Shown here: piece by piece, positions 1 to 64,000 of the stretch
Position numbering within the stretch: position 1 is the stretch's first letter
Layout: every line of letters begins with the position of its first letter
DNA from: Labilibacter sediminis
GTDB taxonomy: Bacteria; Bacteroidota; Bacteroidia; Bacteroidales; Marinilabiliaceae
Reading direction: 5' to 3'
Assembly (NCBI RefSeq): GCF_005877885.1
Contig: NZ_VCHY01000022.1
Location: 1-64,000 of the forward strand
Length of the DNA stretch: 64,000 nucleotides
Notes under the pieces: model-generated
Database searches by the model: none
Told to the model about the DNA's origin: nothing
What the model saw: only the letters and a program-made list of their open reading frames with translations
Translations under genes and position numbers: made by a program

Positions 1-548
1 TCAACCACATAGATAGGTGCACTGTTGTTGACCGTACCAATACCGCGGATTCGAACTACCGCTGCCGAACCTGGTTGGCCACTGTTGGCATTTACGGTTA
101 CCCCGGCAACCTTTCCTTGCAGAGCCTGATCTAAACCGGCTGCAGGTGTTTTCTGTAAATCTTCTGATTTAACAGATGCAACAGCCCCGGTCAAATCACT
201 CTTTTTCATAGTACCATAACCTATGGATACAATCTCGTCTAAAATATAATTATCGGGTTCAAGAACCACATTAATGGTTGTTCTCTCATATGTAAGTTGT
301 TTTTCAAAGATTTTAAACCCAATCATTGAAACCTGGATAACACTTTTAGGCGGCACCTCAAGTTTAAAGTTTCCATCTATATCGGTAATGGTTCCTATGG
401 TAGTTCCTTTCACTACGATATTTGCTCCAATTATTGGTAATTCGTCCTCTTCTCCGATCACCCGACCGGATACCTGCCAGGCGTCTTGCGCTGATAAAAG
501 CTGTATGCTTAATGCATAAAGTAGAAGTAAGCTAAATAGTTTTTTCAT
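1..548 (-). CDS. SusC-like TonB-dependent receptor, N-terminal part (cut by window edge)
   Basis: This is the first 182 codons of an outer-membrane SusC-type oligosaccharide importer; the rest lies beyond the left edge. A signal peptide (MKKLFSLLLLYALSIQLLSA, cleaved before QD) is followed by a carboxypeptidase-D-like regulatory domain (about residues 25-105, with GTTIGTITDIDGNF) and the start of the TonB plug (LDQALQGKVAGVTV, then IRIRGIGT-like VRIRGIGTVNN). The start is the ATG directly before the signal peptide. A SusD gene should lie downstream, outside the window. It is a second SusC, separate from the one in the main PUL, and 1.6 kb of repeat-rich spacer separates it from the next gene upstream. 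Family assignment is secure; substrate is unknown. Confidence 0.93.
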   Translation of the reverse strand, partial: MKKLFSLLLLYALSIQLLSAQDAWQVSGRVIGEEDELPIIGANIVVKGTTIGTITDIDGNFKLEVPPKSVIQVSMIGFKIFEKQLTYERTTINVVLEPDNYILDEIVSIGYGTMKKSDLTGAVASVKSEDLQKTPAAGLDQALQGKVAGVTVNANSGQPGSAAVVRIRGIGTVNNSAPIYVV

Positions 549-1250
549 TTAATCGTTGTTTTAATCACTCAGAAAAAAGTAATCTCTTTCCGTTCTATAT
601 AATTGTTTAATATTTACCTGTCGATGTACATTAAAGACAGTATCCTTAATAACTTTGATGAAAGTTTGGCTGCTATTAGTAATGTTACATCCACTTTAAA
701 GGGCAAATGTTAACATCTGTAATAATGTGTTGACAAAATAAAAGCACCCGGATCACTACACCAATTTTTACACTACACTTTAAACCACACGCCACCTCAC
801 TACAACTACGTTTTACAAAAATAAAACCTCCACTATTCACTATATATCAACAACTTACACATCATACACCATACACATCCATTACCCAAACCTTTTGACT
901 TAATCTTCGGATCAAACGAGGATTTTATAACTTTAATTCACCTTTATTTACATTCACTATTAGGGGTGTCTGACTGAAAAACTGTATGCAACTCCTCCGG
1001 AGTTGTTTAGCTTGGCTGTAGTTTATTTTTACGTTGTTATCTGGGGATATATTTATATTTCGTCGCATATAAACAGCGCATTTTCGATCAACTTTATCTA
1101 TGCGACGATTAAATTTTGCATAACGTACCCAGGGTTGAAATCCTTTAGTGTTCGAAAAGCAATTTTATAGTTAGCTCCGTGTTTTAATCCTAAGCTGTTC
1201 GGTAAGACAAACTGTTGTTTTTCTATAATTTTGCAAGCTGTAAATCAACT

Positions 1251-1697
1251 CTCCTCCTTAACAAGGAGGAGTAAGGTGAGGTACGAATCGGGAGGTGGTT
1301 TTAACCCGGATTATGCAATAGAGGTTTGTTATGAGCATTGAAAGTGCCATAAAACAAGAACTTGTTGAAACGAAACGTAGCACCGCTACGGTGAGTTGAA
1401 TCAAGTTAGTGAAACGCCTTGTTTTGAAGCAATTTCAATGCGTAATAGAATTTCTATTGCATATTGCGGGTTTAAATGCTTCAGCTCCAATTTTCATAAA
1501 ATCCCCTGATTTCTTCAATTATTACACATGGATGCTCTAAGACCATAAAGTTCTCATAACGTAAAGTTGTGAGAACATAAGTTTAAGGAGCTGATCTCTA
1601 GGTATATCACTCTCTTTAATTATTATACCATCTTAAAAAAAGTCCAAAACCACCTCCCCTCTCCTTTGTCGAGGTACTCCTCCTTAATAAGGAGGAG
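1251..1697. repeat. Foldback with GGAGGAG arms enclosing a 166-bp element
   Basis: The arm starting CTCCTCCTTAACAAGGAGGAG (1251-1271) and running to GGGAGGTGGTTTT is repeated inverted at about 1648-1697 (CCAAAACCACCTCCCC ... CTCCTCCTTAATAAGGAGGA). Each arm end is itself a small palindrome. The 166-bp foldback element at 1305-1470 sits directly inside the left arm, as if one element inserted into another. Confidence 0.7.
1300..1475. mobile_element. 166-bp foldback element, copy 1 (MITE-like)
   Basis: The element runs from CCCGGATTATGCAATAGA (1305) to TCTATTGCATATTGCGGG (1470) and is flanked on both sides by TTTAA (1300-1304 and 1471-1475). Its two halves pair along most of their length, with a central hairpin CACCG-CTA-CGGTG. 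Three further copies lie at 9324-9498, 47961-48136 and 50227-50401, each with the same 5-bp flank. There is no ORF inside, so any movement would need a transposase supplied elsewhere. Confidence 0.82.
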
Positions 1698-1785
1698 AGC
1701 TCATTCCCTTGATGTACAATAATTCAAAATCAATAACCTATTTTCAAATACTTAAGGGTTGAACAAGCAGTATGAAAATGTATTT

Positions 1786-1924
1786 TAACTAGCACGGGCA
1801 TTTATGCCCGTGAAATAAGCACGAAGATCAACTGGGCTTTAGCCCTTAACTAATAACACTTTGGGCTAAAGCCCAGATTTTCGCGACAACTAAATTCTAC
1901 GGCATAAATGCCGTAGCTAGTTAG
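1786..1924. repeat. REP-like foldback (GGGCTTTAGCCC / GGCATTTATGCC)
   Basis: The outer arms TAACTAGCACGGGCATTTATG and its inverted partner ending GCCGTAGCTAGTTA enclose a second inverted pair, TGGGCTTTAGCCC and GGGCTAAAGCCCA. Each arm is also palindromic, so the element can fold as one long stem or as several small hairpins. This layout resembles REP/BIME units moved by Y1 (RAYT) transposases, but no such gene is in the window. Confidence 0.7.
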
Positions 1925-2020
1925 TTTTACACAGTCTATGAAACCCTAGTCTATTGAAGTTAAGACCTTTAACTTAGTGAATTATCAATTCAGCATGTAT
2001 TTTTCTATACATATGAATAC

Positions 2021-2062
2021 AAAAAAAGGATTGCCTCGTTTGTTATGAGACAATCCCTTTAT
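2021..2062 (-). terminator. Intrinsic terminator of the T9SS-secreted protein gene
   Basis: On the minus strand the stem AAAGGATTG/GAGACAATCCCTTT pairs around an ATAACAAAC loop and ends in a run of seven T. It lies just after the stop of the gene ending at 2119. Confidence 0.8.
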
Positions 2063-2118
2063 CAGATTTAATTCTTTAATCTAATGCCTATAATGACATT
2101 TAAACTATGAAACGAAAA

Positions 2119-3360
2119 CTATTTTTTAACAATTTTGATTGTAGTTCCGTTAACTTTTACAAAGTATACTCCCTGAGCTAAATCAGCAACAGAAACAGCA
2201 GCTCCCTGCACAGGAACAGCTTTAACCAAACTACCTGAAACACTATAAATTTCAACCAAGTCACCTTCTTCAGCACCTTGTACATTTACAACATCAGAAG
2301 CCGGGTTTGGATACAACTTTATAGCGCTAACCTCCATGTCAGAAACAGAAGTCGAAACATCTTTCCAGAAATATAGGTTATCAAAATATACTAATCCGTC
2401 ACCTGTCACTTTAAACTGAAATACATTTGTTAAATCAACAACTGACTCATAAGTTGAAAGTGGAATATCAACACTCACCCAGGTATCTAATGAAACAGGT
2501 AAGGTATAATTGGTTTCTGCTCCCGGACTAATTAAATAAAAATCCAATGCAGTAGAATTTGAAGTCCAAAAATCAACATGAAGAAAATCGTATCCAGAAA
2601 CATCCTGGTTTGCATATTCCGTACCCTGATAGTTAAGACCTTTGTATTTTAATATAGAATTACCACCAACATCAATCGTTGAAACCTGGGTATTCTGGTT
2701 CCAAGCAGGATTAAAGTTTGTTCCTTCAAGATCTGTATATGTATTACTAAAGACAGATATTACATTTTCTTGTAAATGAGTAGGGGCACTTGCTCCAGCT
2801 TCAGGAGCCGGGTCTGCCTGAATAGGGCCTCCATTGACTGCTCCTGCAATATCATCAACATAGTAAGTAGATGTACCAGTATCTCCAAAATTTGTAAATA
2901 CAGAAACCTGAGCATACTGTCCATAAACAACAGGCTGCTCATGATTTGGCCACCCATTGGCAGCTCCTGTAAAATCAAGACTTATTGTATGCCATCCACT
3001 TGTCCCATCGGTTGTAAATTGCATTTCTATTGGAAAACCTCCATCTTTCTCATTCCCGATTTGAAATAATCCAGTCATAGCAACAGCTTCTGAGGTATAG
3101 AAGTCAAAAGTAAATGTCTTGTTAGCTGTTGTCATATCTATATATGTATCCAAGGCTAAATCAATTCTACTATTCCATTCATCTGTACCACCGATAATTT
3201 GCCCAACAGCATCACCACCATCAGAAATTACACTAAATACAGATCCTCCATTACCAACAAAATTATTGTCTAACGCATCATCAAAGTCGATTGGTAAACT
3301 TTGTGAAAACATGCTTATAGATAAGCTTAAAATAAAACACAGTGTAAATAATTTTTTCAT
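2119..3360 (-). CDS. T9SS-secreted beta-sandwich protein (putative glycan-binding)
   Basis: A 413-residue secreted protein of unknown exact role. A signal peptide (MKKLFTLCFILSLSISMFSQ) is followed by two beta-rich modules at about residues 22-175 and 200-335. Both look like carbohydrate-binding sandwiches; the second contains the VISVFSNTYTDLEG stretch and ends with VYFDNLYFWK, a pattern I associate with accessory modules of secreted Bacteroidota glycoside hydrolases. The last ~75 residues (LYPNPASDVVNV ... GVYFVKVNGTTIKIVKK) are a type A T9SS sorting domain, so the protein should cross the outer membrane and be anchored or released. No catalytic module is visible. It stands alone with its own terminator, and the gene upstream is 1.2 kb away. 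Its position next to a SusC-like gene suggests a glycan-related role, which is inference. Confidence 0.85.
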   Translation of the reverse strand: MKKLFTLCFILSLSISMFSQSLPIDFDDALDNNFVGNGGSVFSVISDGGDAVGQIIGGTDEWNSRIDLALDTYIDMTTANKTFTFDFYTSEAVAMTGLFQIGNEKDGGFPIEMQFTTDGTSGWHTISLDFTGAANGWPNHEQPVVYGQYAQVSVFTNFGDTGTSTYYVDDIAGAVNGGPIQADPAPEAGASAPTHLQENVISVFSNTYTDLEGTNFNPAWNQNTQVSTIDVGGNSILKYKGLNYQGTEYANQDVSGYDFLHVDFWTSNSTALDFYLISPGAETNYTLPVSLDTWVSVDIPLSTYESVVDLTNVFQFKVTGDGLVYFDNLYFWKDVSTSVSDMEVSAIKLYPNPASDVVNVQGAEEGDLVEIYSVSGSLVKAVPVQGAAVSVADLAQGVYFVKVNGTTIKIVKK

Positions 3361-4423
3361 GTTTTTTTGTTTTAAAAGTGATTAATAAATGATTACTTCT
3401 CTTAAAAAGTGTTAAAACAAAGGTGGTGGTTATTTCATATTTTGCACATTTTTAAACCACACTAACAACTACTTAGCACCTCACTTTCATTACGTTTTTC
3501 ATCACATCAAACCGATTATATTACTGAATGACTGAATGTTAACAACACATCACTTATCTAAGACTAACTTTAGTTAGATGTTGATATTGCATTAGTCTTT
3601 ATTTTTTAATCAATCCTGTCCTAAATAAAATCATACAATTGGCGTTTCACCCAAACCCGACTTCATTTTTTGGCTTGATCCAAAAAACAGAAGCAAAAAA
3701 GATCAAGGCTACACCTGATTCATTCAAAAAACTAACGGTCATTTGACTGAAATCGTTTAAACTCATCCCTTTCGTTCCTCAAGGAATTCAAACAAAAAAC
3801 GATTTTTAACCGTCAAAACAACCTTGTTTTTTGATTAATCAGCTGAGGCCATTGAGAAATAACCTATTTCAGATGACAATAAAAACGTTTAGGATGGTAT
3901 TGATTTTTTATCAGTTATCAAGTTGTAGTATGACAAAACAATCTTGTCGGTAACTTTCGAGAGAATTATGGAGCGTATATCGATAGAACACTTCAGGGCC
4001 TATCATATATTATAAAGAGAAGAGAAATAAACTTTGCATCCATATTAATTATATACAGTTAGTAACATCTTTAATACTGTCCAGTAAAAGCTGGTTGACC
4101 TTATTATACCAATTCTATTTTAAAGTGAGCTTTAAATTATTTTGAATATTTTTAGCTTAGACAAGGCCAAAAATTGAGACATAGCCATAGCTACGGCGAT
4201 ATTTTTCAACAAAGTATAAGCTAAAAAGAACAAAAGAATAAGGCTCATTTTAATGTAGTATTGGTATTATATGCAACTCCGCCGGAGTAGTGTATATTTT
4301 GCAACTGTATTATCTAAAAATCTGTATCCCCGCCGGGGATATTAACTGCAGTTCTAGCAATACCGGAGAAATTGAATATTTATAAAGGCATAGCGGGATA
4401 TATATTAACCTAATTAAAATCAT
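3361..4423. other. Gene-free spacer with two foldbacks
   Basis: There is no supported gene here. It contains a foldback at about 3714-3846 (CTGATTCATTCAAAAAAC against inverted ...TTTTTTGATTAATCAG), the foldback at 4104-4270 and two short palindromes with CTCCGCCGGAG and CCCCGCCGGGG at 4275-4345. Those resemble the CTCCTCCGGAG motif near 990. Confidence 0.5.
4104..4270. repeat. 167-bp foldback with ATACCAAT ends
   Basis: The left arm TATACCAATTCTATTTTAAA pairs with the right arm ending ATGTAGTATTGGTATTAT. Further in, TTTTTAGCTTA pairs with TAAGCTAAAAA. The centre holds the hairpin GCCATAGCTACGGC. It contains no ORF. The structure is that of a small non-autonomous transposable element or a large REP unit. 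Confidence 0.65.
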
Positions 4424-4452
4424 AAAAAAAGCCCCAATTTATATTGGAGCTT
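4424..4452 (-). terminator. Intrinsic terminator of the lipoprotein glycosidase gene
   Basis: On the minus strand AGCTCCAAT-ATAA-ATTGGGGCT is followed by seven T, about 90 bp beyond the stop codon at 4541. Confidence 0.8.
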
Positions 4453-4540
4453 TGGGTAAATGACTTATTTGCTTTATGTATTAAGTTTTATATCGATTCA
4501 TACAATACCTGCATATGATAAACGGAATTAATTCCTTTTA

Positions 4541-5536
4541 TCATTTGTACATTTCTTTTACTATATGGTAAGCAGCTTTGGGTCTTCTATTTATATCTAC
4601 AATTCCCCAATATTCTTCATTAGCAGTTCCGTCATACGGCACTCCCCCACTCCCAGGAGCAAATCCACCTGCATCTAATGTATTCAAACCACCTGCTTTC
4701 CACCATTCATCCACAAATGCAAACAGCGTCACTCCTGAACAAATATCCTTATGTTTAAACACATCATTTAGTATATGTAATGATGCATCGGCTTGCGCTT
4801 TTTCATTTGGCCCCTGCTGATACCCGTTTTTTGTTATGTTCATATAACTATCAGCCCCGGCTTCCGACAGATACATCGGTTTGTCACTAATAGCCTTCCA
4901 TTCCTTGAATATGTCTTCAGGATCATCCCACCTATATACATTCATGCCCCATATATCCAAATCCTTACAATAAGCCAATGCTAATGAATCAGGCAATTCG
5001 CCATGAGCTGTAGCAACAGGATGATAAGGATCATTTTCATGAACCAGCTTAGCCGCATTATTTAGGGCCTTATACCAATTGGTTATATCATTTTCAAACC
5101 ATTCAGGGTGATAATTATATTCGTTGCCAAGTTCCCAAAACAAAATGGCATCGTGATTTTTATACTTATTTATGTAGTCGATAAACGTAGCGGAAAGAAT
5201 ATCGTAATTTCCATCCTGATTATAACCAAAACTGATGATTACTTTTATACCCGCAGAATTTATTTTATCTAACACGGAAACATCATCAATTGGCACGTAA
5301 ACCCTAATGGTATTGATGCCTGCCTGTTTCATTAGGTTCAGGTCTTCATCTATGTTTTCGAAACTACGTTTATCCGTTCCCAAAGGAACCGGATTATAGC
5401 ATATACCTTTTATAAAATATGCTTCGTCATTTACTTTAATCCGAGAATTCTTAACACTTACAACGTTATTTTTAGTTTTAAACGAACACGAAAAAAAACA
5501 AAGCACTACACAAATTAGAATTGAATACTTAATCAT
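4541..5536 (-). CDS. Lipoprotein TIM-barrel glycoside hydrolase (GH2/GH5-like)
   Basis: A 331-residue exported glycosidase with a retaining TIM-barrel fold. I start at the ATG at 5536 because it gives a lipoprotein signal (MIKYSILICVVLCFFSC); a longer frame reaching 5650 would bury this signal. The mature part opens with RIKVNDEAYFIKGICYNPVP, the usual entry strand of GH2-type catalytic domains. The likely acid/base is Glu139 in WELGNEYNY and the likely nucleophile Glu225 in YLSEAGAD. The N-terminal jelly-roll and Ig domains of full GH2 enzymes are absent, so it is a bare catalytic domain. Substrate cannot be read from the sequence. The gene is monocistronic, with a terminator at 4424-4452. 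A truncated AraC-type regulator tail lies 250 bp upstream on the opposite strand. Confidence 0.82.
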   Translation of the reverse strand: MIKYSILICVVLCFFSCSFKTKNNVVSVKNSRIKVNDEAYFIKGICYNPVPLGTDKRSFENIDEDLNLMKQAGINTIRVYVPIDDVSVLDKINSAGIKVIISFGYNQDGNYDILSATFIDYINKYKNHDAILFWELGNEYNYHPEWFENDITNWYKALNNAAKLVHENDPYHPVATAHGELPDSLALAYCKDLDIWGMNVYRWDDPEDIFKEWKAISDKPMYLSEAGADSYMNITKNGYQQGPNEKAQADASLHILNDVFKHKDICSGVTLFAFVDEWWKAGGLNTLDAGGFAPGSGGVPYDGTANEEYWGIVDINRRPKAAYHIVKEMYK

Positions 5537-5782
5537 ATTAAAAGATTCTTTATTGAATTTAAGTTTGGGTTTCGTTAGCATTTCAAAACTACAACATCCA
5601 AATGAATAAAGGTAAAAGGATGACATCATCAACAATACTTTCATCCTCACTTTTACTACGTTTTAATGAAAACGCAAGGTCAACCTCCTACACATTAAAC
5701 CTTGATTAAGAGTTAAATAAATACAAAAACCAGAGCTTTTATTGTTTCTCTATCTGCATTTGACCAGCTCCTGTCGTAACCT

Positions 5783-5849
5783 AACTTTTATTTTAAATAA
5801 ATGCTTTACCAAACAATTTGGTGCACCTCCGTCAAAATACAAATCTTAA
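5783..5849 (+). pseudogene. C-terminal remnant of an AraC-type regulator
   Basis: Reading on the plus strand, the last codons before TAA at 5847-5849 give KCFTKQFGAPPSKYKS. This matches the C-terminus of the hybrid regulator ending at 44349 (KCFTKQFGVTPSKYKKK) also at nucleotide level. Upstream the frame breaks down within about 20 bases. It is the scar of a deleted regulator gene, perhaps one that once served the neighbouring glycosidase or SusC genes. Confidence 0.7.
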
Positions 5850-5908
5850 AAGTGTAAACTATGTCACTTTAACTTTGTAAAGCATGTTCCTTTGCCGTAC
5901 CCTAATAG

Positions 5909-6109
5909 GCTATAACGTACGACCGCATGAAGTGTAAGGGAATTTTGACCTTACTAACCTTTCAAAATATGGTGAGCCAAAGCGTTGTATTTGTTTTTAT
6001 CTTTTCTTTTTCTAAGCTAAATCGGCGATTTGGCGGTGGTTGCCGAAGCTAAGGACTTGAAAAAATACTGCGAATCCCGAAATGCGCTATGGCAGCGTGT
6101 TAGTGGCTG
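5909..6109. other. attC-like spacer after the HExxH lipoprotein gene
   Basis: Read on the minus strand, this starts with CAGCCACTAACACGCTGCC, overlapping the 3' end of the gene, and ends in CGTACGTTATAGCC. The CTAAC and GTTAT boxes face each other as in integron attC sites, and CCACTAAC repeats (inverted) the GTTAGTGG at the next site (6989-7068). Part of it (5949-6003) recurs at 47585-47640. No integrase is present in the window. Confidence 0.45.
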
Positions 6110-6977
6110 TATTTTCTATATAATTTGATTCCCATATTTCAACAATATCTTCTGGGATATTCAAATATTCATTTTCTGTTGAATTATAAGTTCGTAATAG
6201 ATATTTTGGATTACAAATAACCTCAAACAACACTTCTGCTCCTTGATTGTCCATAATTGTATTATAGAAATGATAACCTAAATAATAGTCCACTGTTGGT
6301 CTGTGAGGTGAAAACGATTCTGATTTTGGCAGATATTCTTTCAATTTGTTTCGTGACCACTCACTCCACATATAGTTTTGAATTCCCGAGTATTCTTGTT
6401 TGGGATTATCTGATTCTGATATTTTTCTTTGATTTGCAATCCAAAATTTAATAAGATCTTTTAATAGTTCTTCGTTGTTGTACAAATCCTGGATTGGTTC
6501 AGGATAGTCTGAAAAGTTTATTTGTTGAGCAATACCTTCTGTAATTATTCGATATTGCCACCAAGATTGAACTAATTGATTATTGTCTTTTGGACTATTT
6601 CGAACAGATTTTACTAACCATTTCATATACAGAATATGATGTATTTCATGAGCAATCAGGTTTTTAATTCGTTCATTGGTGATAGTATCTAAATCTGATA
6701 AGTCAATTACTATTGAGTCTCTATTTGCATAGCTCCCTCGGCTTGAAGAATCAATAAAGTCGAGATGTATTGTGTCATTTAAACTTACATCTTCAGGCAA
6801 ATAATTGACTAATGTTTGTTGAACATCTCCTATGATTTCGTCGATGGTTAATGATTCAAGCTTGTTTTGTAACACACTCAAGTTGGTCACTTGAATTTGT
6901 ATTAAATCTTTGTTATGATCGGCACAACCAACCAAAACAAATAAAATCAAAGTAATATATTTTAAATAGTTCTTCAT
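6087..6977 (-). CDS. Lipoprotein with HExxH zinc-metallopeptidase motif
   Basis: A 296-residue predicted lipoprotein (signal MKNYLKYITLILFVLVGC, lipobox LVGC). HEIHH at residues 110-114 is a zinc-binding HExxH motif and Glu147 in TEGIAQQI is a plausible third ligand, an arrangement seen in gluzincin-like DUF2268/DUF5700 putative proteases. The region between them is helical and rich in polar residues. No partner gene is evident. It lies between two attC-like palindromes and 27 bp downstream of the DUF2971 gene, like a mobile gene cassette. Protease activity is inferred from the motif; the natural substrate is unknown. Confidence 0.75.
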   Translation of the reverse strand: MKNYLKYITLILFVLVGCADHNKDLIQIQVTNLSVLQNKLESLTIDEIIGDVQQTLVNYLPEDVSLNDTIHLDFIDSSSRGSYANRDSIVIDLSDLDTITNERIKNLIAHEIHHILYMKWLVKSVRNSPKDNNQLVQSWWQYRIITEGIAQQINFSDYPEPIQDLYNNEELLKDLIKFWIANQRKISESDNPKQEYSGIQNYMWSEWSRNKLKEYLPKSESFSPHRPTVDYYLGYHFYNTIMDNQGAEVLFEVICNPKYLLRTYNSTENEYLNIPEDIVEIWESNYIENTATNTLP

Positions 6978-6988
6978 CTTTTCATATA

Positions 6989-7068
6989 GCCACTAACGTG
7001 AAGGCTATGAAGCGTAGGCTTGTGTTGCGCCTGCGGCAAGCCTATGCTTTATTAGCCATTGTTGTAGG
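6989..7068. other. attC-like palindrome between two orphan genes
   Basis: On the minus strand CCTACAAC ... GTTAGTGG frame an imperfect hairpin: GGCTAATAAAGCATAGGCTT pairs with AAGCCTACGCTTCATAGCC around a GCGCAACAC centre. It overlaps the last codons of the DUF2971 gene. A related palindrome with the same GTGTTGCNCCTNCGG centre lies at 48268-48352, also next to an orphan gene. This is the layout expected of integron-type cassette sites, although the boxes do not fully match the canonical consensus. Confidence 0.5.
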
Positions 7069-8381
7069 TTGTTATTAATTTCATTGAATAATCCATTGAC
7101 TGAATAATATTCTAATTTTCCAGAATTTGTAATAATGATATATTCACCATGTTCATCATCCACATCCATATATCTTTTGCCGTTTTTAACTTCAGTGACA
7201 ACTTGTTCCTTTTTATTAGAACTTTTATCAGAATACAATACTTCCTTATATACTTTAGAATTTTCTTCTAGGAAGATTATTAACGAAGGTATATTTGATT
7301 CATCAATCCATGCTCCAATTTTTGTTCTATTATCTGATTTCAAAATATTAGTGAATTCCGCTTGTACTTCTTTTGTTAATCCTAAAACTTGAACTTCCAT
7401 ATTAGTTCCTTCAAAATGCGAAATTCCCCATGCATAATTTCTTTTAGTATCATTTTTAAGGTAATAGAAAGCGTACAACCTTTCTGTCTGTCTAAATAGC
7501 TTTAATTTTAGTTCTTTTCCCAAGTGCTTTAACTCATTAAACGAAATTTTATCATCTAATTCAACAGTAACCGTCCCTTTGTTTAAATGCTTTTCATATT
7601 TTCGTTCTAGAATTAAATAGTCAACAGGTGTGTTCTTTCCAATTGGTTCGGTAAGATATTTTCGACTGTTTAAAAATTTATCTACTACTTCTACGCGATG
7701 AAATTTGTAAGATTTTTCGTCTAATACTATCTCATAATATTTTATTCCACGGCCTCGAAGCCTGCTCATTATATGTATTCTATCATCATCGGACATTCGT
7801 ACTCCAAAATAAATCCCAGTCACAGCTTGATAGTCATAATCATGTAAGCCAAATTTATCTGTGGTTATACGAATCTCGTTTTCATATAACCACCCCTTTG
7901 ATTTAACTCCGGCTAACTTTTCTATTAGTTCATTTTGACCTATTCCAATTAAATCCTGAATTTCAATTTGAGGTGGCTTTTTCGAATATTTTATATCAAA
8001 TGAACTAAAGTCTTTATTCTTATGATCATTCATTAAAGTAATAAAGTCATACTCAATGCAAAATCCTCTATGGTTGTTTGCATAGTGTGCCCAAAACAAT
8101 TCATGATTATATGACTTAGATAACGAATAAATCCCAAAATCCTTTTTAAGTTCTATTAATTCCTGTGCTGCATCAATAAAACTACTCCTAGATTCTTCGG
8201 GGATTCTCTTAAATAACTTATTGAATATATTCAATTGCAAGTTTAGGTTATCTGAGAGAACTAATGTTTCACATGGGTCATTTAAGTCTTTTGCATTAGG
8301 TGCAAAAAATACATTCTGATATATTGAATTTAAATCACGACTTAAAAAGTCTCCGCCAGCTCTATATTTGTATACTTTCAT
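7005..8381 (-). CDS. DUF2971 protein with unknown C-terminal domain
   Basis: A 458-residue cytoplasmic protein (no signal peptide). Residues 1-235 match the DUF2971 pattern: YKYRAGGDFLSRDL near the start, NDPCETL, IYSLSKSYNHELFWAHYANNHRGFCIEYD, then GWLYENEIRI. DUF2971 proteins are scattered accessory genes of unknown function, sometimes close to defence genes. The C-terminal half (about 250-458) is not a domain I recognise; it is beta-rich and includes WGISHFEG and GEYIIITNSGKLEYYSVNG. The last residues (AAGATQAYAS) are encoded inside an attC-like palindrome, so the original C-terminus may have been different. A second palindrome lies just upstream. Confidence 0.75.
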   Translation of the reverse strand: MKVYKYRAGGDFLSRDLNSIYQNVFFAPNAKDLNDPCETLVLSDNLNLQLNIFNKLFKRIPEESRSSFIDAAQELIELKKDFGIYSLSKSYNHELFWAHYANNHRGFCIEYDFITLMNDHKNKDFSSFDIKYSKKPPQIEIQDLIGIGQNELIEKLAGVKSKGWLYENEIRITTDKFGLHDYDYQAVTGIYFGVRMSDDDRIHIMSRLRGRGIKYYEIVLDEKSYKFHRVEVVDKFLNSRKYLTEPIGKNTPVDYLILERKYEKHLNKGTVTVELDDKISFNELKHLGKELKLKLFRQTERLYAFYYLKNDTKRNYAWGISHFEGTNMEVQVLGLTKEVQAEFTNILKSDNRTKIGAWIDESNIPSLIIFLEENSKVYKEVLYSDKSSNKKEQVVTEVKNGKRYMDVDDEHGEYIIITNSGKLEYYSVNGLFNEINNNLQQWLIKHRLAAGATQAYAS

Positions 8382-8404
8382 TAATTAGCGTATTGCTTTT
8401 TTAA

Positions 8405-8480
8405 TAACCTACAACATTACCCCATGCGTATTGTGTTTATCGTTATTATATCTTTATTTTTATTGTACAATACATGCCCA
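8405..8480. other. attC-like palindrome upstream of the DUF2971 gene
   Basis: CCTACAAC at about 8408 is followed by CATGCGTATTGT and the inverted ACAATACATGC. With the palindrome at 6989-7068 it brackets the DUF2971 gene as a cassette-like unit. Confidence 0.35.
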
Positions 8481-9182
8481 ATTGGCATCATATGGTTATA
8501 TATCTGAAAATTATCTTTGTTATGCTTTTAAAGCCAAGCTAAAATAATATAAAAGTTATAGTAAGCAATAAATTAATCAGTGCTCATTAAACTTTCATCC
8601 GTTTTGTTGTTTTTGTTTATACTCGCTGGCAGCTAACAGGTTGGGGAGCTAAAGAAAAACAACGAAGAGTGAATTTTCGCCGGGCAAGGGACAGTAGATT
8701 CATGGAATATGTAATTACTATTACAAGATGTTTGTAGTTACTGCTCCCTGTTATTGGGTATAGTAAGAGATTGATATTTCAAAAGTTAATTTCTTCCAAT
8801 TGTTATAGTTAATAACACATCTGTCCTAAACGTTCAAATCGTTTTTGTTTAAATATTTAAATAATAGCTTTTTGTAATAATTTATTTGGGCTGGGGGTTA
8901 TTTTGCAATATGCAAGTAAATGGCCTCTTTAAAAATTACTTTTGTTTTGAATAAAGATTTAGTAGGACCGGGAAGCTGAGAGCTTTGCTCGAAGATCGCC
9001 CGGCCGCACTTGATCTTTATGCAAATAAGAACGTTATTTTTAAAGCAGCCTTGATGTTTTTTCCTTAGTTTTTGTCATCAAGAACATCGGAACGATTAAG
9101 AATTGAGTATTCTTAATTGTTTCAGCAGTAAGTCAGGTTTGGGCGACGCACCAATTATTTTGGACAGCTCTGAGTTAATAAA
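8481..9182. other. Gene-free stretch with a GC-rich hairpin
   Basis: I find no gene. At about 8920-9052, GGCCTCTTTAAAAATTACTT pairs imperfectly with the inverted GTTATTTTTAAAGCAGCC. Between them is a GC-rich hairpin (GACCGGGAAGC ... GATCGCCCGGCC). It looks like another foldback repeat. Confidence 0.4.
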
Positions 9183-9839
9183 TTAACTTACCGGTATAAG
9201 ATTAAAACTGAAACGTCCGATTTTAAACGTTTTATGTGTACGTGGAAAACTTCTCACCTCAATAGTAAAGCTATCTTCCGTTAGCCCTTCCGGCGTAAAA
9301 AAAAGTAACTCCGAACGTTTGTTTTTAACCCGGATTAGGTGTTAGAACATCGTTATGAGGAATGAAAGTGCAAACAATCAAGGACTTGTTGAGACGACTC
9401 ATAGCACCGCTATGGTGAGTTGAAACAAGTTAGTTTACGCCTTGATTGGCAGTAGTTTCATTACGTAATTGGTTTTCTAACGCATATTGCGGGTTTAACC
9501 ACATTGGTGACTTTGGTTTCTGTACCATCAGCGGCAATAAAATAAATACCCTGATTTCTGTCGTCGGGATCAAATTTAAAAAGAGAACCTTTGATAGAGG
9601 TAATGTGATCAAGTGTGCATGATTCGTTGGTTACCTTGTTTTTTAAATCAATAAACTGTTGTAATACCGGTCTCGGAGAAGTGATTTCTACTTTATTGAG
9701 AAGTGGCTTCATTTAAGCGTTTCCACGGCCTAAGGTTAATCTTAATCGCATGAGGCAAGACCACTACCTGCAATTGACTGTCATCAAAATTCTTTTCGAA
9801 AGCATTTTCAGCTCTTCCTTTATGAAATCGCCAGGCCAT
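9183..9839 (-). pseudogene. HU-like/DUF4469 gene split by a foldback element
   Basis: Three pieces of one gene can be read on the minus strand. The first (9839 down to about 9713) gives HKGRAENAFEKNFDDSQ ... VVLPHAIKINLRPW and then goes out of frame. The second (9712 down to 9499) gives PRPVLQQFIDLKNKVTN and FDPDDRNQGIYFIAADGTE. The third (about 9325 down to 9183) gives NKRSELLFFTPEGLTEDSF, then TIEVRSFPRT, and ends RFSFNLIPVS. Together they follow the C-terminal half of HU-family proteins with a DUF4469 Ig-like domain. A 165-bp element (9329-9493) interrupts pieces two and three exactly at VVK|NK. The HU-like N-terminus is missing. A second fragment of the same gene lies at 47632-47762. Confidence 0.75.
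9324..9498. mobile_element. 165-bp foldback element, copy 2, inside a gene
   Basis: The element spans CCCGGATTAGG (9329) to GCATATTGCGGG (9493) with TTTAA on both sides (9324-9328 and 9494-9498). It is close to copy 4 at 50227, differing at only a few positions. Removing the element and one TTTAA restores the reading frame GTGGTTAAAAACAAACG of the host gene. The related sequence at about 47625-47640 (TTTGTTTTTAACCACATTGG) has no insert. Confidence 0.88.
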
Positions 9840-10015
9840 TCATTAAAAACACTTCTCTTCCGGATTGACCAAGTTTATAAAACCCGGCCGTTGCCAACTC
9901 AGATTAATGATTTTCCCATGTAAGAGTAGACAACAATATACCGGATATTATAAATAACTGTCTCATTTAATTCTTTATAAAAACTTTTCTTTTAAAAAGA
10001 ACAATGCCTTTTCCT
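9840..10015. other. Spacer between the PUL and the pseudogene
   Basis: No gene is seen. It may contain further decayed 5' sequence of the DUF4469-type gene, but stop codons break every frame. Confidence 0.35.
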
Positions 10016-11539
10016 TTAATCATCTTTTCCCCTGATGCTTTCAAATTCCTCGATCATTTCCTTTATTTTTTCAGTCATCTGTCCGGCTAGGTTGATTTGC
10101 TGGGCTTTATCCTCTTTTATATTGTACAACTGAGTTTCTTTAGAAAATCCTGTATTCATATCAACACCCCATGGAACACGTGTTGGTCCCTCATATGACG
10201 GTATCAAGACCCAATCGCCTTTACGGAAAGCAGTTTTATGCTTAAGACCTTCAATTACCAAACTTTCACGACCTTTCTGTGATTTTCCTATAAGCGCATC
10301 CAATACATCTTCACTGTCATTTTCAGGCAATGGTTGTCCAACTAATTTAGCTAAAGAAGCAAAAATGTCGACCTGACTCACAAGAGCATCTGACACACCC
10401 GGCTGAATCTTGCCTTTCCACATGGCCATAAATGGCACATGGGTACCTGCATCGTAAAGACTGTACTTACCTCCCCGGAAAGGTCCCCAAGGCATATGGT
10501 CACCTAGTTTTTCTGCAGCTTCATCCTCATATCCGTCATCCAAAACCGGACCATTATCACTGGAGAAGATGATCAATGTATTTTCCATCAATCCTTCAGC
10601 TTCTAATGTTTGCAAAAATTCACCAATACACCAGTCAGCTTCAGCAATCACATCACCGCGAGGCCCCATTCCGGTAGTGCCTGCAAATCTTGAATGTGGT
10701 ACACGAGGCACATGTGGCTGATGTAAGGCATAAAACAAAAAGAAAGGTTTTTCTTTTTGCTGTTTCACAAACTGCTGTGCACGTACCAGGAAGGTATCAG
10801 CCATATTTTCATCAATCCATTGAGCAGCTTTACCGCCTCGTTGAAACCCGATACGGGAAATTCCGTTATTGATGCTCATGTCATGACCATGGCTGTACAT
10901 CATCTTCAACAGTTCCGGATTTTCTTTGCCGGTTGGCTCCCCTACAAAATTTTTACGATAGCTAACCTCCAACTTATCGTTTGGGTCCAATCCCAATACA
11001 TCCCCATTTTCCACATATACATTGGGAACGCGGTCATTGGTAGCTGCCATAATATAAGAATAATCAAATCCCACATCATTGGCGCCGGGTCCAACATGTT
11101 TGTTCCAATCTACATTACCGCTCCCTAATCCCAAATGCCACTTTCCGATTACAGCGGTTGAATAACCTGCATTTTTTAACATCTTTGGAAGAGTTGGCTG
11201 CGCAGGATCAATCAACAATGGAGCATCCCCCGGCAACACTTGGGCACCTTCATTTCGCCATGGATATTGACCGGTTAAAAGTGAAAAACGGCTTGGTGTA
11301 CAGGTAGCAGATGTCGCATACCCATTTTCGAACCGAATACCTTCATTGGCAAGGCGGTCCATATTAGGTGTGTTTAATTTACCAACACCATAAGCACTCA
11401 CATCACCAAATCCTAAATCATCGGCATATATTACAACAATATTGGGTTGTTTTGATTCTCCTTCTGTTTTTTTTGCGGAAGGTTGACATGCTACAAAAAT
11501 CAAAGCATATAGCAACCATTGTAGATTTTTCCTAATCAT
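10016..11539 (-). CDS. S1-family sulfatase, lipoprotein (PUL)
   Basis: A 507-residue formylglycine-dependent sulfatase that removes O-sulfate from glycans, probably in the periplasm or on the surface. The lipoprotein signal is MIRKNLQWLLYALIFVAC. Metal-binding IYADDLGFGDVS is at residues 37-48, the maturation motif C-T-P-S-R at 80-84 (Cys80 becomes formylglycine), and GKWHLG and the late metal site SSDNGP are present. Length is normal for the family. It is the most distal gene of the PUL, separated from the GH18 gene by a 600-bp scar that holds fragments of two lost genes. The exact position of the sulfate it removes cannot be read from sequence. Confidence 0.93.
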   Translation of the reverse strand: MIRKNLQWLLYALIFVACQPSAKKTEGESKQPNIVVIYADDLGFGDVSAYGVGKLNTPNMDRLANEGIRFENGYATSATCTPSRFSLLTGQYPWRNEGAQVLPGDAPLLIDPAQPTLPKMLKNAGYSTAVIGKWHLGLGSGNVDWNKHVGPGANDVGFDYSYIMAATNDRVPNVYVENGDVLGLDPNDKLEVSYRKNFVGEPTGKENPELLKMMYSHGHDMSINNGISRIGFQRGGKAAQWIDENMADTFLVRAQQFVKQQKEKPFFLFYALHQPHVPRVPHSRFAGTTGMGPRGDVIAEADWCIGEFLQTLEAEGLMENTLIIFSSDNGPVLDDGYEDEAAEKLGDHMPWGPFRGGKYSLYDAGTHVPFMAMWKGKIQPGVSDALVSQVDIFASLAKLVGQPLPENDSEDVLDALIGKSQKGRESLVIEGLKHKTAFRKGDWVLIPSYEGPTRVPWGVDMNTGFSKETQLYNIKEDKAQQINLAGQMTEKIKEMIEEFESIRGKDD

Positions 11540-11847
11540 TTGAATTAATTTATAGTATTATTTATCCTTTTCGCCTGAGGCTTCTTTTTGTCGTTCTACC
11601 TCTTTCTGTTTTAGTTCTTATAATTCCTTCCTTAAGACTTCCAATGTTTATTTCCTTTCCTTATATAATGAAAAAGTTTTTTTGCAACTCTCTGGCTTAC
11701 AACGATTAGATTCACACCGACATCACAAATCCCCTAAAAAAAGAGCCAGCGGACACCTGTTTTCATTTTGATGGCTCTATCGCATTCCTCCCATGTTCTT
11801 TCAATTTTATTTCAGTTACCCTACCACAATCATCAGGTAAGACAACA
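11540..11847. other. Spacer without visible gene
   Basis: I see no ORF or clear regulatory signal; it leads into the deletion scar beginning at 11848. Confidence 0.4.
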
Positions 11848-12050
11848 TCAATTTATTACCTCATCAGGCCAAGGTAACAGTTGACCAGTTTCATTTAAAG
11901 TTGGTCTTTGCACTTTCACGCTACGCAGATAATCTCCACAAACTTTGTTTTCGCATAGCGAACCAATTCCTGCAGGTCAGTCTTCGTATAATAGCCTTCA
12001 TGGGGCTTGTTGTTACCATCGGTTTCTTTGACAGATAACCATATATTATT
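11848..12050 (-). pseudogene. Deletion scar: GH20 fragment joined to a sulfatase C-terminus
   Basis: On the minus strand, 12050-11939 reads IWLSVKETDG, NNKPHEGYYTKTDLQELVRY and AKTKFVEII, the substrate-domain pattern of a GH20 beta-hexosaminidase. About 11936-11848 reads, in another frame, YLRSVKVQRPTLNETGQLLP and WPDEVIN followed by stop. That tail is nearly the same as the C-terminus of the sulfatase at 13667 (YLRSMNAQRPRLKENGQLLP). The join lies around GGAGATTATCTGCG (about 11928-11941). One gene end and the middle of another were fused by a deletion that removed the sequence between them. Confidence 0.75.
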
Positions 12051-12160
12051 ACGAATCTACTGTATTTTTGCTATGTCTGGCCTTAAGAAATAACCTATTG
12101 AATGAGGTTTTTAAATACAGAAATATGCCTCGAATCATAACAAAACACAAGTTGCATTAA

Positions 12161-13324
12161 TCATTTGTCATTTAACTTGTTATGCACAAAATCCTGCAAT
12201 TCATGCACTTCATACACATCATTCGGTATGACAATGTCATGGTGAAATTCCCACCAAAAAACACGCTCGTATCCATTTAATTTAATCCAATCCAACTTGT
12301 GAGCGAGACTATTTTTGTCATCAATAGACACAAAATCTTTTTTGTCCGGACTATAGTAGTATGACATTTGAGCCTCATCATCAAATACGCCCTGCCAGCC
12401 CTCATCTAATAAGAGTTTAAAATGATTCCAGTCGATATAGCTGCCTTTCTCGCCCAAGCCATCTTGTATTTCAACATTTGGGTCGATGCCTTGATAGATA
12501 AACCCATAGTTTGCCAGTCCAATAGAGATTTGCTCCTTTGGAAACCCTTTTTCTTTTATCGACTCCAGATGTTCCTCAATCAAATCTAACGGGGTGTTGT
12601 GTTGTGCAACCGTGCCCCATTTTCCCCCACCCATATCATAGGTCATGAAATTGACCCAATCTACCTGCGAAGTTAGTTTCTTTACACTTTCAGTTGTAAA
12701 AGATAATGACGTGTGCATCGCAGTGGTAAGATAATACTTACGACCATCTGCCTTTCCAACAATATCTAGCTCTTTTCTGATGGCCTCCATTAAGTCGGCA
12801 TGTAAGTGCACGTCAACATCGTGTTCCCAATCAATGTCAATCCCGTCCATATTATACTTTAGCATGTAGGCCACTATTGTTTGGGCAAAGGCTGATCGTC
12901 TGTCTAAATCCTCGGTTACTGCATAATAAGTGGATTTGCTTCTTGAACTTTTGGCCGGATTGCCAAATTCCACACCTATACAATACAACACTTTTGTTCC
13001 ATGCTTATGGGCTGCAGAGATCAAACCTGGAATAAGGCTTTCTCCAGAATCCCCTTTTGGATATCGATGTGAATCGATTAATCTCTTCTGTATTTTTGAT
13101 GAGCTTTGGTCAAAGTCAGTTTCCTTCCATTTGGGTCCCGTCATTAAATACATGAAATCGTAGTTTGAGAAGTTAGTGCGTTCAATGGTTTTATTTGATT
13201 TCAATCGCTTTCCTACGATATAAGTGTCATGTCCAATATTCTGAGTATTCTTTTCCTGGCTGTGAACATTGAAATAACATGCCACTATAATTATACATTT
13301 GATAATCTTTTTTATTGTATTCAT
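12161..13324 (-). CDS. GH18 endo-type glycosidase (PUL)
   Basis: A 387-residue secreted GH18 enzyme, likely an endo-beta-N-acetylglucosaminidase or chitinase-like enzyme using substrate-assisted catalysis through the N-acetyl group. The signal peptide (ending FNVHSQ) is followed by one TIM barrel. The family signature DGIDIDWE lies at about residues 157-164 (catalytic Glu last), and the downstream MTYDMGGG strand carries the conserved Tyr/Asp. Compared with the two other GH18 proteins in this PUL it lacks LamG modules and a T9SS domain, so it probably stays periplasmic or is secreted differently. It is transcribed with the sulfatase and GH20 genes to its right, after a 340-bp spacer. Confidence 0.88.
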   Translation of the reverse strand: MNTIKKIIKCIIIVACYFNVHSQEKNTQNIGHDTYIVGKRLKSNKTIERTNFSNYDFMYLMTGPKWKETDFDQSSSKIQKRLIDSHRYPKGDSGESLIPGLISAAHKHGTKVLYCIGVEFGNPAKSSRSKSTYYAVTEDLDRRSAFAQTIVAYMLKYNMDGIDIDWEHDVDVHLHADLMEAIRKELDIVGKADGRKYYLTTAMHTSLSFTTESVKKLTSQVDWVNFMTYDMGGGKWGTVAQHNTPLDLIEEHLESIKEKGFPKEQISIGLANYGFIYQGIDPNVEIQDGLGEKGSYIDWNHFKLLLDEGWQGVFDDEAQMSYYYSPDKKDFVSIDDKNSLAHKLDWIKLNGYERVFWWEFHHDIVIPNDVYEVHELQDFVHNKLNDK

Positions 13325-13666
13325 TGCTATTGTATTGTTATTTTAAAAAATGATGTTTTAATTTTTCAAATCTTGCTTTTTATTCGATAGCTAAATAAAT
13401 GATACCTCCTGATTTAAAAATTGTCCCCAACGAGCTGGTATCACCGCAGTTGAAGCTTCCTTCTACCTTCACGTTTATTACTTTTCTGTTTATTGTCACC
13501 TTAATTGACAGGTAATCTATTGAGTCGATGCACAGAGATATCTAAGAGAGGTCCACCTTAACACAATCAGCTGTAATCATATTTTCCTGCCTGGTTTACC
13601 TTTAAGTAATTAATGCACAACAATCTGCATCATAAATACCACAAAGCTTAATAACTAACTAATTAA
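13325..13666. other. Spacer containing a decayed C-terminal coding fragment
   Basis: Minus-strand codons from about 13541 to the stop at 13380-13382 read YLSIKVTINRKVINVKVEGS, then FNCGDTSSLGTIFKSGGIIY and LAIE. An in-frame TAG bounds it upstream. It looks like the tail of a lost secreted beta-rich protein that I cannot identify. The rest of the spacer shows nothing. Confidence 0.4.
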
Positions 13667-15226
13667 TCAATTTAATTCCTCATCAGGCCAAGGTAGTAGT
13701 TGACCATTTTCCTTTAATCTTGGTCTTTGCGCATTCATGCTTCGCAGATAATCTCCCAGCTTTTTGGCCAGCTCTTTCACTAGTTGCGGTTTCTCAGTCG
13801 CCAAATTGTTTTTCTCACCAATATCCTGATGAATATTAAACAATTCGAAATGTTGATCCTTGTACCAGTAAATCAGTTTCCATTGCCCACTACGGATGGT
13901 ACTGGTGGTACCGATACCCGGACCATGACCTCCCCATTTATTGGGATAATGCCAGAATAGATCACGGTTCTCTGCTGTGGTTCCTTCTTGTAATAGCATC
14001 GGTAAAAAGCTCTTCCCGTCCACAACTTGCTTTGTTTTCACATTGGTAATACCAGCCATTTCAAGTATAGACGGGTAAAAATCTTCAATGATAAGGTAAT
14101 CGTCACATTGGGTGGCTGGCTGCACAACGCCCGGCCATTTAACAATCATTGGTTCACGAATTCCGCCTTCATAAGCCGATCCTTTCCCACTATTCAAAGG
14201 CGCATTGTGCACATGAGGTTCACCTCCACGGTCATGGGCACTCAACCCTCCATTATCGGACATAAAGAAAATGATCGTATTATCAGTAATTCCTTTTTGA
14301 TCCAGGTAGTCCATTAAATCACCCAAACTCTTATCCATCCCTTCTACCATGGAAGCATAGCGGGCTTCCGTTTCATCAAGCCCTTTTTCCAGGTATTTCT
14401 GATAAAAGCGCTTATCCGCTTCAATTGGTACATGAACAGTATAATGAGCCATATAGAGGAAAAAAGGCTTATCCAAACGCATTGCACTATCCAATGCATG
14501 TTTGGCCTCTATAGTCAATGCCTCAGTAAGGTTAATATCTTGTCCGTGATACTGCTCCATGCCCGGAACAGAATTAAAACGCAGAGGAATACCATTCTCA
14601 TCGTGACCAAAATTTTTCAGTCCTTGATAAGTAGCAAGACCTCCGGCAGCATGACCTGCAATATTAATATCAAAACCAATATTGCAGGGATTTTCTGAAG
14701 GAGTTTGTAAGGAACCAAAATGAGCTTTCCCGGTATGTATGGTAAAATATCCATTATCTTTTAAAACCAGTGGTAACGGAGTCACTTCTGTTGAAAAATC
14801 AATAGAATCTGTTACTTGGAGTCCATTCACATTCCATTTGGGAAATTCCAGGAAATCATCTTCCTTATCCTGTGAGATATTTCGTCTCAAGGTCCAGTTA
14901 GTCACGCGATGGCGTGCAGCATTCATGCCGCTCATTAAACTAACTCGTGTTGGAGAACAAACAGCACAAGCATAAGCCTGGGTGAATTTCATACCTTGTT
15001 CTGCCAATCGCTCCATATTTGGTGTATAGTATTTCTCGTTCAAAGCCGTTTTATCCTGCCAGAAAGGTACTGAAGTATCCTGCCACCCCATATCATCTAC
15101 CAGAAACAAAATAATATTGGGTTGTTCCTTTAGGGCATCAGAACCAGTATTACATGCAGTCAACAGGCTAAATACTGCCATGGGAAACACTTTTACAATG
15201 TTATTAAAATATGCTATCCACTTCAT
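13667..15226 (-). CDS. S1-family sulfatase, lipoprotein (PUL)
   Basis: A 519-residue formylglycine sulfatase. The lipobox is in VFSLLTAC (Cys25). The metal site VDDMGWQD lies at about residues 43-50 and the maturation motif C-S-P-T-R at 90-94 (Cys90). Downstream come the GKAHFG and MSDNGGLSAHD strands typical of S1. The HRVTNWTLRR stretch after the active site recalls one S1 subfamily acting on galactose sulfate, but I do not assign a subfamily with confidence. It starts 6 bp after the GH20 stop codon, so the two are surely co-transcribed. A copy of its last ~25 codons survives in the scar at 11848. Confidence 0.93.
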   Translation of the reverse strand: MKWIAYFNNIVKVFPMAVFSLLTACNTGSDALKEQPNIILFLVDDMGWQDTSVPFWQDKTALNEKYYTPNMERLAEQGMKFTQAYACAVCSPTRVSLMSGMNAARHRVTNWTLRRNISQDKEDDFLEFPKWNVNGLQVTDSIDFSTEVTPLPLVLKDNGYFTIHTGKAHFGSLQTPSENPCNIGFDINIAGHAAGGLATYQGLKNFGHDENGIPLRFNSVPGMEQYHGQDINLTEALTIEAKHALDSAMRLDKPFFLYMAHYTVHVPIEADKRFYQKYLEKGLDETEARYASMVEGMDKSLGDLMDYLDQKGITDNTIIFFMSDNGGLSAHDRGGEPHVHNAPLNSGKGSAYEGGIREPMIVKWPGVVQPATQCDDYLIIEDFYPSILEMAGITNVKTKQVVDGKSFLPMLLQEGTTAENRDLFWHYPNKWGGHGPGIGTTSTIRSGQWKLIYWYKDQHFELFNIHQDIGEKNNLATEKPQLVKELAKKLGDYLRSMNAQRPRLKENGQLLPWPDEELN

Positions 15227-15232
15227 AGAAAA

Positions 15233-17182
15233 CTATTTTATTTTATAACTATCCTTAACTATCTGAAAACCTCTTTTGCTATTTTCCAACCCTCCCGGCC
15301 GGTTACGAATAAGCCACAAACGATGAAAGTCTGCAAGAATTTCATTCAGATCATCAAGCATCACCTCTTTCACCTTTTTATCAGCCAGTTCCATGCGGTG
15401 ATCCGGAAGCTGAAGCCTTTCTCGTGCCATCATTGCAGTATGACGGGAAAAACGAGCAGCCATAACCAATTCCTCTATAACCAACTGTTGCTCATCAGAA
15501 AAAGCGGAACATTGAGTTAACTGGCTAATCAGTTTGTTCAGGTGGTCTATCATTTCATCGGTATTATCAGCATTAACATGCCCTAACTTTTTGGTAGATA
15601 ACGAAGCATTGGGCTGTTTTAAAATATCATAAAACACATTCACATAAAAACTGATATCCTCATCGTATACCTTATACGCCTCACCTAATTCTAAAATTAA
15701 CTTTGCCAATATTGGATTAGATGAATCAAATAAGGAATGAGACAAATGAGCAGCTACATCCAGTTGTTCATTTTGATCCACAGACCAGCACAATCCAGCT
15801 CCATAGATAATAGCAGGATAACTAATTGCAAATGGCTGCCAGTGACCAAAATCTCCCCAATCGGTATTTAAATAACCTTTGGCATTATATTTTTTACCGG
15901 CCTGTGCTGCTTTTAAAAGGTTCTCCTTGGCATTAGGCCATCGGCCAATAAACGATGACCAGCTGGAAGTTCCCGGACAAACATAAAAAGGAACTCCTGC
16001 CTCATGCATTTTTTTACAGTTTTTCTCAAACGGATACCAGAATCGATACCCCCATACCATGCAGGTTAAATCCTTTGGTAAGCGATGTATCTGATCCGGA
16101 TATTTAAGTATTATATCAGCCCACATTTGCGGACTGTATCCTTTATCACTTATGAAGTTGGTTAATTCAGACATGTAACTAATATACACTTCACCTTTAC
16201 CATTTTCATCACAAGCCTTCTTGGAGCGTCCATGTCCTAATTCCCATGGTTCATCTCCTCCAATGTTAACTGTTTTTGAAGAAAAATTAGGTAACAATTC
16301 ATCATATAAGCCTTTTACCAAATCCATTGAACGTGGATCAACAGGATTCAATGTTGTGCGCCTTTGCAGATGGCGAGGACCATCCTTTTGTACCTCTTCT
16401 AACTCTGCCAACTCCTGGTATTCAGCATGTGCCAGCCATCGCTCCATATGCCCCAACGAATTTTGATTGGGCACCAATTCAATAAACCGCTCCTGGCAAT
16501 ATTGGTTGATCTTTATGATATCTTCAGCCGTATACGCTGAGAAATCCTGCCAGACTTTTTTATGATTCCGATAGGCAAAAGTATGTTCTGTATAAAGTTG
16601 TAACTGGTTTATTTTCCATTCGGCCAAATGATTAATAATACCAAACAGCGTCTTTAATTGTGGCACCTTATCCCTGCTGACATCCAACATAAATCCCCTG
16701 TTTTTGAAATCGGGATAATCTGTTACAGATACCAGTGGCAGATGGCCAACGTGTTTTGCATAACGAATGAGTTGACGCATCGTTTGTAAACCATTGAATA
16801 CACCAGATACATCCACCCCAATCAACTCAATTTGATCGTTTGTTATTTCCAGGATGTACCCTTGCGCATCAACTTCTAAATCAGGGTTAATGGCCACATA
16901 TACAACAGGTTTTTCTCCAACGGCACACTGTTTGGTGATGGTCCATCGAAAACCTATATTGCTAAATAGGTTCCTTACCTCTGATATTTCTGATAATAAA
17001 CGATTATCATCTATGGAGGCATCAATATCAATACGTCCTGAACGGCTCACAAACACACCCTCATCCACTTTTATCTTCTGTGGTATAGGTAGCAAAAAAT
17101 CTTCTACTGAAGTTGTGGCAAAACCTGTCATCCCAAGAAACCAATAGGTCATTAATAAAATATAAAAAGATTGTTTTTTCAT
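15233..17182 (-). CDS. GH20-family beta-N-acetylhexosaminidase (PUL)
   Basis: A 649-residue exported exo-glycosidase that should release terminal GlcNAc or GalNAc. A signal peptide (to about residue 23) is followed by a GH20b zincin-like N-terminal domain (about 28-155) and the TIM barrel, opening with RGFMLDVSRDKVPQLKTL. The catalytic Asp-Glu pair sits in NIGGDEPWELG at about residues 306-309. The C-terminal 150 residues are helical. It heads a tight pair with the sulfatase downstream. Upstream lies a foldback repeat, not an obvious promoter. In the PUL it would act after sulfate and galactose are removed. Confidence 0.9.
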   Translation of the reverse strand: MKKQSFYILLMTYWFLGMTGFATTSVEDFLLPIPQKIKVDEGVFVSRSGRIDIDASIDDNRLLSEISEVRNLFSNIGFRWTITKQCAVGEKPVVYVAINPDLEVDAQGYILEITNDQIELIGVDVSGVFNGLQTMRQLIRYAKHVGHLPLVSVTDYPDFKNRGFMLDVSRDKVPQLKTLFGIINHLAEWKINQLQLYTEHTFAYRNHKKVWQDFSAYTAEDIIKINQYCQERFIELVPNQNSLGHMERWLAHAEYQELAELEEVQKDGPRHLQRRTTLNPVDPRSMDLVKGLYDELLPNFSSKTVNIGGDEPWELGHGRSKKACDENGKGEVYISYMSELTNFISDKGYSPQMWADIILKYPDQIHRLPKDLTCMVWGYRFWYPFEKNCKKMHEAGVPFYVCPGTSSWSSFIGRWPNAKENLLKAAQAGKKYNAKGYLNTDWGDFGHWQPFAISYPAIIYGAGLCWSVDQNEQLDVAAHLSHSLFDSSNPILAKLILELGEAYKVYDEDISFYVNVFYDILKQPNASLSTKKLGHVNADNTDEMIDHLNKLISQLTQCSAFSDEQQLVIEELVMAARFSRHTAMMARERLQLPDHRMELADKKVKEVMLDDLNEILADFHRLWLIRNRPGGLENSKRGFQIVKDSYKIK

Positions 17183-17212
17183 ATACTCTAATTAATTTAT
17201 TTTTATTTGTCA

Positions 17213-17310
17213 CATGGAACTCTCAAATAAATTCAATCATTGACTTCGTCGATCTAACGATTCTCTTGTGTGTAACTTGAATAATTAAATTTACATGTTC
17301 GTTTCATACG
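17213..17310. repeat. 98-bp foldback (TGGAAC...GTTTCAT family), copy 1
   Basis: CATGGAACTCTCAAATAAAT and the inverted AATTTACATGTTCGTTTCATAC arms enclose GACTTCGTCGATCTAACGATTC. Related copies are at 38538-38637, 49209-49290 and 49311-49410. A partial copy follows at about 17381-17443 (GACTTAGTCGATCTAACGATTC then CTCGTTTCAT). It fills the spacer between the sulfatase stop and the GH20 start. Confidence 0.75.
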
Positions 17311-17463
17311 GTTAATTTTATTTTTCAATGGTTATAACTTGTACCGCTAAAGCGGGATGCCTGCCCGGAGCAGGCGGGAATATCAAAAATGAATTAGTCA
17401 TTGACTTAGTCGATCTAACGATTCTCAAAGGCTCGTTTCATATTTACATAAAGTATTTTTCAA

Positions 17464-19014
17464 TTAAAAAGTACTTCTATCTGAGTCGTCATATTCCATT
17501 TGTAACTGTTCCAACTGTTGTTTTAACCTTACAGTTACAGGTTGCATATCCTCTTGTTCACACAAGTTTAACATTTCATTCGGGTCGTTAACCAGGTCAT
17601 ACAGTTCCCACTGGTCAATATCATTATAAAAATGGATGAGTTTATATCTTCCGGTACGAATACCATAATGACGTTTCACCATATGTTCATTGGGAAATTC
17701 GTAATAATGGTAATATATGGCCTCGCGCCACTTTGGGTTATCGTGATTAAATAACTTTACAAGAGACTCTCCTTGTATGTCTTCCGGAATATCAATACCG
17801 GCTAAATCAAGAAAAGTAGGTGCATAGTCAATGTTCTGAACCAGTTGATGAAGCTCTGTTTTAGGCTTAATAAGTTTAGGATAACGCATAACCAATGGCG
17901 TTCTTAAAGATTGTTCATACATAAAGCGCTTATCAAACCACCCATGTTCACCCATATAAAAACCCTGATCAGAGGTGTATACAATTAAAGTATTGTCCAG
18001 CTCCCCCTGCTCTTCAAGATAATCCAGTAAACGACCCACATTATTGTCTACCGAAGCAACACAACGCAGATAATCCTGCATGTAGCGCTGATACTTAAAC
18101 AAGGATAAGGCATCTCCTTTGAGTCCTTTGGCCTTAAAGTCGGCAATCACAGGCTCATACTCCCTGTCCCAGGCTGCACGCTGTTCAGGTGTCATCTTTT
18201 TAAGAATCGATTCATAACGAGATCGGTATTTCGTTTTTATCTCGCCCTCCTTATCCAACAACTTTAAATCATAAACTAAATCCATATCTTCTGCAATGCT
18301 CATTTTTTGCTGAGCAGCAGCCGGGCGCTTTTCATAATTGTCAAAGTAAGTCTCTGGTACTTCAAACTCCTCATCTTTATACAAGTGAAATAAGGCTGTA
18401 TCTGGTTGCCAAACTCTATGTGTAGCTTTATGATGCACCAGCATACAAAACGGTTTCTCCTTATTACGACCTTCCAGCCAATTAATACTTTTATCGGTTA
18501 TCACATTAGTAACATAGCCTTCAGATGCAATAGTATCAGCATTGGTAATAAATTTGGAATTATAATAATCCCCCTGCCCAATTAAGATTTCGTAATGATC
18601 AAATCCGGTTGGTAAACTCTTTAAATGCCACTTACCGATTAATCCGGTTTGATAGCCTTTTTCACGCAATAATTTCGGAAAAGTAACCTGGTTTCCATTA
18701 AATGTAGTGGTATTATTGATTTGACCATTTTTATGACTGTGTTTCCCTGTTAACATGACAGCACGACTAGGCGCACAAATTGAATTGCTAACAAAACTAT
18801 TTCTAAAAACAACACCTTCATTCCCTATCCGGTCAAGGTTAGGGGTTTCTATAAAGCGGTTATCATAGGCACTGAAGGTCTGAAGCGAATGATCATCAGT
18901 CATGATGAACAAAATGTTGGGTACTTTGTCTTTTGGGCAGGTACCGGAGCACCCAAAAATCAAGGCGAAACAGAATGAAAGAATCAGTATCTTTGTTAAG
19001 CTAGTTGTATTCAT
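17464..19014 (-). CDS. S1-family sulfatase, GlcNAc-6-sulfatase-like lipoprotein (PUL)
   Basis: A 516-residue sulfatase. I start at 19014 because this Met gives a lipoprotein signal (ILSFCFALIFGC), while a longer frame to 19056 adds 14 residues in front of it. Metal-binding MTDDHSLQTFSAYD is at about residues 38-51 and the maturation motif C-A-P-S-R at 80-84 (Cys80). DQGFYMGEHGWFDKRFMYE is the late conserved block. The overall pattern resembles S1_11 N-acetylglucosamine-6-O-sulfatases, related to human GNS; that subfamily call is tentative. It follows the GH2 gene by about 70 bp and is probably in the same transcript. Confidence 0.92.
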   Translation of the reverse strand: MNTTSLTKILILSFCFALIFGCSGTCPKDKVPNILFIMTDDHSLQTFSAYDNRFIETPNLDRIGNEGVVFRNSFVSNSICAPSRAVMLTGKHSHKNGQINNTTTFNGNQVTFPKLLREKGYQTGLIGKWHLKSLPTGFDHYEILIGQGDYYNSKFITNADTIASEGYVTNVITDKSINWLEGRNKEKPFCMLVHHKATHRVWQPDTALFHLYKDEEFEVPETYFDNYEKRPAAAQQKMSIAEDMDLVYDLKLLDKEGEIKTKYRSRYESILKKMTPEQRAAWDREYEPVIADFKAKGLKGDALSLFKYQRYMQDYLRCVASVDNNVGRLLDYLEEQGELDNTLIVYTSDQGFYMGEHGWFDKRFMYEQSLRTPLVMRYPKLIKPKTELHQLVQNIDYAPTFLDLAGIDIPEDIQGESLVKLFNHDNPKWREAIYYHYYEFPNEHMVKRHYGIRTGRYKLIHFYNDIDQWELYDLVNDPNEMLNLCEQEDMQPVTVRLKQQLEQLQMEYDDSDRSTF

Positions 19015-19084
19015 AATGCTGAGTTTAAGCTCATCGGGAGTTGACTTTGATAACATTCTCTTCCCGACAAGTAATTGTTTTATA

Positions 19085-22676
<3,592 letters not shown>

Positions 22677-22720
22677 AAAAAACGGTTTTTCCCTTGCTAA
22701 AGGTAAAAACCGTTTTTTTA
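22677..22720. terminator. Bidirectional intrinsic terminator
   Basis: AAAAAACGGTTTTT and AAAAACCGTTTTTTT pair perfectly around a short CCCTTGCTAAAGG centre. It lies downstream of the epimerase remnant and sialidase gene on the minus strand, so it probably ends that transcript and insulates the GH2 unit. Confidence 0.85.
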
Positions 22721-22782
22721 TATTTATGACTTATATAAAGAGAGTTTAATCAGCATAAGAACACTGAGGTACATCCTTACGA

Positions 22783-22885
22783 ATGCCATCATCATTAAAG
22801 TAAGCCTAATTACCTGAATAAACGTTGTGCCTCTGAGCCCCTGAGTTCTTAATTACATAAAATTTTGCACCTCAATTGGTATTAC
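22783..22885. repeat. Dispersed repeat, copy 1 (with 50427-50530)
   Basis: The stretch from AAGCCTAATTACCTGAATAAAC to TTAATTACATAAAATTTTGC ... CCTCAATTGG matches 50447-50530 at well over half of positions, including CTTAATTACATA and CCTCAA.TGG. I cannot assign it to a known element. Confidence 0.5.
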
Positions 22886-22895
22886 TTGTTATTAA

Positions 22896-23264
22896 TTATT
22901 TATCTCGAATCAACTCTAGTGTCTTCAATGCAATCATCAATCCATGAGGGACATGAAAACACCCTTTCCACTTACCTCCTTTAAGCGGTAATAGTAGTTT
23001 GCCTTCCCGATTAAGGTAACCATACCACTCTCCGTTTTCCGGATCAGAGAAATGACTGAAAGCGTAGGCATGCACCTTTTCAAACCATTGCCAACAGTCC
23101 GGGTTACCGGTATGGTAATATCCTTTCAACAAAGCCACCAGGGTTTCGAGATGCACACACCACAATTACTGTTCCCACTCAAGCTGTTGAGGCGGATGTC
23201 CCTTCAGATCCATAAAGTAAAAGATACCACCATATTCTTTATCCCAGCCCTGATCTGAACAATT
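22896..23264 (-). pseudogene. Remnant of an AGE-family epimerase (GlcNAc 2-epimerase type)
   Basis: The C-terminal ~120 codons of an N-acylglucosamine 2-epimerase remain. The frame reads [27 protein letters not shown], then an in-frame TAA (about 23165-23167), then [16 protein letters not shown] and [20 protein letters not shown]. In intact members a Lys or similar residue occupies the stop position and the protein is about 400 residues. The first two thirds are absent. Intact enzymes interconvert ManNAc and GlcNAc and often sit with sialidases, so this was probably a functional partner of the GH33 gene just upstream. A short product could start at 23165, but would not be active. Confidence 0.85.
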
Positions 23265-23357
23265 GTTTTAGTGTTTAATTACTGCTTTCAAACATTCAGA
23301 AACTTTAGCCATAAGTTGTAATAAACAACTGATCACTTTTACAACAAAATCTATATT

Positions 23358-24989
23358 CTATTCTATAATCACCTGACCTACAGGAACAGATTGAAAGAAT
23401 AACTCCCTCACTCCTTCATATAATATTCCAATATTATTATCGTCTATCATACTAAGACATGAGTAGCCAAAGCCCCCATTTTCATTTAGTTCCAATTCAT
23501 ATGGCCAGGTTATGCCATCATCGAGGCTTGCCTTAATAGTCATATTGGCCCGCGTATATTTGTTGTTTGGATTAGAGAAAAAGAGCACATTTTTTGTTTC
23601 TCCTTCTATTTGTAATGATGTACTGATTAAACTGGCCATGCAATTTGATTCGGGCAAGGCAGAATTGGAAGTGGGATGCATTTCCCATGTTTGTCCCAAA
23701 TCTTTGGTAGTAGCTACAGCCCTGCCATTGGTGTCTCCTTTATCTTTGCGATTACGATCGTCACGCATATTCAGCATTAAAGTACCATCTGATAAAGCAG
23801 TCACCTGAGCCTCCGTGGTATTATCTTTTGCTCCTGTTCCGACATTCCATGTTTGCCCCTTATCTTTACTGTAAATTATTGTTGAATGACAAGTATATTG
23901 TCCGTCACCACCAATGGCCTTTTCTCCAATATCTGCTTTAAACTGAGCGGGAAAAACAAGGGTTCCATCGTCTAATGTAATCCCTCTTCCAGGTCCCTGA
24001 AACAATAACTGCCATGCGGGATCTTTGATTTGTTCGGTGATATTAACCGGTTTTGACCAGCTTAAGCCATCATCGGTACTTTTGGCAATTAAAAACTGAC
24101 CCGTTACTCCCGGCTTCATCCCTGGTTTTGAATGCCACCAGGCCATTTTATCGGGAGCTGATCCATGCATCCATAAGGCTGCTACCCAAATGGTGTGTGT
24201 ATGATGATCATATAAAACACAAGGATCACCAATACCATTCAACTCCTGAGGTAAACCACCCCATTCTCCCATATCCATGATCACTTTCATAGTTTCCCAG
24301 GTTTGGCCACCATCAGTACTGCGACTCATACCCACATCAATATCTTCCTGCAAGTCTTTCCTATTATTATAGCGGTTGTCATATACTGCGATTAATGTTC
24401 CTTTGTTGGTTGTTACCAACCCGGGAATACGGTATGTATAGCAATTATCCTGATTGACCGCGCGCACTACTTTACCTATTCGCCAGGTCAGGTTATTTTC
24501 ATTGAATGTTTGATGAAAGTGAGAACCATCGGAGAATTGACAACCTAAACTTTCAACTCTAATATCTTTCATTATGTCAATAGACTCCTTCACGCCAATG
24601 GCAAGCATAAAATTGTGCGTGCCAACATCCATTTTCTTTTCGCCAATAATTGTATTTTTTATTCCACTAACAGAGCACTGACCAAAAGTTTCACTAATAC
24701 TTTCCTGATCATCTTTTCCTGTGTATATCAGTTGAAACTGGGATAGCTGGTCACTTGAAATCACATCCGAAAAATGTACAGTCAATGATTGTAGTTCCAA
24801 TAAAGAATCTTTCACTTCAACTTGCAGACGTATGATTTGATTACTTTCCTTTTCCACTAAAACGGGAACCTTTAAAGCCGTAACCTTCACCATTGCTGAT
24901 TTTAATGTAGATGACTGTTGATTTGACTTTGTAATCCATGCTACAAGTAGAATCTGCAGAGCAATGAATATTGAGAATAACAATCTCAT
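23358..24989 (-). CDS. GH33 exo-alpha-sialidase (PUL)
   Basis: A 543-residue exported sialidase that should release terminal sialic acid. An N-terminal signal (about residues 1-24) is followed by a beta-sandwich domain (about 35-165) and a six-bladed propeller. The arginine motif YRIPGL is near residue 185, and five Asp-boxes are visible: STDGGQTW, STDDGLSW, SKDKGQTW, TKDLGQTW, SLDDGITW. Length is typical for Bacteroides-type sialidases with an extra N-terminal domain. It lies between a sulfatase gene (77 bp upstream) and an epimerase remnant, so released sialic acid may be cross-fed or catabolised by genes elsewhere. Confidence 0.94.
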   Translation of the reverse strand: MRLLFSIFIALQILLVAWITKSNQQSSTLKSAMVKVTALKVPVLVEKESNQIIRLQVEVKDSLLELQSLTVHFSDVISSDQLSQFQLIYTGKDDQESISETFGQCSVSGIKNTIIGEKKMDVGTHNFMLAIGVKESIDIMKDIRVESLGCQFSDGSHFHQTFNENNLTWRIGKVVRAVNQDNCYTYRIPGLVTTNKGTLIAVYDNRYNNRKDLQEDIDVGMSRSTDGGQTWETMKVIMDMGEWGGLPQELNGIGDPCVLYDHHTHTIWVAALWMHGSAPDKMAWWHSKPGMKPGVTGQFLIAKSTDDGLSWSKPVNITEQIKDPAWQLLFQGPGRGITLDDGTLVFPAQFKADIGEKAIGGDGQYTCHSTIIYSKDKGQTWNVGTGAKDNTTEAQVTALSDGTLMLNMRDDRNRKDKGDTNGRAVATTKDLGQTWEMHPTSNSALPESNCMASLISTSLQIEGETKNVLFFSNPNNKYTRANMTIKASLDDGITWPYELELNENGGFGYSCLSMIDDNNIGILYEGVRELFFQSVPVGQVIIE

Positions 24990-25066
24990 AATATTAACTT
25001 ATTGAATTTAACGATTTGTTTTTTTAACAAGATGATAAAACAGTATTATTAAATACCATCAAACGC

Positions 25067-26656
25067 TTAATCAATACCATCCTGATCCGGATTGATTTCT
25101 TTGTAATAATTAATTCTTTGGCCCCAGGGCTTGCTTTCCAATGGAAGAACTTTATTGTTCTTTGCCCAAATCAACCATTTCTTTTCCAACTCGCTGACTA
25201 CTTCAAGATACTGTGAAGCCACATCTTTTTGCTCAAAAGGATCCTCTTTTAGATTATATAAGTGCCAATGTTTATCCGTAGCATTTTTTACTAATCGCCA
25301 TTGCCCTGAATGGATTGAGCAGTTTCCCTGATGCTCAAAAAAATAATCATTCAGTTTACGCTTCTTCCCCTCAAGAATTTTCACCATGCTTTTGCCATCT
25401 GTTTCTGTGATGGAAGCCCCTTTAAATTTCTTCGGATATTTTAAGCCTGCCAACTCAATACAGGTAGGTAAGATGTCGATGATATGAGCCAAATCTGACT
25501 TTACAGAACCATTATGCTTAGCGTATTTCTTAGGAAAATGAATAATTAACGGGGAACTAACTCCTCCTAAATACGTATAACTCTTGAAACTTCGATAAGG
25601 TGTATTACTCAGGTCTGCGGCAAGTTTTGAGATCAGACCTCCCTCATTGGTTGCTCCATTATCACTTAAAAACAAGATAACTGTATTTTCATACATGCCC
25701 TTTTTCTTTAAAGCATCGATAACCTGTCCAATACCATCATCCATTATTTCAATCATCGCAGAAAAAGTGGCCATTTCCGTAATCCATTTTTCCTGTGCTT
25801 CTTTACCTAAATCGTTCCAGCTTGGTCGTTTACCATCATATTCGTTTTGATGAAGGGGTAGCTCAAATCCTGCAGGAATCAATCCCATTTTTTTTAAATT
25901 CGCATAACGTTTTTCCTTAAGCTCATCATAACCAACACTGTACTTTGCCCGATTGGCTTCAACCATAGCTTTAGGTGCCTGTAACGGACGATGTGGCGCA
26001 TAATGAGCCAGGTACATAAACATCGGCTCATCTGTATTATGCTCCTGAATAAACTTAACTGCATTTTGGGTAATGGCCGATGTATAATAGTAATCTCTGG
26101 GGAAAGTATTAATTCGTTTTTCCTGTAAGGTTAGTCCTTTGGGTTTATAATAGTCACCACCTCCGGAAAGGCTGCCATAGTATTTATCAAACCCTCGTTC
26201 TGTAGGCCAGCACCCATTGGGTTTAGAATCAACAGAACGCCAGCTTCCATCAACTGCAAGGTGCCATTTACCCGACATATAAGTAGCATAACCGTTTTGT
26301 TTGAATATCTCGGAAATAGTAGGGATTCGATCTGTAATTTGACCGCGATATCCGGGGCGGTGTTCGTCTACTGCGGTCATCCATCCCATATCTACTGCAT
26401 GCTGATGTCTCCCGGTTAACAAGGAAGCACGACTGGGACAGCAACGTGAAGTATTTTTAAACTGGCTAAACCGAACTCCCTGATGTGCCAAGGCATCAAT
26501 ATTTGGTGTTGGTACTTCGCTTCCGTAACATCCTAAATCTGAAAACCCCATATCATCGGCCATGATGAGCAAAATGTTTGGAGGCGAAGACTTTGATTGT
26601 GCTCTATTGCTAAAACACAAGCAACTTAAAATACTGAGTAAAAATATAAACCTCAT
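25067..26656 (-). CDS. S1-family sulfatase with signal peptide (PUL)
   Basis: A 529-residue formylglycine sulfatase. The signal peptide (MRFIFLLSILSCLCFSNRAQ) makes it periplasmic or secreted, unlike the three lipoprotein sulfatases of this locus. Metal-binding MADDMGFSDLG is at residues 32-42 and the maturation motif C-C-P-S-R at 72-76 (Cys72), followed by ASLLTGRHQH and GWMTAVDE. This resembles S1_4-type arylsulfatases; the subfamily call is tentative. It has a ~60-residue insertion around residue 200-260 and the C-terminal HWHLYNLKEDPFEQ block of the family. Co-directional with the sialidase, 77 bp apart. Confidence 0.92.
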   Translation of the reverse strand: MRFIFLLSILSCLCFSNRAQSKSSPPNILLIMADDMGFSDLGCYGSEVPTPNIDALAHQGVRFSQFKNTSRCCPSRASLLTGRHQHAVDMGWMTAVDEHRPGYRGQITDRIPTISEIFKQNGYATYMSGKWHLAVDGSWRSVDSKPNGCWPTERGFDKYYGSLSGGGDYYKPKGLTLQEKRINTFPRDYYYTSAITQNAVKFIQEHNTDEPMFMYLAHYAPHRPLQAPKAMVEANRAKYSVGYDELKEKRYANLKKMGLIPAGFELPLHQNEYDGKRPSWNDLGKEAQEKWITEMATFSAMIEIMDDGIGQVIDALKKKGMYENTVILFLSDNGATNEGGLISKLAADLSNTPYRSFKSYTYLGGVSSPLIIHFPKKYAKHNGSVKSDLAHIIDILPTCIELAGLKYPKKFKGASITETDGKSMVKILEGKKRKLNDYFFEHQGNCSIHSGQWRLVKNATDKHWHLYNLKEDPFEQKDVASQYLEVVSELEKKWLIWAKNNKVLPLESKPWGQRINYYKEINPDQDGID

Positions 26657-26746
26657 TAATTCATGAATTAAATTTGCTTTTATTTTCTCTTATTTAGGAA
26701 TATAAGGGATATCCAATCATTACGGAGAATTACATAAATAGATTAT

Positions 26747-27001
26747 TTATTTTTTTCCAGGAGCAAAAAATGTTTCCAACATATTTACATCAATAATAAT
26801 AAATTCACGATTTTTCATATTTACAAATGCTAAAAGAAAAGAAGGATTCTTAATCAGTTGAAATAATTTACAGCTAATCTGATCTCTTAATGCATACGAA
26901 AACTGTCCGTTTATATCAAAAAAAGATACATACTCAATTTCAGATATTTCTATTTCACTAAAACTAGAAACTATTTTTGTTCGCTTTTCATTTAAAATCA
27001 T
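26747..27001 (-). CDS. Small hypothetical protein
   Basis: An 84-codon frame in the spacer between the sulfatase and GH18 genes. It has no signal peptide, membrane segment or recognisable domain, although it alternates hydrophobic and charged residues like a folded beta/alpha protein (EIEYVSFFDINGQFSYALRD, LLAFVNMKNREFIIIDVNML). It may be a real small gene or a fortuitous frame in an AT-rich spacer. I do not propose a function. Confidence 0.4.
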   Translation of the reverse strand: MILNEKRTKIVSSFSEIEISEIEYVSFFDINGQFSYALRDQISCKLFQLIKNPSFLLAFVNMKNREFIIIDVNMLETFFAPGKK

Positions 27002-27322
27002 TTTGATAGTCTAAATGCATTCATTAATTAGGATTGAATAACATATTAATAATTTAAGAGAGATAATCGAACACACCATTAAGAATATATATAGCAGCTC
27101 TCTTTCGCCAGTAATACATTTAATAATTAACTAATAATATTTTTTGGTAGTTGAATAGTTCCATCATCTGTAACAAAAGGACTATCAGCTCTTCCCTAAG
27201 ATTTAGATTACAGATGACAGAACTTATTTAAGTATATTTAAAAGCTCAAATTAATTATGCATGTTTCATATGCCTTAGATTTTGCCTTTAATTATCACAT
27301 TCAGCCAATCTAATGAAAATAT
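27002..27322. other. Spacer without visible features
   Basis: AT-rich and gene-free. I found no convincing hairpin terminator or promoter. Confidence 0.35.
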
Positions 27323-29905
27323 CTACCTGCGTATAACAAGTTTTAAAGTTTGCAGTTTACCTTGACTACTCAACTTAACTTGAACCAAATAAACTCCTTG
27401 GCTGAGATTTGACACATTGATTCTAACAGAATTTTCTTCATTGTAATTTTGTTGAAACAACACCTGATTTCCAGCCATATTGCAAATAGTGATTGACTCA
27501 ATAGCCTCTCCTGCATTAACTGTAACAATATCACTTGAAGGATTTGGGTATAGTTTTAAGGAAACTTCTTCCTCATATTTAAAATCCTCAGGTGTTGCTA
27601 TCGATGCAGATTTTAATAGCGTAACCAAAGAAGGAACATTGGCATTTATTTCTGAATTTGTTGCCCTAAGCAAACACTTCTCATTACTATAATCAACATC
27701 TGTATATGTATCCCAATACATAAAACCACGTGCGTTATTCTTAACAAATTCTGCTTTTTGCTTAATGGTATTAACGCCATTAAAAATAACATCCACCAAT
27801 TCTCCTGATACAGTCATTTGTACAGTATCAACATTGGCCTCAAGATTCGGATAAGCATTAAGTATGTTATCATAGGTTACCTCATGTCCGTTTGTTGACT
27901 GACCATAGAATGGAACTCCCATGATTAGCTTGTTTGCAGGAATTCCATAATTAATCACTTTATCATAATCTGAAACAAATTTTGAATATGGGAAAAGCTC
28001 TAATTGAGGACCATATATCTGGATATTAATTAAATCCAATGCATTAATCGCTGCTGATGTTAATTTGTAAAAATACGAATGTAAAGAAGCACTAAAGATA
28101 CTGCTAGCAGGTAGTGAGTCATTTATCGCTTCAATTGTAGTGTTATAATCGGCCCACTCCTGAGGTGAATAATTCCATTCAAAATCAATATCTACACCAT
28201 CAGCTCCAAATTCATCCATTAAGTTTTTAACATTATGTGCAAAATTTCGTCGGGAAGCTTCAGTCTTGATCATCTCTTTATAATTTCCGGTGAAAAAACC
28301 TAACCTTAAATTAGCTCCTTGCCTACCTTCAAATATTGATTTGAAATCCTCAAAATCAGATAATAAACTTTTTGAGTCACCAGCAGGATTTGAAGCATCA
28401 TTTACTTTCCAATAAGCAGACATTTGACCAAATCCCCACCAACTGCTCGCAATCTCATTGTTCATATTGGCTATAACATTTGATTCGGTTCGAACAATAT
28501 TCCAAACTCTAATTTCATCTAATTTTCCTTTAAAATTTTCACCTAAAATAAAATCATCATCAACATCCGGGCATGAAGTAGGTATAGTAGCTTCAAATGT
28601 ATTATACCATGGAGTAACAGGCACGCCATTTATATATATACTTACCTGATCATAAGCAGAAGCTGATCCATTGTAAGCAAATGCAATATGATTCCAACTG
28701 CCAACCGATATACCATTATCAACAGCAGCATATTTGTTTGAACCATTACTAATATGAAAATATAACGTGTTATTGGTAGAAGATCCAAGCTGGATATCAA
28801 CCTTATTGAAATGATCTTGTCCTTTTTTAAAGATAAAACTATTTTCTACCCACTCATCAATATATACCCAAGCTTCAAAAGTAAATTTATTTCTTCCTCC
28901 ATAGGCATCTAAAAATAAACCTTTACCACAGTTTGCATTTGCCCCGGTTCCGGTAAACTCTAATACGCCATTTCTACCTGAATAAGAACTCAAATAATTT
29001 ACATTAGTCAGAGTTCCATCATTATGGGGATAGCTGTAAAAAATATCTCCGTTTGCGCGTGGGCCTAATCCGAAGTAAATAAGATCGTTATTATTCAATA
29101 AATACTCATCACTAATAAGGCCTCGTGGATAAATTTCCGATCTTACATAAGCCTGCACGATTTTATAATTAAACTTATCATTCCCAGTAACTTCTACCTT
29201 AGTAACATTACCTGATACCACTCCATGTTGATTTCCCTTATAGTCAGCGACATCAATATTTTGAGTCTGGTCAGCGGTATAATACAAAATAAGGTCGTTA
29301 TACAAAGCATGATACTGGCTAATTGTATTCGTATAGTCGATTTCAGAAGCTATCAATGTTCTTGACCATACCCTAAACTCATCAATTTTACCATCGAAAC
29401 TACTTCCAACCTCAAAAGCTCCTGCTGAAACAGGTGTAGATGTAGCTACCATATCTCCGGGAGCATTGAACCACTTATCGGTAACTTCAATTCCGTCAAT
29501 ATATGCTTTCAATTGGTCATTTGCAGGACCATTACCATCATAGGCAACTGCTACGTGATGCCAATTCCCAACACTTATCGAGGAATTATCAATTGCCATA
29601 TAAGTATTGGATCCATTGGATACATGGAAATAAAGCCGCTTGCTGGCAACCGGTCCAAGGGACATCTGAATTTTATGTTTCCAGGTTGCACCTTGTTTTT
29701 TATAAATACTTGCACCCTCATTCCATTGGTCTATATAGATCCACGATTCGATAGTGAATGAAGAAACTTCATCAAGTGCATCGACATCTCCTGATGAAAC
29801 CTTAGAAGTAACACCTCCGTCAAAGTTCAGAGAATGATTAACAATTTGTGCACTAATGCCATTCATTAATGCAATAATGAATACTGCCGCAAATAATCTT
29901 TTCAT
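27323..29905 (-). CDS. T9SS-secreted LamG-LamG-GH18 endoglycosidase A (PUL)
   Basis: An 860-residue surface enzyme. Order: signal peptide (to about 20), a LamG-like concanavalin fold (about 25-190), a linker domain, a second LamG (about 315-480), a GH18 barrel (about 490-770) and a type A T9SS sorting domain (LYPNPSSDIVTVNA ... GVYLVQVKL at 785-860). The GH18 signature is DGVDIDFE at about 567-574, so the catalytic Glu is present, and NIQIYGPQ lies later in the barrel. The family releases glycans by cutting between GlcNAc residues or acts on chitin-like chains. The LamG modules probably bind glycoprotein or polysaccharide. It directly follows susD and is a paralogue of the 844-residue protein upstream of susC. 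Confidence 0.9.
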   Translation of the reverse strand: MKRLFAAVFIIALMNGISAQIVNHSLNFDGGVTSKVSSGDVDALDEVSSFTIESWIYIDQWNEGASIYKKQGATWKHKIQMSLGPVASKRLYFHVSNGSNTYMAIDNSSISVGNWHHVAVAYDGNGPANDQLKAYIDGIEVTDKWFNAPGDMVATSTPVSAGAFEVGSSFDGKIDEFRVWSRTLIASEIDYTNTISQYHALYNDLILYYTADQTQNIDVADYKGNQHGVVSGNVTKVEVTGNDKFNYKIVQAYVRSEIYPRGLISDEYLLNNNDLIYFGLGPRANGDIFYSYPHNDGTLTNVNYLSSYSGRNGVLEFTGTGANANCGKGLFLDAYGGRNKFTFEAWVYIDEWVENSFIFKKGQDHFNKVDIQLGSSTNNTLYFHISNGSNKYAAVDNGISVGSWNHIAFAYNGSASAYDQVSIYINGVPVTPWYNTFEATIPTSCPDVDDDFILGENFKGKLDEIRVWNIVRTESNVIANMNNEIASSWWGFGQMSAYWKVNDASNPAGDSKSLLSDFEDFKSIFEGRQGANLRLGFFTGNYKEMIKTEASRRNFAHNVKNLMDEFGADGVDIDFEWNYSPQEWADYNTTIEAINDSLPASSIFSASLHSYFYKLTSAAINALDLINIQIYGPQLELFPYSKFVSDYDKVINYGIPANKLIMGVPFYGQSTNGHEVTYDNILNAYPNLEANVDTVQMTVSGELVDVIFNGVNTIKQKAEFVKNNARGFMYWDTYTDVDYSNEKCLLRATNSEINANVPSLVTLLKSASIATPEDFKYEEEVSLKLYPNPSSDIVTVNAGEAIESITICNMAGNQVLFQQNYNEENSVRINVSNLSQGVYLVQVKLSSQGKLQTLKLVIRR

Positions 29906-30176
29906 AATTTTTTTTTAAAAAACTAGTTAACTTAATTTAAGAGTATTAGTTTAAGATTATAGTATGATTTTTTTCTTTCGGCTTGGTAATGACATAAATT
30001 GCGTGTCGCTACATTATAGCTTTGCTAAAAAAAGCTATAAGAAGGAATTTGAAATGCAGGATTATTTTATTTGGGGATTAACTTGTAGCAAATCACCAAT
30101 TCTTATTAGGTAAGACCTACTCCACAAACAAGCTGTGAAGCAGGTCCTCAATACAAATTTGGTTTTAGAGTTCTTA

Positions 30177-32099
30177 TTAATCCATATCCGCCGTATAATC
30201 GGCTATCCCCGATGTTTTATCAGGCCAGCCCGGATTCTGATAGATGGGCGATGTAGAAACATCTCCATTTTGTGAAGTCATATATATTTCACTTACAGGA
30301 ATTGGTTCCAGATAATGGGCTTTTGGAAAAGTATAACCATTATAAGATTCAGCTGAAGGATTCAGTTTTAAAGGCTGAATATAATTTCCAAAACCAGACT
30401 GACTGACAATTTCTGAAGTGATGTTTTCAGGTTCATAATACTGGTAAAAGCTTTCCCACAGGTTAATACCTTCAATATTGTAATTCACCATGTGATCCAG
30501 GGCTCTCCACCTTTTCAGATCCATATAACGCAAACCCTCTGCTACCAATTCGCTTCTTCGCTCCCTGCGAATATTGTACAATACCGGCGATATAAATTGA
30601 TTGCGTGACTTAACAGCAAGATCGTTTTCCTTAGACAAATCAGTTAAGCTTATTGTTAACTGATAATCGGTACTTACCCCGGCCCTGGCACGAAGTGCTT
30701 TCCAATATTCGTCGCACCTGTTATCAAGAGACTGATGACGCTCATAATAAGCCTCCATGTAAATCAGGTAAGCCTCTGCAGCTCTAAAAACCGGAACAGC
30801 ACTTGTTCCCTGACCTGCCACATCTTGCCCTTCTTCGTAACTTATCCATTTTTTCAACTCATAACCGGTCGCTGTTCCCTGGTTACCAACAACATTAATC
30901 CGTGGCAGGTAATCAACTATGGTATCTTCAACCATAACGCCATCAACCAGTATATTCTGAACAATAAAACCAGCTTCTTTAACCGACTGAACAAGACGTT
31001 CATCGCGATTTTGCAAGGCATAATATACCATAGCATCACCCTTATACAATCCGGTTTCGTCAGCATATATAGGTCGACCATCGCTAAGTAAGAAAGACTC
31101 CACACATGCTTTAGTTAAGCCGGTTCCTCCTCCTGATCGTGATAAATAATAAGTTCCCCCATGCATAACAATACCTGTAGCATAATGACGCGCCAAAATC
31201 ACCTCTTCAATAGTTTCTATACCGCTGGTGCGGTTAAATAAATCCTGATAATTGTTATATAAAGGTCGGCTCTGAGCCACCTCACCAGCCGCTTTATAGG
31301 CCTCTTCAAAGAAAAAGTTGTATTCTCCTTCAATAGAACCACTCTCAAATTCAAAGTCAGGATACACTTTACTACCAGGCCATTTTTCATTACCGGGAGT
31401 CAATGCTGTTCCCTGGTGGTATTTAAGCCATGTACCTTCGTACAAGGCCACCCTTGCTTTTAATAAAAGAGCTGCATCACGGTTGAGTCGTCCTAATACA
31501 GGTTCTGTAACCAGCATTTTTGAAGCGGCTGAATCCAGATCGGCAAGTATAAACCTGGCCACCTGATTACGAGGAGCACGTTTACTGGCCTTCACCAAAT
31601 CCTCAAATTTATCACTAAGCTCCTTATCAATTATTGGTACATCACCATAGTTAAAAAGCAAACGAAAATAATTAAGAGCCCTGAAAAAGTGGGCTTCTCC
31701 GAGGTAATGATTAATTAATTCCGGAGAACCGGTAATGGAATTATCGGCCATTCTGGTTGAAATCCTATCTATAAAATAATTTACATCCCGAATGGTTTCA
31801 AACTTCCACTCAGATTTATTAAGCAAAGGTGTTTGCTTCTCGCCCTTAAAAAAATTATTATTGGGCCAATGCGAAGCCTGATTATCACTATTGTTGTCAG
31901 TAGCATAAACGCCGCCCCACCAGTTACTAATGCTCGGGAATTGATCATAGAAAGTGGCGTTAAACATGGCCATGTCTTCCACATTGTGGAAAAACTCTTC
32001 TTCGGAACCAAAATCAAGTGGTTCGCGTTGTAAAAAATCTTCACATGCTGTAAAAAGCACTAATAAAGATGTTATGAATATATAATGTAATCTTGTCAT
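30177..32099 (-). CDS. SusD-like surface glycan-binding lipoprotein (PUL)
   Basis: A 640-residue SusD family lipoprotein that caps the SusC channel and binds glycan at the cell surface. I start at 32099, where MTRLHYIFITSLLVLFTAC gives a perfect lipoprotein signal; the longer frame to 32219 only overlaps the end of susC. Features include the SusD N-terminal LQREPLDFGSEEEFF, the TPR helices (NHYLGEAHFFRALNYFRLLF) and the C-terminal RRERRSELVAEGLRYMDLKRWR block. It follows susC by 40 bp. Its length is somewhat above the usual 500-600, fitting a ligand that is large or branched. Confidence 0.95.
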   Translation of the reverse strand: MTRLHYIFITSLLVLFTACEDFLQREPLDFGSEEEFFHNVEDMAMFNATFYDQFPSISNWWGGVYATDNNSDNQASHWPNNNFFKGEKQTPLLNKSEWKFETIRDVNYFIDRISTRMADNSITGSPELINHYLGEAHFFRALNYFRLLFNYGDVPIIDKELSDKFEDLVKASKRAPRNQVARFILADLDSAASKMLVTEPVLGRLNRDAALLLKARVALYEGTWLKYHQGTALTPGNEKWPGSKVYPDFEFESGSIEGEYNFFFEEAYKAAGEVAQSRPLYNNYQDLFNRTSGIETIEEVILARHYATGIVMHGGTYYLSRSGGGTGLTKACVESFLLSDGRPIYADETGLYKGDAMVYYALQNRDERLVQSVKEAGFIVQNILVDGVMVEDTIVDYLPRINVVGNQGTATGYELKKWISYEEGQDVAGQGTSAVPVFRAAEAYLIYMEAYYERHQSLDNRCDEYWKALRARAGVSTDYQLTISLTDLSKENDLAVKSRNQFISPVLYNIRRERRSELVAEGLRYMDLKRWRALDHMVNYNIEGINLWESFYQYYEPENITSEIVSQSGFGNYIQPLKLNPSAESYNGYTFPKAHYLEPIPVSEIYMTSQNGDVSTSPIYQNPGWPDKTSGIADYTADMD

Positions 32100-32139
32100 G
32101 TGTTTTGTATTATTAAATGAACCTAACAAGCTGAAAATG

Positions 32140-35100
32140 TTAAAAAGTGACCGAAAGGCCAATAGCAAATGTACCATACATCGGGTAGGTCTTACCACCT
32201 CCCCATTCTCCGCCACCAATGGCTTCAGGATCTAATATCATCAAATCTGTATGTGTCCAGATATTCTCGGCCGAAAAATATAATCTTGCCTTTTGAACGT
32301 ATTCAGACATAAAGTTCTGCTTAGGTAAGTTAAAGCCTACCTGTACATTTTTCAGTCTTAAATAAGAGGCATCCTGCATATAATGATCATTAACCCACTT
32401 GTTGTTACCTGCTATACTTATCCTTGCATAATATGAATCAAGGTTAGCGCCCAAAGGATCACCGGCAGGCCTGAAATAATCAAGATGCTCAGTAAATAAA
32501 GAACGTTGCCATTGGGATGCAACTCCAAAGAAAGTAGCACTATTCTTGAAAAATACATCTCTTTTTCCAACACCCTGGAAGAAAACACTAAAGTCAACAA
32601 ACTTATATTTACCACCCAATCTTAAACCATACATGTAACGAGGAGTTCCATTACCAATAACCGAAAGATCTCCCGGATCCTGGATAGAGTTACCACCTGC
32701 ATTAATACTTCCTGAACCATCGATATCTTTATACATAAAGTCTCCTGCTCCCCATTTAGCTCCTATTTGCGATTGAGAAGTATGTTCTTGCCATTGCTGC
32801 ATCTCCAAATCGGTTTTGGCGATACCTTCTACCTGGTATCCCCATATATCACCAATTTTCTTTCCAACAAAAAAGTTATCCAACGAACCATCGGGACTGT
32901 CATATTTGGTTACTTCACTTTGGTAATCACTCAATGAAAACGAGATATCATAACTAAAGTCTGAACCTATCCTGTCGCGATAAAACAACTCAAGCTCCCA
33001 GCCATCTGTTTGTAATTCAGCGTTATTGGTCTTTGGAGGTTCGGCACCAAATACTGCAGGTAGCGGTTTTGCAGGCCCCACCATGTTCTTTGTTACCCGT
33101 CGGTACCAGTCAAATGCACCACCAAAACGATTTCCCCAGAAAGCAAAATCCAAACCTGCTGAAACATTTTCAATACGTTCCCAGGTTAAATCCGTAGTAA
33201 AAGGAGCCGGAGCAGGAAGTACCGTTGCATTATCACCTCCTAACACAATACCTCCAACTCCTGGCAACATGTGTTGAAAATAGGGATAAAAGCTCTGAGT
33301 ATTCTGGTTCCCTAACTGTCCGTAAGACGCCCTTAACTTAATCATTTCAAAGCCCTTATCAGACAGACCTTTCATAAAGTTTTCCTGTGCCAGATTCCAT
33401 CCAAAAGAAAAGGAAGGAAAAACTCCCCATCGCTGGTCTTCCGGGAAACGGGATGCGCCATCAGCTCTCAGGTTAGCCTCCACCATATATTTATCAGCAA
33501 ATACATAGTTAATACGCGAGAAAATACCCAGGTTAGACCACTCCCCCTTCTTTTCCGACATCATTGGATTGTCTCCGGGACCTGAAGGCAAAAAGGGTGT
33601 ATCATCAAGTAGTATGTTATCAGAAGATAAACGTGTTGTTTCGGTATAATAATATTCAGTTTGAACACCCGCTAAAACTTTAAAGAAATGTTTGTCACGG
33701 GTCATCTCATAATCCGTTCTAAAATTGGTGCTTACATAATTGACATAGCCATAACCTTTTTCATAATAGCTTGTTCCGGCAGGTGGCTGACGTCTAAAAG
33801 TACCATTATCTCTAATGTCAGTAACATCGGTAACCCCCTCCAAAACAGCATAATACTCCTGAGTACCATCGGGTTGCGTCAGAGCCAGTTTTTTAAATTG
33901 GCGTGTATTACGAGGATTTTCAATCCTACTTCCCAAATCTGCATATATTTTCCAGTTTTTAACCGGCTCAAAGGTTAACTTGGCCTGATTATACAAAAGC
34001 TGTTTTTTTTGCACCTGACGCCCCCCATTTTGCAATGAAGGTATTAAGGATCTGGGATTATAATCACCATTAGGGAACATAACAGGGTCCACAGGAAAGC
34101 GCCGTCCCAAATTATGAAAGAACAAACCATTTAAAGCCGATGGTTTATTATTTTCTGTGGTCACTAACTTGGTATTCCAGTTTAGATTAAGCTTATCATT
34201 CAATTTTACATTAACCCTACCGTTTACCGAAAAACGCTTATAGTTATCATCGGCATACTTAAACAGGCCATTTTGCTTCAAGTAATTACCAGAAAAGTAA
34301 TACACCACTTTATCTCCACCTCCACTCAGGCTTAAATTATGTTCCTGCGAGGGAACTATCGAATTCAGGTGTACATCGTACCAATCGGTATTAGCCCATG
34401 CCTGCTGGCTATTAATCCAGCGATTTTGAGTTGGATGAGCTGCGGACCCGTGCTCAAGCTCCCCTCTTTGATATCTAAGTATCTTATCAAGCTGTGCATT
34501 TGGAAACTGAGCTCTTCCTCCAGCATTCAAATTTGCATCATTTATCATTAAGGCATAGGTGTAGGAGTCAACCACATCCGGTATATTTAAGGGTTGTGAC
34601 AAACGTAAATTCGATGAATACGTAAACTCCTTTTTCTTATCGCCAGACTTGGTGGTAATCAGAATAACACCAAAAGGCGCACGTGAACCGTATATTGATG
34701 CAGACGCAGCATCCTTAAGAACAGAAATATTTTCAATATCATTTGGGTTAACAGAGGATATATCACCCTCCAAACCATCGATAAGCACTAGCGGACTGGA
34801 GCTTGATCCTTCACCAATGGTACCTACCCCACGAATATTAATATCCATGGCCTGACCAGGAGCTCCTCCCTGATCATTGCTAATATTTAAACCTGCGATA
34901 ACACCTTGTAACCCATCCGCCACACTTGATATCGGACGCGACTCAATGGCCTTTGTATCAATGGTTTTTACAGCACCGGTAGCATTGGCTTTCTTTTGTG
35001 TACCAAAACCTACAATAACTACCTCATCTAAATCCAGGTTACTACTCATTTTAACGTCAAAGAAGCGCTTTGTTCCAACCTTATACTCCTGACTCCCAAA

Positions 35101-35331
35101 ACCTACAAATGAGATAATTATAACACTTTCTTCACCTGATACTTCTAAACTAAAATTACCATCAATGTCAGTTATGGTTCCACTGGTAGTTCCCTTCACC
35201 AACACTGATGCACCTGGCAAGCCCATATCAGTATCATCCTTCACATTACCGGTAATGGTAATATTCTGAGCCATGGCTGTTAAAATACAAAGCCATGCCA
35301 TTATTCCTATTGCTATTATCTTTTTTTTCAT
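32140..35331 (-). CDS. SusC-like TonB-dependent oligosaccharide importer (PUL)
   Basis: A 1063-residue outer-membrane receptor. Signal peptide (MKKKIIAIGIMAWLCILTAM A), carboxypeptidase-D-like domain (about 25-105, GTTSGTITDIDGNFSLEV), TonB plug (about 110-240, with ISVLKDAASASIYGSRAPFG) and a 22-strand barrel to a C-terminal Phe (FAIGLSVTF). It pairs with the SusD gene downstream and imports the products of the surface GH18 enzymes using energy from TonB. The plug block GSRAPFGVILITTK is fully conserved. A lipoprotein gene lies 41 bp upstream, suggesting a single surface complex. Confidence 0.96.
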   Translation of the reverse strand: MKKKIIAIGIMAWLCILTAMAQNITITGNVKDDTDMGLPGASVLVKGTTSGTITDIDGNFSLEVSGEESVIIISFVGFGSQEYKVGTKRFFDVKMSSNLDLDEVVIVGFGTQKKANATGAVKTIDTKAIESRPISSVADGLQGVIAGLNISNDQGGAPGQAMDINIRGVGTIGEGSSSSPLVLIDGLEGDISSVNPNDIENISVLKDAASASIYGSRAPFGVILITTKSGDKKKEFTYSSNLRLSQPLNIPDVVDSYTYALMINDANLNAGGRAQFPNAQLDKILRYQRGELEHGSAAHPTQNRWINSQQAWANTDWYDVHLNSIVPSQEHNLSLSGGGDKVVYYFSGNYLKQNGLFKYADDNYKRFSVNGRVNVKLNDKLNLNWNTKLVTTENNKPSALNGLFFHNLGRRFPVDPVMFPNGDYNPRSLIPSLQNGGRQVQKKQLLYNQAKLTFEPVKNWKIYADLGSRIENPRNTRQFKKLALTQPDGTQEYYAVLEGVTDVTDIRDNGTFRRQPPAGTSYYEKGYGYVNYVSTNFRTDYEMTRDKHFFKVLAGVQTEYYYTETTRLSSDNILLDDTPFLPSGPGDNPMMSEKKGEWSNLGIFSRINYVFADKYMVEANLRADGASRFPEDQRWGVFPSFSFGWNLAQENFMKGLSDKGFEMIKLRASYGQLGNQNTQSFYPYFQHMLPGVGGIVLGGDNATVLPAPAPFTTDLTWERIENVSAGLDFAFWGNRFGGAFDWYRRVTKNMVGPAKPLPAVFGAEPPKTNNAELQTDGWELELFYRDRIGSDFSYDISFSLSDYQSEVTKYDSPDGSLDNFFVGKKIGDIWGYQVEGIAKTDLEMQQWQEHTSQSQIGAKWGAGDFMYKDIDGSGSINAGGNSIQDPGDLSVIGNGTPRYMYGLRLGGKYKFVDFSVFFQGVGKRDVFFKNSATFFGVASQWQRSLFTEHLDYFRPAGDPLGANLDSYYARISIAGNNKWVNDHYMQDASYLRLKNVQVGFNLPKQNFMSEYVQKARLYFSAENIWTHTDLMILDPEAIGGGEWGGGKTYPMYGTFAIGLSVTF

Positions 35332-35372
35332 AATTTATCTGATCTCCAGTTACCTGTCTGATTCTCCTATAA

Positions 35373-35969
35373 CTATTCTTCAATCATCGATTTTTGTGAG
35401 TACTGAATTTTATATATAACACTACTATCCCTTGTGATGATGTACTGTGTTTGAACCTTTCTTCTTGTGGATACAGTACTGTTGGGATTACTCGACCTTG
35501 GATTTATATTATAATCAATAATTGCATCGCCAATACCTGCTACAATGTCATTTTTAATCCAGGTTGCCCTGGTACTTCTAAAAGGAATAGTTGGTGCAGT
35601 CCAGCGAGCATTTGATTGTAAGCGAATGTACAGCCTGTTTTTATACTTTGGTAAAAGGATTAATGGCAAAGTATATAACTTAGCTGTTTCCCCCTCGTAA
35701 TAAACTGTATCTTTTTTTAATTTATCAAATGTACCATCATCTAAAAACAGACTATCCGTTTTTATATAAGACCTGATGTAGGTAGAGTCCGTCAGTTCAG
35801 CATTATCTAAAGCATAAGTATAATCATATACACCCACAGAATCAGTAATACTGACAATAGCCAGTTCAGAAGGTAGTTCCTTATTCCCAAACTCCAGCTT
35901 CTCTTCTTCACAACCCGCAAGCCAAAACAAGCAGTATAGACTTACTAATGTAACAAATAACTTATTCAT
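35373..35969 (-). CDS. PUL lipoprotein, candidate surface accessory protein
   Basis: A 198-residue lipoprotein (MNKLFVTLVSLYCLFWLAGC, then EEEKLEFGN). The acidic stretch right after the lipidated Cys resembles the surface-export signal of Bacteroidota lipoproteins. I recognise no named domain. The mature part is beta-rich with many Thr/Ser (DSTYIRSYIKTDSLFLDDGT). Lying 10 bp after a GH18 gene and 41 bp before susC, it holds the place where accessory surface glycan-binding proteins are found, but it is much shorter than typical SusE/F or SGBP proteins. Function is inference from position. Confidence 0.75.
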   Translation of the reverse strand: MNKLFVTLVSLYCLFWLAGCEEEKLEFGNKELPSELAIVSITDSVGVYDYTYALDNAELTDSTYIRSYIKTDSLFLDDGTFDKLKKDTVYYEGETAKLYTLPLILLPKYKNRLYIRLQSNARWTAPTIPFRSTRATWIKNDIVAGIGDAIIDYNINPRSSNPNSTVSTRRKVQTQYIITRDSSVIYKIQYSQKSMIEE

Positions 35970-35979
35970 AACTAAAAAT

Positions 35980-38514
35980 TTATTTAACTAATATTTTTGC
36001 CTGGTAATTATTTCCAAGCAAGGATGTTACCTTCATCAAATAATAACCCGGCTTTACATCAGACACTTTAATCTGATTGGTCTTCAACTCTTGTTTAACC
36101 ATCTTGCCTGTTAAATTAAATATGCTCACGGTATCCACTTCTTCTCCTGAAGGCATCTCTACACTTACGTTTTGATTAGCCGGATTTGGGTAAACCTTTA
36201 TGGTATCATAAGCCTTCTTATCTTCTGGCAAAGCAGTTGGTAATAAATTCACTTCCGTGATAAGCGTATCCACATTGCTATGTAAAGAATAACTTGCTGC
36301 TTTTACCAGGCTGTATTGATGCGAAGTTTTTACATCATTGCCCATATCCCAATACATTATACCTCCCAAATCATTATCGTGAATAAACTCACAACGAGCA
36401 ATTGTTTGATTATAACCGGTAAAGTATCGTCGAAAACCATCAGCATCTATTACATTATCCATCTCAGGCGAATAACCATCATCTAAAAGTCCTTTACGCA
36501 CACCAATGGAAGGTACTCCAAGCTTTTCATTGGTAACAGGATCAAAGCCATTTGAAGTGATAGTGGCATATGACAGAATAATTTTTTCATTAGGGAACCT
36601 GTCATCCGCCTTAAAGCGATCGAGTGCATCCTGATAAGTACTCCACATAAACATGTTTTGATTAGGACCATATATCTGAAACTGAAAATAATCCACTAAA
36701 CCCACATATTGATGAGGTAACCAATAGGAAACGTAATGCGGCGTAACAGTAAGGTTTTTATCGGCAGGCAGCTCAGCTCGTATTGCTTCAATCACTTTTC
36801 CATAATTTTCCCAACCAACATTAGTGTATGTCCATTCAAAGTCCAGATCAAATCCATCAATATAAGCATCCATTTCAATAGCCGCCTTTTTTACTTCTGA
36901 GGCGAATGTGGAACGAAAAGCCGGATCAGCAAAGGCAGCTTCCCATTCGTTGAAATTTTTATTTCTGATACCAGCCCTTATCTTATAGCCACGATGCCCT
37001 TTATAATGATCGCGCAATACAGACACAAAATGCTTATACGAATAGGAGTCATAGCCCACATTGTCAGCATTGTTATAATGCCAGTACGAATCAAACATAT
37101 GTAAAACATCGGCATTTACTTTAATTTTATCACTTGGCATGGGGGTAGTAGTCATGGCATATCCCATTTCACTTCCGGAACGATATCCATCCCAAACCAC
37201 TGTTTCATCAAATTTGGCATTTAAGTTTATTCCAATATACGCAGGTGTATCTTCTAAACCGGATAACTGATAATTATTGACCTCTTGGTTGTTATTTACC
37301 GCATAATAGGTAACACCATTAAAAGTAGTTTGAAATACCTGGTTTTTAGTAGTTGAATAGGCTGCAACGCCTAAATGAATCCATTCCCCAACTTTCATAT
37401 AATTAATACGACTATAGTCAACTCCGTTAACACGTACATAAATTCTTTTTTTGGCTTCATCGCCCAGACGGATTGAAAAGCCTTCGGTGTCTGACTTTTC
37501 TTTTTTAAAGATATAGGCTCCTTCTGTCCATTCTTCAAGGTATATCCATGAGGAAAAGGTATATTGATCTTCGGGGTTGAGCACTTTACTCCCCACTTGC
37601 ATAAAGGCTCCATCACCATTAAGAGACAGCACTCCATCCCTGCCCGCATAACTTTCCAGGTGCCCTCCATTGGTCACCGTTCCCTGGTTATCAGGAAAAG
37701 GCACCTCCATCTTACCAGTAGCATCCGGATAAAGGGAAAGTATAATCAGATCATTGGATAACAAATATTTGTCGTGATCTATTTGTCGATCAGCCCATCG
37801 GTGAAATTCAGTATATGCTACAGAAAGTCTGTACTTAAAATGCTGATTGTCGCTTACCAGCTCACGTACGGCATTTTCTGTTAAAACACCATGGTGCTTT
37901 AATTTATAATCAACTATATTGGGGCATAAGTTCTGATCAAACTTATAATAAACCACTAAATCCTGATAATACGGATGGTGCTTATTAACGGTATTACGCC
38001 ACATATGAAAAAACGGATCTTCAATAGCTACTTTCCAAATTCTAAACTCATCAATACGTCCTTCAAATCCATCTCCTCCCATTACAAAATCATCCGGGGA
38101 AGCAGGAAGGGTTTGATTAATTGTTTCTGTCAGCACACTGGCACCATTAACAAATACCTCAACCTCACCTTGTTGATATGTAAGGGTAATATTATTCCAT
38201 GCGTTAGGTATTAAAGCATTTGATGTTAACGCTACAGTTGATTCTCCGGCAGTAAAATTCAAAGTATTTTGGCCACCCAGCTTAACTGACACCTGCGAAT
38301 TCCCTGATCCCCGGCTAAAAACTGTTGCTCCGGAAGTCCATACATCTGCATTAAGCCAAAACTGTATGGTATAATTATTTAAATCATCCAGCTCTGCTAT
38401 ATTTCTATAATTCACAGTACCTCCTGATGATAATTTGAGGGAATAATTATCAACTTGTCCACTAATTGCTACAGTACTTAATAAGACGAAAATGAATAGT
38501 AATGCCTTTTTCAT
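35980..38514 (-). CDS. T9SS-secreted LamG-LamG-GH18 endoglycosidase B (PUL)
   Basis: An 844-residue paralogue of the GH18 protein that follows susD, with the same order: signal peptide (MKKALLFIFVLLSTVAISGQ), two LamG modules (about 20-190 and 295-450), GH18 barrel and a type A sorting domain (VYPNPANQNVSVEM ... GYYLMKVTSLL). The signature is DGFDLDFE at about residue 550, with catalytic Glu kept. I start at 38514 because this Met begins the signal peptide; an upstream frame to 38565 runs into a foldback repeat. The two paralogues differ around the active site (WTYTNVGW against WNYSPQEW), so they may cut different linkages or glycoforms. Confidence 0.9.
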   Translation of the reverse strand: MKKALLFIFVLLSTVAISGQVDNYSLKLSSGGTVNYRNIAELDDLNNYTIQFWLNADVWTSGATVFSRGSGNSQVSVKLGGQNTLNFTAGESTVALTSNALIPNAWNNITLTYQQGEVEVFVNGASVLTETINQTLPASPDDFVMGGDGFEGRIDEFRIWKVAIEDPFFHMWRNTVNKHHPYYQDLVVYYKFDQNLCPNIVDYKLKHHGVLTENAVRELVSDNQHFKYRLSVAYTEFHRWADRQIDHDKYLLSNDLIILSLYPDATGKMEVPFPDNQGTVTNGGHLESYAGRDGVLSLNGDGAFMQVGSKVLNPEDQYTFSSWIYLEEWTEGAYIFKKEKSDTEGFSIRLGDEAKKRIYVRVNGVDYSRINYMKVGEWIHLGVAAYSTTKNQVFQTTFNGVTYYAVNNNQEVNNYQLSGLEDTPAYIGINLNAKFDETVVWDGYRSGSEMGYAMTTTPMPSDKIKVNADVLHMFDSYWHYNNADNVGYDSYSYKHFVSVLRDHYKGHRGYKIRAGIRNKNFNEWEAAFADPAFRSTFASEVKKAAIEMDAYIDGFDLDFEWTYTNVGWENYGKVIEAIRAELPADKNLTVTPHYVSYWLPHQYVGLVDYFQFQIYGPNQNMFMWSTYQDALDRFKADDRFPNEKIILSYATITSNGFDPVTNEKLGVPSIGVRKGLLDDGYSPEMDNVIDADGFRRYFTGYNQTIARCEFIHDNDLGGIMYWDMGNDVKTSHQYSLVKAASYSLHSNVDTLITEVNLLPTALPEDKKAYDTIKVYPNPANQNVSVEMPSGEEVDTVSIFNLTGKMVKQELKTNQIKVSDVKPGYYLMKVTSLLGNNYQAKILVK

Positions 38515-38537
38515 GCGTTTATAATTTTCAATTGCTG

Positions 38538-38637
38538 CATGGAACTCCCAAGAAAAATTAATCATTGACTACGCCGATCTAAAGATTCGTTTGTGTGTAA
38601 ACATGAATAATTAAATTTTACATGGTCGTTTCATACG
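38538..38637. repeat. 100-bp foldback (TGGAAC...GTTTCAT family), copy 2
   Basis: CATGGAACTCCCAAGAAAAA through GACTACGCCGATCTAAAGATTC to ACATGGTCGTTTCATACG matches copy 4 (49311-49410) almost base for base. The ~25 bp to its left (GCGTTTATAATTTTCAATTG) also matches the spacer between copies 3 and 4. It sits in the leader of the GH18 gene. Confidence 0.8.
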
Positions 38638-38657
38638 CTAAAATTTATTTCCTTTGG

Positions 38658-38742
38658 TCGTATGGAACTAACCATGTTTGTACAATCATTATCCTGTGCA
38701 TTTTCATAATTCTCCAAACATGGATGTTTCATACTTTCCCTT
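38658..38742. repeat. Foldback with related ends
   Basis: TATGGAACTAACCATGTTTG pairs with the inverted CAAACATGGATGTTTCATAC. The ends (TATGGAAC / GTTTCATA) match the neighbouring family but the interior does not. Confidence 0.6.
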
Positions 38743-38795
38743 TATTAAAAATGCACTTCCGGAAAACATCACGGAAATGCATTTTATTATTAATA

Positions 38796-39902
38796 TTATT
38801 GGATAACTACCTTACCGGTTTTAACACCAACTTTTACAATATATATACCCTTAGACATTGGTATAGAGAATTGATTCTCCTGAGCAATACTTGAGTTTAC
38901 CAACTGTCCTGCTAAAGAGTAAACCATCACCTGCTCACCACTGTTAACATTGTTAATAACTAACTGTCCTTCGGCACCATAGCAGTCCAAAGATTCTTTC
39001 TGTAAAACAGGAGAGATGCTTGTTGATACGTTAGATACCAGTGTTAACTCTTCTCTTTCAACAGGAGCACCTGTTGGATTAGCTGTAAATGAAATCTCCT
39101 TAATTAGTAAAGTTGCGTTTTGAATTTGTCCCCATTTCATTCTAAAGGCAAAACGCAGTGGCATACCATCCTCCTCATTGGCAACATGATCGTATTCTAC
39201 AGCAATCCACTTGTTTGGATTATAGCTCAACACTTCCTCTTCCGTTTCCTCATCAAAGACAACATCGGCAAAATCGCCACTTTTATATTTCACATCCTGA
39301 ATCGCTCCAAATTCATCCACTTTATGATCATTTGTATAGCTATAACCAAGAATACCGTTATCGGTAGCAGTATTAAGTACATTCTGATGCATATGGAACA
39401 CCAAACGCATACGTACCGTAGCCTGCTTTTTCGCTTCTTCTTCACTTAATCCATTTGCCACTCCTGTAGCAATAGCGGTTGTATGATCTTTATGTGTATA
39501 AAAATTTAAGCTATGACCTGCATTAAAGCCACCGGAAGTACCGGCTACTCCATACGGAAACTCTGATGCACCTCCTTTTATCATCAACACCTTACCTACT
39601 TGTCCTCCCATATCAAATACCTGGAAACAACTATTATATGTTGCCGCATTTCCTGTAAAGCCCCCTGCTAACTGAATGGGAAAATCTGGATTAGACGCTG
39701 AAATAAAACCATTATTCCAATGATTTACCACATCAGCATCACTGGCAGGAACATTCCATCCGCTATAAGTTTTATCAATGGAAAACGCACCTGTTGGCTG
39801 ATCGGTAAATCTATAACGCGAAGGCGTTATATCTGTTTGGGCAAATGCGCCAGTGGATAATAAAACTCCACAAATACTCAATAATGTAAATAATCTTTTC
39901 AT
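38796..39902 (-). CDS. T9SS-secreted protein, first gene of the PUL operon
   Basis: A 368-residue secreted protein with signal peptide (MKRLFTLLSICGVLLSTGAFAQ) and a type A C-terminal sorting domain (SLDCYGAEGQLVINNVNSGE ... GIYIVKVGVKTGKVVIQ). I start at 39902 at the signal peptide, not at the longer frame to 39965. The middle (about 30-290) is beta-rich and not recognised; it may be a carbohydrate-binding jelly roll (IAVEYDHVANEEDGMPLRFA, LLIKEISFTANP). Being the first gene next to the regulator, it is likely strongly induced. I see no catalytic motif. It could be a scout glycan-binding protein, but this is inference. Confidence 0.8.
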   Translation of the reverse strand: MKRLFTLLSICGVLLSTGAFAQTDITPSRYRFTDQPTGAFSIDKTYSGWNVPASDADVVNHWNNGFISASNPDFPIQLAGGFTGNAATYNSCFQVFDMGGQVGKVLMIKGGASEFPYGVAGTSGGFNAGHSLNFYTHKDHTTAIATGVANGLSEEEAKKQATVRMRLVFHMHQNVLNTATDNGILGYSYTNDHKVDEFGAIQDVKYKSGDFADVVFDEETEEEVLSYNPNKWIAVEYDHVANEEDGMPLRFAFRMKWGQIQNATLLIKEISFTANPTGAPVEREELTLVSNVSTSISPVLQKESLDCYGAEGQLVINNVNSGEQVMVYSLAGQLVNSSIAQENQFSIPMSKGIYIVKVGVKTGKVVIQ

Positions 39903-40209
39903 AATACTTTGATTTAAGAAATGATAACTAACTGTGTGTATCCATAACTTTTCGATACAATACAAAACTAGGCCCTATACCCCTCGTTCACGTGGTGGGA
40001 TCTGCTCGTAATTAGATAAAATATCGTTCATTCACGGGGTGAATTATTGTTCATATCGCAAGTAACCATTGTTCACTCCCCACTCCTTCAATACTGATTA
40101 CCAACCCCATAACACTTCACACACTCACCTTAAAAACTACATGATCAACATTCTCAATTGATTGTTTTTTCGTAATTTTGATTAAATCATAAAGGGAAAA
40201 GACATCAAT
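39903..40209. promoter_or_regulatory. Divergent control region of the PUL and its regulator
   Basis: On the minus strand TAGTTTTG (39963-39970) is a -7 box for the PUL operon without a good -33 box, as is usual for activator-dependent promoters. On the plus strand TAATTTTG (40173-40180) can serve the regulator gene. Between 39985 and 40090 GTTCA-type words recur: GTTCACGTGGTGGG, GTTCATTCACGGGGTGAA, GTTCATATC and GTTCACTCCCCAC. These are candidate binding sites for the AraC output domain of the divergently encoded regulator. Confidence 0.5.
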
Positions 40210-43200
40210 ATGCATTTAAAAAAATCGATTTTTTTCATCATCCTAATACTTATTTCAAGCTTCACAATTAAAGGGAGTCAATATGAAATAAGTGCAGAGT
40301 ATATTACTATTCAACAAGGTCTGTCTGATAATAATGTAAACGTTATATTAAAAGATCAAATGGGATTTATCTGGTTTGGTACCAACGACGGACTAAACCG
40401 TTTTGATGGATTCACAGTTAAACAATTTAAACCGACTCAGGATATAATTAATATACTGGCCATGCATCAGTCACCAGACGGGCATATATGGATTGGTACT
40501 ACAGATGGTTTATATGTTTTTGACCCAAAAATCGAAAAATTTGTATTACACCTAAAACAGGGACCTAACGAAACCATTAGTCTTTTATCTTCACGCATTA
40601 CCGGAGTTGTAGGTAATCTCAATGATGGAATCTATATATCTTCAGCCAACGGGCTGGGCATATTGAAATTTAAGTATGGCCGGATAAACCCGGAAGAAAT
40701 TACACTGGAATGGAAACTTAAAGAAGATCTGAAAGAAGGCTCACTCCCCCACAACCAGTTAATGTGCATTACCTCCGACAACAACGGTACTTACTGGTTG
40801 GGCACTAATGGTAACCTGATCATACAATACGATTCAGGAAACAACTCCTTTTATCCATATAAAATTGATACGCATAAACACTCTACCTCCCACTTCTATT
40901 TAAGTGCCATTTATAACAAGGGTGATAAATTAATTATTGCTTCTATTGGAGGAGGAATAATAGCGTTTGATAAATCGACACATACAACACGCTCAATTAC
41001 ATATAAACCCAATGATGCTTCGTCTTTAAACCACCCCGATGTATATGCCGTTCAATATGATAATCATGGAGAAATGTGGGCGGGTACCTGGCATGGGCTT
41101 AGTCATAATACAAACACTTTTACTGCACCGGCTTTTCATCATTACAACTGGGAACACCCCTTATTTTATGAAAAACTGGAAAACAGGATTATCTCCATGT
41201 TATATGATTCTTCCGGTGTGTTATGGTTGGGTACACATGGAGGAGGTGCGGTAAAAATAAACCTGGAAGATCGCTTCTTTAAGCGAATACACCTTAACAG
41301 CCGATACGAAGTGAAAGGTTTTAGCATGGATGCTTCGAAACACCTTTACCTGGCCACCTACCATGGTGGATTTATAAAAACCCGGGAAAGCATTAAATCT
41401 GGTGCTCCTTATAACCTTATAAGTTACACCCCGTCGGAAAAAGGAAACAGATATATTCCCAGTGATATTATACTATCCACTACCACCGATGAGAGAGGAA
41501 ATGTATGGTTTGGTACCATCGAGTCAAGCCTGATAAAATATAACCCGGTAACTGAAAAAACAACAGTTATCCAGGTTAAACCAAAGCAGATAAAGGATTG
41601 GAAGGGACGAATCCGGGCTTTACATATCGATTCTCGTGGTCGTTTTTGGCTGGGAACCACTAATGGTTTAATCTATTACGACCGCAATGCCAATACTTTT
41701 TATCTGACTAAAGGAAGTCCACAACGTAAATACAGCTTATTCAATAATAGCATAAGAGCTATACTGGAAGATTCAAAAGGGAGTTTATGGGTGGGTACCA
41801 ACAGGGGGCTCAACAAACTCATTTACCACCAGGTAGATTCTTTTCGCTTTAATCAGTTTAATGATCTTTATACATCGCCTGGCGTTTTGGACCAGAAAGA
41901 AGTTTGGGCTCTACATGAAATGCCGGATGGAAAACTATGGATTGGCTATAGGGGTGGATTGGGTTATTTTGATGAATTAAAAGGTTCTATCCACTTTCTT
42001 AATAAACGAAACGGATTATGCCATAACTTCGTAACCTGCCTGGCTGATAATGGAAACAATGACCTGTGGATTGGAACAAATTCCGGAATTTCGAAGCTTG
42101 ATACCAGGACATTGACCTTTTCGAACTATTTTATTGCCAATAATAACCGTGCTTCCTTCAGAGACCATAAAGGTTATTTATACTTTGGAAACCATAAAGG
42201 ATTCCTGTATTTTCATCCCGACAGCATAATTCTGGATTCCTATCTCTCGCCTGTGGTGATAACAGGTATACGACTGCGAAACAAAAATGTGGAAGTAAAT
42301 GAAAACATTAAAGGTAAGGTCATTTTAACACAGGCTGCACCTTATACATCTGCCATAGAATTGAACTATCCACACAATAGCTTTACGATTGAATACAATG
42401 GCTTATCCTACCTTTTACAACATAACAACCAATTTATGTATCAATTGGAGAATTACGATAATGAATGGGTTACTGTAGATGGTTCACAACGGTCGGTCAC
42501 TTATAATAATATTCCGGCAGGTGAGTATGTATTTAAGGTTAAATCCGCCAATAAAGATGGTGTTTGGAATCCTGATGTCACATCCCTTGTTATAACTATT
42601 TATCCTCCGTGGTTTAAAACCTGGTGGGCAAAAATACTATATGTAGTCATCTTATTTGCACTAATAGGTTCAATTTTCCGGATACGGATCAAACAGATAT
42701 ATAAAAAACAAACTCAGGAAAACCTGCGCAAAGACCTGGAATACCAACTGGCTATATCTAAAATTGAAAAAGAAAAACAACAAGAAGTTAATGATATGAA
42801 GTCCAGATTTTTCATGAACATTTCACATGAACTCAGAACTCCGTTAACTTTGATTATGGCACCCATACAAGAGCTTATGGATATAAACGATTTACCAGAA
42901 AAAATTAAAAACCGATTAACCCGGGTAAATAAAAATGCAATACAGCTGTACAGATTAATATCACAATTGCTTGATCTACGCAAAAGCGAAACAGGACAAA
43001 TGCATTTGCAAGCCAACCAAAAAGATATTGTTAAGTTTACGCGTTCAATAATGGTGTCGTTTGAACATTATGCACAAACCCGTAAGATAGACTTAAGATT
43101 TGAATCGGAACCAACATCACTATTACTTTGGTTCGATATGCCTAAACTTGAAACCATCCTTACAAACCTGCTTTCTAATGCCATTAAGTTTACTCCTGCC

Positions 43201-44349
43201 AAGGGCACCATTCAGTTGACCGTTAGCAAAGATATCAACCAGAATCGATGTATTGTTTCTGTTAAAGATAGTGGTACTGGTATACCTGTAAAAGAACAAG
43301 AGCACATATTTGAACGCTTCTATCAGGGTTCAACCTCATCTTCATCTTCATTATTTGGCAGTGGAATAGGATTAGCTTTGGTTAAAGATTTGGTTGAATT
43401 GCATAAAGGTGAAATAACAGTTCACAGCGCAAAAGGTAAAGGTGCTACTTTTAAGGTTTCTCTTCCTTTAGGTAAATCTCACCTCTCCAAAGATGATTTT
43501 GCTCCTGAACAGGTTAGCGAACACAAAACAGATTCAAGCATCATTACTTCTTTGGATATGCAGGCTGATCAGAAAGAAAAAAAACAACACCCTGCTAAAG
43601 ATCAACAAATATTAATTGTAGAAGACAATATAGAAATACGCCATTATATTCGTTCTATTTTTAAAGAGGATTATAAAGTAATTGAGGCAAATAACGGACA
43701 AGAAGGTTTTAAAATGGCAGAAAAACACAATCCTTCGCTCATAATATCTGATATTATGATGCCTGTTATGGATGGCATTGAATTGTGTACTGCCATAAAA
43801 AAAGACGAAGAGACCTGCCATATTCCGGTAATTTTATTAACCGCTAAAATAACAGACCAGGAGCAGCTTTCCGGATTAGAAACAGGTGCTGATGACTACA
43901 TTACCAAACCATTCAACCCAACCATCCTCAAGTTAAAAGTAGACAACCTACTGGCCACAAGGCATCGCTTGCGCAGCTACTACAGCAACAAGGTAACGTT
44001 AACACCAACCAACCTGGAGCTGGAACCTAAGGACGAAAAATTTATCCGTGAAGCCATAGAGTTAGTTGAAAAAAACCTGCTCAACCCTCTATTTAATGCC
44101 AAAATGTTAGCTGAGAACTTAAACATGAGTCAACCTACTTTGTACAGGCGCATTAAAACTTTTACAGGTGACAATATCGCTGAATTTATACGGTCGATTC
44201 GCTTAAAACGAGCTGCGCAAATTGTTTCTTCGGGACAATACAATATCGCTGAAGTAGCTGATATGGTTGGCTTCAGTGACGCCTCCTATTTCAGAAAATG
44301 CTTTACCAAACAATTTGGTGTAACTCCGTCGAAATACAAAAAAAAATAA
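40210..44349 (+). CDS. Hybrid two-component system regulator of the PUL
   Basis: A 1379-residue single-protein sensor and transcription activator. Signal peptide (to about 23); periplasmic double propeller of Reg_prop repeats (IWFGTNDGLNRFDG, IWIGTTDGLYVFD and more, to about 690); Y_Y_Y Ig-like domain (about 700-800); one membrane helix (about 812-832); HisKA with FFMNISHELRTPL (His about 872); HATPase with DSGTGIPVKEQEHIFERF and GSGIGLALVKDL; receiver domain with phospho-acceptor Asp in IISDIMMPVMDG (about 1181); and an AraC-type DNA-binding domain to the C-terminus (FSDASYFRKCFTKQFG). All catalytic residues look intact. It faces away from the PUL and should activate it on sensing an oligosaccharide in the periplasm. 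Confidence 0.96.
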   Translation: MHLKKSIFFIILILISSFTIKGSQYEISAEYITIQQGLSDNNVNVILKDQMGFIWFGTNDGLNRFDGFTVKQFKPTQDIINILAMHQSPDGHIWIGTTDGLYVFDPKIEKFVLHLKQGPNETISLLSSRITGVVGNLNDGIYISSANGLGILKFKYGRINPEEITLEWKLKEDLKEGSLPHNQLMCITSDNNGTYWLGTNGNLIIQYDSGNNSFYPYKIDTHKHSTSHFYLSAIYNKGDKLIIASIGGGIIAFDKSTHTTRSITYKPNDASSLNHPDVYAVQYDNHGEMWAGTWHGLSHNTNTFTAPAFHHYNWEHPLFYEKLENRIISMLYDSSGVLWLGTHGGGAVKINLEDRFFKRIHLNSRYEVKGFSMDASKHLYLATYHGGFIKTRESIKSGAPYNLISYTPSEKGNRYIPSDIILSTTTDERGNVWFGTIESSLIKYNPVTEKTTVIQVKPKQIKDWKGRIRALHIDSRGRFWLGTTNGLIYYDRNANTFYLTKGSPQRKYSLFNNSIRAILEDSKGSLWVGTNRGLNKLIYHQVDSFRFNQFNDLYTSPGVLDQKEVWALHEMPDGKLWIGYRGGLGYFDELKGSIHFLNKRNGLCHNFVTCLADNGNNDLWIGTNSGISKLDTRTLTFSNYFIANNNRASFRDHKGYLYFGNHKGFLYFHPDSIILDSYLSPVVITGIRLRNKNVEVNENIKGKVILTQAAPYTSAIELNYPHNSFTIEYNGLSYLLQHNNQFMYQLENYDNEWVTVDGSQRSVTYNNIPAGEYVFKVKSANKDGVWNPDVTSLVITIYPPWFKTWWAKILYVVILFALIGSIFRIRIKQIYKKQTQENLRKDLEYQLAISKIEKEKQQEVNDMKSRFFMNISHELRTPLTLIMAPIQELMDINDLPEKIKNRLTRVNKNAIQLYRLISQLLDLRKSETGQMHLQANQKDIVKFTRSIMVSFEHYAQTRKIDLRFESEPTSLLLWFDMPKLETILTNLLSNAIKFTPAKGTIQLTVSKDINQNRCIVSVKDSGTGIPVKEQEHIFERFYQGSTSSSSSLFGSGIGLALVKDLVELHKGEITVHSAKGKGATFKVSLPLGKSHLSKDDFAPEQVSEHKTDSSIITSLDMQADQKEKKQHPAKDQQILIVEDNIEIRHYIRSIFKEDYKVIEANNGQEGFKMAEKHNPSLIISDIMMPVMDGIELCTAIKKDEETCHIPVILLTAKITDQEQLSGLETGADDYITKPFNPTILKLKVDNLLATRHRLRSYYSNKVTLTPTNLELEPKDEKFIREAIELVEKNLLNPLFNAKMLAENLNMSQPTLYRRIKTFTGDNIAEFIRSIRLKRAAQIVSSGQYNIAEVADMVGFSDASYFRKCFTKQFGVTPSKYKKK

Positions 44350-44875
44350 CCATGAAACAGATGGTTAAATTTAAATGATACCAACTGAAATCCTGTTTTT
44401 GAGAGAGGACATACTACCTTCCTCCGAAATAACTTAATGGTTAACCACCTAATCATCTTATTTTTTCCACGCTTTCTTCGCACTCTTGGTGTGAAGAAAG
44501 CGTGTACATTTTGCGAACAACCTGTGAAGAAATGCGAAGCCGGTGCGAAGGTTATGCGAAGCGGGTGCGAAGAAAAGTCAGAAAAAAAGCTAAAACCGGC
44601 AAAAAGCGGAATATTTTTACCAAAAACTGGTGAAAAGTGGAATATTTTTGCCGTTTTTTTACAAAAAATGGAATATTGGGGTGTTTTGGCTATATAAACA
44701 GATACACACCTTTTTCTCTTTAAATTACACCACCCTAAATATCAATATCTTACACAACAAAAAAGTCACAGTAAAATTACTGTTATTTTTTCGATGCCTC
44801 CCTCCTACTACTTTAGCTCATAGAAAATCCGGCTGGTACATTGTTTAACCCGGTTCCACTTAATGCCTGATCAGT
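44350..44875. other. Spacer with a hairpin and phased short repeats
   Basis: A strong hairpin ACGCTTTCTTCGCA ... TGTGAAGAAAGCGT (44469-44504) may end the regulator transcript. It is followed by TGCGAAG words at 11-bp steps (44533, 44544, 44555, 44566) and three GGAATATT boxes (44608, 44639, 44670). An 86-codon frame crosses it, but the repeat period is not a multiple of three, so I do not call it a gene. Confidence 0.55.
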
Positions 44876-45175
44876 ATGAAGTGGGATCACAAAATTAAAA
44901 AGATGAATGGACTAAAAAATTTCGTAATTGGTTCACTGGGTACATTGGGAGCTATGGAAGCCGTAGATGCACAGATCTTATCTCCCCGGGATACAGATAC
45001 ACAAACACTGATCATACGATCTGTTGTTACCCTGGTGGCGGGAATTCTTTCTACTGTAATTTCAAGGTGGTTAAAAAAACACAAGGGCACTTCACATCAT
45101 GAAATGATTGATAAAGATCCCAACAGCCCTAAAATCAAAAACACAGTTATTAATAAAAAACAAAAAAATAAATAG
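44876..45175 (+). CDS. Small membrane protein upstream of a DUF6266 gene
   Basis: A 99-residue protein with a hydrophobic segment at about 50-65 (RSVVTLVAGILSTVISRWL) and a basic C-terminal tail (KNTVINKKQKNK). A weaker hydrophobic N-terminal stretch (NFVIGSLGTLGAMEAVDAQ) could be a signal sequence if translation starts at the second Met (44903). No family recognised. Its stop is 2 bp from the start of the DUF6266 gene, so they form an operon. Confidence 0.65.
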   Translation: MKWDHKIKKMNGLKNFVIGSLGTLGAMEAVDAQILSPRDTDTQTLIIRSVVTLVAGILSTVISRWLKKHKGTSHHEMIDKDPNSPKIKNTVINKKQKNK

Positions 45176-45177
45176 TT

Positions 45178-45843
45178 ATGGCAAAGTTTGAACAAGGAAT
45201 CCTTGGTGGATTCAGCGGAAAAGTAGGTAATGTTGTAGGAAGTACCTGGAAAGGCATTAGCTATATGAAAGCTAAACCTCAAAAAAGCAACAGAAAAGCT
45301 TCGGAGAAGCAAATTGAGCAAAGAGCCAGATTCTTATTTGCTTCCAACTTTATTCAACCTTTATACCCAATCATTCAAATTGGATATAGAAAGTTAGAGA
45401 TTCAAAAATCAGCTAAGAATGCGGCTATGTCGGAATTGCTGAACTACGCTATAGAAGGTGATTACCCTTCGTTTAATGTTAATTTTAGAAATTTAAAATT
45501 ATCGAAAGGCAGCCTTGAAATACCCACTGAATGTAGTATTGAGTTGCAAGCTGACAGGGTAGTATTTAACTGGTCAATGGATTCAGGAAGTGAGGATAGC
45601 GAGGAAGAGGATAAGCTATTATCAGAACTAAAAGAAAACAATATGATGTTGGTAACATTAGCCAATGGCTTTGCTCCAAGGTACTCCTTGCATAAATACA
45701 AGCGCAAGGACTTAACCGGGAATTTAGGCTTACCTAATGCTCCTTCCGGCACTGAAGTGCATTGCTATCTGGCCTGTGTTTCCAACGGAGGTACCAAAAC
45801 AGTAAGTAACTCGGTGTATGTAGGTTCTATTACTATCCCATAG
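45178..45843 (+). CDS. DUF6266 family protein
   Basis: A 221-residue protein with the DUF6266 N-terminal signature GILGGFSGKVGNVVGSTWKG followed by a basic, Gln-rich helical segment and a beta-rich C-terminal half with fibronectin-like strands (EVHCYLACVSNGGTKTVSNS). The family is widespread in Bacteroidota and has no known function. There is no signal peptide. It is followed by a hairpin terminator at 45890 and forms a two-gene unit with the small membrane protein upstream. Confidence 0.85.
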   Translation: MAKFEQGILGGFSGKVGNVVGSTWKGISYMKAKPQKSNRKASEKQIEQRARFLFASNFIQPLYPIIQIGYRKLEIQKSAKNAAMSELLNYAIEGDYPSFNVNFRNLKLSKGSLEIPTECSIELQADRVVFNWSMDSGSEDSEEEDKLLSELKENNMMLVTLANGFAPRYSLHKYKRKDLTGNLGLPNAPSGTEVHCYLACVSNGGTKTVSNSVYVGSITIP

Positions 45844-45889
45844 AAATGTTAACAATAATGAGTACTTAGTTTCTAAAGTTTAAATACAG

Positions 45890-45916
45890 GGTCGGTTCTT
45901 TAATGGACCGGCCTTA
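45890..45916 (+). terminator. Terminator-like hairpin after the DUF6266 gene
   Basis: GGTCGGTTC pairs with GGACCGGCC over nine positions (two or three G-T pairs) with a TTTAAT loop, then TTATT. The T-run is weak. Confidence 0.55.
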
Positions 45917-45920
45917 TTCA

Positions 45921-45990
45921 GGGAACAGGGAACAGGGAACAGTAATCAGTGAACAGTGAACAGTGAACAGTGAACAGTGAACAGTGAGCA
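45921..45990. repeat. 7-bp tandem repeats (GGGAACA)3 and (GTGAACA)5
   Basis: Three GGGAACA units (45921-45941) are followed after a short gap by five GTGAACA and one GTGAGCA unit (45949-45990). The tract is intergenic. The rest of the spacer to 46168 shows nothing else. Confidence 0.9.
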
Positions 45991-46168
45991 ACAACCATTA
46001 ACCATTCCTGCTAAACCAATATTCTAATAAGTACCAGCCCCTCTTAGCACTAATCGATTACTAATCAATACACTATATATTTTAACATTAAAAAGACCAA
46101 CAAACATCACACCTTGGCACTTAATTTGTAAAACATTTTGTACAATAAACAAACCAAACACCTTTTAT

Positions 46169-47374
46169 ATGCTAGCCGATATTCATTCAATCTCTGACCA
46201 GATCATTATCAGAAAAAGCCTAAAATGGAAAGGAATTCATACAACAACCGGTTCATTAACCGATAGCCGGTTACTTTATGACCAATTAGAAAAATTTATT
46301 TATCACAGCTTTGACCAACTGGTTTCTAACCTGGAAAATGCAGCACATGTGCATAAGTGTATTTTAAACATGTGCTCTATTAAAAGCCGGCTAAATGAAA
46401 TTCCCTGGGTAGTTCCGAACAACTTAAACAGTGAAGAATATAACATTTTCATCAATGACCTGAATTTCTATTTAATGCTTTCAGGCACTCTGCTTAAATC
46501 CTATTCTGTATTTAAAGGCTTCATAAGCAGTGACCAGTTTCCTGCGCTGACAAAAATGTTACCTATTTTTGGTAGTCACCCCAAAAGGGTAAAACAGGCA
46601 TTGACTTCCATTCCGGATAGTCCATGGTTACAAACGGTACATTCTTTCCAGGAAAACAATAAATTTCTGAAAGCCATTACCGAGCTGGAGAAACACACGT
46701 TAAAAACGAATCTTAACAGGGAGTTTGAAATTTTATTAAACCAATTGCTTCCTACCTTTTCTGTTCAACTTTATACGCAATATGAAGAACAACACAAAAC
46801 CCGGGTGATAATAGATATTAATGAAAGATTTAAACCTTTTGATACCATTCCTAAACAGTTGAATATTGGTTACCGGAACCTGGTAAGAGCTGTTTTTAGC
46901 GCCTTATTAATTTATGGGGATGGAATATCAAGTAAACTGATACCGGTTTATTTTAGTTTGATGGGAAAATTTTTAAGCAATAATTATTTCCATATCAAAG
47001 CAGAGATTCATTATTTCAAGAAGCTACAAAAGCAAGTCGGACATTTGACTAAAAATATACTCCATATTAATCCAATGCTGACGATTCATTTATATGACAT
47101 ATTAAGTCAATTGAACCAGTTAAAGAGTGTTACTGAGCCAATATCTATACAAAATACATTTATAACCTGGACACATAATCCAAAAGCATTTGTAAAAATG
47201 ATTCAAGACGCCATTAATGATGGTTATATATCTCTTAAAGGTAATTCTGATGTTAAGCCAATAATTGAGTTTTTATGCAATTTTGTACAGGTAAAAAAGC
47301 AAAATAATTCCGGTGTTTTAACTATGTCATCCTTATTAACTTATTTTAAAAAGGCCAATTCGGGTGAGCTTTAA
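46169..47374 (+). CDS. Uncharacterised protein with RteC-like C-terminus
   Basis: A 401-residue, mostly helical cytoplasmic protein. I do not recognise the N-terminal 300 residues. The last ~75 residues (TWTHNPKAFVKMIQDAINDG, then VKPIIEFLCNFVQVK) resemble the C-terminal domain of RteC-type regulators of Bacteroides conjugative transposons, where W-x-x-x-x-x-x-F/L is followed by an acidic/IN-G pattern and a small winged-helix-like fold. RteC regulates excision and transfer of such elements, but no transfer genes are present here, so function remains open. A terminator follows at 47411. Confidence 0.6.
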   Translation: MLADIHSISDQIIIRKSLKWKGIHTTTGSLTDSRLLYDQLEKFIYHSFDQLVSNLENAAHVHKCILNMCSIKSRLNEIPWVVPNNLNSEEYNIFINDLNFYLMLSGTLLKSYSVFKGFISSDQFPALTKMLPIFGSHPKRVKQALTSIPDSPWLQTVHSFQENNKFLKAITELEKHTLKTNLNREFEILLNQLLPTFSVQLYTQYEEQHKTRVIIDINERFKPFDTIPKQLNIGYRNLVRAVFSALLIYGDGISSKLIPVYFSLMGKFLSNNYFHIKAEIHYFKKLQKQVGHLTKNILHINPMLTIHLYDILSQLNQLKSVTEPISIQNTFITWTHNPKAFVKMIQDAINDGYISLKGNSDVKPIIEFLCNFVQVKKQNNSGVLTMSSLLTYFKKANSGEL

Positions 47375-47410
47375 ACAGGAAACAGAGAGTAGTTGAGAGT
47401 TAAAGAAATA

Positions 47411-47445
47411 AAAAGAGCCTGCAAAATCATTTGCAAGCTCTTTTT
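47411..47445 (+). terminator. Intrinsic terminator after the RteC-like gene
   Basis: AAGAGCCTGCAAA and TTTGCAAGCTCTT pair, followed by TTTTTG, 40 bp past the stop codon. Confidence 0.85.
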
Positions 47446-47584
47446 GTTATTAGTGACAATATGATACATCCCCTCCTGTAAATATCTTAGTTTATAGCGA
47501 CTGTATTGCGTGTAGCACAGTTTGATAGTAATACTTTATAAAGCTGGCTAACAAACTATTGTATAGTGCATAACTGAATATTAA

Positions 47585-47640
47585 CCTTACTTTCTCCCTA
47601 ACTCCACGGAGCCAAAAAGTTGTATTTGTTTTTAACCACA
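47585..47640. repeat. Repeat shared with 5949-6003
   Basis: ACCTTACT ... GGAGCCAAAAAGTTGTATTTG here matches ACCTTACT ... TGAGCCAAAGCGTTGTATTTG near 6 kb. The GTTGTA word is also found in the attC-like sites, so this may be a cassette boundary. Confidence 0.45.
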
Positions 47641-47762
47641 TTGGTGACTTTGGTTTCTGTTCCATCATCAGCAATAAAAATAAATACCCTGATTTATGTC
47701 GTCGGGATTAAATTTTAAAAGAGAACCTTTGATAGAAGTAATGTGATCAAGTGTGAATGATT
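47632..47762 (-). pseudogene. Fragment of a DUF4469-type gene, second copy
   Basis: Minus-strand codons read SFTLDHITSIKGSLLKFNPD then DINQGIYF, a one-base frameshift, and DDGTETKVTNVVKNK. This matches the middle piece of the gene at 9183-9839 at more than 80 percent of bases by eye. It ends exactly at the attC-like GTTGTA repeat. Unlike the first copy it has no foldback element at the VVKNK position, so it serves as an empty-site reference. Confidence 0.7.
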
Positions 47763-47832
47763 CGGCCGCAAATCTGCCCCCAAAAAAACGCGCTACTGCC
47801 TGCTATGCTTTATTGTGGCATGTAGGTAAACG
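47763..47832. other. Palindromic spacer next to an orphan gene
   Basis: Contains GCTACTGCCTGCTATGC ... TGTGGCATGTAGGTAAACGTTA, an attC-like 3' boundary by analogy with the sites at 6989 and 48268. The boxes are poorly conserved. Confidence 0.3.
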
Positions 47833-48234
47833 TTATTTATTTCTTTTTTTCCAATAGTTTTTCGAATATTTACTTTCTCCAAAGTAAATATGTTGCTTCC
47901 CTTCATTATTAGTAAGGACTTCAATTTCTATTTCCAGATAAGTTGGCTTAATGAAGTTGATTAAACCCGCATTATGTATTAGAACTTCGTCATGAACATT
48001 GAAAGCACGATAAAACAAGGCTTTACTGAAATGAGGCATAGCATCGTTCTGGTGAGTTGAAGTGAAGAAACAAAGTGTCTTGTTTTGAAGTGATTTCAAT
48101 GTGTAATAGATTTTATAATGCATATTGCGGGTTAAACTGTCTATTAATGCATCATTGATCATTTCTATATTTTGAGCATCTATTTTACATGTATAAAATA
48201 GAAGTAATAAAATTGATATCGTTCGAACGGTCAT
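47833..48234 (-). CDS. Small secreted protein interrupted in frame by a foldback element
   Basis: A 133-residue frame starting with a signal peptide (MTVRTISILLLLFYTCKIDA); an upstream Met at 48267 would add 11 residues before it. I recognise no domain. About 57 codons in the middle, from TRNMHYKIYY to DEVLIHNAG, are encoded by the 166-bp foldback element and its 5-bp duplication. Removing them gives a continuous IEMINDALIDSLINFIKPTY. The uninterrupted protein would have about 76 residues. It is not known whether the expanded form is made or stable. Attc-like palindromes flank the gene. Confidence 0.6.
   Translation of the reverse strand: MTVRTISILLLLFYTCKIDAQNIEMINDALIDSLTRNMHYKIYYTLKSLQNKTLCFFTSTHQNDAMPHFSKALFYRAFNVHDEVLIHNAGLINFIKPTYLEIEIEVLTNNEGKQHIYFGESKYSKNYWKKRNK
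47961..48136. mobile_element. 166-bp foldback element, copy 3, inside a reading frame
   Basis: CCCGCATTATGTATTAGA (47966) to GCATATTGCGGG (48131), flanked by TTAAA (47961-47965 and 48132-48136). It is the most diverged copy, resembling copy 1 in its middle (AAAACAAGGC ... TGTCTTGTTTTGAAG). The inserted length, 166 plus 5, is 171 bp or exactly 57 codons, and the minus-strand frame through it has no stop. Confidence 0.85.
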
Positions 48235-48267
48235 TTTGGTTAATCGTTTCACAGACTCATACTCCAA

Positions 48268-48352
48268 TGCTTACCTACGGGGAGTGTATGCGCAGTATGC
48301 CTGTGTTGCACCTTCGGTAGGCATATTGCGTATTACATATTGTGGTACATAA
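48268..48352. other. attC-like palindrome between arsM and the orphan gene
   Basis: ATGCGCAGTATGCCTGTGTT pairs with the inverted GGTAGGCATATTGCGTAT around a GCACCTTC loop. The centre GTGTTGCACCTTCGG is shared with the site at 6989-7068 (GTGTTGCGCCTGCGG). Confidence 0.45.
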
Positions 48353-49153
48353 TTATTTAAACTTTACTGCCTCAATATTTGCCGAGAGAACATAATTCTC
48401 AATTCCTCTACCAGGTGTCCATTCTTTGATAAACTCACGACTTTTATCTTTTGGATCAATTCTAATTTCAATAAATCCAACTTTTTCCAACATCCTATTT
48501 AATTCGTCAATAGAAGATGCTCCAACCATACAACCTGAATATAAAGACAAATCACTCTTTACTGCGTTTGGCAATTCAACAATCGATACAATATCTGATA
48601 TCGCTAATCGCCCACCTGGTTTCAAAACTCTAAATGCTTCAAGAAATACTTGTTCCTTATCAGGAGATAAGTTAATTACACAATTTGAAATGATTACATC
48701 CACAGTTGAGTCTGACACTGGAAGATGTTCTATTTCACCAAGACGAAAATCGACATTGGAATATCCACCGTTTTCAGCATTTGTTCTTGCCTTTGAAATC
48801 ATTTCTGGTGTCATATCAACTCCTATAACTTTCCCTGTTTCGCCAACACTCCTTGAAGCTAAAAAACAATCGAATCCCGCTCCACTTCCAAGATCTAAAA
48901 CTGTTTCTCCTGTTTTAAGAGAAGCAATTGCTTGCGGATTACCACAACCCAGCCCCATATTTGAACCTTCAGGGACATTTTTTAAGTCATCATCAGAATA
49001 TCCTATTGCTGCTGAAAGATTATCCAAAGCATTCTTTTGGGTGGGCCCACAACACGCAGAACTATTGCATCCGCAAGAAGAATTAGATAATGCAACTTTT
49101 TTGTAATCTGCCATTACTAACTCTCTGATCCTTCTCTTTTTTAAGTTTTCCAT
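48353..49153 (-). CDS. arsM: Arsenite S-adenosylmethionine methyltransferase
   Basis: A 266-residue cytoplasmic enzyme that methylates As(III) with SAM. Class I methyltransferase motif I is VLDLGSGAGFD (residues 85-95), with GVDMTPEMI as the ribose-binding acidic strand. The arsenic-binding cysteines are Cys158 in SNCVINL and Cys208 in YSGCMVGA, 50 residues apart as in characterised ArsM proteins, plus Cys70 in GLGCGNP and an N-terminal cluster at 27, 29, 34 and 35. The first Met is kept because RRIRELVMADYKKVA matches the family's opening helix. It lies downstream of sigZ on the same strand, with two foldback repeats in the 304-bp spacer. Confidence 0.93.
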   Translation of the reverse strand: MENLKKRRIRELVMADYKKVALSNSSCGCNSSACCGPTQKNALDNLSAAIGYSDDDLKNVPEGSNMGLGCGNPQAIASLKTGETVLDLGSGAGFDCFLASRSVGETGKVIGVDMTPEMISKARTNAENGGYSNVDFRLGEIEHLPVSDSTVDVIISNCVINLSPDKEQVFLEAFRVLKPGGRLAISDIVSIVELPNAVKSDLSLYSGCMVGASSIDELNRMLEKVGFIEIRIDPKDKSREFIKEWTPGRGIENYVLSANIEAVKFK

Positions 49154-49208
49154 TTTATTTGTTTTTAATAATTAAACTTTCATCTGTTTAAAATTTGTTT
49201 TTAGTTGC

Positions 49209-49290
49209 CAGATGGAACTCTCAAAAGAATTTAATCATTCTAGTGTGTGTGTGTATTTAGATAATTAAATTCTCATGTTCGTTTCATGCG
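49209..49290. repeat. Foldback (TGGAAC...GTTTCAT family), copy 3
   Basis: GATGGAACTCTCAAAAGAAT and the inverted AATTCTCATGTTCGTTTCAT arms enclose a shortened centre with a TGTGTGTGTG run. It is followed after 20 bp by copy 4. Confidence 0.7.
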
Positions 49291-49310
49291 TTTATAATTT
49301 TCATTTGTTG

Positions 49311-49410
49311 CATGGAACTCCCAAGAAAATTTAATCATTGACTACGTCGATCTAAAGATTCGTCTGTGTGAAAAATTGAATAATTAAATTTTACATGGTC
49401 GTTTCATATA
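49311..49410. repeat. Foldback (TGGAAC...GTTTCAT family), copy 4
   Basis: CATGGAACTCCCAAGAAAAT, GACTACGTCGATCTAAAGATTC and ACATGGTCGTTTCATA match copy 2 at 38538 nearly perfectly. Together copies 3 and 4 fill the sigZ-arsM spacer. Confidence 0.8.
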
Positions 49411-49457
49411 GTAGTCGTAGAAAGCTTAAAAAAGACGCAAATTCTGCGAAAAAAAAA

Positions 49458-50009
49458 TCAGCAATTAGTACAATCATCTTGTCTGGGTTTGTAATCCAGG
49501 ATGTTACCTCTTTTATCTTGTACAAAATTACAACATTCATTTAATGCATTCTTGAGTTTTAACCGACCTCTCTGGATTCTTGATTTCACACCAGATAAGC
49601 TAATCTTCTCTTTTATGGATATTTCTTTTTGTGTCCATCCTTCTATTTCATAAAGACTTAGCGGTTCTGAATATTTTAATGGCAACTGTTTGATAAATGG
49701 TATAATCCAATCTGCCACTTCTGTATTTATGTTTTCGTCGGTTTCTTGTTCCCTGTCATGGTTAGTTATTGGAATAAGCTTCTGCTTTACTTTCTTTCTG
49801 TTAAAGTCAGCAATGGTATTTCTCGCTATTTGAAAAATCCAACTTTCCAATTTACTTTCGTCTTTAAGAGAGGGTAGTCCTCTATTAATTTTGATAAATA
49901 TCTCTTGCACACAATCTTCTCTCAACTCTTTATCAAAGATTCGTTTATCTACAAATACTGATACATAGTTGTAGAAATTCTTCCATATGCCTTCAATTTT
50001 CTTTTCCAT
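49458..50009 (-). CDS. sigZ: SigZ-type ECF sigma factor with C-terminal cysteines
   Basis: A 183-residue extracytoplasmic-function sigma factor. Region 2 covers about residues 10-75 (CVQEIFIKINRGLPSLKDES, then WIFQIARNTIADFNR) and region 4 about 105-157 (LYEIEGWTQKEISIKEKISL, SGVKSRIQRGRLKLK). The tail carries Cys159-Cys160, Cys180 and Cys183 (NECCNFVQDKRGNI ... DDCTNC), the pattern of SigZ proteins. No anti-sigma gene is adjacent. Position upstream of arsM on the same strand suggests the two respond to arsenic or another thiol-binding stress; that is inference. Confidence 0.88.
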   Translation of the reverse strand: MEKKIEGIWKNFYNYVSVFVDKRIFDKELREDCVQEIFIKINRGLPSLKDESKLESWIFQIARNTIADFNRKKVKQKLIPITNHDREQETDENINTEVADWIIPFIKQLPLKYSEPLSLYEIEGWTQKEISIKEKISLSGVKSRIQRGRLKLKNALNECCNFVQDKRGNILDYKPRQDDCTNC

Positions 50010-50226
50010 GATTGTTTATGCAACTGTACGATAAAAGTATTCCTTTTATCGTTACAAATATTAAGGCTAATTCTCTCGTAACTATCTGATGTAACAAGTT
50101 ATATAAAAATCTTATACAATCTGTTGTCGCCTATAATCGCATACACAGATAATAGAAATCAATAGAAAAATATTGCTATTTATAGGATACAAACAAAAAA
50201 GCCTGCAAATCTTGCGACCTACAGAC
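50010..50226. other. Leader of sigZ and spacer
   Basis: AT-rich with no gene. AAAAAAGCCTG ... CAGACTTT at 50194-50227 is a weak hairpin that may be the 3' end signal of the regulator gene to its right; the foldback element inserted at its foot. Confidence 0.35.
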
Positions 50227-50401
50227 TTTAACCCGGATTATGTGTTAGAACATCGTTATGAGGAATGAAAGTGCAAACAATCAAGGATTTGTTGAGACGA
50301 CTCATAGCACCGCTATGGTGAGTTGAAACAAGTTAGTTTACGCCTTGATTGGCAGTAGTTTCATTACGTAATAGGTTTTCTAACGCATATTGCGGGTTTA
50401 A
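50227..50401. mobile_element. 165-bp foldback element, copy 4
   Basis: CCCGGATTATGTGTTAGA (50232) to TCTAACGCATATTGCGGG (50396), flanked by TTTAA (50227-50231 and 50397-50401). It is nearly identical to copy 2 at 9324, indicating recent movement or gene conversion. It lies in non-coding DNA. Confidence 0.85.
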
Positions 50402-50426
50402 CATGATCCTATTAGGATTCGAAAAA

Positions 50427-50530
50427 GATGCCATTGTTCATTTCAATAAGCCTAATATCCTAAATAAACTTTGTGTCTCTGCGTACCTGTGTTCCTTAAT
50501 TACATATAATTTTAAACCTCAACTGGCTTT
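50427..50530. repeat. Dispersed repeat, copy 2 (with 22783-22885)
   Basis: Contains AAACTTTGTGTCTCTGCGTA and CCTTAATTACATATAATTTT ... CCTCAACTGG. The match to the copy near 22.8 kb extends over about 85 bases. Confidence 0.5.
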
Positions 50531-50541
50531 TATACTGAAAA

Positions 50542-53403
50542 CTATTTGCGAACCAATAACCACTCAGTAAGGTTTACACTGGCATCCAAATTCATTCTTT
50601 TTCTTACACGATAACGAGCATTCTCTACTCCTCGCACTGTCATGTTTAATAAATTGGCTATCTCTTTACTTGAAAGATTCATTCGTAAATAAGCGCATAT
50701 CTTTAAATCTTTAGAGGTTAATTCTGGGAATTCAGCTTTTAATTTTTTTATAAAGTTATTATGTGCCTGATCAAACCTCAATTCAAAGTCATCCCAATTA
50801 TCATCATCCAACTCAATATCTATAAAGTTTAAAAGGTTAGATAATCGTTTGGCTACTCTATCCGAAGCTATACCCATAATAGTAGATACTTTTTCCTTTA
50901 ATTCGGTAAGCTTTTCGTTTTTATAGATTACTTTCATTGCCAATCCGGAAAGTTCCTGATTCTTGATGGCTAACTCATTTTCGAGTTTTTCCTCGTTAAA
51001 ATGAGCCTGCTCCAATTCCCTAAGTCTTGCTTGCTCCTTTATATATCGCTCTTTTTCTCTTATTACTTTAACATTGCGAATTTTTAAAAACATTGAAAAT
51101 GAAAAAATGATAACTAAAGCGTACAGCGCATATGATATTGGCGAACGATACCACGGTGGTAAAACCTCAAAACCAAAAGTTTTTTCTTCACTAACAGAAT
51201 TATGAATGTTTTTCGCCTTTACTCTAAATAAGTACTCTCCCTCTCTTAAATTAGTATAATCCTTATACTGCTCTGAAGTCCATTCGGACCAATCCCGATC
51301 AAACCCTTGCAAGAAAAATTTATATTTTATATCCTCAACACTTTCGTAATCCGGCGAAGCAAAACTAAACTGTAAACTATTATCCCTAAATGGGAATTCA
51401 TAATACTCATTGTATAAGGTATCACACAAAAACTGGAAACGATCATTATATACCTCTTTTTTATCTCTCAACCCGATTACCTCTCTTAACAAGACACTGT
51501 TTTTGGTATGACTATAGTTGATTTTATTTTTATTATAAGTAACAACTCCATCCTTTGTTCCTATTATGGTTGAGTTTGAATCAACAAAATAAAAATGCTC
51601 AAAGCCGGGAATATAATATTCATTTAATTTTAAAAAAGGGTCCTTTTGTACAGAAACACTTCCATTTGCATGCTTGTTGATGATACCTGATTCTTCACCT
51701 GTAATGAACCAAACATTCCCTTCACTATCCTCTTGCAACTTTCTTCCATGACCATAGCCAAGCAAACCTGTAAATTCTTTATTCAGAACTATAGAATCAT
51801 TCAACATATCATATTTATAAAAGCCATATTGTGTTCCGAAAACAATTTCCCCCCAAATTTTAAAAACACTATTATAAACATTAGTAGGTAAGCCTTTTTG
51901 GTTGTCGTAGAATGACTTTGTAACAACAGTAGATAAATCATCACTTAATCTTAATCTAAATATCCCTTTATAACCATGCGCTATCCATATATTGTTCTGC
52001 TGATCAACTTCTATAACTCTACACGACTCCTCAAAACCTTCTATCTTTCTTATAAATTTAAATTTCGCACCTTCTTTCTTTAAGAGTATCAAACCAGAAT
52101 AAGTTCCTCCCAAGAGGTAATCCGGATTATTAGGTAATGGTGTAATCACCCAACCACCATCATCCTCATCATATAAGGGAAACTGTTGCTCCCCCACGAT
52201 CTGACTAAAACCATGAGCGTGTGCAATCACCAAAACTCCGTTTACATTAAAAAGGTTCCAGTTTAGGTCAGGCAAATCAGGTCTTTTTTTAAACTTAAGA
52301 TTTACCAAAGGAGATTTAATTAAACCTTTAAGATCTGTTTCTAATAATCCATTATGCGTTGCAAAAAACAGTTTGTTGTTATACTCTGCTGCCGAATATA
52401 CGCCCAAAGGCTCATCCGGATTGGGAATGACAAGTGAGAAAGGAGAGGCCAATTCAACAAAATCAATTCCCTTTTTATTGGCCACCCAAAAGTTGTCATT
52501 TTGATCAGAGAATAAAGCACGAATTTCATTATTCTGAATTCCTCTATCTTTTGAAAGGTGATAAACTAATTCGCCATGTTTATTTAAAAAACATATTCCA
52601 TTTCCCACTGTTCCAATAGCATAATCCCCATTTTTACGTAAATGTCCGTTAATTATTTTGTTGTCGACAAAACTAAAACCAGCCTTAACCTGATGCTCTA
52701 TAGCAACATTATCCTTTAAAATAAACAACCCATGAGAATTGGTCCCAACTAAAACCGAATTATCCTTAAAGGGCAGCATAAAACGAATATCCATATTCGA
52801 AAACTGCTCTCCTCCGGCAATAGGAATTAATCCTCCTGAATTTAGTTCATAAAATGCAGAGTTATCCTGAACTATAATTTTATCATTGATATCAAACACT
52901 CCTTTTATCCTGTTATCAGTTTTAAATACCTGAATAGAATCATTAGAATAAACAAAGATTTCATGCCATGTATTAAAAATGACCTGATCATTTTTAATGA
53001 TGATATCATTAACATCTCCAAAATCTCTACATTCCTGAGGTATCTTTGGAGTTAACGAAATAAAATGTAATCCGTATGGTTGCCAATAATCAAGATAACC
53101 AAAATCGCCCTGAGCACCGGCATAAAGCCGTCCTTTATTATCTATCGCTAATGATTTAATATTTGAGCGGTTTGAAGCAATCTGAATAATCTCCCATTTA
53201 TTACCATCAAATTCCAGTATACCATATTCATTGGCAAAATACATAATCCCCCTGCTATCCTGTATTATATCCCAATTGTTATTAGAAACCTCATAATCTT
53301 TATCTGAATAATGAGTTGAAAAAGGAATGCCATCTGTAATTTCAGCCTGTGCCCATAAAAGGCTCATTAATTGAAAGAAAATAAGCAGGTAAATATGTTT
53401 CAT
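50542..53403 (-). CDS. Reg_prop sensor with LuxR-type DNA-binding domain
   Basis: A 953-residue regulator. I start at 53403, where MKHIYLLIFFQLMSLLWAQA is a signal peptide; an upstream frame to 53553 has no support. The periplasmic part is a propeller of Reg_prop-type repeats (about 30-680: YFANEYGILEFDGNKW and others), then a Y_Y_Y Ig-like domain (about 690-750), a membrane helix (about 757-777), a long coiled coil (about 785-870) and a LuxR/GerE helix-turn-helix (about 890-950: LTSKDLKICAYLRMNLSSKE). There is no histidine kinase or receiver domain, so signal passes directly from periplasm to DNA-binding domain. Its targets are not evident from its neighbours. Confidence 0.88.
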   Translation of the reverse strand: MKHIYLLIFFQLMSLLWAQAEITDGIPFSTHYSDKDYEVSNNNWDIIQDSRGIMYFANEYGILEFDGNKWEIIQIASNRSNIKSLAIDNKGRLYAGAQGDFGYLDYWQPYGLHFISLTPKIPQECRDFGDVNDIIIKNDQVIFNTWHEIFVYSNDSIQVFKTDNRIKGVFDINDKIIVQDNSAFYELNSGGLIPIAGGEQFSNMDIRFMLPFKDNSVLVGTNSHGLFILKDNVAIEHQVKAGFSFVDNKIINGHLRKNGDYAIGTVGNGICFLNKHGELVYHLSKDRGIQNNEIRALFSDQNDNFWVANKKGIDFVELASPFSLVIPNPDEPLGVYSAAEYNNKLFFATHNGLLETDLKGLIKSPLVNLKFKKRPDLPDLNWNLFNVNGVLVIAHAHGFSQIVGEQQFPLYDEDDGGWVITPLPNNPDYLLGGTYSGLILLKKEGAKFKFIRKIEGFEESCRVIEVDQQNNIWIAHGYKGIFRLRLSDDLSTVVTKSFYDNQKGLPTNVYNSVFKIWGEIVFGTQYGFYKYDMLNDSIVLNKEFTGLLGYGHGRKLQEDSEGNVWFITGEESGIINKHANGSVSVQKDPFLKLNEYYIPGFEHFYFVDSNSTIIGTKDGVVTYNKNKINYSHTKNSVLLREVIGLRDKKEVYNDRFQFLCDTLYNEYYEFPFRDNSLQFSFASPDYESVEDIKYKFFLQGFDRDWSEWTSEQYKDYTNLREGEYLFRVKAKNIHNSVSEEKTFGFEVLPPWYRSPISYALYALVIIFSFSMFLKIRNVKVIREKERYIKEQARLRELEQAHFNEEKLENELAIKNQELSGLAMKVIYKNEKLTELKEKVSTIMGIASDRVAKRLSNLLNFIDIELDDDNWDDFELRFDQAHNNFIKKLKAEFPELTSKDLKICAYLRMNLSSKEIANLLNMTVRGVENARYRVRKRMNLDASVNLTEWLLVRK

Positions 53404-53789
53404 ATAAGGAAATGTTAAACTATGATGTAGCAAATAAACTTCTACAAATTTATTATTCTTGTATGAGCTTGCAAATTGAATGGAGCTTACCTTTGCATTT
53501 ATATAATGAAAAAGGCCTCTACTTGGGGAAAGTAATGGCCTTTTCATTCTCAACTAACACAACACACAAAATTCATTTGTCAACTAACACACAACATGAA
53601 CAAATGAACTATATTCTAATATTTTTTAAGCATCGATTCAATGTACTAAGTTATTTAAAAAACAATAAAAATGCAATAAAAACAACTTCCAAATCACAAA
53701 CAACAAGCTGATCATTAGTATTATATAACAACATTGCATCTTAAATGTTTAGAAATCCTTTAAATTAACCACTCCCCAATATGATTATA
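53404..53789. other. Leader of the Reg_prop/LuxR gene
   Basis: No gene. AAAAAGGCCT at about 53510 pairs with AATGGCCTTTTC at 53534, a hairpin with a T-run on either strand that could attenuate the leader or end a transcript. Nothing else stands out. Confidence 0.4.
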
Positions 53790-54536
53790 TTATTGATTCA
53801 TAAATCCCTGCTTCTCCAGCACACTCAATAACACTTTACTAAAGGTTTCATTATCCTGCTTTTTATAGCGCACATCTGTAAACACCTGAGCTAAAGACTC
53901 TTTATTATTTTCCTCTACAAACTTAATATTCTCAGGTAACTGCTCTTTAGGTGCATATATTTTCTTAATGTCTGACTCTGAATAATCCTTATACGATTCG
54001 TAATGTACAATACCGTCCAGAGGTAATCTGTCAGTAAGTTTAGGTTGCTCATTAGGATAACCTATGGTGATAGTTGTTACAGGTACAACACCTTTAGGAA
54101 GATTTAATATATCTATAATTTTATCGGCTGTATAAATGGTAGTTCCAAGATAGCATATTCCCAAACCATTATCTTCAGCTGCCAGACATACGTTTTGAGC
54201 AAACAATAAGGCATCAACAGCCCCGGTAACAAAAGAAAGAAAATTATCATATCCCGGTTTGGCATTACTCATTTCGCACCATTTATTAAAACGGTTATAG
54301 TCGGCACATACAGTTAATACCACTGGTGCATTTACAACCATGGGTTGATTAAAATGACAAGGCGCCAAGGCTTTTTTATTTTCTTCATCACGACTAACCA
54401 CCACACTATACACCTGCATATTTCCTGTTGTAGAAGCTCTTGTTCCTGCTTCAAGGATTTTATTTAATAAATCGTCCTCAATATTTTGGGATGTATAACT
54501 ACGGATTGTTTTATGGTTTAATATTGTATCTATCAT
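53790..54536 (-). CDS. Nitroreductase-family flavoprotein (NfsA/FRP-like)
   Basis: A 248-residue cytoplasmic FMN-dependent NAD(P)H oxidoreductase. The FMN-binding start HKTIRSYTSQNIEDDLLNKI, EAGTRASTTGNMQVYS and the central GLGICYLGTT are family landmarks. The C-terminal 60 residues (YAPKEQLPENIKFVEENNKE) form the extension typical of NfsA/flavin reductase P members. Physiological substrate is unknown. It follows dapA on the same strand, but a terminator lies in between, so it is probably separately transcribed. Confidence 0.88.
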   Translation of the reverse strand: MIDTILNHKTIRSYTSQNIEDDLLNKILEAGTRASTTGNMQVYSVVVSRDEENKKALAPCHFNQPMVVNAPVVLTVCADYNRFNKWCEMSNAKPGYDNFLSFVTGAVDALLFAQNVCLAAEDNGLGICYLGTTIYTADKIIDILNLPKGVVPVTTITIGYPNEQPKLTDRLPLDGIVHYESYKDYSESDIKKIYAPKEQLPENIKFVEENNKESLAQVFTDVRYKKQDNETFSKVLLSVLEKQGFMNQ

Positions 54537-54573
54537 GGTTCTATTTTTCTTACAACATTACAAATTTATTTAT

Positions 54574-54610
54574 AAAAACAAAAAGGCCTTTCTTACGAAA
54601 GACCTCTCTG
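54574..54610 (-). terminator. Intrinsic terminator of dapA
   Basis: On the minus strand AGAGGTCTTTCGTAAGAAAG is followed by GCCTTTTTGTTTTT; the stem AGGTCTTTC/GAAAGGCCT is almost perfect. Confidence 0.85.
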
Positions 54611-54662
54611 CATCATCATCAACAAAATATAACTAAACCTTTTCTGTATCCACAAAAAGGAA

Positions 54663-55550
54663 TTAGATTAAACCTAATGTTTTTAACTCTTCCAATAATT
54701 GTTTCTTGTTACCCTCATCCATTCTGCACAATGGCTGTCTGAACACCTCTTTTATTAATCCCATTTCTGCCAACGCAGTTTTGGCCGGAATCGGATTTGA
54801 TTCAATGAAGCATAAATCCATTAAATTATGATACTTATAAAATAAGTTACGTGTCAAAGCAGCATCTCCTTCTAGCGAAGCCTTCATTAATAAATGAAAA
54901 TCTTCAGGAATAAGGTTTGCTATTACAGAAATACACCCATCCGCTCCTAACAAATTGGCTGAACTGGCCAGGAAGTCATCTCCACTATAAACAAGAAAAT
55001 CATCAGGAGTATTCGCAATAATTTCGGTAAAGTATGACATTTCTCCGGCTGCTTCTTTCACAGCTACAACTCTTTCAAAATCATTGGCTAACCTTACCAC
55101 AGTTTCAGGAGTTAATCCGGCGCCTGTACGAGATGGTACATTATACAATACTATTGGAATATCTACAGCTTCGGTAACCGCTTTAAAATGGTTATAAATA
55201 CCTTTTTGTGTTGGCTTATTATAATATGGAACAACAACCAAAGCAGCATCTGCTCCTAATTCTTTAGCTTTTTGTGTTTTTTTAATTGCCGTCTCTGTAC
55301 AGTTACTTCCACTACCGGCAATAACCGGAATTTTACCATTAATTATTTCTACCGCACGTGCTACTAGAGCTTCATCCTCCTCGTCCGTTAAGGTAGGTGT
55401 TTCACCTGTTGTTCCACAAACAACAATTCCGTCTGTTTTATTATTTAAATGAAAATCAATAAGTTTATCGAAAGCATTCCAATCAATTTCTCCTGTCTCT
55501 AAAAATGGTGTTACAATCGCAACTATTGATCCCTTAAGTGTAAAAGCCAT
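54663..55550 (-). CDS. dapA: 4-hydroxy-tetrahydrodipicolinate synthase
   Basis: A 295-residue TIM-barrel enzyme that condenses pyruvate with aspartate semialdehyde, the first committed step of lysine and diaminopimelate synthesis. The pyruvate-binding CGTTGETPTL is at 45-54, the catalytic Tyr136 in LYNVPSRTG and the Schiff-base Lys165 in VAVKEAAG. Length and motifs are standard. It is transcribed away from an ACT-like protein gene whose promoter carries a large palindrome. Confidence 0.96.
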   Translation of the reverse strand: MAFTLKGSIVAIVTPFLETGEIDWNAFDKLIDFHLNNKTDGIVVCGTTGETPTLTDEEDEALVARAVEIINGKIPVIAGSGSNCTETAIKKTQKAKELGADAALVVVPYYNKPTQKGIYNHFKAVTEAVDIPIVLYNVPSRTGAGLTPETVVRLANDFERVVAVKEAAGEMSYFTEIIANTPDDFLVYSGDDFLASSANLLGADGCISVIANLIPEDFHLLMKASLEGDAALTRNLFYKYHNLMDLCFIESNPIPAKTALAEMGLIKEVFRQPLCRMDEGNKKQLLEELKTLGLI

Positions 55551-55744
55551 GTTTATAATATTATATCATTCATTTAAAATATTGCGACCTAAAAGTACAA
55601 AAAACAAACAATTAATACCGGATAAGTTTATCATTCCGGAAACAATTGTATGTTAATAATTCTTTTGGATTTTAATATTTAGCTGCAAATATATATTTGA
55701 TATCAAATAAAGAAAAATAACACTTTAAAAAATACTATTTTATA

Positions 55745-55779
55745 ACAATTTGTTAAAATTTTAACAAATTGTATCTTTG
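55745..55779 (+). promoter_or_regulatory. Promoter overlapped by a perfect 28-bp palindrome
   Basis: TTTG (55749-55752), 19 bp spacer and TATCTTTG (55772-55779) form a canonical Bacteroidota promoter. The palindrome with half-site ACAATTTGTTAAAA covers 55745-55772, i.e. the -33 box, the whole spacer and the first base of the -7 box. A bound regulator there would block transcription. The predicted start is only about 5-8 bases from the ATG at 55793, so the mRNA would be nearly leaderless. Confidence 0.75.
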
Positions 55780-55792
55780 AATAAAAAAAAAG

Positions 55793-56452
55793 ATGATTAC
55801 CATACCTCAAGCCGTAGAAATGGTTGTTAAGGTTAAACCTTTTATAGCAGAAGCTTTATCTGATGGTTTAATAAATATATCAGCACTTGCACGTAAAATA
55901 AAACCTGATATTGACAGAATAATTTCAAAAGAGTCAAAGCATGGTGCTATAGTAATGGCATTAAACAGGCTGAATCCACAAATTGATGTTTCAATTAACA
56001 GAGGTATAGATAAAATGATAAGCATGCTTGGAGATATTATTGTACGTTCAGATCTCACTGACTACACCTTCAACAACTCCAAAACACTGGTTAAGTGTCA
56101 CATGCGCGTATTTGAAGCTATCGCAGACCATTCTGATATATTTTATACTCTGGTAAGAGGAGTACACGAATCAACTTTGGTAATTAGCAGCTATTACTCA
56201 AACCTCGTTGAAGAACATTTTAAAGACGAAGAATTACAACGTAAAACCGAAAACCTATCAGCCATAACCATAAAACTACACGAAAAAAATTCTCAAGTCC
56301 CCGGCTTTTACTATTACATATTAAAATCAGTAGCCTGGGAAGGCATTAATATTACGGAGGTTATTTCAACAACCAACGAGTTTACCATTTTAGTTAATGA
56401 TGATGATGTGGAAAGAGCCTTTGCTGAATTAAAACGTTTACGTAAAAGATAA
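55793..56452 (+). CDS. ACT-like regulatory domain protein
   Basis: A 219-residue cytoplasmic protein. The last ~70 residues (NLSAITIKLHEKNSQVPGFY ... GINITEVISTTNEFTILVND) have the strand-helix-strand pattern of the ACT domain of aspartate kinase. The N-terminal ~130 residues are helical and include SALARKIKPDIDRIISKESK, which could be a helix-turn-helix. The gene is divergent from dapA, in the aspartate/lysine pathway, so it may sense an amino acid. Kinase residues are absent. The 28-bp palindrome in its promoter makes autoregulation attractive, but unproven. Confidence 0.72.
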   Translation: MITIPQAVEMVVKVKPFIAEALSDGLINISALARKIKPDIDRIISKESKHGAIVMALNRLNPQIDVSINRGIDKMISMLGDIIVRSDLTDYTFNNSKTLVKCHMRVFEAIADHSDIFYTLVRGVHESTLVISSYYSNLVEEHFKDEELQRKTENLSAITIKLHEKNSQVPGFYYYILKSVAWEGINITEVISTTNEFTILVNDDDVERAFAELKRLRKR

Positions 56453-56690
56453 AATAAAACGATACGCTTTAACGTACAATTTAGTCGGTATGTTATTGCA
56501 ATTAAAAAAGATTAATTCTACTTTTATGCACTAACATTATTTGTGTGGTTACTTTTTAGTCATACATTTTAATGAATTGGTCAGAAAAAGGCTGTTTTTT
56601 GTAACTCAATGTAAAAATACTCGTTACTACAGCTATACATTAAAAGATTAAATAAAAAACTATCATTAATTATATTGTAATTTACTTATT

Positions 56691-56822
56691 ATGAAAAAAG
56701 CATTTATCTTGGTAGCAACTGTGGTGTTTTTTGTTGCATTAGGTCTAAGCTCATGTAAAAGCACAGCGGATTGCCCTGCGTACAGCAAAACAAACGTTGA
56801 AAAAAATGTTGAAAACGCATAA
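56691..56822 (+). CDS. 43-residue lipoprotein
   Basis: A short frame with a clear lipoprotein signal: MKKAFILVATVVFFVALGLS followed by SC (lipobox GLSSC) and a 22-residue mature peptide with KSTADCPAYSKTNVEKN. The CPAYS motif recurs in tiny Bacteroidota lipoproteins of unknown role. A terminator begins 16 bp after the stop. The gene is too short for most ORF cut-offs and may be missed by automatic annotation. Confidence 0.75.
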   Translation: MKKAFILVATVVFFVALGLSSCKSTADCPAYSKTNVEKNVENA

Positions 56823-56837
56823 GCTATTTTAATAGCC

Positions 56838-56875
56838 AAAGGGAGTAACTTTTTTAAGTCTACTCCCTTTTTTTA
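56838..56875 (+). terminator. Intrinsic terminator of the small lipoprotein gene
   Basis: AAAGGGAGTA and TACTCCCTTT pair around an ACTTTTTTAAGTC loop, with a long T-run. Confidence 0.9.
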
Positions 56876-56955
56876 TACCTTTTTCTGCTCTACAACACCT
56901 TTATTTCCCTTTTCACATTTTTTAATACTCATTTTAGAAAAACATCAACCTTTTT

Positions 56956-56987
56956 TTTGACCGTTTATTAATGATTTTATACTTTTG
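56956..56987 (+). promoter_or_regulatory. Promoter of the GAPDH gene
   Basis: TTTG (56956-56959), 20 bp spacer and TACTTTTG (56980-56987) match the Bacteroidota sigma consensus. The start codon is at 57038, giving a leader of about 45 bases. Confidence 0.8.
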
Positions 56988-57025
56988 TACCTCATTTTTA
57001 ACGGAGTTGTAAATTTTATTTCTAA

Positions 57026-58045
<1,020 letters not shown>

Positions 58046-58067
58046 TTTGCAGTTCACTATAATTTTT

Positions 58068-58098
58068 AAAGCATCCACATTGTGGGTGCTTTTTTTGT
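58068..58098 (+). terminator. Intrinsic terminator of the GAPDH gene
   Basis: AAAGCATCCACA and TGTGGGTGCTTT pair, followed by seven T. Confidence 0.9.
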
Positions 58099-58125
58099 TT
58101 ATCTTCATTTGTTTCTAAATTAACA

Positions 58126-59211
58126 ATGGAGGTAAAAAGATTAAATTCTCTTGACGCATTTCGTGGCTTTACCATTGCCGCCATGATATTGGTTAATTAT
58201 CCGGGCAGTTGGAATTACATTTACTCTCCTTTACTCCATGCGCCATGGAATGGACTAACGCCAACTGACCTCATATTTCCCTTTTTTCTTTTTATAGTAG
58301 GTGTGTCTATAAGCTTAGCGTATACAAAAAAAATAAAATCAGGTGATGCAAAGAGCTCCTTATATTCCAAAATCTTAATAAGAACAGTAAAGATATTTGT
58401 CATTGGCCTTCTGTTAGATTACATTCAACACTTTAATATAAATGAACTAAGAATAGCAGGTGTATTGCAACGCATAGCTATTGTGTTTCTCTTTTGCTCT
58501 TTTATTTTTCTTCATACTAAATGGAAAGCCCAAACAATAATATTCTTTTTAATTCTTTTGATTTATTGGTTAAGCATGTGTTATATTCCCATACCAGGAA
58601 ACAACCAAATAAGCCTTGAACCGGGTATGAATTTTGCAGCATGGGTTGATAGTTATTTATTACCAGGAAAAATGTATCAAGACACTTGGGATCCGGAAGG
58701 TATTTATAGCACATTACCCGCTATATCAACCTCCATACTAGGTATGCTTATGGGGCAATTGCTTATCAGCAAAAAAAAATATAAAACTAAAATCATTCAT
58801 CTATTTTGCATAGGAATAACACTATCTGTTGCCGGATATTTATGGAACTTAACTTTTCCCATCAACAAAAATATTTGGACAAGTTCATTTGTATTGGTAA
58901 CAGGAGGTTTTGCTTGTTTGTTTTTGGGCATTAGTGTATATGTAATAGATATACTTAAGTACTCCAAATATGTGAAAACAGGAATTGTATTTGGAACAAA
59001 TGCCATTACAGCCTACGTTCTAGCGGCAGTTTTAAGTTTTGTATTTTACCGCTTACCAATAGGTTCAACTTCCCTTAACCAACATTTTACAGAATTATTT
59101 GTCCCTTTCGCACCTAAATTAGGTAGTTTAATTTACTCACTACTGTATGTTGCAGTCAATTATTTACCCGTTAATATCTTATACAAGAAAAAGGTATTCA
59201 TAAAACTATAA
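58126..59211 (+). CDS. NagX-like (DUF5009/HGSNAT-type) membrane protein
   Basis: A 361-residue inner-membrane protein with about ten hydrophobic helices. The opening RLNSLDAFRGFTIAAMILVN, then TPTDLIFPFFLFIVGVSI is the hallmark of the DUF5009 / heparan-alpha-glucosaminide N-acetyltransferase-related family, in which a membrane His-dependent transferase or transporter handles glucosamine sugars. In Bacteroidota these proteins often accompany GlcNAc use. Whether this copy works with the PUL 14 kb away is unknown. It starts 28 bp after the GAPDH terminator and has no clear own promoter box that I can identify. Confidence 0.85.
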   Translation: MEVKRLNSLDAFRGFTIAAMILVNYPGSWNYIYSPLLHAPWNGLTPTDLIFPFFLFIVGVSISLAYTKKIKSGDAKSSLYSKILIRTVKIFVIGLLLDYIQHFNINELRIAGVLQRIAIVFLFCSFIFLHTKWKAQTIIFFLILLIYWLSMCYIPIPGNNQISLEPGMNFAAWVDSYLLPGKMYQDTWDPEGIYSTLPAISTSILGMLMGQLLISKKKYKTKIIHLFCIGITLSVAGYLWNLTFPINKNIWTSSFVLVTGGFACLFLGISVYVIDILKYSKYVKTGIVFGTNAITAYVLAAVLSFVFYRLPIGSTSLNQHFTELFVPFAPKLGSLIYSLLYVAVNYLPVNILYKKKVFIKL

Positions 59212-59252
59212 AACAAAAACAATAAAATTAACGACATTGCTTTTGCCGATAT

Positions 59253-60149
59253 CTATTCAATAATACTTTCCCAAACAGGATCATCAGGTTTTATTTTAGC
59301 CAAAGAGTAACCATCATATTTGGCAAGGTCATTAAACTCAATCACATTTCTAAGGGTACGTACATACTCATACCGTTTTTCGGAGTAATTACTTAAATAC
59401 CAGATCAAACGATACGGATTTCTTGAACTTTGTCTAATCTCTCTGAACTCCTTATAAGCATGAACCTTTGCTATAGTATTTAAATAATCATAAATAGATT
59501 CGAACAGGGAATCGTATTTTCTTAAATATACACTGTTTCCATTCCTGGATTCACTTGCCCTAATTCTTTTTTCATTGGAATTGTAGGACCATATACCAAA
59601 GATATTATTCGCTTCTCTACAAAAACGGGAAGTGCACCATCCACTCTCTATGGCAGCTTGCGCCAATACAATTGAAGTAGGATGCGGATGCAATCTTTTA
59701 ATGACTTCCCTAATATCATCTGTTTTATATTCTTTTAAAACGCCTTCGATATAAATTGAATCTACATTCTGACCTGATCCATTTTCCATTTCATATTGAA
59801 GATGGACAAGTTTCTTACGTTTATTTTCCATCTTTTCTTTCGCTAACAACACAGATGGAAGCATTAGGTCTACAAACTTCACCATTCGTTCCTTATAATG
59901 AAGATCTCTTAAATCGGGCACTTTTTGATACATCACGGGAGAAACGAGAGAGTCATTAATATCCCAAATGGAATCAACCGCCTCACTTTTACAAACCTTA
60001 ATATTAACACCCTTAACCACTTTAATCACCGGTTGATTAAAATAATATATCACCGAACCTGTAATTATTAGTAGAAGCATTATAAAAAACCTATATCGTG
60101 TTACAAAACGAAATAAATCCTTTAACACATTGGTTATAATTTTACGCAT
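59253..60149 (-). CDS. Bax-like glucosaminidase-domain protein
   Basis: A 298-residue envelope protein with an N-terminal membrane anchor (about 22-41 in this numbering: FFIMLLLIITGSVIYYF) and a peptidoglycan-type glucosaminidase domain in the second half (HPTSIVLAQAAIESGWCTSR, FCREANNIFGIWSY). Starts at 60149, 60173 (ATGA overlapping the upstream stop) and 60197 are all possible; I chose 60149 because it avoids overlap. The upstream gene ends at 60166, so the two genes are co-transcribed. Known relatives are Escherichia coli Bax and FlgJ-type enzymes. Unusual cysteines (ESGWC, RFC) replace the Gly and Ala commonly seen. Confidence 0.82.
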   Translation of the reverse strand: MRKIITNVLKDLFRFVTRYRFFIMLLLIITGSVIYYFNQPVIKVVKGVNIKVCKSEAVDSIWDINDSLVSPVMYQKVPDLRDLHYKERMVKFVDLMLPSVLLAKEKMENKRKKLVHLQYEMENGSGQNVDSIYIEGVLKEYKTDDIREVIKRLHPHPTSIVLAQAAIESGWCTSRFCREANNIFGIWSYNSNEKRIRASESRNGNSVYLRKYDSLFESIYDYLNTIAKVHAYKEFREIRQSSRNPYRLIWYLSNYSEKRYEYVRTLRNVIEFNDLAKYDGYSLAKIKPDDPVWESIIE

Positions 60150-60165
60150 AAAAAGAATATAAAGA

Positions 60166-61410
60166 TTATTCATAACGTAAAGACTCAATCGGATCAAGCT
60201 TAGCAGCTTTTAAGGCTGGCATTAATCCGGATAACAGTCCTACAATAAAACAAATAACAAAGCTAATAACAATCCAATCCCAAGGTACAACAAAGCCTGA
60301 CTTAATGACCACCGATACAATATTACCAACAACTATACCCAATAAAACACCGCCGGCACCACCAAGCAATCCTATCATTACCGACTCCATCAAAAACTGA
60401 TTGCGTATGGCTGCACGCGTAGCACCAGTAGCTTTACGAATACCAATTTCACGAGTTCGCTCCGCAACAGCTACAAGCATAATATTCATCAAACCAATAG
60501 CTGCTCCAAACAGAGTTACAAAACCAATAATATTAGCTATCATAGTTATGCTTGATAAATTATCAATTAGCATGCGCGACAAGTTGTCACTCTTTAAAAT
60601 ATTAAAATTGTTCTCATCTCTAACTTTCAACTTTCGCACCAATCTAAAAGTACCTGTTGCTTCACTTATAGCACCATCAATATGAGCAGGATTATTGGCC
60701 TTTACCTCTATTTTGTACGACATCTTTGGTCGACTAAAATATTGCCGAACATTACTCACGGGCAACAACAATAAATTATCACTTTGACCTCCAAAACCAG
60801 CTCCTTTCTCTTTTAAAAGGCCAACCACCTTATATTTACCAGAAGCCAAAGAAATTACTTTATCTACAGGGTTTCTTTTATCCGGAAAAAGATTTTTATG
60901 AAGCGCTGATCCAATAATTGCCACATTTCTTCCATCCTGAATATCACGCAATAAAAAATCCCGACCTTTATCTATGTTATGCCCTGCTATAGAAATAAAA
61001 TTTTCATCCACCCCGTACACCGCCACATTAGGATTCGTTTTCTCAGATTCATATTTAACAGTGGCATTACCGCTGGCCATATAAGATATTGTAACCAAGG
61101 CCGGAAAATCAAAACTACGCTTAAAACCCATGGCCTCTTTATAAGATATATAGCCAAAATTCTTGGTCTTAAGCCTCTTTTTACCAATTCGCACATCTCT
61201 ACCTCTATTTTCTATAGTAAATGAATTGGCTCCCATGCTGGTAAAATTATTGGAAATAGCTGTTTCAATAGACTGAACAGCCGTTATAATTCCTACCAAT
61301 GCGGTGATACCGATAGTAATGATAGCTATCGTAAGAATGGTTCTGAGTTTGTTAGACCGAATGGCACCCAGTGCAATTTTAATGTTTTCTGTAAATAGTT
61401 TTGATAGCAT
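60166..61410 (-). CDS. MacB-type ABC transporter permease
   Basis: A 414-residue inner-membrane protein of the MacB/FtsX family. An N-terminal helix (about 22-44, [20 protein letters not shown]) is followed by a large periplasmic domain (about 50-280, the MacB core with GIDENF-like [12 protein letters not shown]) and three C-terminal helices with [20 protein letters not shown] between them. The ATPase partner is not adjacent, and this protein lacks its own nucleotide-binding domain. Such permeases drive lipoprotein or peptide transport by mechanotransmission. Confidence 0.92.
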
Positions 61411-61741
61411 AATTTAGGCTGATTTAAAATCTAATATAAGGAAAATAAAACGCTTCAGATCTCAACAAATCAGACATTTTTAGCTGCTTAAAATAATTCC
61501 CCTGATGCAAATCCTGAAATTAAACGAAAGAGAAGCACAAAATTTTGTACCAACATAAACATTTCTTAAACAAAAGCCCTTAATCTTGGTTACATTTTAG
61601 ACATGACAAAAAGCACTTTTTTTTCTATTTTTTGCTAATTTTGTTCACCCAAATAAAAGTGCATTTAAACTGTGTAATAATCTTAAAATTGAATACGCAA
61701 CTGCACCTTAATTGAAAATACTAAAACAAATAAAATAAATT
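61411..61741. other. Divergent spacer upstream of aconitase
   Basis: No gene. TAATTTTG at 61636-61643 is a plausible -7 box for aconitase, about 100 bp before its ATG, but no TTTG lies at the right distance upstream. Confidence 0.4.
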
Positions 61742-64000
61742 ATGGCGTTCGACATTGAAATGATTAAGAAAGTGTATGCCGAAATGGGAGAGAAAGTAGA
61801 AAAAGCTCGTACCATTTTGGACAAACCTTTAACGCTTACTGAAAAAATTCTGTATGCTCACCTTGACGAAGATGCTAAAGAAGCATTTACAAGAGGCGAA
61901 TCGTATGTAAACTTTAAGCCGGACAGAGTAGCTATGCAGGATGCAACAGCCCAAATGGCCTTGTTGCAATTTATGCAGGCAGGTAAAAACAAAGCAGCTG
62001 TACCATCAACTGTGCATGCCGATCACCTGATTCAGGCTAAAGTAGAAGCAACTCAGGATTTGGCTACTGCTAAAGATACCAACAAAGAGGTATACGATTT
62101 TCTTAGTTCAGTGACGAACCGATATGGCATTGGTTTTTGGAAGCCTGGTGCTGGTATTATCCACCAGGTAGTACTAGAAAACTACGCTTTTCCGGGTGGA
62201 ATGATGATTGGAACAGACTCACATACTGTTAATGCCGGAGGATTAGGTATGATTGCAGTAGGTGTTGGTGGTGCTGACGCTGTTGATGTAATGGCAGGTA
62301 TGCCTTGGGAGCTTAAGTTTCCAAAACTAATTGGTATTAAGCTTACAGGTAAACTTAATGGCTGGGCTGCTCCAAAAGATGTTATCTTAAAAGTTGCTGG
62401 TATCCTTACTGTAAAAGGAGGTACAGGTTGTATTGTTGAGTACTTTGGAGAAGGTGCTGAATCATTGTCATGTACAGGAAAAGGAACCATTTGTAACATG
62501 GGTGCTGAAATTGGCGCTACTACTTCTACTTTTGGATATGATGCTTCAATGGAGCGCTACTTAAGAGCAACCAATAGAGATGATGTTGCTGATGCTGCTA
62601 ACGAAGTTAAAGATTTATTAACTGCAGATGCTGAAGTATATGCCTCTCCTGAAAAATACTTCGATCAGGTTATTGAAATTAACCTTGATGAGTTAGAGCC
62701 ACACCTAAACGGCCCTTTTACTCCGGACAGAGCGACTCCTATCAGTAAAATGAGAGAAGAAGCAGCCAAAAACGACTGGCCACTAAAAGTAGAGGTTGGT
62801 TTAATTGGTTCATGTACAAACTCTTCTTACGAAGATATTTCGAAAGCTGCTTCTGTTGCAGCAGATGCTGTTAACAAAGGACTTAAAGCTAAAGCTGAAT
62901 TTTCTATTACGCCGGGTTCTGAGCAGGTTCGTTATACGATCGATCGTGATGGATTGGTAGATACCTTTAAAAAGATTGACGGTGTTGTATTTGCAAATGC
63001 CTGTGGACCATGTATTGGTATGTGGGCTCGTATGGGTGCAGAAAAACAAGAGAAAAACACAATCGTTCATTCTTTTAACCGAAACTTTGCCAAGCGTGCT
63101 GATGGTAACCCAAATACATTTGCTTTTGTAGGTTCTCCTGAGTTAGTTACAGCTTTAGCTATTGCCGGAGACTTAGGTTTTAACCCAACTACTGATACTT
63201 TAACCAATGCCAATGGCGAAGAGGTTAAGTTAGATGCTCCTACCGGAGATGAGTTACCACCAAAAGGATTTGATGTTGAAGATGCAGGTTACCAGGCGCC
63301 AGCTGAAAATGGTTCAGATGTTGAAGTAATTGTATCCCCTGAAAGCGACAGACTTCAATTATTAACACCATTTACTCCTTGGGATGGTAAAAATATTACC
63401 GGAGCCAAATTATTAATTAAGGCAGAAGGTAAATGTACAACTGACCATATTTCAATGGCAGGTCCTTGGTTAAAATATCGTGGACACTTAGATAACATTT
63501 CCAATAACATGCTAATCGGAGCTGTTAACAAGTTTAATGGCGAAACCAATAAAGTTAAGTCTCAAGTTTCAGGAGAGTACGGAGAAGTTCCTGCTACACA
63601 AAGAGCATATAAAGAGGCTGGTATTTCTACTGTAGTAGTTGGTGACCACAACTATGGAGAGGGATCATCTCGTGAACATGCTGCTATGGAACCACGTCAC
63701 TTAGGTGTTAAAGTGGTATTAACAAAGAGTTTTGCCCGTATTCACGAAACCAACCTTAAAAAGCAAGGTATGTTAGGAATTACCTTTGCCAACGAGGCTG
63801 ACTATGATAAGATTTTAGAAGATGATACTTTCAACTTCGTGGATCTTGAAAGCTTTGCTCCAGGCAAACAACTTACTATTGAAGTAGTTCATGCTGATGG
63901 AAATAAAGATGAAATCATTGCAAACCACACTTACAACCAACAACAAATTGAGTGGTTTAAAAATGGTAGCGCTTTAAATTTAATTAAAAAGCAGAATGCT
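61742..64000 (+). CDS. Aconitate hydratase, mitochondrial-type (3' end cut by window edge)
   Basis: 753 codons of an open frame that reaches the right edge; family length suggests only a few residues are missing. The enzyme isomerises citrate to isocitrate in the TCA cycle. The [4Fe-4S] ligands fall at Cys358 (GSCTNSS), Cys421 and Cys424 (NACGPCIGM), the same numbers used for mature mitochondrial aconitase. The swivel-domain motif [14 protein letters not shown] is intact. The start ATG at 61742 is followed by [14 protein letters not shown]. It is monocistronic as far as can be seen and divergent from the ABC permease. Confidence 0.95.

Follow-up and report, generated by a model that had tools for sequence, protein, structure and literature searches.

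The window, that is the whole stretch of 64,000 nucleotides analysed here, holds four copies of a short foldback MITE. An earlier note on this DNA had described four copies of 165-166 bp, and their placement is correct once the 5-bp duplications on either side are counted in. One of the copies lies within a DUF4469 reading frame, and a fragment related to that frame lies further along without an insert. The features are:

1300..1475, + strand: MITE copy 1; TTTAA at 1300-1304, element 1305-1470 (166 bp), TTTAA at 1471-1475; subfamily with GCAATAGAGG
9183..9712, - strand: DUF4469 frame with a short N terminus, interrupted by copy 2; its upstream part lies at 9494-9712 and the rest runs from 9323 to the stop at 9183
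9324..9498, + strand: MITE copy 2, within the DUF4469 reading frame; TTTAA at 9324-9328, element 9329-9493 (165 bp), TTTAA at 9494-9498; subfamily A (AATCAAGG/TTGATTGG)
47627..47772, - strand: degenerate paralogous DUF4469 fragment without an insert, a weak internal empty site; the homology ends soon after the junction
47961..48136, + strand: MITE copy 3; TTAAA at 47961-47965, element 47966-48131 (166 bp), TTAAA at 48132-48136; subfamily B (CATCGTTCTGG)
50227..50401, + strand: MITE copy 4; TTTAA at 50227-50231, element 50232-50396 (165 bp), TTTAA at 50397-50401; subfamily A, 98% identity to copy 2

Other repeats are present in the window as well: an inverted repeat with 34-nt arms lies near copy 1 (1786-1923), and another dispersed repeat of about 150 bp (CATGGAACTCYCAA...AATCATTGACT) is found at 17194-17323, 38490-38650 and 49192-49408.

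The frame at 9.3 kb is DUF4469: it matches PF14734 as far as profile position 55 of 101, and when the flanks are joined at one TTTAA it continues through the remainder of the domain. This continuity bears out the claim that copy 2 splits such a gene, but the frame was already short at its start, with 73 residues ahead of the insert and stops upstream in frame, against frames of 237 aa in three homologues (L310, L314 and L315). Given this short start, the frame may already have been a relic before the MITE inserted. Five homologues (L310, L314, L315, L311 and L318) are uninterrupted at the site; however, all are paralogues or distant homologues. L315, L318 and L316 belong to the same genome as the window, and none represents this locus in a closely related strain, so the proposed comparison of orthologous sites is answered only in part. 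The fragment at 47632, which had been called an empty site, is indeed free of an insert, but being degenerate and paralogous it is weak when taken alone.

The duplication of the flanks holds well beyond the window. Among 64 full MITE copies without an insert of repeat G or K (described below), the flanking 5-mers are identical in 55 and not identical in 9. Both flanks are TTNAA in 58 of the 64 copies (26 of the 64 were fetched by a pattern demanding TTNAA at one end). In 53 of the 58 the two middle bases agree and in 3 they are complementary, where base frequencies give a chance expectation for identity of about 43%. In the other 38 copies the middle base is identical in 30 of 33 and complementary in 2, and in the contiguous sample alone it is identical in 24 of 25 and complementary in the remaining one. 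Such identity indicates a target-site duplication and not a palindromic end: the TTNAA flank is a true 5-bp target-site duplication. The duplication reported earlier is therefore real in its 5 bp, but TTTAA is not its sole form. TTAAA is equally common, the flank pairs TTGAA/TTGAA and TTCAA/TTCAA are also found, and the target is accordingly TTNAA. A few copies have unequal flanks, for example TTGAA/TTCAA.

That four copies in the window point to a genome-wide family, as had been suggested, is confirmed. When at most 2 mismatches are allowed, the end pattern TTNAACCCGNATTATG has 449 matches in the 6.36 Mb genome, while a reversed-pattern control has 41. A profile built from 31 MITE copies gave 37 matches, 28 of them full-length, in a sample of 1.22 Mb made up of the window, two complete contigs and 400 kb from the start of another; scaled to the genome, this corresponds to about 190 matches including fragments, or about 146 full-length ones. 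The density (4 matches in the 64-kb window versus 24-34 per Mb on the other sampled contigs) is rough, because the contigs were picked for size and known matches, and the window for the finding.

Of 66 full copies, 60 are 165-166 bp long. A transposase could not be encoded in anything near this length, and the MITE carries no gene for one; the length also suggests that it is non-coding. Its terminal inverted repeats (CCCG.ATTATG.. / ..CATATTGCGGG) form helix 1 of the consensus fold discussed below.

When relatives are searched as well, the family recurs in other Marinilabiliaceae and in Draconibacterium. DNA similarity finds the MITE in 8 of 61 genomes, including the present one, and a scan with a core pattern finds it, among the matches listed, in Carboxylicivirga, Labilibacter, Saccharicrinis, Thermophagus and Draconibacterium. 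Many of the copies in other genomes retain the length and the TTNAA flanks, others do not. One genome (G004) has forms of 52 bp with helix 1 alone, three with matching TTNAA flanks (L225, L321 and L323) and one without (L322); the forms with duplications indicate that insertion does not strictly require the rest of the long hairpin. In the same genome, diverged MITE copies form clusters within larger tandem intergenic repeats (L083 and L084), and most of them lack TTNAA flanks. An exact MITE end, GCATATTGCGGGTTWAA, is borne by the IMG/VR viral contig L061. In searches of the open-licence literature, none of the papers listed names this MITE family in its title.

Repeats residing in the MITE

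Two properties of the family go beyond the earlier note: other repeats reside in the ends of the MITE, and its hairpin is conserved on one strand. The first of the resident repeats, G (264 bp, ends CCTAAGAC.../...TTAGATGG), has 30 matches; at 27 distinct loci of the present genome (L276-L302) the left junction can be read. In all 27 the MITE start TTNAACCCGNATT, unaltered or with 1-2 changes, precedes this junction, and G lies at the ATT of the MITE end. On the right, the junction can be read at 23 loci and runs on into MITE sequence, which in L285 extends for only about nine bases.

The second, K (329 bp, inverted ends CAATGTCGTTTAGTTAAG), has 41 matches, with loci in the present genome at L246-L256, L259-L266, L270 and L272-L274. 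All nine full-length copies, which are 97-100% identical, lie within the terminal 10 bp of a MITE, and K inserts in either MITE end. At the nine loci where both sides could be read (eight full-length copies and one split copy) there is an exact 10-bp duplication in 6, a match of 9/10 in 2 and of 5/10 in L253. Three relatives of K (84-88%) with a readable junction are found outside MITEs, and the flanks of one of them (C321:107167-107448) match at 10 of 11 bases.

The carriers of both repeats are scattered over a tree of 90 MITE copies. For the 10 carriers of K, 10 label changes are required, against a mean of 9.6 after shuffling; for the 14 carriers of G, 12 are required, against a mean of 13.2, and 52 of 300 shuffles give a value this low. 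Resolution of the tree is weak, with 16 of its 81 inner branches starred and 42 open; even if only the well-supported branches are counted, G and K each need 5 changes or more among the labelled rows. Since the label changes are near the shuffled level, G and K probably arrived many times, always at the same base.

It could be argued that G and K are internal parts of longer MITE forms, amplified together with the MITE, and not inserting repeats. An internal module would be expected to give just such an unbroken series of G junctions within the MITE end, and with a tree this weakly resolved recombination between copies could have scattered it. However, label changes about as numerous as with shuffled labels, and those forced by the well-supported branches, speak against an internal module. 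It also counts against one that K can insert at the left or the right MITE end, duplicating 10 bp, and that three diverged relatives of K lie outside MITEs, one of them with nearly matching flanks. We regard internal modules as unlikely, and treat G and K as repeats that inserted into the MITE.

Another repeat, about 70 bp long (ATTATTGCGATAAG...GCAATAAT), seems to occupy one and the same MITE position in three genomes (L029, L073/L174 and L105). It also seems to occupy one position in K (C311:1-222 and C155:7522-7919).

Away from the ends, a REP-like palindrome, CCTGCC..GGCAGG, is found at two fixed internal loops of the MITE, at positions of about 45 and 143, without a duplication (examples are C311:177440, C321:106213 and C311:228285). 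In the sample, 10 of 21 palindrome-like matches are in or adjoining a MITE. An IS4-family IS (444 aa) sits in the REP-like palindrome inside a MITE copy (L085:1665-3340), and perhaps a second IS4-family IS, judged by its start, is likewise placed (L039 near 717). There are also short MITE copies that consist of both arms and one palindrome (C311:323352, C1:237885, C321:78656 and C1:93334).

The hairpin and its strand

Folded as RNA, the copy at 9.3 kb reaches -64.6 kcal/mol, with a z of -6.96. Covariation was studied in 32 near-full copies, picked by hand, of which 5 come from the present genome and 27 from other genomes. The consensus fold, which was derived from the same alignment on which it is scored, consists of 52 pairs, and 95.3% of the cells pair. 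Changes on both sides are seen in 31 of the 52 pairs and none of 500 shuffles reaches any of the measures, while structures slid along the alignment give 36-40% pairing.

The fold favours one strand. In all 32 copies it is the + strand that folds better, and the consensus energy is -44.9 on this strand versus -20.8 on the other. There are 122 G-U cells versus 12 A-C cells (in 34 and 11 columns), counted in related copies and thus not as independent events; for pairs predicted from both strands the numbers are 42 versus 6 (20 and 5 columns), and the five subfamily consensus sequences contain 22 G-U and 1 A-C. A mutational bias was considered as the source of the G-U excess and rejected, since transitions in the unpaired columns lean the other way, 53 vs 121, and so show no bias that makes G-U.

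Long imperfect inverted repeats are known substrates of quasipalindrome correction, where template switching equalises the arms, and in that case compensatory changes would arise, and the hairpin be kept, without selection. There is, however, no reason why such correction should give G-U over A-C, as is seen both in all cells and in the pairs predicted from both strands, and the opposite bias of the unpaired columns is also against it. Further, correction should erase a one-sided bulge, and the one at columns 109-118 persists. It is quite improbable that the hairpin is maintained in this way.

Strong as the one-strand covariation is, recent mutations look neutral. We compared singletons in 61 resident copies of five subfamilies, out of 76 copies clustered, and they are equally frequent in paired (49/6344) and unpaired columns (28/3760). 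New wobbles in these copies number 9 G-U versus 6 A-C, a small sample of 15. The ratio differs from that between lineages with a Fisher p of 0.028 (vs 42:6) or 0.003 (vs 122:12), computed from cells that are not independent. The combination suggests that the structure is selected during propagation, and the simplest reading is that the hairpin was selected on one strand while lineages spread, with neutral drift in resident copies.

Very strong covariation and tolerance of G-U on one strand would also be expected if the repeats were a dispersed structured non-coding RNA gene, or a regulatory element, with a host function in each copy and only passive spread. The gene context can be read in the same direction: by rough ORF calls allowing open ends, 28 of the 84 copies with readable neighbours (out of 90) lie between convergent genes, an enrichment over the 66 convergent gaps among 547 background gaps. 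However, in tandem-gene contexts there is little preference of orientation (25 co-oriented, 19 opposite; the other 12 copies are between divergent genes), and the MITE gathers behind genes, like tolerated insertions. Rfam gave 0 matches at gathering score in the window, and a further search gave one match, far under its gathering score. The TTNAA duplications and the interrupted frame indicate transposition, and the neutral mutations of resident copies, few as the wobbles are, make a function of every copy unlikely. We therefore give a host RNA or regulatory element very little weight, and retain selection of the hairpin during spread.

The IS1380 partner and known systems

As stated in the earlier note, no transposase with matching ends is seen in the window. 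In the whole genome, a draft of 372 contigs, no IS1380 transposase reaches the cut-off, and the single weak IS1380 match is an IS4-family IS. The genome has 10 DDE_Tnp_1 loci, and a TTNAACC(C/T) scan, judged by eye, gave none of them a fitting pair of ends as termini. One of the candidates, L119 on contig C332, has a MITE end about 500 bp off, but it was rejected as a source because its own ends differ (by eye) and it lies within a broken MITE copy. The transposon there (L119:994-2090) has ends ACGTGAGTTCGACGTAA, which we take to be IS982-like.

The transposon with similar ends that had been sought was found in relatives, and not in the present genome. The MITE terminal repeat CCCGNATTATGYATTAGA resembles the ends of a subclade of IS1380 elements. 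In a genome of the same genus (G007) a match to the MITE-end pattern lies 78 bp behind the IS1380 transposase of the element L134, which starts with TTAAT followed by CCTGCTCTATGCAATAG and finishes with CTAATGCATAATTCGGG followed by TTAAT. Its transposase is an open frame that matches NF033539 with 257 bits, versus a cut-off of 180 bits, and PF13701. Close relatives of this transposase are found in 4 of 71 genomes (L134, L133, L306 and L307/L144), and in all four there are two ends beside the transposase, 0-2 mismatches from CC(C/T)GN(A/T)TTATGCA(A/T)TA.

The end shared between the MITE and IS1380 is only about 17-19 bp long; one end of L134 matches closely, and the left one has diverged (CCTGCTCTATG). 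In a more distant IS1380 element, L132, two ends come within 2 mismatches (CCCGGATTATTCATAA), and several further loci come within 3; as the end pattern is not exclusive to the L134 subclade, there is better support for the IS1380 family than for the exact partner. Beside L134 the duplication is TTAAT, not TTNAA, the degenerate L144 is flanked by TTGAA/TTAAA, and L133 and L306 have no clean duplication. A 5-bp direct repeat is described for IS1247, a published IS1380 member (PMC3281130). The genome that holds L134 has no MITE at E <= 0.001.

The IS1380 family is well supported as the source, with the partner deduced from relatives because the present genome has no IS1380 transposase. Judged from sequence comparison, the element is very probably an IS1380-family MITE, most likely moved in trans by a transposase of that family, with a hairpin that would additionally be under one-strand selection. 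We infer that a transposase of the IS1380 type moved these copies, and by the following chemistry: acting in trans, it most likely excised the MITE, the excised element would have been joined to a TTNAA target with a 5-bp stagger, and gap repair at the target would have left the 5-bp duplication. As such a transposase was not found in the present genome, the copies would be orphaned, or dependent on an element missing from the draft assembly.

That a piggyBac-like or other DDE transposase with CCCGNATTATGCATTAGA ends moves the family in place of IS1380 is hardly to be expected: the TTAA-type target and the CCC ends of the MITE fit piggyBac, with its CC-rich ends, too, but piggyBac mostly duplicates a 4-bp TTAA (PMC10813416), and the MITE 5 bp with a free middle base, while none of the DDE_Tnp_1 loci of the present genome has such ends as termini (by eye) and the genus holds IS1380 elements with similar ends.

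More speculatively, and with less confidence than doubt, one may imagine that the strand-specific hairpin of 166 nt, folded either as RNA or as one of the DNA strands in single-stranded form, aids the multiplication of this non-autonomous DDE-type MITE. Spreading lineages would then keep the pairing and tolerate G-U but not A-C, while resting copies drift, and the MITE would in addition anchor G and K as parasites specialised on its terminal repeat.

Bacterial MITEs are usually regarded as passive relics of transposon ends. Here the length and fold of a MITE family vary little among several genera, and one-strand selection is indicated between lineages but not in resident copies, which raises the testable question of whether the folded strand helps transposition.

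Among other known systems, REPINs and IS200/IS605-type single-strand elements are not known to make a target duplication and were rejected, since the MITE has a clear one of 5 bp. Tn3-derived TIMEs, with ends of the form GGGG..., were set aside by those ends, and attC sites because the copies are dispersed and flanked by duplications. With IS1380 insertion sequences the MITE shares ends like CCCGNATTATGCATTAG, CC...GG termini and an AT-rich 5-bp duplication; it differs in being 166 bp long without a transposase gene, and is unlike the IS ends beyond about 20 bp.

QMITE1 and QMITE2 of Coxiella are bacterial MITEs which are likewise short, non-coding and present in many copies, with a stable foldback, direct repeats and smaller versions (PMC5896051). 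Compared with such bacterial MITEs, the present family stands apart by its near-constant length across genera, its strand-asymmetric covariation and the other repeats at fixed bases of its ends. The IS elements that target REP palindromes (PMC1525189) resemble the IS4-family IS inside the REP-like palindrome of a MITE copy; the difference is that here several levels of nesting are found on one short element.

A parallel to G and K is offered by IS5075/IS4321, whose insertion sites are the terminal repeats of transposons like Tn21, described as a safe harbour (PMC8269217). In both cases the terminal repeat of another element is a fixed landing site, but G and K are short repeats, no transposase was identified for either, and the host is a MITE. 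They thus make a clean case of repeats that use the ends of another element as a fixed landing pad, as IS5075 does on Tn21-type ends. The family is best filed as an IS1380-type MITE, a known kind of element, which is unusual in the apparent structural selection on one strand and in being a landing pad for other repeats.
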